This document shows, piece by piece, positions 1 to 21,335 of a stretch of DNA of 21,335 nucleotides (position 1 is its first letter; each line of letters begins with the position of its first letter). The notes under the pieces are model-generated. The model ran no database searches. It saw only the letters and a list, made by a program, of their open reading frames with translations, and was not told the origin of the DNA. The DNA lies in IMG/VR virus record IMGVR_UViG_3300001979_000006, positions 1-21,335 of that record; one strand, written 5' to 3'. The translations under genes were made by a program, and so were the position numbers. The DNA is from a virus.

Positions 1-42
1 GCCTTCCAGTCTATTGACCTTTTCTTGTGTAGATGTGGCCAT
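1..42 (-). CDS. Start of a gene truncated by the left window edge
   Basis: The minus strand opens an ATG at 42-40 that reads MATSTQEKVNRLEG and runs off the window. A strong Shine-Dalgarno, GGGAG at 53-49, lies 6 bases before the ATG. A late-promoter-like octamer (GCTAAATA, 87-80) lies 37 bases upstream, the same layout as the gene at 1963-2976. The residues are polar and look like the start of a helical or coiled-coil protein. Only 14 codons are visible, so no function can be given. The main support is the good ribosome site and promoter spacing. Confidence 0.6.
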   Translation of the reverse strand, partial: MATSTQEKVNRLEG

Positions 43-58
43 TGGAGACTCCCATTTA

Positions 59-66
59 GATAAATA
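59..66 (+). promoter_or_regulatory. Putative late promoter octamer for the homing endonuclease
   Basis: GATAAATA differs from the T4 late consensus TATAAATA at one position. It ends 34 bases before the ATG at 101, the same distance seen for the plus-strand site at 2990-2997. It faces the minus-strand octamer at 80-87. Confidence 0.55.
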
Positions 67-79
67 CAATGATATAGGT

Positions 80-87
80 TATTTAGC
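80..87 (-). promoter_or_regulatory. Putative late promoter octamer for the leftward truncated gene
   Basis: On the minus strand this reads GCTAAATA, matching TATAAATA at 6 of 8 positions and sharing the G-N-TAAATA form of the other three sites. It ends 37 bases before the minus-strand ATG at 42. Confidence 0.45.
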
Positions 88-100
88 TAGGAGCATCAAA

Positions 101-871
101 ATGTATCATATATTTTATGTGACAATCAACAAATCAAACGGTAAGAGATATTATGGAAAGCACAGCACAGATAATATCAAAGATGGATATCTTGGGAGCG
201 GAACAGCCATAGAAAACGCCATCAAAAAATACGGAGAAAGCAATTTCGAACGGATTGACTTGGCATTCTTTGAAACGTCAGACCTAGCATATGAATTTGA
301 AGGATTGGTTGTTGATGAATCCATAGTCAACGACCCAAATACATATAATATCAAAAAGGGTGGATTTGGCGGATTTGATCATATAAACGGAAGCAATCAC
401 GAATATTATATCAACAAAGCTAGAGAAACTTGGAATGCTAAATCAGACGAAGAAAAGATGGAAATAAATGCCAAGAAAGTTAGACTCGGGGAATTTAATG
501 GGATGTATGGTACAACTTGGTCCACAGAAAGAAGAGATAATATCAATAAAGGAGTTAGAGCATTCTACGATTCAAACCCCGGATATAAGAAAGGAGAAAA
601 GAAAACTTATACAGAAGAAGGCTATGCTAAGTGGCGAGAATCTTTGATAAAAGCAGCAAATAAAGAAGAAAGAATTGCTGCTATTAAATTAAGAAATTCT
701 AAGACCTACAAATTTATGAAAGATGGAGAAGTCGTATATATCACCAATCTTACCGAATATTGTAGAGATCATGGATTGAATGTCGGCTGTATGACTCATG
801 TATTCAAAGGGCGGAATAAGCAACATAAAGGATATACTAGATATGAACAAGTGGATGAAGGGGAAATTTAA
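101..871 (+). CDS. GIY-YIG homing endonuclease (Seg-like) with NUMOD-type DNA-binding modules
   Basis: A 256-aa site-specific DNA endonuclease of the mobile phage type. The GIY-YIG signature appears as FYV (residues 5-7) and YYG (17-19), followed by GKH and YLGSG at about 30-34. A glutamate near residue 67 (EFEGLVV) is the likely metal ligand. A NUMOD3-like segment with GMYG and STERR lies at about 130-150, and a C-terminal helix-turn-helix-like repeat with DGEVVYI and HKGYTRYE ends the protein. The ATG at 101 follows AGGAG (89-93) by 7 bases. The frame is open further left but lacks an equally good start. The gene is visibly A-rich compared with its neighbours. Its last 29 bases overlap the head completion gene, which fits invasion just upstream of it. 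Confidence 0.88.
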   Translation: MYHIFYVTINKSNGKRYYGKHSTDNIKDGYLGSGTAIENAIKKYGESNFERIDLAFFETSDLAYEFEGLVVDESIVNDPNTYNIKKGGFGGFDHINGSNHEYYINKARETWNAKSDEEKMEINAKKVRLGEFNGMYGTTWSTERRDNINKGVRAFYDSNPGYKKGEKKTYTEEGYAKWRESLIKAANKEERIAAIKLRNSKTYKFMKDGEVVYITNLTEYCRDHGLNVGCMTHVFKGRNKQHKGYTRYEQVDEGEI

Positions 872-1325
872 ACCTAAGAACCCAGAAAAATATGTCGGGG
901 ATGTAGACAATATTATTTTCAGAAGTTCTTGGGAATTATGTTTCATGCAATGGTGTGATGTGACACCAGAAATTATAAGATATAGTTCAGAAGAAACCGT
1001 GATCCCATATTTCGATCCGGTAAAGAATACAAGACGGCGTTACTACGTTGATTTCAAGATTGTCACTAAGAATGCAGACGGGTCATATAAGGTAACTCTG
1101 GTTGAGATCAAGCCTTATAAGCAGACCATGAAGCCCAGAGCCAATCGGAATAAGTCTGAAAAGACGGTTCTGTTGGAACAAACTACATGGATAACAAATA
1201 AGGCTAAGTGGCTCGCGGCGAAAGCCTATGCGGCCGAAAAGGGATGGCACTTTAAGATTATCACCGAACGGGAGATTTTCGGAGGGATCGACAGAGGATA
1301 TAAGCCACCTAAACCAGCTAGATGA
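843..1325 (+). CDS. 4: T4 gp4-like head completion protein (PD-(D/E)XK nuclease-like)
   Basis: A 160-aa homologue of T4 gene 4 product, which acts late in capsid completion before tail joining. Recalled T4 gp4 features are conserved: a basic N-terminus ending in PEKYVGD, FRSSWE at 26-31, PEIIRY, VIPYF at 53-57, YYVDF at 67-71 and VEIKP at 87-91, ending in a helix rich in W, K and A. D70, E88 and K90 form a PD-(D/E)XK-like set seen in TnsA-type nucleases. The ATG at 843 is preceded by AAAGGA (827-832); an in-frame ATG at 855 is the alternative. The start lies inside the endonuclease gene, so both are probably read from one transcript. Confidence 0.85.
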   Translation: MNKWMKGKFKPKNPEKYVGDVDNIIFRSSWELCFMQWCDVTPEIIRYSSEETVIPYFDPVKNTRRRYYVDFKIVTKNADGSYKVTLVEIKPYKQTMKPRANRNKSEKTVLLEQTTWITNKAKWLAAKAYAAEKGWHFKIITEREIFGGIDRGYKPPKPAR

Positions 1326-1340
1326 GTCATAGAGACGATA

Positions 1341-1373
1341 AAAAAGCCCTAGGCTAGTCGGCCCAGGGCTTTT
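1341..1373. terminator. Bidirectional intrinsic terminator between convergent genes
   Basis: A 9-bp stem, AAAAGCCCT (1342-1350) with AGGGCTTTT (1365-1373), has a short inner GGC/GCC extension. T-runs on both strands serve the plus-strand head completion gene and the minus-strand spanin genes. Confidence 0.85.
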
Positions 1374-1400
1374 CGTTTAAGCGGCTTATAATGCTGCTAA

Positions 1401-1940
1401 TCACTGCGGTGTAGTAGCGCTCGCGTTCACCTGATTCTGAAGATTCAGGTAGAAGTCTTGGAGACCGCTGAGACGGCGGGCGCATTCGTAGTAGGTTTGG
1501 TAGTTTCTGGTGATGACGCCGATGGCTGCACCTGTAGTAACTCCAGACCCTGCGGCTTGACCATCAGGTCCGCTGGCGGATTCGGCAATCGTAGATTGAC
1601 CGTTGGCACGGGCTGCGTTGTCGTGCAGGCGCACAAACTCAGGATCAAGCCCAACATGAGCATCTTTACTTTCAACATATTTCACCACATCTTTGGTAAT
1701 GGTTTGATACTTGGTTACAATTCTGTCTCTATAGACAATCTGTTGCTTATCGGTAGTATCGGCTGTTTGTTGAAGAGTATCATTCTTCTGAACAATCTTA
1801 TCATCTGCCTTGACGGTAGCTGCAGCATACACATCTTTTTGATGTTGAATTCCCTTCTCATAAAAATAGAAAGAGGAACCTGAAATCAAGGCTAGGATGA
1901 GAGCACCGATAGCAAGCCATCTTTGAATTACACTAAACAT
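1401..1940 (-). CDS. Rz: Rz-like inner-membrane spanin (i-spanin)
   Basis: A 179-aa protein with a short N-terminus, one membrane helix at about residues 8-27 and a long polar periplasmic domain with a predicted coiled coil at about 30-95. This is the type II signal-anchor layout of Rz spanins, which join with an outer-membrane partner to fuse the two membranes at lysis. The best support is the lipoprotein gene nested inside it in another frame, the lambda Rz/Rz1 arrangement. It lies downstream of the tail tube gene on the same strand and has AGGTGAGA before its ATG. No holin or endolysin is present in the window. Sequence likeness to lambda Rz is low, so the call rests on topology and nesting. 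Confidence 0.8.
   Translation of the reverse strand: MFSVIQRWLAIGALILALISGSSFYFYEKGIQHQKDVYAAATVKADDKIVQKNDTLQQTADTTDKQQIVYRDRIVTKYQTITKDVVKYVESKDAHVGLDPEFVRLHDNAARANGQSTIAESASGPDGQAAGSGVTTGAAIGVITRNYQTYYECARRLSGLQDFYLNLQNQVNASATTPQ
1445..1678 (-). CDS. Rz1: Rz1-like outer-membrane lipoprotein spanin (o-spanin), nested in Rz
   Basis: A 77-aa lipoprotein read in another frame wholly within the i-spanin gene. It has Lys3 and Lys5, a hydrophobic stretch MLMLGLILSL and a lipobox-like LCAC, with Cys18 the likely lipidated residue. The mature part is rich in Pro, Ser and Thr and contains LRLPNPPADLMV, a phrase typical of o-spanins. It is expected in the outer membrane, pairing with the i-spanin across the periplasm. 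The start is ATG 1678, with a possible weak GGTGA site before it; an in-frame ATG at 1663 would still keep the lipobox. Confidence 0.82.
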   Translation of the reverse strand: MLKVKMLMLGLILSLCACTTTQPVPTVNLRLPNPPADLMVKPQGLELLQVQPSASSPETTKPTTNAPAVSAVSKTST

Positions 1941-1962
1941 ATTCTCACCTTTGGTTGTATAG

Positions 1963-2976
1963 TTACTTAGTGGGATAGTTTCTGAAATTCTTAGTATCAG
2001 TTTGCAGACTTCCTAGCTGACTCTTAGTGTCATTCAATACAGCAACAACCTCATTTCTCACATCTGTTGGTACATGGTTGAGAGCCTTGAAATCCTTAAC
2101 GACCCCGTTGATTGTCTTGACACCATCGATGGCAGTCATCTTTAAATCTCTCACCTGCTCACGGACATCACGCGCGACATTCAAAGCCCCATCCAGCTGA
2201 CCCTTGAATTCCTTGATAGTATCAACAGCAGTCTGAACTGCGCTAGACATTTGATCGATACCTGGGATCGGAAGCAGCCGATTCTTACCTGATCCAACTC
2301 CAGGAATAGCAACCGGAGGAATACCGTTGCCTGCGATTCCGCCTTGAGCACCACGCTGATCATCCCCATAGGTAATACGGTGGAAGCCCCAGGTGACGTC
2401 TAGAACCATTTGTTGATTCTGGGATGTGCGGTCCATTCTGATAGACCCAATGGAGGTTGGCCATGCTTCCTCTAATATGTAAACATATTGGGCGTTATCT
2501 TGAGAATCCAGGCATTCAATAGTGACCGTGGAGATATAATCATCATAGAATTGAACCGCCGTGTTGGATTCATCTAGGATAATATTGTGCCATGCGTCAA
2601 ACAGTTTCTTTTCCCCATAACCACCAGTGACCAGGAAGGTCATGTTCACATCGCTATAGGAACGGCCAGACGCGATTTTGCGTGAATAGTTACCATAAGT
2701 GATTTCAGAAACCACTTCTTGGCGACTAGGAATATCGACCATCATGCAAGTCAATGATATGGCGTTGTTTACATCATTGATCTGAGATGTTAGTTGTTGA
2801 TTGAAGATGCTATTCATCTTCATATAGTCTGCACCAGGATTTGATGGTGAGCTACTTGTGCTGCCTGAGGATAGCGCGGACGGCAGCGTGAATGTAATCT
2901 TGAAACGATTCGGGCGGGCAATGTTGCTTTTCTTGATTAGATTCAGAAAATCGCCCAATGGAGTTCTGGTTGCCAT
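1963..2976 (-). CDS. 54: Tail tube / tube initiator-like protein (T4 gp19/gp54 family)
   Basis: A 337-aa protein whose first two thirds follow the T4 tail tube fold family: LGDFLNLI and ARPNRFKITF near residues 8-29, then CMMVDIPSRQ, GRSYSDVNMTFLV, LFDAWHNII, a central YVYILEEAWPTSIG and a closing strand VLDVTWGFHRITY. The AWPTSIG block matches the WPTNVG block of gp19. Gp19 is about 163 aa and gp54 about 320 aa; the length and helical C-terminal extension (about 230-330) favour gp54, the baseplate protein that starts tube growth. The ATG at 2976 follows AGGAG (2986-2982) by 5 bases; an upstream in-frame start at 3030 has no ribosome site. A late promoter-like octamer sits at 3019-3012. Confidence 0.8.
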   Translation of the reverse strand: MATRTPLGDFLNLIKKSNIARPNRFKITFTLPSALSSGSTSSSPSNPGADYMKMNSIFNQQLTSQINDVNNAISLTCMMVDIPSRQEVVSEITYGNYSRKIASGRSYSDVNMTFLVTGGYGEKKLFDAWHNIILDESNTAVQFYDDYISTVTIECLDSQDNAQYVYILEEAWPTSIGSIRMDRTSQNQQMVLDVTWGFHRITYGDDQRGAQGGIAGNGIPPVAIPGVGSGKNRLLPIPGIDQMSSAVQTAVDTIKEFKGQLDGALNVARDVREQVRDLKMTAIDGVKTINGVVKDFKALNHVPTDVRNEVVAVLNDTKSQLGSLQTDTKNFRNYPTK

Positions 2977-2989
2977 TCTTGCTCCTATG

Positions 2990-2997
2990 GTTAAATA
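2990..2997 (+). promoter_or_regulatory. Putative late promoter octamer for the rightward gene at 3032
   Basis: GTTAAATA matches T4 TATAAATA at 6 of 8 positions, including TAAATA. It ends 34 bases before the ATG at 3032 and forms the left arm of an inverted repeat with 3012-3019. Confidence 0.5.
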
Positions 2998-3011
2998 CAT
3001 GTATGTACTTA

Positions 3012-3019
3012 TATTTAAC
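3012..3019 (-). promoter_or_regulatory. Putative late promoter octamer for the tail tube / spanin unit
   Basis: The minus strand reads GTTAAATA, identical to the facing plus-strand octamer. It ends 35 bases before the ATG at 2976 of the gp54-like gene, and the spanin genes follow on the same strand with no other promoter seen. Confidence 0.5.
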
Positions 3020-3031
3020 TTGAGGATCAAG

Positions 3032-3736
3032 ATGCCTAATAGTTCTATTGATGTGGATGATCCGGATTATATCCGTCCGGAGATGATCCAATCATACCTC
3101 GACAAATTCAACAAGGCAGTCGTCAGCGGAGCAGCGATGCAACGCCATTCCAAAGATTCATTAGACTGGTTTCGCAAGCGCGTTTCCAAGGACTTAAAAT
3201 ATAATCGCCGCCGCTTGATACAAGGAAATGGGGACTATCGAACTAGGCGCGGGACTGAGAATAGGACTCTTATTGGCCGTCTATATTATTTTGAATATGC
3301 TGCTGTAGAAGCAGGCGACCGTGAACTAGGAGTCTATGATAGGTTCCCTATGGTATTTGTCTTCAACACTTCAACGACGCATGATGGTAATAAATTGATT
3401 CATGCTATCAACATGCACTATCTAGTCCCAAGAGAACGAGCTATTGTGTATCTTAAGTTGATGAAGCTAAGAAATAAGAAGGGATGGACGAATGCGACTA
3501 AGCTAAAAGCTAGTTGGCAGTTGTTGAAGTCTGTTGCAGATCACAATCTATTGAAAAGAGCCGTTCACTCATATCGGGTGGATAGAGTTGTGAATCACCG
3601 TATGGTAGAGATTCACGCAGCGGATTGGGAGATTGCTACATTCCTGAGATTGGAAGACTGGAGAAAGCCCGATGCCTCTTCAGCAGATCAGAAAGGCATT
3701 CGCAAATCTCATCGCGCTCGCTCTAAGCGCAGATAA
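3032..3736 (+). CDS. Conserved T4-superfamily virion-like protein (possibly gp2-like)
   Basis: A basic 234-aa protein. The middle reads ENRTLIGRLYYFEY, then YDRFPMVFVF and INMHYLVPRERA. This is a pattern I recall from T4-superfamily proteins of the form 'F-Y ... YYDxFPLV ... LNLHYLPP'. A later AADWEIATFLRLEDWRK fits the same family, and the C-terminus is Arg/Lys rich, suggesting contact with DNA. Family members are sometimes labelled DNA end protector or virion protein, but I cannot verify that label here. The ATG at 3032 follows GAGG (3022-3025) by 6 bases. It has its own late promoter-like site and ends at a strong bidirectional terminator, so it forms a single-gene late unit. Confidence 0.8.
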   Translation: MPNSSIDVDDPDYIRPEMIQSYLDKFNKAVVSGAAMQRHSKDSLDWFRKRVSKDLKYNRRRLIQGNGDYRTRRGTENRTLIGRLYYFEYAAVEAGDRELGVYDRFPMVFVFNTSTTHDGNKLIHAINMHYLVPRERAIVYLKLMKLRNKKGWTNATKLKASWQLLKSVADHNLLKRAVHSYRVDRVVNHRMVEIHAADWEIATFLRLEDWRKPDASSADQKGIRKSHRARSKRR

Positions 3737-3738
3737 TG

Positions 3739-3769
3739 AAAAAGCCTCCGGTTTCCCCGGAGGCTTTTT
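3739..3769. terminator. Strong bidirectional intrinsic terminator
   Basis: A perfect 13-bp stem, AAAAAGCCTCCGG (3739-3751) with CCGGAGGCTTTTT (3757-3769), and a 5-base loop. It lies in a 36-base gap between convergent genes and ends both the late unit and the long minus-strand operon that enters from the right. Confidence 0.93.
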
Positions 3770-3772
3770 GCT

Positions 3773-3964
3773 TTACATCTTGAGATGATCAATCGGTCTG
3801 CCATCATAACTCTGTGCTAGGAGAACCAGCTTGTATGCCAGGATGGTATCGTTCATATCCATACCGTTCTCTTGCGCGGTATAGAATAGTTCAAAAAGAT
3901 TCTTAGGAACTGAGACTACAATCCGATCCAACTCTTCCTTCAGTAGTTCGCCTGGAGTCTTCAT
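3773..3964 (-). CDS. Small hypothetical protein, last gene of its operon
   Basis: A 63-aa acidic, mostly helical protein with no motif I recognise. Phrases are LLKEELDRIVVSVPKNLFEL and NDTILAYKLVLLAQSYD; the SVPKNLFELF stretch with a following helix might be a small fold with a short strand, but this is a guess. The ATG at 3964 lies one base past the TGA of the zinc-ribbon gene at 3966. The stop is next to the terminator at 3739-3769, so it ends the operon. No transmembrane segment or signal is seen. Confidence 0.65.
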   Translation of the reverse strand: MKTPGELLKEELDRIVVSVPKNLFELFYTAQENGMDMNDTILAYKLVLLAQSYDGRPIDHLKM

Positions 3965-3965
3965 A

Positions 3966-4100
3966 TCAATCTAGGTCCATTGCATCCTTTCCACATTCGC
4001 CACAAACGGCTTCGCCGCGACGGAGGGGTGGATATGGAATCGGAATGAAGGCGCCACAGAATGAACAGTGCAAGCCTCCAACATATAGCTTATATTTCAT
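3966..4100 (-). CDS. Zinc-ribbon microprotein (44 aa)
   Basis: The minus strand reads MKYKLYVGGLHCSFCGAFIP at the start and ends CGECGKDAMDLD. The two Cys pairs, CSFC (12-15) and CGEC (33-36), can bind one zinc in a small zinc ribbon, with IPIPYPPLRRGE between them. The ATG (4100-4098) overlaps the TGA of the metallopeptidase gene as ATGA, and the next gene starts one base after its stop, so it fits the operon exactly. No partner is known; single zinc ribbons often mediate protein or nucleic acid contacts. Confidence 0.7.
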   Translation of the reverse strand: MKYKLYVGGLHCSFCGAFIPIPYPPLRRGEAVCGECGKDAMDLD

Positions 4101-4699
4101 TTCCTATTGGTGATCCAGTCGTTCATGCGTTCAAATACGCGGGGAGGGGCGCTTGTTACCATCAGCATTGTTCTGGCATCCAAAGTAACAACCGGCTTTA
4201 GTCCAGAATCGATCAGCGCCGCGTATGTTTTAGGTCGGATTTTGCTGAGAAGGTCTGGGTTGGTAACGAACAGACGGAAGATTTCAGCAAACCATTCCAT
4301 GTCGTTCGGACAATACGATGTGATTCGCTTTTCTCCTGACCGCTTGCGAATCTCGGTGGAGAACAGCATTGCACCCCGATTCCGATAGATGTCAACCCCA
4401 GTCTTGACTTCATCGACATGATGTCCTAGTTCGTGTTGAATCACCCCATAAGGGGTACGGTCAGAAATGAAACCCGCCCAGCTGTAGTTGGGATTTTGGT
4501 GCGCACAAAGCCCTACCCCAACATATACATGATTGCGACGATAGTAGCCGCAGGTCGCAAACCGCTTGATCTTCTGGTACTCAGGATCATTCTCATCATC
4601 AAGAATGTGTAGTGTCGGCATACGAATATTGTTCTTTTCACAGAACATCGTAGCGATGTTGACCCCAAGATTTGCCAGCTGCTTTTTGTTCGTGCTCAT
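4097..4699 (-). CDS. Putative zinc metallopeptidase (HExxH)
   Basis: A 200-aa protein carrying VIQHELGHHVDEV, with the zinc-binding HExxH at residues 89-93. About 45 residues on, MEWFAEIFRLFVTNP supplies a glutamate (E139, or E135) as the likely third zinc ligand, the layout of gluzincins. The N-terminal half has HVYVGVGLC and a Trp-containing loop, probably the strand that lines the active site. No signal peptide is seen, so it should act in the host cytoplasm; the substrate is unknown. Both ends are joined to neighbours by ATGA overlaps. It could be an anti-host or anti-defence protease, or a protein-processing enzyme. It does not look like a prohead protease, which would be a serine enzyme near capsid genes. 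Confidence 0.78.
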   Translation of the reverse strand: MSTNKKQLANLGVNIATMFCEKNNIRMPTLHILDDENDPEYQKIKRFATCGYYRRNHVYVGVGLCAHQNPNYSWAGFISDRTPYGVIQHELGHHVDEVKTGVDIYRNRGAMLFSTEIRKRSGEKRITSYCPNDMEWFAEIFRLFVTNPDLLSKIRPKTYAALIDSGLKPVVTLDARTMLMVTSAPPRVFERMNDWITNRK

Positions 4700-4914
4700 A
4701 CCGACACCCTATCAAGATCGCCCATCATGCAAGACCAGCTGAAGTATTCGGGTTTCATGAAGTTGACGCCCATCAACACAAACTCCTGGCCGAAGATGAA
4801 CACTCGAAAAGCCGGATAAACATCGCCAGGCATGAGATTAGTATAGTCGATTTTTCTCTGAACCCGGTAGCTAGGCATTTCTACTACATTGAGAATATTC
4901 TTCCAGCTGATCAT
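4696..4914 (-). CDS. Small hypothetical protein
   Basis: A 72-aa protein starting MISWKNILNVVEMPSYRVQR and ending in an aromatic stretch FMKPEYFSWSCMMGDLD. It appears to be a small beta-rich domain (VYPAFRVFIFGQEFVLMGV). The start overlaps the stop of the Cys-rich gene before it (ATGA at 4914-4911), and the stop overlaps the metallopeptidase start (4699) in the same way. This coupling supports it as real, and cotranslation hints at a shared role, but nothing else points to a function. Confidence 0.65.
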   Translation of the reverse strand: MISWKNILNVVEMPSYRVQRKIDYTNLMPGDVYPAFRVFIFGQEFVLMGVNFMKPEYFSWSCMMGDLDRVSV

Positions 4915-5081
4915 TGTCGACTCTCACGGAGTTGGTTCAGTTTTTCTTGATCCAACTCTCCGGCTTCATTCTTGTATTTCTCATAGGTGAATGAGCAACA
5001 AGGAAGGAGATGCTTCAGGTTGATTCCTTTTGTATGGCAAGGACAATTGCAGGTTTTACTTCCCAAAGCGTTTAACGACAT
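4911..5081 (-). CDS. Cys-rich microprotein (56 aa)
   Basis: The minus strand reads MSLNALGSKTCNCPCHTKGI, then NLKHLLPCCSFTYEKYKNEA, then a polar helix rich in E, Q and K. Cysteines occur as CxCxCH (11, 13, 15) and CC (28-29), with His16 and His24 nearby, a likely zinc-binding cluster. The ATG at 5081 is inside the end of the preceding gene (26-base overlap). The stop overlaps the next start as ATGA. Neither overlap would be expected of a chance frame. I know no family for it. Confidence 0.65.
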   Translation of the reverse strand: MSLNALGSKTCNCPCHTKGINLKHLLPCCSFTYEKYKNEAGELDQEKLNQLRESRQ

Positions 5082-5181
5082 TGCCACTCACCAGGTAGGT
5101 TGTTCCAAAGAAGTTAACCACGGTCTTTCCGGTGATCATGCTTTGGATCATGATCATATGGTATTTGACGTTAGCCAGCAT
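5056..5181 (-). CDS. Small hypothetical protein (41 aa)
   Basis: It starts MLANVKYHMIMIQSMITGKT and continues VVNFFGTTYLVSGNVVKRFGK, a small beta-hairpin-like peptide of a type frequent in T4-like genomes. The ATG at 5181 overlaps the last codons of the Cys-rich gene 5171-5356 in another frame. Its 3' end overlaps the gene at 4911-5081. A longer in-frame reading to 5289 would run through the real upstream gene and is not preferred. Evidence is context and reading-frame fit only. Confidence 0.5.
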   Translation of the reverse strand: MLANVKYHMIMIQSMITGKTVVNFFGTTYLVSGNVVKRFGK

Positions 5182-5356
5182 TATCGTCCGGAACTCCAAA
5201 CATGTCGAAGGCACGAGCAAGACCGCAACTGAAGGCGACAGGATGCTCTTTGCCCATGTGATGACAATCTCCACTCTTATCATATTCACAATGTGACTTG
5301 AACGGACACTCGCTACCTACAGGAATCATACCGCCTTTCAGTTGCTTGTTTTTCAT
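5171..5356 (-). CDS. Cys-rich small protein (61 aa), possible zinc binder
   Basis: Cysteines at about 17, 23, 31 and 44 lie in ECPFKSHCEY, GDCHHMGKEH and AFSCGLARAF, with three His residues between, giving a plausible zinc site. The ATG at 5356 overlaps the stop of the preceding gene (ATGA) and follows GGAG; an upstream in-frame start at 5368 would be a GTG with no gain. A helix, LARAFDMF, follows the last cysteine. Similar CPx4C...C...C small proteins are common in T4-like accessory regions, but none that I can name. Confidence 0.7.
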   Translation of the reverse strand: MKNKQLKGGMIPVGSECPFKSHCEYDKSGDCHHMGKEHPVAFSCGLARAFDMFGVPDDNAG

Positions 5357-5652
5357 TGTTCGCTCCACTTCCCATAAAATAGTTCACCTTCCTCCGGCAT
5401 GATTACACGCAGATAATCAATATATTCACGACCGGAAAGAACAGTGATTGCTTCTGCCCCGAGTTGTTCAGGTTTGGTGCCAATCCAGCTCACATCCTCA
5501 GCGCCTTCAGCAATATCCTTGATCGCATCTTCGCGGGAGATATAACCATCAAAGCTGCCAGCGAGGAAACCGCTATCACCAAACCCGTAGTACATGCCTT
5601 CTTGGATCTTGGCGCCGGAAGGCTCATCATGAAACGGCCAGATTTCCTTCAT
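5353..5652 (-). CDS. Hypothetical acidic protein (99 aa)
   Basis: It starts MKEIWPFHDEPSGAKIQEGM and contains FGDSGFLAGSFDGYISREDA, then a helix with DIAEGAEDVSWIG. The C-terminal half has YIDYLRVIMPEEGELFYGKW. No known domain is recognised. The ATG at 5652 is 5 bases after the stop of the prepilin-like gene. An upstream frame extension to 5712 overlaps that gene and is not needed. Its stop overlaps the next gene as ATGA. Confidence 0.68.
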   Translation of the reverse strand: MKEIWPFHDEPSGAKIQEGMYYGFGDSGFLAGSFDGYISREDAIKDIAEGAEDVSWIGTKPEQLGAEAITVLSGREYIDYLRVIMPEEGELFYGKWSEQ

Positions 5653-5657
5653 ATTGA

Positions 5658-5789
5658 TCACCAGAACTTGGCTAGGAAGTGGAAGCCCACATATACTGTA
5701 CCAACTACACAAGCGAGGATGAACAGGGCCCAGACAATCACCAAAAGTTCAACGATGGTGAAACCTTTCTGCTTCTTGGTCATTTTCAT
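5658..5789 (-). CDS. Type IV prepilin-like microprotein (43 aa)
   Basis: The N-terminus is a textbook class III prepilin signal: leader MKMTKKQKG with four lysines, then FTIVELLVIV with Glu at position +5 after the Gly-Phe cut site. One hydrophobic helix follows (about residues 10-35), ending in FHFLAKFW. There is no globular pilin domain; the protein stops right after the membrane helix. PilD-type peptidases cut and methylate such leaders in type IV pilins and type II secretion pseudopilins, so the peptide should enter the inner membrane and might be processed. The ATG at 5789 follows GGAG by 7 bases; ATG 5783 would shorten the leader. A role blocking pili or secretion is inference. Confidence 0.75.
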   Translation of the reverse strand: MKMTKKQKGFTIVELLVIVWALFILACVVGTVYVGFHFLAKFW

Positions 5790-5790
5790 T

Positions 5791-6021
5791 TCAAATCTCC
5801 ACAAGGCGATATTCACCGCCAGTATTTTTGTATTCTTCCAGCAGATCATCTGCCAGACCCTTTGCATTCACCGGAGGGGTCAGAGAAACCCAACCCGCGC
5901 CATCCATCTTTTGTACTTGCCAGCGGCGTTCCGTTGCCGGAGAAACTGCATTCTTGTTTGCCACAGGCAAACCCGTCTTTTGATCACGAATCCAACCAGC
6001 ACGAGCACTACAAATCAGCAT
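5791..6021 (-). CDS. Hypothetical protein (76 aa)
   Basis: It starts MLICSARAGWIRDQKTGLPV and has ATERRWQVQKMDGAGWVSLT in the middle, then a helix LADDLLEEYKN and GEYRLVEI at the end. This looks like a small alpha/beta domain; I do not recognise a family. The ATG at 6021 is preceded by AAGGAT at 6 bases. It is the first gene after the UUCG hairpin and ends one base before the prepilin-like gene, so the two are surely cotranscribed. Confidence 0.68.
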   Translation of the reverse strand: MLICSARAGWIRDQKTGLPVANKNAVSPATERRWQVQKMDGAGWVSLTPPVNAKGLADDLLEEYKNTGGEYRLVEI

Positions 6022-6048
6022 GTCAAATCCTTGTGAAACCGGAGGGAA

Positions 6049-6064
6049 GCGCCCCGAAGGGCGC
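6049..6064 (-). promoter_or_regulatory. UUCG-tetraloop hairpin between two genes
   Basis: On the minus-strand RNA this is GCGCCC-UUCG-GGGCGC, a 6-bp GC stem with the extra-stable UUCG loop. No T-run follows, so it is not a standard terminator. It could set mRNA 3' stability or processing for the gene at 6073-6612, or damp expression of the genes after it. Confidence 0.6.
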
Positions 6065-6072
6065 GGAACAAC

Positions 6073-6612
6073 TTACGACCGAGCGACAGCCTTGGCCTTC
6101 GGTTTGCCCAGAGTGTTGAAGTAATTCATCACCGCAACATTGTTAGCATCGAAGATTGCTTCCACACTTTCGTCATACGTCACATCGTTGTTCTTGAATG
6201 ACAGACGATCACGAACTTGTTGTTCGTACCAACCCGACGACAGGTTGTCGAGCAGATTAGCTTCAAGCAGGGATGCCATCGAAGCCATCAGCGAATAGCG
6301 AGCCTTCGGCGGCAAGACTGGAAGGGCAACCGAAGCCATACCTTGACACACAGCCAGTTCCTGGACACGACCCTTTGGAATGGTGAACAGCGGCGGCAGA
6401 GTTTCGAACTTATGCTTGGCTTCAGCACGACCAAGAGCCTTCACGAAACGTTCGTTCTCGCGGCAGCGAGCCGGTTGGCCGACGATGATATCACCGCCTT
6501 CGGTCACCATCCAGGGAACAGTAACGCCGCCAGTTTGCTTATCTTCCAGACCGCTCCAAGTGCGTTGCTGTTGGTCGCGGAGATGAATGAAGCAGATTTT
6601 GTTCGTGATCAT
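6073..6612 (-). CDS. Hypothetical protein (179 aa), first gene after a promoter
   Basis: It starts MITNKICFIHLRDQQQRTWS and has a beta-rich first half with VTVPWMVTEGGDIIVGQPAR, a possible nucleotide- or ligand-binding fold, then FETLPPLFTIPKGRVQEL. The second half is helical, with repeated Ala/Leu (SLMASMASLLEANLLDNL) and a basic tail KPKAKAVARS. No family is recognised. Its Ala-rich codon use and regular composition suggest high expression. The start follows AGGAAT and lies 41 bases past a promoter core, and a stable hairpin follows its stop, so it may be the most abundant product of this operon. Confidence 0.78.
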   Translation of the reverse strand: MITNKICFIHLRDQQQRTWSGLEDKQTGGVTVPWMVTEGGDIIVGQPARCRENERFVKALGRAEAKHKFETLPPLFTIPKGRVQELAVCQGMASVALPVLPPKARYSLMASMASLLEANLLDNLSSGWYEQQVRDRLSFKNNDVTYDESVEAIFDANNVAVMNYFNTLGKPKAKAVARS

Positions 6613-6652
6613 TTTGTTTATTCCTGAGAATGTTTATCAATGTTCCGCATTA

Positions 6653-6697
6653 GTTAGCGGATAGGAGAATTCTACCTATGTCTATGTAAAGAGTAAA
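6653..6697 (-). promoter_or_regulatory. Sigma70-like promoter with conserved downstream box (copy 1)
   Basis: On the minus strand: -35 TTTACT (6697-6692), 17-base spacer, -10 TAGAAT (6674-6669), then TCTCCTATCCGCTAAC. It has the same layout as the site at 15617-15661: identical -35, same spacer length, and 13 of 16 downstream bases identical. It drives the gene at 6612 and the operon to 3773. Confidence 0.72.
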
Positions 6698-6714
6698 GCT
6701 ATGCTAATATGAAT

Positions 6715-7107
6715 TCAGATTTCGATCGATGGAATATGATCTGGAAAATAATGAACTTCGTGTTGATCATAAACACGACAAAAATACATCTGGTAATATT
6801 CTTCTGGTTGACCGAGAATTTGATCACATAAAAAGTAGTGGAATGAATCCAAAGTATCCTCTTCGAATTCAGGATATGCTTGGGGATGCTTTTCCTCTAA
6901 CATATACATGATCTGTTCAAATTCATCCTCATTTAGGACTCCATTACCAAATCCAGGATTTGTCGCATTTCGGCTGTTGAACATCTTAGCAATATCAACA
7001 TAGGCTTTCGCCATCTCTAGAGTCAACCCGGATGTGATTTGCTTCTTATAATGGTCTGCATCATTTTCCCAAGTCGTGATTGAAACTTGGTATCCTTGCA
7101 AAATCAT
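6715..7107 (-). CDS. Conserved T4-like hypothetical protein (130 aa)
   Basis: It starts MILQGYQVSITTWENDADHY and continues with a helix-rich, acidic, Tyr-rich body (MYMLEEKHPQAYPEF, DSFHYFLCDQILG, YYQMYFCRVYDQHEV). The VSITTWENDADHYKK opening resembles a conserved T4-like small protein I have seen but cannot name. The start overlaps the previous stop (ATGA at 7107). It is the last gene of the TelA operon; no terminator is seen before the promoter at 6697, so read-through is likely. Function unknown. Confidence 0.75.
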   Translation of the reverse strand: MILQGYQVSITTWENDADHYKKQITSGLTLEMAKAYVDIAKMFNSRNATNPGFGNGVLNEDEFEQIMYMLEEKHPQAYPEFEEDTLDSFHYFLCDQILGQPEEYYQMYFCRVYDQHEVHYFPDHIPSIEI

Positions 7108-7295
7108 AGAATCTCGCTATAGAAAGAAAAATCAATAAAGAACTCATCTTGCGAGGCTTCTATATCAATCCCCTCATCTTTAAGGGTCTTGACAGTCTCT
7201 CGCATATTTTGCATTCCAGTCTTGGTGATATTATCAATCACCCGTTGCTTTTCAGGAGACCAGAATACATCGCTTTGCCTGTCAGAGTCTTCCAT
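7104..7295 (-). CDS. Small hypothetical protein (63 aa)
   Basis: It starts MEDSDRQSDVFWSPEKQRVI and ends acidic with FFIDFSFYSEIL. The middle is a helix, MQNMRETVKTLKDEG. The ATG at 7295 overlaps the end of the preceding gene by 14 bases, and the stop overlaps the next start as ATGA. There is no clear Shine-Dalgarno, so translation probably depends on coupling. A longer reading from an ATG at 7394 also lacks a ribosome site. No family recognised. Confidence 0.6.
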   Translation of the reverse strand: MEDSDRQSDVFWSPEKQRVIDNITKTGMQNMRETVKTLKDEGIDIEASQDEFFIDFSFYSEIL

Positions 7296-7626
7296 AATTT
7301 TTGATCTGTTTTGAATAGTCGAAACAAGGTTCTGTTCTTCGCTTATTATCGACGTTCGGAACGCTGGTGTTTGTTTTTGGATCGAATAGCTCATCGGTGA
7401 AGAAGATGCTCATTGCTCCATCGCCCTCATATACAATGAAGGAACGCCCGATGAAATCCTTCCTATACATTTTCTTGTAGCTGCCATAGCAAGCCCCGTC
7501 GATGCCCAGGCTGGACGTCCACATGGATTTGTATTTCCATAGAGTCTGTTCAGCCCGATACATCTCAAGCTCAAATGCAGCAATCGGACATTCTTCGACC
7601 AGGTCCCAGAATTTTACTTTTTCCAA
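7282..7626 (-). CDS. Hypothetical protein (114 aa) with TTG start
   Basis: The first codon is TTG at 7626, giving MEKVKFWDLVEECPIAAFEL. It follows AGGAG in the end of telA by 8 bases, a strong site that supports the rare start. The body is aromatic-rich (LWKYKSMWTSSLG, SIFFTDELF) with IGRSFIVYEGDGAM, probably an alpha/beta domain. It overlaps the stop of telA by 13 bases, so it is probably coupled to TelA. No named family. Confidence 0.7.
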   Translation of the reverse strand: MEKVKFWDLVEECPIAAFELEMYRAEQTLWKYKSMWTSSLGIDGACYGSYKKMYRKDFIGRSFIVYEGDGAMSIFFTDELFDPKTNTSVPNVDNKRRTEPCFDYSKQIKNYGRL

Positions 7627-8777
7627 GAAAGCATCTCCTGCTTCATCGAATCGCGTAGCATGCTAATCTTGGCAGAAGCCTGTTGACGCTCTTGGCGTCC
7701 AGCTTCCTGAATTTGCTTGACTTGATGAACGCTATCGATCAGCTGCTGTTGCATATATTCCAACGTTTCGATATCGACCACCGAGCGCTCCGATGACTTC
7801 GCCACCGCGATTGCGTTCTGATTGTTCAATGCTGCTGCCTTACGGAAAAATTCGTTCGTCTTGTCGTCCATCTGATTACCCAATTCTGCGTTTTCCTTCT
7901 GACGCAGAGCTAGAATCGTCATAGACAGTTGCTTCTTCCAGGCAGGAATCGTCGTATTGATCAGATCGTTGAATTTCTCAACCATTGCCACATTACCAGC
8001 TTGAATCTGACGAATCTCCGGAGCCGTCAGGAGCGCGACCTGTTGCATGCGCTTCAAGCGATCAACCTGTTTCTCCCACAGTTTGATTCGCTGCTCATAT
8101 TCCTGCACTGATTGAATGAAAAATTGATCAGTGGAGCTTTCGGCCTCCTGCTTCTTGGCTTTATACTCTGCATTCATGTTTACAATCAGGGCTTCCGCTG
8201 CTTCGATGGAATAACCAAGTTCATGGTATTCCTGCATATTCTTTTCGTAAAGCTGATCCAAGAAGCGATTGTCTTCCCGCATCACATTTTGGCGGCTGCT
8301 CAGGTCTTGTCCGATCTTTTCGATAGACTTGCTTGTGTCTTCAAACTGAGCCAGGACTTCAACCTGCTTCTTCTTGAAGAAGTTCGTCACCTTACCGATG
8401 AAACCCTTATTCTTGTCGATGTTCAGATCATCAACATTCACTTGTGACGTCAGAGCCAGAATTTGGGTAATACCATCACCAAAATCCCCCATCTTGCCGG
8501 TTGTAGTTCGTTGAAGGACGGTATCCGACAGCGCGGCGACTTCCTTACCTGCTTCAGTGCCGAATTCGCTGATTGCCATCTGATCAGTCAGCGCCCTGGC
8601 CTTCACCAGTTTGTTTGACGCTTGAGTCGAGACATTGGCAACCGCATATTCTCGCTTCGGAGCTTGCTGGATAGCGGAGAAATCCGCAAGTTTCTCCGGG
8701 TACATGAGATTAACAGATGTGTCCTTAATGACCTCAGCGGTCGCGTTGCCAAAAAGGCTGTCATATTGTTTGGCCAT
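7614..8777 (-). CDS. telA: TelA-like toxic anion (tellurite) resistance family protein
   Basis: A 387-aa, mostly helical cytosolic protein. Family hallmarks are FLDQLYEKNMQEYHELGYSI with EAAEALI, the central LTAPEIRQIQAGN, then TTIPAWKKQLSMTILALRQ and ELGNQMDDKTNEFFRKAA. TelA/KlaA proteins go with ter genes and cell-envelope stress; the biochemical role is not settled. A disordered Gln/Ser/Thr-rich N-terminus (about 1-75) precedes the helical core. It sits in its own operon (promoter near 10414) rather than in the TerC/TerD operon that lies just upstream, but the two are adjacent and same-strand. Confident family call; substrate unknown. Confidence 0.9.
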   Translation of the reverse strand: MAKQYDSLFGNATAEVIKDTSVNLMYPEKLADFSAIQQAPKREYAVANVSTQASNKLVKARALTDQMAISEFGTEAGKEVAALSDTVLQRTTTGKMGDFGDGITQILALTSQVNVDDLNIDKNKGFIGKVTNFFKKKQVEVLAQFEDTSKSIEKIGQDLSSRQNVMREDNRFLDQLYEKNMQEYHELGYSIEAAEALIVNMNAEYKAKKQEAESSTDQFFIQSVQEYEQRIKLWEKQVDRLKRMQQVALLTAPEIRQIQAGNVAMVEKFNDLINTTIPAWKKQLSMTILALRQKENAELGNQMDDKTNEFFRKAAALNNQNAIAVAKSSERSVVDIETLEYMQQQLIDSVHQVKQIQEAGRQERQQASAKISMLRDSMKQEMLSWKK

Positions 8778-8782
8778 GATGT

Positions 8783-8908
8783 TTATTTGTCAGTTCGTAG
8801 AAATTCGTGTTTGCGGGCAAAGATACGCATTAGACGCGCGTATTCTTCGTGATTACCTCTGGATTTCTTCCAACACCAATTGATCCAGTATTCCAACTTA
8901 TCATTCAT
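8783..8908 (-). CDS. Trp-rich microprotein (41 aa)
   Basis: It reads MNDKLEYWINWCWKKSRGNH, then EEYARLMRIFARKHEFLRTD and K. It is basic, with three Trp in the first 13 residues, suggesting a helical peptide that binds membrane or protein. The ATG at 8908 overlaps the stop of the gene at 8905-9747 as ATGA, and it ends 5 bases before telA. The ORF fills the gap exactly. No family known. Confidence 0.65.
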   Translation of the reverse strand: MNDKLEYWINWCWKKSRGNHEEYARLMRIFARKHEFLRTDK

Positions 8909-9747
8909 AGCAACCTCTTCAGGGCTGCCGAGATATCATCCAAGCTATCATCGCCCTTGATCAAAGCGTTTCGCAGGACGTTCTCAACCACTGGAATAAC
9001 CGTCAACTCCAGTTCTTCTAAGAAGGTCTTGTTCTGGCGGCAGATGTCTTCCATGTTGGTCATTTGTCCCCGATTCATAACCATCAAAGACTGTGACTTC
9101 ATGAACATCTCTTGCCGACGATAGATCAGGTCTTTGACCGTATCGTCCTTGGAACGATCAACAATATAATCCAAGGTGTTCATCGTGTTCACGATGTCTT
9201 CATAAATCGCATCCAGAGTCTTCTTCGCCGTCGCAATACCATCAAGGAATGGGTCTAGATGATATTGCACCAAATTACGATACAAAGCAACTGCCTTCTC
9301 TGTGTTGCGCTTCACTTCCTTGCGGATCGTATCGATGTCGCGAGGCTGCTTAGATGAGCGTAGAAACGAGAAAACGCCTCTGGGCTTATCCTCGCCTTCG
9401 ATCTGTCGGATAGCCTCCAGGATGTGTGTCTTAGGCTCATCTAGACGCTTCTTCAGTTCGGAGAAGTTACTAACCACAACGTCCACGCATCGATTCGCTT
9501 CCGTTGCCTCTGCTACGTGGTGGGCTCCGATGTCTGAAACTTGCGTCGGTGTGATCTTGTCCGGAGAAATACCGTTCAGGATATAGTTAATGCGTTTGGC
9601 TGTGGTATTCACATGGTGCAGACTACACCAATTTTGAATATCCTCCAGCGCATCCTGCTTCTTTACTTCCCCGAACAGGTTGCGAGAGTCAGTTTGAAAC
9701 AAAGACATTCTCTTGTTTTCTCCGAACAGTTTGCTATAGTCGGTCAT
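8905..9747 (-). CDS. Helical protein upstream of TelA (uncharacterised; ter-cassette partner)
   Basis: A 280-aa protein, nearly all helix: a polar N-terminus (MTDYSKLFGENKRMSLFQTD), then CSLHHVNTTAKRINYILNGI, VVSNFSELKKRLDE, a basic loop FSFLRSSKQPRD, and long heptad-like helices to the end (TELELTV-like LEELELTVIPVVENVL). In bacteria TelA is often paired with an XpaC/YceG-type partner; this gene sits where such a partner would be, but I see no clear XpaC signature. The ATG at 9747 lies 4 bases after the zinc-ribbon stop, so translation is coupled. A longer frame to 9861 overlaps that gene and is rejected. Confidence 0.72.
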   Translation of the reverse strand: MTDYSKLFGENKRMSLFQTDSRNLFGEVKKQDALEDIQNWCSLHHVNTTAKRINYILNGISPDKITPTQVSDIGAHHVAEATEANRCVDVVVSNFSELKKRLDEPKTHILEAIRQIEGEDKPRGVFSFLRSSKQPRDIDTIRKEVKRNTEKAVALYRNLVQYHLDPFLDGIATAKKTLDAIYEDIVNTMNTLDYIVDRSKDDTVKDLIYRRQEMFMKSQSLMVMNRGQMTNMEDICRQNKTFLEELELTVIPVVENVLRNALIKGDDSLDDISAALKRLL

Positions 9748-9751
9748 GTCA

Positions 9752-9943
9752 TTACCGAACGAAAATTTCCTTACCGCAGGGAGGGCACTTGATATAACGA
9801 TCAATATCCGTGTGTCCTGAATAGTCAGTCGATTTGCGTTGTTGAATATCGTTCGGAACATATTCCAAGGTTGCCCCGCAGTTATGACAAATACACTGCT
9901 TCACAACCGAATGATGCGGGGTCGTGCTTACGACAGTTACCAT
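9752..9943 (-). CDS. Zinc-ribbon small protein (63 aa)
   Basis: Two Cys pairs, CICHNC (17-22) and CPPC near 53-56, frame a middle segment LEYVPNDIQQRKSTDYSGHT. This matches a common T4-like small zinc ribbon of the form 'CxxCG..LEY...D...DY.G..D....I.CP.CGKEI'. The ending CPPCGKEIFVR is typical. The ATG shares a TAATG junction with the stop of the gene before it (9943). It probably binds one zinc; partner or target unknown. Confidence 0.78.
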   Translation of the reverse strand: MVTVVSTTPHHSVVKQCICHNCGATLEYVPNDIQQRKSTDYSGHTDIDRYIKCPPCGKEIFVR

Positions 9944-10371
9944 TACAGACTCCGAGATTTCTTAACTTGATTATTATACCAGGCGCGTGCCATCTTGACC
10001 AAGACTTCATGACGAAGCTGTTCAGGGCCGCTTTTATATTTCAAGCGAGATTCTGCAGCACCGATGATGACGTCTTGCCAGTATCGGGTCTGAATGGCTA
10101 GGAATCTTGGTTGGAGTTTGTAATAATCGAAGATTTCCCAAAAGTCAGAAAGGTCGCGGCGATCCCCATCGATATGGAGTGCGCTACAATGGTCAATCAA
10201 AAGTCCCTTGCGGCAATATGCTTTCTTTTTGATATAGATCAAACCTTTGTTTTCGGGGGATTCCTTTTCCCAATCTGCGATAGCCGATTCATAAATCGGC
10301 ATCTCTTCCTTGCGAAAGTTAGTCAGCAGATCGCTTTCAAAGATTTCGTCGATACTGTAATAATCTTCCAT
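9943..10371 (-). CDS. Hypothetical protein (142 aa), first gene of TelA operon
   Basis: It starts MEDYYSIDEIFESDLLTNFR and continues with a helical body (YESAIADWEKESPENKG, KKKAYCRKGLLIDHC, DLSDFWEIFDYYKLQPRFLA) and a basic tail NNQVKKSRSL. No known motif is recognised. The ATG at 10371 follows GGAG by 9 bases. It is the first gene after the terminator of the ter operon and a candidate -10, so it should lead the TelA transcript. Its stop overlaps the zinc-ribbon start (TAATG). Confidence 0.72.
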   Translation of the reverse strand: MEDYYSIDEIFESDLLTNFRKEEMPIYESAIADWEKESPENKGLIYIKKKAYCRKGLLIDHCSALHIDGDRRDLSDFWEIFDYYKLQPRFLAIQTRYWQDVIIGAAESRLKYKSGPEQLRHEVLVKMARAWYNNQVKKSRSL

Positions 10372-10408
10372 GATATAGCTCCAGTATGAGATTCACATTT
10401 ACCCGCTA

Positions 10409-10414
10409 ATTATA
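10409..10414 (-). promoter_or_regulatory. Candidate promoter -10 (TATAAT) of TelA operon
   Basis: A perfect TATAAT on the minus strand (10414-10409) lies 37 bases before the ATG at 10371, just past the terminator. No good -35 is seen at the right spacing, since it would fall in the terminator stem. Confidence 0.35.
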
Positions 10415-10428
10415 ACGATGTAAATGCG

Positions 10429-10457
10429 AAAAGGGAACCCCTTTCGGAGTTCCCTTT
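10429..10457 (-). terminator. Intrinsic terminator at the end of the ter operon
   Basis: On the minus strand: AAAGGGAAC (10457-10449), a GAAA-type loop region with extra GC pairs, then GTTCCCTTTT ending at 10429. A 9-bp stem plus T-run follows the 32-aa membrane peptide gene. Confidence 0.85.
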
Positions 10458-10464
10458 ATGATGC

Positions 10465-10563
10465 TTAATTATGGAATGTGTCGGCTAGCATTCCCAACAT
10501 CATGATAATGAAAGCAACGATGTACATTCCAAGGACGATATCATCAATGCTCAGATCGATCAT
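10465..10563 (-). CDS. Single-membrane-helix microprotein (32 aa)
   Basis: It reads MIDLSIDDIVLGMYIVAFII then MMLGMLADTFHN. A hydrophobic stretch from about residue 9 to 26 forms one membrane helix with acidic residues on the N-terminal side. The ATG (10563-10561) overlaps the TGA of the VWA gene as ATGA, and the terminator follows its stop by only 7 bases, so it is the last gene of the ter operon. It may act at the membrane with TerC or the VWA proteins; this is inferred only from position. Confidence 0.65.
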   Translation of the reverse strand: MIDLSIDDIVLGMYIVAFIIMMLGMLADTFHN

Positions 10564-11606
10564 ACCGATGCCGGCCAGTAGAGAACCGACGAACCTTCAA
10601 ACAACTTGCGGTTGGTTGATGTAGATTGTACAAAGATGTCGAACTTGCCATGATCACCGGGGACCAGACGAACATCACCAACGTGAGGAAGGCCCAGCAA
10701 ATCACGAGCAGCCGCACCACCGTAGATCGCGCCAGACTTCTTGTCCCGAATAACAATCTTCTTGTAATCCTGAACACGACGTTCTGGCTTGGTCAGTTCG
10801 TAGTATGCTGCCCCTTTTGTATAGGCACGACCACCAAGACGACGCTCACAAACATCCTTGATCTGATCCCCGTCTTCCTTCTCCAGTACCTTCCAGATAC
10901 TGACTTGTTGCGAGATATCAGTCAGAGCGGCTTTAACGTCCTTGACCGAAACATCGTTCAAATTCGTGTAGAAGCTGGTGGTGCTCTTAGCCCCGCTGGA
11001 ACGTGCGCTATAGAAATTGCGCATTGCGGTATTCGTAGCAGCCGAAGCAACTTCAACACCCTTGGTAGTTTGATCCCATTCCAGAATGTTGCCATCCGGC
11101 AGACCAAGTTCGCGGGTAAGTCGAGCCTTATAACCGCGAGGAACACGGAACACAAAGGTCCAACGATCGGTGGCCTGTAGACGACGAATTTCTTGACCAA
11201 GAGCCGGACCAGACCAACGACGCGAAGAGTTGTCTTCGCCGTCAGTGATGACCATGACCAGGAATGAAACCGTTTCTTGGTTTGCATCCGGAACACGCTT
11301 GAATTGTTCGATCAGCTCACCAACCGAATCAAACAACGGAGTGGATGAACCGTTGGTATCATAGTAGTGTTCATCGACCGGCTTGAGGGCCGTAACCGAT
11401 GCCAGCTGAACATCGAATTTGTTGATCGCAGGACGACCAATACCGCAATCGATCACCGATACAATCGTATCTTGGTTTTGAGCAATTGCCTCTTCCTTAA
11501 TAGAAGAGATATTGCTGTTATAGTCTCGGGCAGCAGCTTGTCGAATGTGCGTCATCGACGCCGAACGATCCCGGCTAATTCCGATGTAATTTTTGATATG
11601 ACTCAT
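10560..11606 (-). CDS. VWA-domain protein of the ter cassette (348 aa)
   Basis: A von Willebrand A domain with a full metal-ion-dependent adhesion site: DRSAS (13-17), Thr in GSSTPL (near 89) and Asp122 in VITDGEDNSS. The N-terminus KNYIGISRDRSASM is typical of cytosolic VWA proteins. The C-terminal third (about 250-348) is a separate basic domain with GGRAYTKGAAYYELTKPERR and LFEGSSVLYWPAS, a possible partner-binding or ligand domain. VWA proteins of ter systems are thought to build metal-dependent complexes with TerD-family proteins. It is joined to its neighbours by ATGA overlaps at both ends. Confidence 0.88.
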   Translation of the reverse strand: MSHIKNYIGISRDRSASMTHIRQAAARDYNSNISSIKEEAIAQNQDTIVSVIDCGIGRPAINKFDVQLASVTALKPVDEHYYDTNGSSTPLFDSVGELIEQFKRVPDANQETVSFLVMVITDGEDNSSRRWSGPALGQEIRRLQATDRWTFVFRVPRGYKARLTRELGLPDGNILEWDQTTKGVEVASAATNTAMRNFYSARSSGAKSTTSFYTNLNDVSVKDVKAALTDISQQVSIWKVLEKEDGDQIKDVCERRLGGRAYTKGAAYYELTKPERRVQDYKKIVIRDKKSGAIYGGAAARDLLGLPHVGDVRLVPGDHGKFDIFVQSTSTNRKLFEGSSVLYWPASV

Positions 11607-11785
11607 TTGTTTTCCTTTGTGTTGTCAAGCCAACGGACAAAATCCTTTTTCTTCCACTTCCCGGTCTTCACCCATTCAAATACCATATCCACCGGAATGG
11701 AAGAAATTTGTTCCGGAGTGAGACGACCGGGATGTTTGATATCATCCGCACGGATATAGTCAGTCTGACGATTATTGATAGTCAT
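11603..11785 (-). CDS. Small hypothetical protein (60 aa)
   Basis: It starts MTINNRQTDYIRADDIKHPG and continues RLTPEQISSIPVDMVFEWVK, with a basic end TGKWKKKDFVRWLDNT. The phrase 'F-x-W-V-x-T-G-x-W ... D-F-x-x-W' resembles small proteins common in T4-like phages. It sits between TerD and a VWA gene with ATGA coupling to the latter (11606), so it may be a ter accessory. No function known. Confidence 0.68.
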   Translation of the reverse strand: MTINNRQTDYIRADDIKHPGRLTPEQISSIPVDMVFEWVKTGKWKKKDFVRWLDNTKENK

Positions 11786-11835
11786 ACAATCAAAAATAAC
11801 GCAATGACCGAAAGTACGATGATGACGATATCCAC
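11782..11835 (-). CDS. Possible 17-aa membrane peptide with GTG start
   Basis: GTG at 11835 starts the peptide (M)DIVIIVLSVIALFLIV, wholly hydrophobic after Asp2. It begins one codon after the TerD stop in the same frame, and its TGA (11784-11782) overlaps the ATG of the next gene at 11785 as ATGA. It fills the only uncoded gap in this operon. There is no good ribosome site, so it may not be translated. Confidence 0.35.
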   Translation of the reverse strand: MDIVIIVLSVIALFLIV

Positions 11836-11838
11836 GTT

Positions 11839-12441
11839 TTAGAATCCAGGAACCTTGAACGCGGTGCAGAAGTCGCTAAGACCCTTTTGGAAGCCTTCAC
11901 CAACTGCGTTCAGAACCCATTCGCCGCTATCGTTCTTCTTGAACTCCACGAACAGCAGAGCCGTCGCAGTCGATGCGTCTTCATCCAGTTGGAACTTGGC
12001 CCGTTCTGCTCCGGTATTGTCGTAGATCGTGGCATATGCCTTTTCGATCTGACCGAAGTTTTGCTTGCGCTCAGCGGCCTCGTGAATGGTGATCACGATA
12101 GCGACACGGGAGGCTTCAGGCGGCAGCTTCTTGAAATCGATTTCAATGCTTTCGTCGTCGCCCTCTCCGCTGCCGGTGCGGTTATCGCCGCTCGACACCA
12201 CAGCGCCGTTGCCGATGTTTTGTTGGTTGTAGTAGCACACCCAACCGTCCTTTTGTGGAGGGATGGCCAGGACTGCACCGAATGGAGAGCCATCTTCACG
12301 GAGCACGAAAGCCGTGGCATCCAGGTCAAAGTCTTGTTGGGTGTCAAACTTCTTCTCGGACCAACCCAGACCAACCTTGACGAAATCCAGACCACCAGCC
12401 TTTGCGAGATTGAGCTTACCGCCCTTTTGGAGTTGCAGCAT
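11839..12441 (-). CDS. terD: TerD family protein (calcium-binding stress protein)
   Basis: A 200-aa TerD domain of normal length: LQKGGKLNLAKAG at the start, VGLGW, then the DFDLDATAFVL core (37-47), the acidic loop GDNRTGSGEGDDESIEIDF (about 85-103) and a C-terminal GEWVLNAVGEGF. Asp37, 39, 41 and the acidic loop are the usual calcium ligands of the family. TerD proteins are cytosolic or membrane-peripheral partners of TerC and act in tellurite resistance, phage inhibition and colicin resistance in bacteria. The start follows AAGGAAAC. It lies 11 bases after the 74-aa gene next to terC, so they are cotranscribed. Confidence 0.95.
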   Translation of the reverse strand: MLQLQKGGKLNLAKAGGLDFVKVGLGWSEKKFDTQQDFDLDATAFVLREDGSPFGAVLAIPPQKDGWVCYYNQQNIGNGAVVSSGDNRTGSGEGDDESIEIDFKKLPPEASRVAIVITIHEAAERKQNFGQIEKAYATIYDNTGAERAKFQLDEDASTATALLFVEFKKNDSGEWVLNAVGEGFQKGLSDFCTAFKVPGF

Positions 12442-12452
12442 GATTTGTTTCC

Positions 12453-12677
12453 TTAAACTAGGTTCTTGATAAGTTGATACAGTTCATTCATTTGGTACGT
12501 TTTACCGTCACTGAAACCTTCATCATATGCGTTCATAACGCCGTCCGTTAGGTCATCATAGTCGGTAAATTTGCAGCCAGGATACGCCTGGCGCACGATC
12601 TTGAGAACAAGGGTCTTCAATTCCAGAGGAAGACCCAAGCCATTGATCTTTGCTTCTACTTCAGGCGTGAGCCGCAT
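12453..12677 (-). CDS. Small acidic protein between terC and terD (74 aa)
   Basis: It starts MRLTPEVEAKINGLGLPLEL and runs through LKTLVLKIVRQAYPGCKFTD into an acidic stretch YDDLTDGVMNAYDEGFSDGK, ending in a helix. The D/E-rich YDDLTDG...DEGFSDG could bind calcium like an EF-hand, but no clear loop is seen. The ATG at 12677 is inside the last codons of terC, a 17-base overlap in another frame, preceded by AAGGAAG. Position in the ter operon suggests a helper role; otherwise unknown. Confidence 0.65.
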   Translation of the reverse strand: MRLTPEVEAKINGLGLPLELKTLVLKIVRQAYPGCKFTDYDDLTDGVMNAYDEGFSDGKTYQMNELYQLIKNLV

Positions 12678-13665
12678 CCGCTTCCTTCTTGGACAACAGG
12701 GAGTGAACAACCGAAATACCCAGGATCAGCGCCGCCGACAGACCGGTAACAACTTCAGGAATCTCAACTACCGTGGATGCATACATCATCGAAGCCAGAA
12801 CACCAATCGACCAGAATGCGCCGTGTTCCAGGAACTTCAAACTACCCAGAGTGCCGACCTCAACCATATGGAGTGTCATCGACCGGACGAACATTGCACC
12901 AATACCCAGGCCCAAGGCAATCAGAATGATGTTGTTCGAGATAGCGAAGGCTCCCACAACCCCATCAAACGAGAAGGATGAATCCAACACCTCCAGATAG
13001 ATGAAGGACGCCAGACCGGCTTTCGCACCGACATTGCTCTTGTCCATCAGTTCACCGAAAATCTTGACTGCAATCCAAGCCAAACCGCCCCAGGCAGCTG
13101 CCTTGAAGAATTCTGGACCGGTGTGAAGGAAAATCGTCGTGGCGCCGGCAATGACCAGAGTCAGAATAATTGCCGAAGCTGCTGCGTGTTGACCGATCTT
13201 GCCAATGAACTGTAGAATTTGTTCCACACCAGGAATCCAATGCTCATCCTTTTCCTGATCCATGAAGAAACTCAGGAATACAAGCATCAGGAACGTCCCA
13301 CCGAAACCCGCGATACTCACATGCGCCGCCGTAACGGTTTGTGCATATTGTGCCGGATTTTCAAAAGGGAGCAGGAAAGATTGAGTCAGACTCAGGGCGC
13401 TTGTCCCCCAAACAATCAGAATCGGGAACAGAAGACGAACACCGAAGACGGCAAGCGCCATACCCCAGGTCAGGAATCGATGACGCCATTTGTCGTCCAT
13501 ATCCTGGAGCACCTTGGCATTCACGACAGCGTTGTCGAGCGACAGCGAAGTCTCAAGAACCCCGAGGATTGCCGCCAGAAGAGCGCCTTGAGGGCCGGCC
13601 AAGAGGAAGGCCAGGACCATAGCACAGACCGTAAAGATCAGACTGCTTTTGTAATGTTGAAGCAT
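12661..13665 (-). CDS. terC: TerC-like membrane protein (DUF475 family)
   Basis: A 334-aa multi-pass inner-membrane protein, about 8-9 helices. It carries two matching motifs seen in the TerC/DUF475 group: LETSLSLDNAVVNA (37-50) and LEVLDSSFSFDGVVGAFAIS (about 224-243). Their acidic residues (E38, D44, E225, D228, D234) sit in the membrane and are thought to coordinate metal; TerC relatives act in metal homeostasis and metallation. A C-terminal region is Ala/Lys rich. The start is preceded by AAGGA. In the operon it lies with TerD and two VWA proteins, the usual ter complex. Confidence 0.92.
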   Translation of the reverse strand: MLQHYKSSLIFTVCAMVLAFLLAGPQGALLAAILGVLETSLSLDNAVVNAKVLQDMDDKWRHRFLTWGMALAVFGVRLLFPILIVWGTSALSLTQSFLLPFENPAQYAQTVTAAHVSIAGFGGTFLMLVFLSFFMDQEKDEHWIPGVEQILQFIGKIGQHAAASAIILTLVIAGATTIFLHTGPEFFKAAAWGGLAWIAVKIFGELMDKSNVGAKAGLASFIYLEVLDSSFSFDGVVGAFAISNNIILIALGLGIGAMFVRSMTLHMVEVGTLGSLKFLEHGAFWSIGVLASMMYASTVVEIPEVVTGLSAALILGISVVHSLLSKKEADAAHA

Positions 13666-13678
13666 TTTGTTTTTTCCT

Positions 13679-13840
13679 TTATTGTTGAACTACAAGTTCA
13701 TCACCAACGAAAGCCCATTCTTTATACTTCCCACCACGGCGGATTTCCCAGGCAATATGGTTATCTGTCTTGACAAACATATCACCATCGTATTTGAAAT
13801 TCATTCCGATGTTCAGTTCAGAGAATGCGATTGCTTTCAT
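13679..13840 (-). CDS. Small hypothetical protein (53 aa)
   Basis: It reads MKAIAFSELNIGMNFKYDGD and continues with MFVKTDNHIAWEIRRGGKYK and EWAFVGDELVVQQ. This is a small beta-barrel-like peptide, of a kind frequent in T4-like genomes, with alternating strands. The ORF fits exactly between a VWA gene and terC (stop 13 bases before terC). No family name known. Confidence 0.65.
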   Translation of the reverse strand: MKAIAFSELNIGMNFKYDGDMFVKTDNHIAWEIRRGGKYKEWAFVGDELVVQQ

Positions 13841-13857
13841 TTGTATTGACCAAAGAA

Positions 13858-14559
13858 TTAATTGGAACTTTGGGACTTGACCCAGTTACACAGATCGTCG
13901 TTGAGCAGCGTTTCGTACATCTGCTCATCGGTGGTCTTGTTGAGATTCGGGAAGGTCACGAAACCGACATGATCATGTTTGTTTGCCAGCACGCGAAGCA
14001 GCGAGAAGTCTGCATTGCCAACGCCGATCAGCTGGATGTACATATTCTCATTGCCAAGCATATGCACCAGTTGATCCGCTTCCGCGCTGTTACCTTGATC
14101 TTCACCGTCCGTGATGAACATCAAATATGACGGTTCTGTATCTTTCGTCTTGGCGCCGAACAGCGACCGGATGAAGCCAGGAGCATTGCCCTTGACATCT
14201 CCGTGGATCTTCTTCAGCGCTTTGCTATAGTGCGTGCCGGACCAAAGGATGTTGGAAGGAACTTGTGGAATGAACTTGTGATTCACATACGAATCAAAGT
14301 CATCCGGAGTGATAGGTTCCACTTCGCAGACATCCGAACCAAAGGCATAAGCCTCCAGAGATTGGTTGTCATCGAAGCGCATTGCCACCGGAATCAGGCG
14401 GTTCACCAGTTCTTGGATCGTGCCGTTGTTGAATAGCGGATGGATCGAACCAGACACATCAAGACACATCTTGACAGCCAGTACGATGTCTGTAGGAACA
14501 TTGCGCTTTTCCAGTTGGAGGCGCACAATTTCCTGCTTTTTCTCAAGACTGAGGGACAT
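13858..14559 (-). CDS. VWA-domain protein of the ter cassette (TerF/TerY-like, 233 aa)
   Basis: It has a complete metal-binding site: DVSGS (34-38), Thr109 in SGTHYSKA and Asp151 in MFITDGED. The ends LVHMLGNENMYIQLIGVGN and HVGFVTFPNLNKTTDEQMYE belong to the same Rossmann-like fold. This single-domain form resembles the VWA part of TerF or stand-alone TerY. The start follows CGGAGAAAT. It is the first ter-type gene after the three paralogues. Together with the longer VWA gene it gives two metal-binding proteins in one operon. Confidence 0.9.
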   Translation of the reverse strand: MSLSLEKKQEIVRLQLEKRNVPTDIVLAVKMCLDVSGSIHPLFNNGTIQELVNRLIPVAMRFDDNQSLEAYAFGSDVCEVEPITPDDFDSYVNHKFIPQVPSNILWSGTHYSKALKKIHGDVKGNAPGFIRSLFGAKTKDTEPSYLMFITDGEDQGNSAEADQLVHMLGNENMYIQLIGVGNADFSLLRVLANKHDHVGFVTFPNLNKTTDEQMYETLLNDDLCNWVKSQSSN

Positions 14560-14583
14560 GGATTTCTCCGGGTTAAAAATTTG

Positions 14584-14928
14584 TTATTGAGCCTTGATCT
14601 CTCGGATCATATCCTTGATCCAAAGAAGACGGTATTGCTGTAGATACTTTGGGTTAACAGAATCTCCAGCAGGAACCCCGTTGGCCGCTAGCCAGCGATA
14701 TACGTATGTATATTCAATGCGTTTGGCAATCTCGTCTGTGATATCAAACGAAATGTCTCGTAGCGGACTATTTTCAAAAATACGGTCCCCAGCCTCTTCA
14801 ACGTGATTGCAAACTGCTGTATCGAAACAGTCCGGGTCTTCAATATTCTTGATACTGCGATAAGCAGCGTTCAGAATTTTGACGGCAGCACGTTTCTTAC
14901 GGTAGGTATTGATATATCTACTAAACAT
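14584..14928 (-). CDS. Tandem paralogue 3 (114 aa), unknown
   Basis: It starts MFSRYINTYRKKRAAVKILN and ends QQYRLLWIKDMIREIKAQ. It shares with the next two genes the N-terminal pattern MF...I.T...K.AA.K.L..A, a middle helix with DEI..R....YV..WL, and the YRL.WI..MI.EIK ending. The ATG at 14928 has a TAATG junction with the previous stop. An extended frame to 14967 is not preferred because the family starts at MF. Helical, cytosolic, function unknown. Confidence 0.75.
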   Translation of the reverse strand: MFSRYINTYRKKRAAVKILNAAYRSIKNIEDPDCFDTAVCNHVEEAGDRIFENSPLRDISFDITDEIAKRIEYTYVYRWLAANGVPAGDSVNPKYLQQYRLLWIKDMIREIKAQ

Positions 14929-15263
14929 TACGATTCCTTGATTTCGCGGATCATATCTTTGATCCACAGAAGACGATATTGGCGAGCATATAAATTGCCT
15001 TGGTCATCATTAAGATGATTTCTGGCATCAGCTGAGTTAAAGCGAAGCCACGTTGTTACGTAGGCGCTATCAGGCCCGAGCCGCTCCGAGATTTCATCAC
15101 AGATTGCATCCGCAATCTTATATTCTTTTTGAGTCGAAGCTGATGCGGATACCGCACCACAAACTGCAGTTGCATGTCCATCTCGAATACAACGATAGGA
15201 TGCATTCAAAAGCTTGATTGCGGTCCGCTTTTCGCGGTAGGTCTTGATGTTCTCGTTAAACAT
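14928..15263 (-). CDS. Tandem paralogue 2 (111 aa), unknown
   Basis: It starts MFNENIKTYREKRTAIKLLN and ends ARQYRLLWIKDMIREIKES. It is a clear relative of its two neighbours, with a helical body and the shared C-terminal YRLLWIKDMIREIK. The middle is Ala/Ser rich (VSASASTQKEY). The start overlaps the previous gene by 8 bases and the stop shares TAATG with the next. Confidence 0.78.
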   Translation of the reverse strand: MFNENIKTYREKRTAIKLLNASYRCIRDGHATAVCGAVSASASTQKEYKIADAICDEISERLGPDSAYVTTWLRFNSADARNHLNDDQGNLYARQYRLLWIKDMIREIKES

Positions 15264-15597
15264 TTTGTTCCTTGATCTCCTTGATCATAGAATCGATCCA
15301 GCGCAGACGGTATTCACGAGCCAACACATAAAATTGAGAATGATCGGCATCATGCAAAGCTTGAGCTGGAGAATGATTATTACGCAACCAACTTGTCACA
15401 TAACCATAGCCTTCCAAACGGTGCGAGATTTCATTCCGAATAAATTGAGAGACGCGAATATCCATGTAACTCTCTTCAGAATCTTCCACGGCATTGCATA
15501 CCAAACTATTGAGGCCGTCTCTAATTTTGTTGTGAGCGCTTTTCAGCAATTTGATTGCTGCTTTCTTTTCATCGTCGGTTTTGATATTGCTAAACAT
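15256..15597 (-). CDS. Tandem paralogue 1 (113 aa), first gene of ter operon
   Basis: It starts MFSNIKTDDEKKAAIKLLKS and ends AREYRLRWIDSMIKEIKEQN plus V. It is the most divergent of the three copies but keeps the ..IKT....K.AAIKLL and YRL.WI..MI.EIK patterns. The start at 15597 matches the other copies; an in-frame ATG at 15606 is the alternative. It begins 20 bases past the conserved downstream box of a strong promoter and leads the operon. Confidence 0.75.
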   Translation of the reverse strand: MFSNIKTDDEKKAAIKLLKSAHNKIRDGLNSLVCNAVEDSEESYMDIRVSQFIRNEISHRLEGYGYVTSWLRNNHSPAQALHDADHSQFYVLAREYRLRWIDSMIKEIKEQNV

Positions 15598-15616
15598 TCG
15601 GATCATTCCGCGTCGC

Positions 15617-15661
15617 GTTAATCGATAGGAGAAGTATATACATTCCATATGGTGAAGTAAA
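15617..15661 (-). promoter_or_regulatory. Sigma70-like promoter with conserved downstream box (copy 2)
   Basis: On the minus strand: -35 TTTACT (15661-15656), 17-base spacer, -10 TATACT (15638-15633), then TCTCCTATCGATTAAC. It drives the paralogues and the ter operon. The -10 is one base off TATAAT. Confidence 0.78.
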
Positions 15662-15678
15662 TACCTATTTCATAAAAG

Positions 15679-15709
15679 AAAACACCCCGGCTATGAACCG
15701 GGGTGTTTT
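15679..15709 (-). terminator. Intrinsic terminator between replication block and ter operon
   Basis: A perfect 12-bp stem, AAAACACCCCGG (15679-15690) with CCGGGGTGTTTT (15698-15709), and a 7-base loop. On the minus strand it follows the stop at 15715 by 5 bases and ends TTTTCTTTT. Confidence 0.92.
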
Positions 15710-15714
15710 TCATA

Positions 15715-15921
15715 TTAACCGATAATGCAGGTCTGGAGACCAAACTTTGTTGTTTCATTTCCATCCCGGAATCTAACTCTAACCTTCTTCTCGGTGAATC
15801 CAATCACTTGAGCTAGCATCAGAGCATATGTGTAGCCGTCCTGTGTTGTGGCCACTGTCATTCCTGGTTGGATAACCCGCTTGGCGCAGTCCTTGAATAC
15901 CTTCACTTGACCATCGCCCAT
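15715..15921 (-). CDS. Small hypothetical protein (68 aa), SH3-like
   Basis: It starts MGDGQVKVFKDCAKRVIQPG and is beta-rich throughout: MTVATTQDGYTYALMLAQVI, then EKKVRVRFRDGN. This strand pattern suggests a small SH3- or KOW-like barrel. The ATG at 15921 lies in the tail of the gene before it (19-base overlap). It is the last gene before the terminator. No family name known. Confidence 0.68.
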   Translation of the reverse strand: MGDGQVKVFKDCAKRVIQPGMTVATTQDGYTYALMLAQVIGFTEKKVRVRFRDGNETTKFGLQTCIIG

Positions 15922-16172
15922 TTGGTGACCTCCACTTTAATCGGCTGGACTTCATAGACAGACGGATCGGTGTACTCATAGTCTGTATAGTAGCTTCCGG
16001 ATCGACCTTCTTGGATACAATAATATTTGTCTTGATACTTGACGATGGTTTCTCGGTTTTCATACTTATGATCTACTTCCCAACTGCCTCGTTCAATATA
16101 TTCAAGTTCCTTACTGCTAATTTCCCACAGTTGTAGGATTTTATCAATAGTTTCTTTGCTTACCATATTCAT
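15903..16172 (-). CDS. Conserved phage hypothetical protein (89 aa)
   Basis: It starts MNMVSKETIDKILQLWEISS and has a beta-rich second half: ETIVKYQDKYYCIQEGRSGS, YYTDYEYTDPSVYEV. The phrase 'Y...RSGSYYTDYEY.DP.VYEV' is one I recall from phage proteins of unknown function. The ATG at 16172 overlaps the previous stop (ATGA); an ATG 6 bases further on is also possible. Confidence 0.72.
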   Translation of the reverse strand: MNMVSKETIDKILQLWEISSKELEYIERGSWEVDHKYENRETIVKYQDKYYCIQEGRSGSYYTDYEYTDPSVYEVQPIKVEVTKWAMVK

Positions 16173-16426
16173 TCCATCAGTTTGATTCGAATGCCGCGAT
16201 AGTAATACTCACATTTGGGTACAGCGAAAATAGATTCACTGATACAGGCCGGAGCATATTCAATATAAACGATCCCCTGTTGAACAAGCATATCCGCTTC
16301 ATCTAGGAAGGCTGCGGTTTCATATTCATCTAGGATGATTCGATGAATCTTCTTGTCTGAGGCTCTTGCCTCAATATAAGCGTTCTCAAGGTCTTGAACT
16401 ACATCTGTGATATAACGAATTTGCAT
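16169..16426 (-). CDS. Small hypothetical protein (85 aa)
   Basis: It starts MQIRYITDVVQDLENAYIEA and continues through a helix-strand alternation (KIHRIILDEYETAAFLDEAD, GIVYIEYAPACISESI) to YYYRGIRIKLME, a small alpha/beta fold. AAGGG lies 8 bases before the ATG, partly in the end of the Acb2-like gene. It is coupled to the next gene by ATGA. No family recognised. Confidence 0.7.
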   Translation of the reverse strand: MQIRYITDVVQDLENAYIEARASDKKIHRIILDEYETAAFLDEADMLVQQGIVYIEYAPACISESIFAVPKCEYYYRGIRIKLME

Positions 16427-16427
16427 A

Positions 16428-16691
16428 TCAACCCTTATAAGAAAGCCTAGCGGCTCTTTGATTCAGTCGATTCAAAGCACCTCCTAGATAGGCAATCGCA
16501 TCGATATTTTCGCGACAGGGGGACTTATCATTTAGCTTCCCAAGGCGATGAATCAGAACCTCAATTAGTTCCTCGTTTGTCGTGCCGTCATACACAACCT
16601 GACGATCAGCTTTCTTTAGAAAACGAATGTGTTGGTTGCCTGCCAATGCATAGATATGTTGAGCGTCGATAGAATCGTCAATTTGTCGCAT
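16428..16691 (-). CDS. Acb2/Tad1-hairpin-like small protein (candidate cyclic nucleotide sponge)
   Basis: An 87-aa helical protein. Its second half reads TTNEELIEVLIHRLGKLNDK then SPCRENIDAIAYLGGALNRL and NQRAARLSYKG. This resembles a widespread phage family of the form 'TNEEVLE.LI.RL..L....PCREN.LAI..LEEAL.WL..RT..R', which I associate with the Acb2/Tad1 hairpin domain. Acb2 and Tad1 bind cyclic nucleotide signals of CBASS and Thoeris immunity. The C-terminus is degenerate here (no GVEGT end). The ATG at 16691 has a TAATG junction with the helicase stop, so it is expressed with the replication genes. Family likeness is from memory, so the function is a hypothesis. Confidence 0.72.
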   Translation of the reverse strand: MRQIDDSIDAQHIYALAGNQHIRFLKKADRQVVYDGTTNEELIEVLIHRLGKLNDKSPCRENIDAIAYLGGALNRLNQRAARLSYKG

Positions 16692-18181
16692 TATCCAAAA
16701 TTCCAATCATTTGTTGAAGTCTTCTCTTCCTTGGCATCTTTCATCCAGAAAGGCTTTTCTCCCAGATCATCCCCGGCTCTGCGGCTAATGATTTGAGGTT
16801 GTGGTCCGCTTGGTTCTTCTCGCGGTGGTTGAGTCTTTTGAGGAATATTATTCGGCAAACCTAGTTGATCCAGTTCTTCTTCGCTCAGTCCTGAAGCTTG
16901 ACTATCAACTTCATAGAACTTTTGCTTATCTGGATTCAGACCCAATACAAACTTGCCTTTATAGCTGCTATATCGATTCTTGATGATCTTACCAATCACC
17001 ATACCGCGTTGGATCATCTCTTCTGGAGTCAGAATAGCAAACATAAAGTCCGCCGTTGCTGCAATACCAATTGCCAAAGAGATATTACCCAGATTCGCAT
17101 CCGAAGCGCCTTGAGTTGCTCTATCGAATTGAACCGCAGTCCAGATAGGAACAGAAACATCTTCCTCTTGAGCAAACGCACGAATCTCTTCAGCCACCGA
17201 TGTGAAGTATGTGTTTGTATTACCCTTAGCAGAAGCTGGTAGCTTGGAAGATGCACAAATCGTCAGATAATCGATACAGATCATATCCGGAACAAATTTG
17301 TTCTTAATCCGTAGCTCTTGGAGTAGATGCCTGAAATGACCAACGTGGGCAGAACCTGCGGGGAATTCCTTGACCATTAAACGACCGGCAGACTTGCGCT
17401 TGAGTTCATTGATTCGGTTCATATATTGAACCTTCTGTAGCGCAAAGACCTGATCAAAAGTCATATCCATGTTCGCTACGTCAATACGCTCACGGCATGT
17501 CATTTCGTCCATCTCCATAGAGATATACAAAACATTCTTACCGCGCATCAGCCATTCGGAAGCTTGCTGAATCAAGTGGATCGACTTACCACCGTTAATC
17601 GGAGCAAGAACAACATTCAGAGTCTTGTCCTTAATTCCATTCTTCGTTACCTTGTTTAGGATCGGAAGATCAAACGGATGTCTTGCTTGATCAGAGTGGA
17701 GCATATCATAATGAGACTCGGCATCTTCCCAATAATCATGACCCACGTGAGTATCAAACGAGACGGACAGGGCATCCATCAACATTCCAGGAATAATATT
17801 TGGATCTACGTCCTTTGTATTACCCTCAGCGATATCGATTGCCTTATACATCGCTTGGAACAATGCCTGTCGCTTACAATGTTGCTCGGTCTCATCGACT
17901 AGCCACTTGAAAGAGGTTCCTTCAGCATCCGGCTCAAAACCCTTAATAACTCCCAGGACTTCCTCAAAGAAACCCTCATGGAGATTGCTATTAGTAACCC
18001 CAATAGCAAGTGCCTCCTTAGTTGGAGGCACTGTATACTTTCCTACAAAGTCCTTGATGGACTTGAATACATACTTGTCAGCTTCGCTGCTAAAGTAGTC
18101 TTCAGACAAAAACGGTAGAACGGTTCTTAGGTATGGTTCATTAAAAATGAGATTGTTAAGAATGATACGTTCAATTGCCAC
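16691..18181 (-). CDS. 41: DnaB-type replicative helicase (T4 gp41-like)
   Basis: A 496-aa hexameric 5'-3' helicase with an N-terminal helical domain (about 1-150) and a RecA-like motor. Walker A is APINGGKS (193-200) and Walker B is MICIDYL with Asp304; SMEMDEMTCRERI follows the motor's first strand, as in DnaB proteins. A later TAVQFDRATQGA is the sensor region, and IIKNRYSSYKGKF holds the arginine-finger region. The C-terminal tail (about 440-496) is polar, Pro/Glu rich and probably contacts the primase or loader. The first codon is GTG (18181), overlapping the previous stop by 11 bases. The slightly longer tail is the only difference I see from T4 gp41. Confidence 0.95.
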   Translation of the reverse strand: MAIERIILNNLIFNEPYLRTVLPFLSEDYFSSEADKYVFKSIKDFVGKYTVPPTKEALAIGVTNSNLHEGFFEEVLGVIKGFEPDAEGTSFKWLVDETEQHCKRQALFQAMYKAIDIAEGNTKDVDPNIIPGMLMDALSVSFDTHVGHDYWEDAESHYDMLHSDQARHPFDLPILNKVTKNGIKDKTLNVVLAPINGGKSIHLIQQASEWLMRGKNVLYISMEMDEMTCRERIDVANMDMTFDQVFALQKVQYMNRINELKRKSAGRLMVKEFPAGSAHVGHFRHLLQELRIKNKFVPDMICIDYLTICASSKLPASAKGNTNTYFTSVAEEIRAFAQEEDVSVPIWTAVQFDRATQGASDANLGNISLAIGIAATADFMFAILTPEEMIQRGMVIGKIIKNRYSSYKGKFVLGLNPDKQKFYEVDSQASGLSEEELDQLGLPNNIPQKTQPPREEPSGPQPQIISRRAGDDLGEKPFWMKDAKEEKTSTNDWNFG

Positions 18182-18482
18182 TAGACTGCTCTCGTTTAAA
18201 CTTGTTATAAAACAGCAATTCTTCTAGGTTTGTAATCAGAATCTCTCCGATATAGTTTACAAACTTATCGGATTTGGTATCTAAGAATCTTGGATTCTCA
18301 AATACCTCATATTCAAACTTCACTCTCAGTGCCCCGTCTTCCTCTAAGAGTTTTACTTCACCAAACTGGAATACCACATCTTTGTATGGAGATTTATCTA
18401 CTAACTTGATGTGGTGGAAATTCTCTTCGCCGCGATCAATAAACTCATACTCATCGTGACTAATCTTACCTTGCTTCGCCAT
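18171..18482 (-). CDS. Conserved T4-like protein between uvsX and helicase (103 aa)
   Basis: It starts MAKQGKISHDEYEFIDRGEE and has VVFQFGEVKLLEEDGALRVK with FEYEVFENPRFLDTKSDKFV, then NYIGEILITNLEELL. The strand-rich middle and 'F..YIGE.L...LE' ending match a protein that I recall next to gp41 in T4-like phages. T4 itself has gene 40 in this slot, but I see no clear likeness to gp40. AGGAGAAAG precedes the ATG at 18482, after a hairpin. It probably works with replication, unproven. Confidence 0.75.
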   Translation of the reverse strand: MAKQGKISHDEYEFIDRGEENFHHIKLVDKSPYKDVVFQFGEVKLLEEDGALRVKFEYEVFENPRFLDTKSDKFVNYIGEILITNLEELLFYNKFKREQSSGN

Positions 18483-18493
18483 ACTTTCTCCTA

Positions 18494-18520
18494 CATAGCC
18501 GGGGATTATACCCGACTATG
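18494..18520 (-). promoter_or_regulatory. Intergenic hairpin with TATAAT in its loop
   Basis: Arms CATAGCCGGG (18494-18503) and CCCGACTATG (18511-18520) pair over 10 bp with one wobble. The minus-strand loop carries TATAAT, a possible -10. No T-run follows. It lies just before the ribosome site of the 103-aa gene. Confidence 0.5.
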
Positions 18521-18526
18521 GAAACA

Positions 18527-18748
18527 TTACGGATATGGATCAGAGAACGGCAATGATCTGACAGTCGATACAACCTTGACCGAATCTAGATCCATCTTGG
18601 CCCAACCGCCGTATCCATCATCCCCGCCTCGGCATTTAAATTCAATACTTGCAGTTGGAGAACAACCCAACTTAGCAATAATAAGTTCTTTGACATCATT
18701 CTTGCTAAGGGTATATGTGGTCTTAGTTTCGGCCTTGATATCAACCAT
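18527..18748 (-). CDS. Small hypothetical protein (73 aa)
   Basis: It starts MVDIKAETKTTYTLSKNDVK and continues ELIIAKLGCSPTASIEFKCR, then a Gly-rich turn GGDDGYGGWAKMD and strand DSVKVVSTV. The 'TLS..DVKELI...LG' opening is common in small phage proteins, a helix then a strand pair. The ATG at 18748 overlaps the uvsX stop by 8 bases, so it is coupled to recombinase translation. Confidence 0.72.
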   Translation of the reverse strand: MVDIKAETKTTYTLSKNDVKELIIAKLGCSPTASIEFKCRGGDDGYGGWAKMDLDSVKVVSTVRSLPFSDPYP

Positions 18749-19832
18749 TTAGGATTTCACCTGTTTCAGAATCCACTTCCCAGTGCGATTCCTTTTCACC
18801 AGAACCTTCAACCGACGCCAGATCATACTTCTTCTTGACGTATTCCTTGAAATCTTGGTTCTTAACAAGGGCATCGAAGAATTCTTGATAGTTCTCTTCA
18901 ATATCCTTACGGCGGTAGCTCTTACCGTTGTTGAAGCCTTCCAGGTTGAACTGATAGAAACCTTGCTTCTCAGACTTCAGATGTCCAGATTCCATAGCCC
19001 AATCAAATAGACCAGAATTCTTGTCGATACCGCCTTCATAGGTAACGACTAGGCTGAACTTGGACTTCTCTCGCACATAACGAGACTTGAAGGCAGTATA
19101 GTTGAAGCTCCAACCCTTCAGTTCCTTGTCATCCTTGACTTGAGAGCGAGAAACCATCAAGATAACATCAGACGACAGCATGACTTGCTTGCCTCCCTTG
19201 ATAGTCGGTTCTGCGTACATATTGACCATACTATCGTAGTAGGAGTTGATCGCAAAGCAAGGAATCTTCTTCAACATCAGCTTAGGCGTGATGATACGGA
19301 AGAATGAATTGAGTTCACGAGCACGGGTCATATCCGCAGCAGCGTTCTCGTTAATTGCGTTCTCGACTTCCTTCTTTGATGCAATCTGGGAAACAGAATC
19401 GATGAAGATGAATACCTTCTCATCTGGACCAATTTCTTCCAGAGCCTGAGTCATCTTGAACTTCAGGTCTTCGATGTCTTCCAGCGCATAGTGGATGACT
19501 CGGCTCTGATCGATACCGCGTGCCTCGAAACAGGTCTTGGCGCCGAACTCAGAGTCAAAGAATAGGGCGATACCGTCTGGATTTTGATCCAGGAAGTCTC
19601 CCATATTATCAACACAGAAGTTCGTCTTGAATGTACGCGAGTCGCCAACTACCAGATAGAGACCAGGACGCACACCGCCGTCCATATCACCAGATAACAT
19701 CTGATTGATAAGAGGCGTTGTGGACTTATAAACAATATCCTTATCGAAGAAATGGGAATCTTCCAAAAGACTGATGTTATTATCTTTGGCTGCTTTCTTT
19801 AGCAGGCGAGACATTAGACTACTTGTTGCCAT
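18741..19832 (-). CDS. uvsX: UvsX-like RecA-family recombinase
   Basis: A 363-aa strand-exchange protein. Walker A is GDSRTFKT (63-70) and Walker B is VFIFIDSVSQI with Asp145; FFDSEFGAK in between carries the catalytic Glu. Further marks are PCFAINSYYD, GGKQVMLSSDVILMVSRSQV (DNA-binding loop region) and KSRYVREKSKF. The acidic C-terminus (GEKESHWEVDSETGEIL) is typical of UvsX. UvsX coats single-stranded DNA and drives recombination-dependent replication, with gp41 as helicase partner downstream. AAGGAAA precedes the ATG at 19832. Confidence 0.95.
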   Translation of the reverse strand: MATSSLMSRLLKKAAKDNNISLLEDSHFFDKDIVYKSTTPLINQMLSGDMDGGVRPGLYLVVGDSRTFKTNFCVDNMGDFLDQNPDGIALFFDSEFGAKTCFEARGIDQSRVIHYALEDIEDLKFKMTQALEEIGPDEKVFIFIDSVSQIASKKEVENAINENAAADMTRARELNSFFRIITPKLMLKKIPCFAINSYYDSMVNMYAEPTIKGGKQVMLSSDVILMVSRSQVKDDKELKGWSFNYTAFKSRYVREKSKFSLVVTYEGGIDKNSGLFDWAMESGHLKSEKQGFYQFNLEGFNNGKSYRRKDIEENYQEFFDALVKNQDFKEYVKKKYDLASVEGSGEKESHWEVDSETGEILNG

Positions 19833-19842
19833 TTATTTTTCC

Positions 19843-20439
19843 TTAGTGAATTGTGTGTTCGGTGTAGTCGTCTAGAAGATCAGGATCAACTTGCTCGGCT
19901 AGTGCTCGGACTGTCTGCATCAACCCCACAATATTGACATAGCTATGTAGAAACGTTTGAATACGTTCATAGCTTTCTTGGAGCTTCAGAACAGCCTGCT
20001 GATTGGTGCCGACCATATCAAACATTGCATTCATCTGTCCGCTTAGGACTTGAATGGTCTGATTCTGCTCTTGAACCTTATTATGGAGATAGGTATTCAT
20101 CTGAAGCAAAGAGTCTGCGCGATTTTCATCGGCATGGACAACTTCTGCTCGCATATCTCCAAATACATTTTCCATGACGTCTTCTGCGTCAGGAACAAAT
20201 CCTTGTTCAACCGCATCTAGCTGGACTAGACAACTATTTAATTTCTCAGTAAGCACGGTAAGTTCAACGCAACCAACCGCATAAGTCCCACATGGGCCTT
20301 CAGTCGTCTGTACTTCCTTTGTTACTGCGGAATGTGAGGCACTGCTATGTCCCACATTATCAAGAATCAGTTTTGTGAACTTCTGAACCCCCTCCAAATC
20401 TGCGGCAGAGAAGGTGATTACAATATTCGATTCATTCAT
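19843..20439 (-). CDS. Coiled-coil hypothetical protein (198 aa)
   Basis: It starts MNESNIVITFSAADLEGVQK, with VTKEVQTTEGPCGTYAVGCV around residue 40, then long helices with a coiled coil at about 100-175 (NKVQEQNQTIQVLSGQMNAM, LKLQESYERIQTFL) and an acidic tail. The Cys pair C50/C57-like could form a small site but no motif is clear. The ATG overlaps the dUTPase stop (ATGA at 20439-20436) and the stop is 10 bases before uvsX. Function unknown; it may be a scaffold for the recombination set. Confidence 0.72.
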   Translation of the reverse strand: MNESNIVITFSAADLEGVQKFTKLILDNVGHSSASHSAVTKEVQTTEGPCGTYAVGCVELTVLTEKLNSCLVQLDAVEQGFVPDAEDVMENVFGDMRAEVVHADENRADSLLQMNTYLHNKVQEQNQTIQVLSGQMNAMFDMVGTNQQAVLKLQESYERIQTFLHSYVNIVGLMQTVRALAEQVDPDLLDDYTEHTIH

Positions 20440-21149
20440 AGGTCTTCTCCGTAGCAGAATTCATTACAAGGATTCTTGCCGTAGTTACAATACATACAAT
20501 CTACTTTACCAGACCCCTCTGGTCGGTATGGACTTCGCGGATGATCAATAAGAGGGTTATAAACCTCTGTGCTCTTGTCATAAGTTCCTTCCAGCTGACC
20601 GCCTTCCACTCGCTTATGATTCAGGCTGTTCTTCTCCATATATGCATAATACACGGTATCTGCATATTGAACGCCTAGAACATTACAACCGGTTTCGATC
20701 ACATTCAGCAGATTCCTAATCTCTTGTTCCAGATTATGCTGTGCTACTGAATATAGGAAGCGAGTATTAGCCTTGATGAAGTGATCGTATTTGTCGTCCA
20801 CAACCCCATACATATCGGCTTCGATGGTCGGTTTCAGACCCAACCGAAATACTACTTGCGTAATATCGTGTCGGAATAGGATCAGCATCAAACCGAAATG
20901 GATAACATCAATAAGCTCATATAGAGCCTTATCAAAGTCAATCGTCTTAGCCTTTGCTTTACCCGACCACCACTTCCAATCTGGCGTTAGTTCTCTTGCG
21001 AACTCACCTACTTCATCCCAATAGGCCGTCTTCATATGACCCATTTGGATGCCGTCTCTCCAGTTCTCCCCGTTATATTTCTTGTTGAGCTTTTCCTGCT
21101 CAAGGAACATCCTCTGTAGATGCGCCGTTGTTACAAAATGCTTAGACAT
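20436..21149 (-). CDS. Dimeric all-alpha dUTPase-like NTP pyrophosphohydrolase
   Basis: A 237-aa helical enzyme of the dimeric dUTPase/MazG-like superfamily. DEVGEFARELTPDWKWW (45-61) gives the first E..E motif, and KALYELIDVIHFGLMLIL (74-91) the second E..D motif, together holding magnesium for dNTP hydrolysis. The normal role is to turn dUTP into dUMP and keep uracil out of phage DNA. The C-terminus adds CMYCNYGKNPCNEFCYG, an unusual four-Cys patch that may bind zinc or a cluster. The ATG at 21149 overlaps the preceding stop; a longer frame to 21197 lies inside that gene and is rejected. Confidence 0.85.
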   Translation of the reverse strand: MSKHFVTTAHLQRMFLEQEKLNKKYNGENWRDGIQMGHMKTAYWDEVGEFARELTPDWKWWSGKAKAKTIDFDKALYELIDVIHFGLMLILFRHDITQVVFRLGLKPTIEADMYGVVDDKYDHFIKANTRFLYSVAQHNLEQEIRNLLNVIETGCNVLGVQYADTVYYAYMEKNSLNHKRVEGGQLEGTYDKSTEVYNPLIDHPRSPYRPEGSGKVDCMYCNYGKNPCNEFCYGEDL

Positions 21150-21335
21150 GCGATTCCTTGAATGATTTGAAGAATGCATCGAACTCTTCGATACCATTCA
21201 TACGATTGATAAACTTGGCGTGGTAATCTTGGAATGTTCGAACATATTCCTCAAAATCACTAGGAGGTAAACCATTCCGATTTTCTCTCTCAATCTTCAG
21301 GACAAGGAATCGCGGATCGCTCTTCAGAAACTCAT
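21142..21335 (-). CDS. 3' end of a gene truncated by the right window edge
   Basis: The last 63 codons read in from the right: EFLKSDPRFLVLKIERENRN, GLPPSDFEEYVRTFQDYHAK, FINRMNGIEEFDAFFKSFKE, SHV. It is a helical, charged C-terminus with no motif I recognise. The TAA (21144-21142) overlaps the dUTPase start at 21149 by 8 bases. The rest lies outside the window. Confidence 0.75.
   Translation of the reverse strand, partial: EFLKSDPRFLVLKIERENRNGLPPSDFEEYVRTFQDYHAKFINRMNGIEEFDAFFKSFKESHV

Follow-up and report, generated by a model that had tools for sequence, protein, structure and literature searches.

A 43-residue phage microprotein joins a type IV prepilin signal and a bare membrane helix to a C-terminal tail found in other phage microproteins

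A 43-residue microprotein of a T4-like phage begins with a genuine type IV pilin export signal, borne by a bare membrane helix. It is encoded in a stretch of 21,335 nucleotides, called here the window, which corresponds to positions 1 to 21,335 of the IMG/VR virus record IMGVR_UViG_3300001979_000006. The microprotein is a short ORF product with a single membrane helix that runs straight into HF[IVL]xK[FYW]W and a stop codon, and sequence comparisons indicate that this ending defines a virus-specific microprotein family, larger than the subset bearing the prepilin signal. The explanation we favour, to which we give a probability of roughly 0.4, is that of a T4-like phage inner-membrane microprotein whose working part would be the periplasm-facing tail, used for host takeover or superinfection exclusion, and which in a subset of members would be delivered by the prepilin signal. 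One odd ORF has in this way become a testable family of about 100 distinct phage microproteins of 25–79 aa with an almost fixed tail.

The gene lies on the minus strand from 5789 to 5658 (stop included) and its product is MKMTKKQKGFTIVELLVIVWALFILACVVGTVYVGFHFLAKFW. A Shine-Dalgarno-like GGAG, read from the sequence, is located at 5797–5800 on the same strand, 7 nt before the ATG. The N-terminus reads MKMTKKQKG|FTIVELL. It is composed of a basic leader (codons 1–9, 5763–5789, minus strand), with prepilin-peptidase cleavage predicted after G9 from the type III signal consensus, followed by F(+1), T(+2), I, V and E(+5) (codons 10–14, 5748–5762, minus strand); the type III (prepilin) signal thus includes both G-1 and E+5. 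The C-terminal tail HFLAKFW occupies codons 37–43 (5661–5681, minus strand). All the elements named in the original prediction, that is the leader MKMTKKQKG, G at −1, F at +1, T at +2, E at +5, a single hydrophobic stretch and no head, are present in the ORF.

Profile searches and structure prediction agree with this description. The Pfam model N_methyl (PF07963) matches the microprotein with 23.3 bits for a cut-off of 21.2 and also matches 11 of 11 aligned family members. The score with NCBIfam TIGR02532 is 13.8, just below the 16.3 cut-off, and this model is at or above cut-off for the tail-family relatives L002, L003, L018 and L027. AlphaFold2 predicts one helix, residues 12–42, with a mean pLDDT of 88.6 and values above 90 over most of its length. 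Nothing follows this helix in the 43 residues: the long alpha1 with alpha1C and the head (or a split head partner) are absent, and the lone helix bears out the claim that the pilin head domain is missing.

The gene is closely packed among other small genes. The upstream ORF (5791–6021, minus strand; 76 aa, no known family) ends 1 nt before its start, and the downstream ORF (5353–5652, minus strand; 99 aa, no known family) has its ATG at 5652, 5 nt past its stop. Another upstream neighbour, at 6073–6612 on the minus strand, encodes 179 aa of no known family. In profile searches, these neighbours match no pilin family and no pilus or secretion gene was detected among the window genes searched. 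The same searches identify the window as T4-like (gp19-type tail tube, UvsX-like and DnaB-like genes); its helicase is at most about 44% identical to those of the best isolates, and whole-window megablast against phages gave no match.

Other parts of the window were noted in passing. A homing endonuclease gene (phrog_314) is located at 2–871 on the plus strand, opposite to most window genes. A ter-like stress gene set occupies 7614–8777 and 10560–14559 on the minus strand; it includes a TelA-like gene (phrog_5890, tellurite resistance), a membrane protein looking TerC-like (phrog_30252), a TerD-like candidate at 11839–12441 and two von Willebrand-type-looking proteins, the last names coming from the look of the sequence with no library match. 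At 14584–15648 (minus strand), three consecutive ORFs of 111–130 aa resemble tandem paralogues, with similar starts and RLLWIKDMIREIKE-type ends. The 200-aa product of 4097–4699 (minus strand) has a HELGHH metallopeptidase-like zinc motif with only weak Pfam matches.

A second IMG/VR contig, L027 (IMGVR_UViG_3300046501_000132), carries MKSKQQGGFTLIELLLTFWFLFLLSLIGSAIYVAVHFIAKFW in the slot of the microprotein gene. Window and L027 share the order TelA-like, 114-aa, 179-aa, microprotein, 99-aa, 65-aa, 72-aa, 200-aa, 63-aa and gp19, with identities of 42% for the 179-aa, 74% for the 99-aa and 58% for the 200-aa proteins. Because gene order is the same, the L027 protein is the orthologue, and this syntenic counterpart shows that the microprotein ORF does not occur by chance. 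Searches for relatives of the window via the 99-aa neighbour and TelA returned nothing beyond the L027 contig. Among isolates, tblastn gave two near-full-length relatives with weak E-values (about 0.5), in the Aeromonas phages TS3 (T5-like, MKRAKGFTLIELIFCILALGLLGGGGYVVIHFIAKFW) and Ahp1 (Straboviridae, MKNMKQTGFTLIEMIFAIFGLASLIGAGFGVYAIVHFVTKYW). Both have the size of the microprotein and match it at both ends, and further relatives of the same form were found in IMG/VR. The prepilin signal is conserved in these homologues, and its lack of conservation, named by the original prediction as a refutation, is not seen.

The TS3, Ahp1, L027 and similar IMG/VR relatives all end in HF[IVL]xK[FYW]W. 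IMG/VR was therefore scanned with a tail-only DNA pattern (this heptapeptide followed by a stop codon, with V at the third position ahead of the H) which leaves the N-terminus free. At least 118 loci were obtained. In at least 108 of these, at least 94 being distinct, a start codon is present and the tail follows immediately on a membrane helix. A scrambled motif of equal information content gave 7 loci across the whole of IMG/VR, none with a helix, and a K-to-R version of the tail gave 2, again none with a helix. The search patterns prescribe H, F, K and W, so that how far these residues can vary was examined only through the K-to-R and scrambled versions; positions left free are conserved as well, with an aromatic residue (Y/W/F) at −11 in most members, only I, V or L at −5, and F, Y or W at −2 in 113/114 members. 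The last seven residues, which the original prediction passed over, are conserved in many more members than the pilin signal is. The shortest member found, L106, has 25 aa (MKCLIYPILGIIFWYVVIHFIIKYW). Two resemblances of the tail were considered and rejected: an outer-membrane beta-signal, as position −3 is an invariant Lys, and a TonB-like helix end, a resemblance only.

The tail is nearly confined to viruses. When 257 Gb of bacterial genomes were screened with a slightly stricter pattern, 9 matches resulted, of which about half do not look like the tail family. L171 comes from a Paraburkholderia prophage that has a repressor close by, and L174 resembles a contig of phage origin (383 kb, with small ORFs that all lie on the same strand). 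Genomes of Paraburkholderia's bacterial family matched in 1/399 cases, again the L171 prophage. In PHROGs, Pfam, NCBIfam and PADLOC there was no significant match outside the pilin-type N-terminus and no model covers the tail; the family is essentially absent from the libraries searched, and the probable reason is that ORFs as short as these are skipped by gene callers. No description of it was found in the literature on phage pilins, and it is apparently undescribed so far.

How is the prepilin signal distributed in this family? Among the tail-only IMG/VR matches listed, the complete GFTxxE signal is present in 12/94 distinct members, and none is present in 82/94. Over all 114 members collected, the four key residues are all present in 27, three of four in 1, and two or fewer in the rest; the expectation from shuffled N-termini is 0.045 members with four and 2.3 with three. 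Codons were compared in 12 pairs of relatives, which are not independent since 5 phages give 10 of them and pairs share members, and some of which involve relatives found with patterns that include signal or tail residues: codons for G-1, F+1, T+2 and E+5 differ by 20 synonymous substitutions and by 0 non-synonymous ones; the corresponding figures are 11 and 0 for the four tail codons and 57 and 157 for mid-helix codons. Signal changes are still never non-synonymous for L162, L133 and L192, found by the tail alone (the L192 protein is identical to those of L117 and L171). The signal is kept whole or not at all and purifying selection acts on it, so that it matters where present.

These codon data weigh heavily on one alternative, in which a bacterial pilin gene was captured and only a fragment without function is left. 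Truncated prepilins do occur in other phages (31 aa in PX29, 59 aa in Pseudomonas phage G1, 67 aa in ValKK3). A remnant of this kind is disfavoured by the purifying selection acting on signal and tail codons, at both ends of the protein; moreover L027 keeps the same slot and both ends, and the tail is no pilin sequence and hardly occurs in bacterial genomes. We hold this origin to be very improbable.

The original prediction interpreted the microprotein as a headless pilin: it would enter PilD and the pilus or type II secretion platform as a dominant-negative subunit and shut down pili or secretion, excluding for instance pilus-dependent phages. Part of this interpretation is supported. The signal is real, complete, conserved and under purifying selection, all-or-none in its retention, and engagement of the prepilin peptidase is plausible; it includes E+5, which pairs with the N-terminal amine of the neighbouring subunit in filaments (PMC10191384). 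The Paraburkholderia prophage with a signal-bearing member resides in a host genome with three Peptidase_A24 matches. Geobacter geopilin domain 1, itself headless, does polymerise (PMC10191384; PDB profile matches), and phage proteins blocking pili exist (PfsE, PMC8764522). What fails is the interpretation as a general explanation, because the signal is missing in 82/94 of the tail-bearing relatives listed; it also leaves the conservation of the tail unexplained, and pilus or secretion genes were not found among the window genes searched. As an account of the whole protein it appears rather unlikely.

In the opposite direction, the signal could be a mere N-in membrane anchor and the entire activity pilus-independent, since many different N-termini carry the same tail. 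A plain anchor needs no G-1, F+1, T+2 or E+5, yet the codons of these residues show only synonymous changes and signals in partial decay are hardly ever seen; we judge this version unlikely. Two observations place the core function outside the signal. Only 12/94 of the listed members have it in full, and other members have unrelated N-termini, including the cultured signal-less one from the N4-like Stenotrophomonas phage C121 (MTFRTVFIMWLVWVAIILSVAGAGLYVAWHFISKFW); core function can therefore not depend on being a pilin. The simplest assumption is that the activity resides in the tail, which the members have in common. A shared ancestry of members with and without the signal would itself rest on this short tail and is beyond proof by a tree. 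Searches by tblastn with signal-less members were often without matches, for which BLAST masking of low-complexity hydrophobic sequence is perhaps responsible. Prepilin peptidase was found in 2/3 host genomes of signal-less members; the third (Chitinophagales, L174) has none, but as its contig may be a mis-binned phage this comparison carries no weight here.

Genomic position bears on when and where the microprotein might act. Neighbours across the family are mostly nuclease, recombination, replication and terminase genes. The C121 member is 3.1 kb from the left end of the N4-like genome, beside the SSB gene, and the TS3 member is at 7.5 kb of 115 kb in the T5-like one. No conserved partner gene was found in the 86 loci where one was sought. 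The early ends of N4-like and T5-like genomes and the classes of neighbours argue for takeover or exclusion and not for lysis or virion structure. A lysis accessory (small holin, antiholin or lysis-timing protein) would fit a tiny single-pass membrane protein with a conserved polar and aromatic end. It is quite improbable given these neighbours, among which no lysis or tail family is listed, and the separate Rz-like spanin (phrog_8821/2536) at 1401–1940 on the minus strand, far from the microprotein gene. Nested in that spanin gene in another frame is a lipoprotein-like ORF (1445–1678, minus strand), an arrangement as in Rz/Rz1 pairs.

The mechanism we propose for the tail-centred inner-membrane protein is as follows. 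The microprotein would probably be made early or mid infection, as gene position suggests. Because of its basic leader and hydrophobic helix it should insert N-in/C-out, with HF[IVL]xK[FYW]W at the periplasmic end of the single helix. The N-terminus is net positive in 93% of signal-bearing members; in signal-less members it is net positive in 59% and net negative in 9%, and their sequences weakly suggest the same topology. In a host with prepilin peptidase the leader would be cut after Gly9 and Phe10 maybe methylated, and the remaining 34-residue helix would hardly protrude into the cytoplasm; PilD processing of the signal-bearing subset appears likely from the signal and interference with type IV filaments possible. 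The tail would then dock on a partner that is widely conserved and accessible on the outer side of the inner membrane. This partner could be a host machinery or the apparatus with which an incoming phage injects its DNA, and blocking or remodelling it would result in host takeover or superinfection exclusion. The prepilin signal would be a lineage-specific N-terminal module, other members reaching the same membrane position via other N-termini.

More broadly, and as a tentative proposal only, the tail could be a virus-only envelope effector of T4-like, T5-like, N4-like and temperate phages that acts on a conserved inner-membrane target, with the prepilin peptidase and type IV filament apparatus of the host serving a subset of these phages for its placement or processing. 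If the tail acts on a common inner-membrane component, a widely shared phage takeover target would be revealed; blocking of pili by the prepilin subset, should it occur, would make these proteins minimal anti-pilus agents.

As in type IV pilins and type II secretion pseudopilins (PF07963), a basic leader with G-1, F+1, T+2 and E+5 precedes a hydrophobic helix. Unlike them, the microprotein has a mature part of 34 residues without alpha1C or head, a fixed HFLAKFW end and no nearby pilus genes, and most of its family relatives have no signal. Geobacter geopilin domain 1 (PilA-N) also has a prepilin signal on a helix without globular head (PMC10191384; profile matches 9egp, 7tgg), but it is bacterial, has 61–90 residues as deposited and a separate head protein as partner, and is devoid of the HFxxKFW tail.

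Phage-encoded prepilin signals, some headless, are known in PX29 (31 aa), ValKK3 (67 aa), Pseudomonas phage G1 (59 aa) and a cyanophage 'pilin' (127 aa; phrog_3433), but none of these proteins ends in HFxxK[FYW]W. The 31-aa ORF of Aeromonas phage PX29 is annotated 'similar to N-terminal part of fimbrial protein (pilin)' and ORF231 of ValKK3 was noted as PulG/PilE-like (PMC13142089). The statement that nothing similar had been described in T4-like phages holds only in part; both proteins lack the tail. Short tail-less prepilin-signal proteins of 31–67 aa (PX29, L005:2998-3093; G1, L008:2998-3177; ValKK3, L004:2998-3201; Vibrio F86, L010:2007-2192) possibly form a separate, independent headless group. 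Xanthomonas phage PhiXhv-15 and Erwinia phage Ep032 (L009:2998-3297, L011) encode an identical 99-aa protein annotated as type IV pilus subunit and starting with MKKQSGFTLIELLIVVAVIALL.

Finally, PfsE (PA0721) of the Pf filamentous phage is likewise a tiny single-helix N-in inner-membrane protein. It differs by its motif YxWGW, absent from the microprotein, and by having neither prepilin signal nor HFxxK[FYW]W tail. PfsE blocks type IV pili by binding PilC, its aromatic residues are essential and a C-terminal tag abolishes its function (PMC8764522); it is thus a precedent for a host membrane machine being disabled by a very small N-in peptide of the membrane that contains aromatic residues.

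Follow-up and report, generated by a model that had tools for sequence, protein, structure and literature searches.

A divergent Tad1-family protein lacking the C-terminal tail is encoded by an accessory gene at the end of a phage gp41-like helicase gene

Introduction

Tad1 proteins exemplify how phages counter immunity that is signalled by nucleotides; tested members of the family soak up bacterial alarm molecules. The Tad1 gene of SBSphiJ7 was discovered in a phage able to evade Thoeris, and the Tad1 protomer consists of an N-terminal antiparallel sheet (b1-b4) followed by two C-terminal helices (a1-a2) (review PMC12043709). The same review states that the pocket for gcADPR and dinucleotides is lined by one protomer's tail, and that trinucleotides are bound separately, at the trimer interface.

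In this study, we analyzed a 21,335-nt stretch of phage DNA (IMG/VR virus record IMGVR_UViG_3300001979_000006, positions 1 to 21,335; here called the window) that encodes an 87-aa protein related to these Tad1s. The window protein shares with SBSphiJ7 Tad1 (UPI13470.1, annotated as Tad1), CbTad1 (7uav) and CmTad1 (8kbb) the sequence family and the arrangement of four strands followed by two helices. It is considerably shorter than SBSphiJ7 Tad1 (142 aa) and lacks the C-terminal tail, R-G-V-E-G-T, that the Tad1s carry. With the Acb2 protein T4 Vs.4 (PDB 7uq2) it has in common the two-helix hairpin of the PF24729 clan, but Acb2 has no N-terminal sheet and gives no usable sequence match to the window protein.

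Results and discussion

The Tad1-family gene lies at 16428..16691 on the minus strand and comprises 87 codons and a TGA stop. A sequence-only reading of the window had described this open reading frame, its motifs and its coupling to the helicase gene, and all of this was confirmed exactly, including TNEEL, HRLGKL, SPCRENIDAIAYL and ALNRLNQR. The start codon overlaps the stop codon of a gp41/DnaB-like replicative helicase gene (16691..18181, minus strand; phrog_19, E 8e-91; PF03796) in a TAATG at 16689..16693 (minus strand), as read from the sequence. At the other end, the TGA is separated by one base from the ATG of a gene for an 85-aa protein of unknown function (16169..16426, minus strand). 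The G+C content of 44.3%, compared with 43.5% in the helicase gene, gives no sign of recent foreign origin. The gene is probably translated together with the gp41 helicase gene; the earlier statement that the protein is made with replication proteins holds as far as gene position and the start/stop overlap carry it.

Searches of Pfam and NCBIfam with the window protein alone gave no match, and PADLOC left it unmatched. The hairpin profile PF24729 (Acb2_Tad1_hairpin), which had been suggested as a check, did not match the window protein alone even at E 1, short of the curated cut-off; the same profile was matched at E 0.1 or better by 30 of the 37 sequences of the family alignment. A clear signal came from phrog_2428 (PHROG 2428), which matched residues 19-81 with an E value of 4e-12 and all 37 alignment members. 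Against the PDB, the window protein alone gave a marginal match to a Tad1 chain (E 0.034), and a profile built from six family members, including the window protein, reached CmTad1 8kbb at 8e-26 and CbTad1 7uav at 3e-15. With a Tad1 profile built from 36 relatives and excluding the window protein, the window protein scored 67.2 bits (E 4.7e-19), compared with 6.0 bits for the best of 1000 shuffles. On this leave-one-out profile, SBSphiJ7 Tad1 scored 124.6 bits, CbTad1 79.6 bits and T4 Vs.4, the one Acb2 sequence compared, 1.4 bits.

As a query for close relatives, the window protein alone retrieved two loci, and alignment queries gave more. Relatives in other phages share 44-50% local identity with it. 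The closest is a protein of the 249-kb record IMGVR_UViG_3300037312_000330 (L001), 49% identical over residues 8-82, which pairs with the window protein in a tree of 107 rows (support 99/91). The terminal branch of the window protein is long (1.24), and the wider placement of the protein, which depends on few columns, is uncertain. The L001 protein keeps the tail, as NVEGT, as well as R113 (CbTad1 numbering) and has a longer strand hairpin, all of which the window protein lacks.

An AlphaFold2 model of the monomer, computed from the alignment of 37 sequences, has a mean pLDDT of 88 and shows four short strands (b1-b4) within residues 13-34, followed by helices a1-a2 at 39-56 and 60-86. The protein had been described as helical from the sequence; in the model it is not purely so, since the strands precede the two-helix hairpin. 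This topology, of a predicted and not a solved structure, is the Tad1 order given in the review, and the input alignment of Tad1 relatives favours such a fold. In a Foldseek search against the PDB, the top 19 matches were all Tad1 chains (E 2e-3 or weaker). VIA-align ranked CbTad1 first with a Z score of 8.8, aligning all 87 residues to CbTad1 16-117, and full-length matches to 7uav, 8kbf and 8kbb had Z scores of 8.4-8.8 and rmsd values of 2.3-2.9. T4 Vs.4 reached Z 7.0 over 58 residues in the hairpin region. Since unrelated rows reached up to Z 8.0, little below the 8.8 of this small hairpin protein, the structural evidence is by itself modest; the weight of the fold match comes mainly from its first rank, its full-length coverage and its agreement with the sequence profile.

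A Tad1 fold of the window protein monomer is thus a well-supported prediction, and the structure prediction proposed with the sequence-only reading bore out a Tad1-like fold at the level of the monomer. Profile, fold and phylogeny together support assigning the window protein to the Acb2/Tad1 clan and, within it, to the Tad1 side. The earlier label "Acb2/Tad1-like" can be kept for the clan and for Tad1, and is dropped for Acb2 in view of the score of T4 Vs.4 and the N-terminal sheet. Acb4 was also considered as an identity and was set aside, as its authors call Acb4 structurally unrelated to Tad1 and Acb2.

The degenerate C terminus noted from the sequence proved to be real. A tail following the second helix (R-x-x-R-G/N-V-E-G; R..(V/I)xG) is present in 101 of the 104 other distinct sequences, and the window protein ends before it, without R-x-x-R-G-V-E-G. 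At 87 residues, compared with a median of 104, it is the shortest of 105 by a rough estimate of start sites. When other tail-less sisters were sought, only L015, L069 and L129 had no tail, and the tree places none of them near the window protein; an abrupt change of sequence suggests that their loss is possibly due to frame errors in the contigs. No other phage was found to carry this tail-less form.

The core of the protein is conserved. In CbTad1 numbering, for which the last CbTad1 residue was taken as 124, consistent with the residue range of the VIA alignment, five columns are nearly invariant among the 107 rows: G65 (106), E at column 69 (106), R78 (106), N92 (105) and R109 (106). All five are kept in the window protein, where they are G36, E40, R49, N62 and R79 (R79 corresponding to R109), and they are shared with the Tad1s, apart from a serine of CbTad1 at the E40 position. 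Other positions differ from CbTad1. The R113 column holds arginine in 102 of 107 rows and is L83 in the window protein, with an arginine one position earlier; the W105 column, tryptophan in 89 of 107 rows, is R75. F82 is replaced by L53, leucine being the commonest residue among the relatives in that column. We take F82 and N92 to belong to the first site, for gcADPR and dinucleotides, and R109 and R113 to the second, for trinucleotides.

We favour, with reasonable but limited confidence, the reading that this Tad1-family protein, divergent and tail-less, acts as a functional sponge for some nucleotide signal; its accessory gene adjoins the end of the gp41 helicase gene. Homology makes the sequestration of a defence signal the most likely function. 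The protein would form the Tad1 dimer or hexamer and bind a nucleotide signal of Thoeris or CBASS, thereby keeping the effector inactive. Absence of the tail makes it less likely that the usual ligand is bound in the usual way; the assignment to the family rests on homology in profile and fold. With the tail absent, R113 changed to L83 and W105 to R75, a ligand site may be lost. The gcADPR/dinucleotide pocket is expected to be weakened or changed, because it is lined by the tail of one protomer (review PMC12043709). The trinucleotide site, with R79 kept but L83 in place of R113 and an arginine one position earlier, may or may not survive.

The missing tail itself allows three readings, namely, a new ligand, reduced activity or decay. 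The new ligand, suggested in the sequence-only reading, is possible but not probable: a minimal, tail-less Tad1 of a single phage lineage, encoded beside the helicase gene, may sequester a signal different from those of known Tad1 proteins, or may use the remaining trimer site to take up trinucleotides only. A natural tail-less form with an otherwise conserved core would in any case offer a ready test of which part of Tad1 sets the choice of ligand.

It is rather unlikely that the gene is a Tad1 in decay, its frame still open but its product, deprived of the binding tail and of one conserved arginine, no longer binding any signal. The loss of a tail found in nearly all relatives, the replacement of R113 and W105 and the long terminal branch would fit such a course, whereas the intact frame, the tight junctions with both neighbours, the five retained near-invariant residues and the well-predicted fold speak against it. 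The nearest relatives, only about 50% identical, are too distant for a selection test on the tail-less gene.

Comparison with a relative found by a helicase search showed that this candidate signal sponge is encoded by an accessory gene. This relative (L075) is part of a 170.7-kb phage contig, and its helicase and UvsX are 82% and 83% identical to those of the window. Both share the gene order uvsX, 103-aa gene, helicase, 85-aa gene, phrog_8421 gene, vWA, TerC and TerD, apart from an HNH-like ORF before the L075 helicase gene and extra genes in the window. In L075, the joint TTTTGGATAATGCG, read directly from the sequence and containing the same TAATG, leads the helicase gene straight into the counterpart of the 85-aa gene, which marks the other edge of the extra Tad1-family gene. 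The 85-aa protein is 30% identical to the L075 product (E 1e-7); tblastn at E 1 did not find this counterpart in L075, and the match is weak and partly positional. A search of the whole L075 record (170 kb) with the Tad1 profile gave no match. A close relative therefore lacks the Tad1-family gene at precisely this position. As the window additionally holds 89-aa and 68-aa genes and three phrog_8421 copies compared with one, the interval is variable. These two genomes are compatible with gain in one lineage or loss in the other. An accessory gene at this site makes the interval from gp41 to vWA, TerC and TerD worth searching for further counter-defence genes.

The position beside the helicase gene also raises the question of whether the Tad1 fold serves some other purpose here, such as that of a small protein acting together with the helicase or with another replication protein. 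In addition to the overlap with the gp41 gene, the L001 gene likewise overlaps a DNA-metabolism gene, albeit with different neighbours (an SbcD-like gene, between UvsX-like and clamp-loader genes), and in one group of related phage contigs a DnaB-like helicase gene lies 0.6-0.8 kb downstream of the Tad1-family gene. Yet the gene is absent beside the 82% identical helicase gene of L075 and is therefore not needed for the helicase. Other members have different surroundings: adjacent RNA ligase and prohead-protease inhibitor genes in Thanatos-2, a nearby lysin gene in Lactococcus P1046, and portal-like and terminase-like genes (labels assigned by eye) in L008. Closeness to replication genes recurs in the family and is not general, and we regard a role of this kind as improbable.

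That the protein is an Acb2 and not a Tad1, binding cyclic nucleotides only, is largely refuted and hardly credible, as the common hairpin, the short length and the Z score of 7.0 to T4 Vs.4 stand against a score of only 1.4 bits for T4 Vs.4 with the family profile, an N-terminal sheet in the model that Acb2 lacks and the Tad1 chains at the top of the structural ranking.

Several other features were observed around this locus. The HNH-like ORF of L075 (3507-4001, type assigned by eye) immediately precedes the helicase gene there and is missing in the window. The region downstream of the Tad1-family gene in the window holds the 68-aa gene and the 89-aa gene (15903-16172, minus strand), whose product matches phrog_2294, labelled ribonucleotide reductase; the protein is far too short for such an enzyme, and the label is probably inherited. 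The three phrog_8421 paralogues, of unknown function, are adjacent at 14584-15648 (minus strand). A tellurite-resistance-type set spans 7614-14559 (minus strand) and comprises TelA (7614-8777), TerD (11839-12441), TerC/DUF475 (12661-13665) and a TerF-like vWA protein (13858-14559), the order of vWA, TerC and TerD being kept in L075. At 4097-4699 (minus strand), the window encodes a 200-aa protein with a zinc-metallopeptidase-type motif, HELGHH, for which Pfam gave only a match below threshold, to a zincin-type domain.
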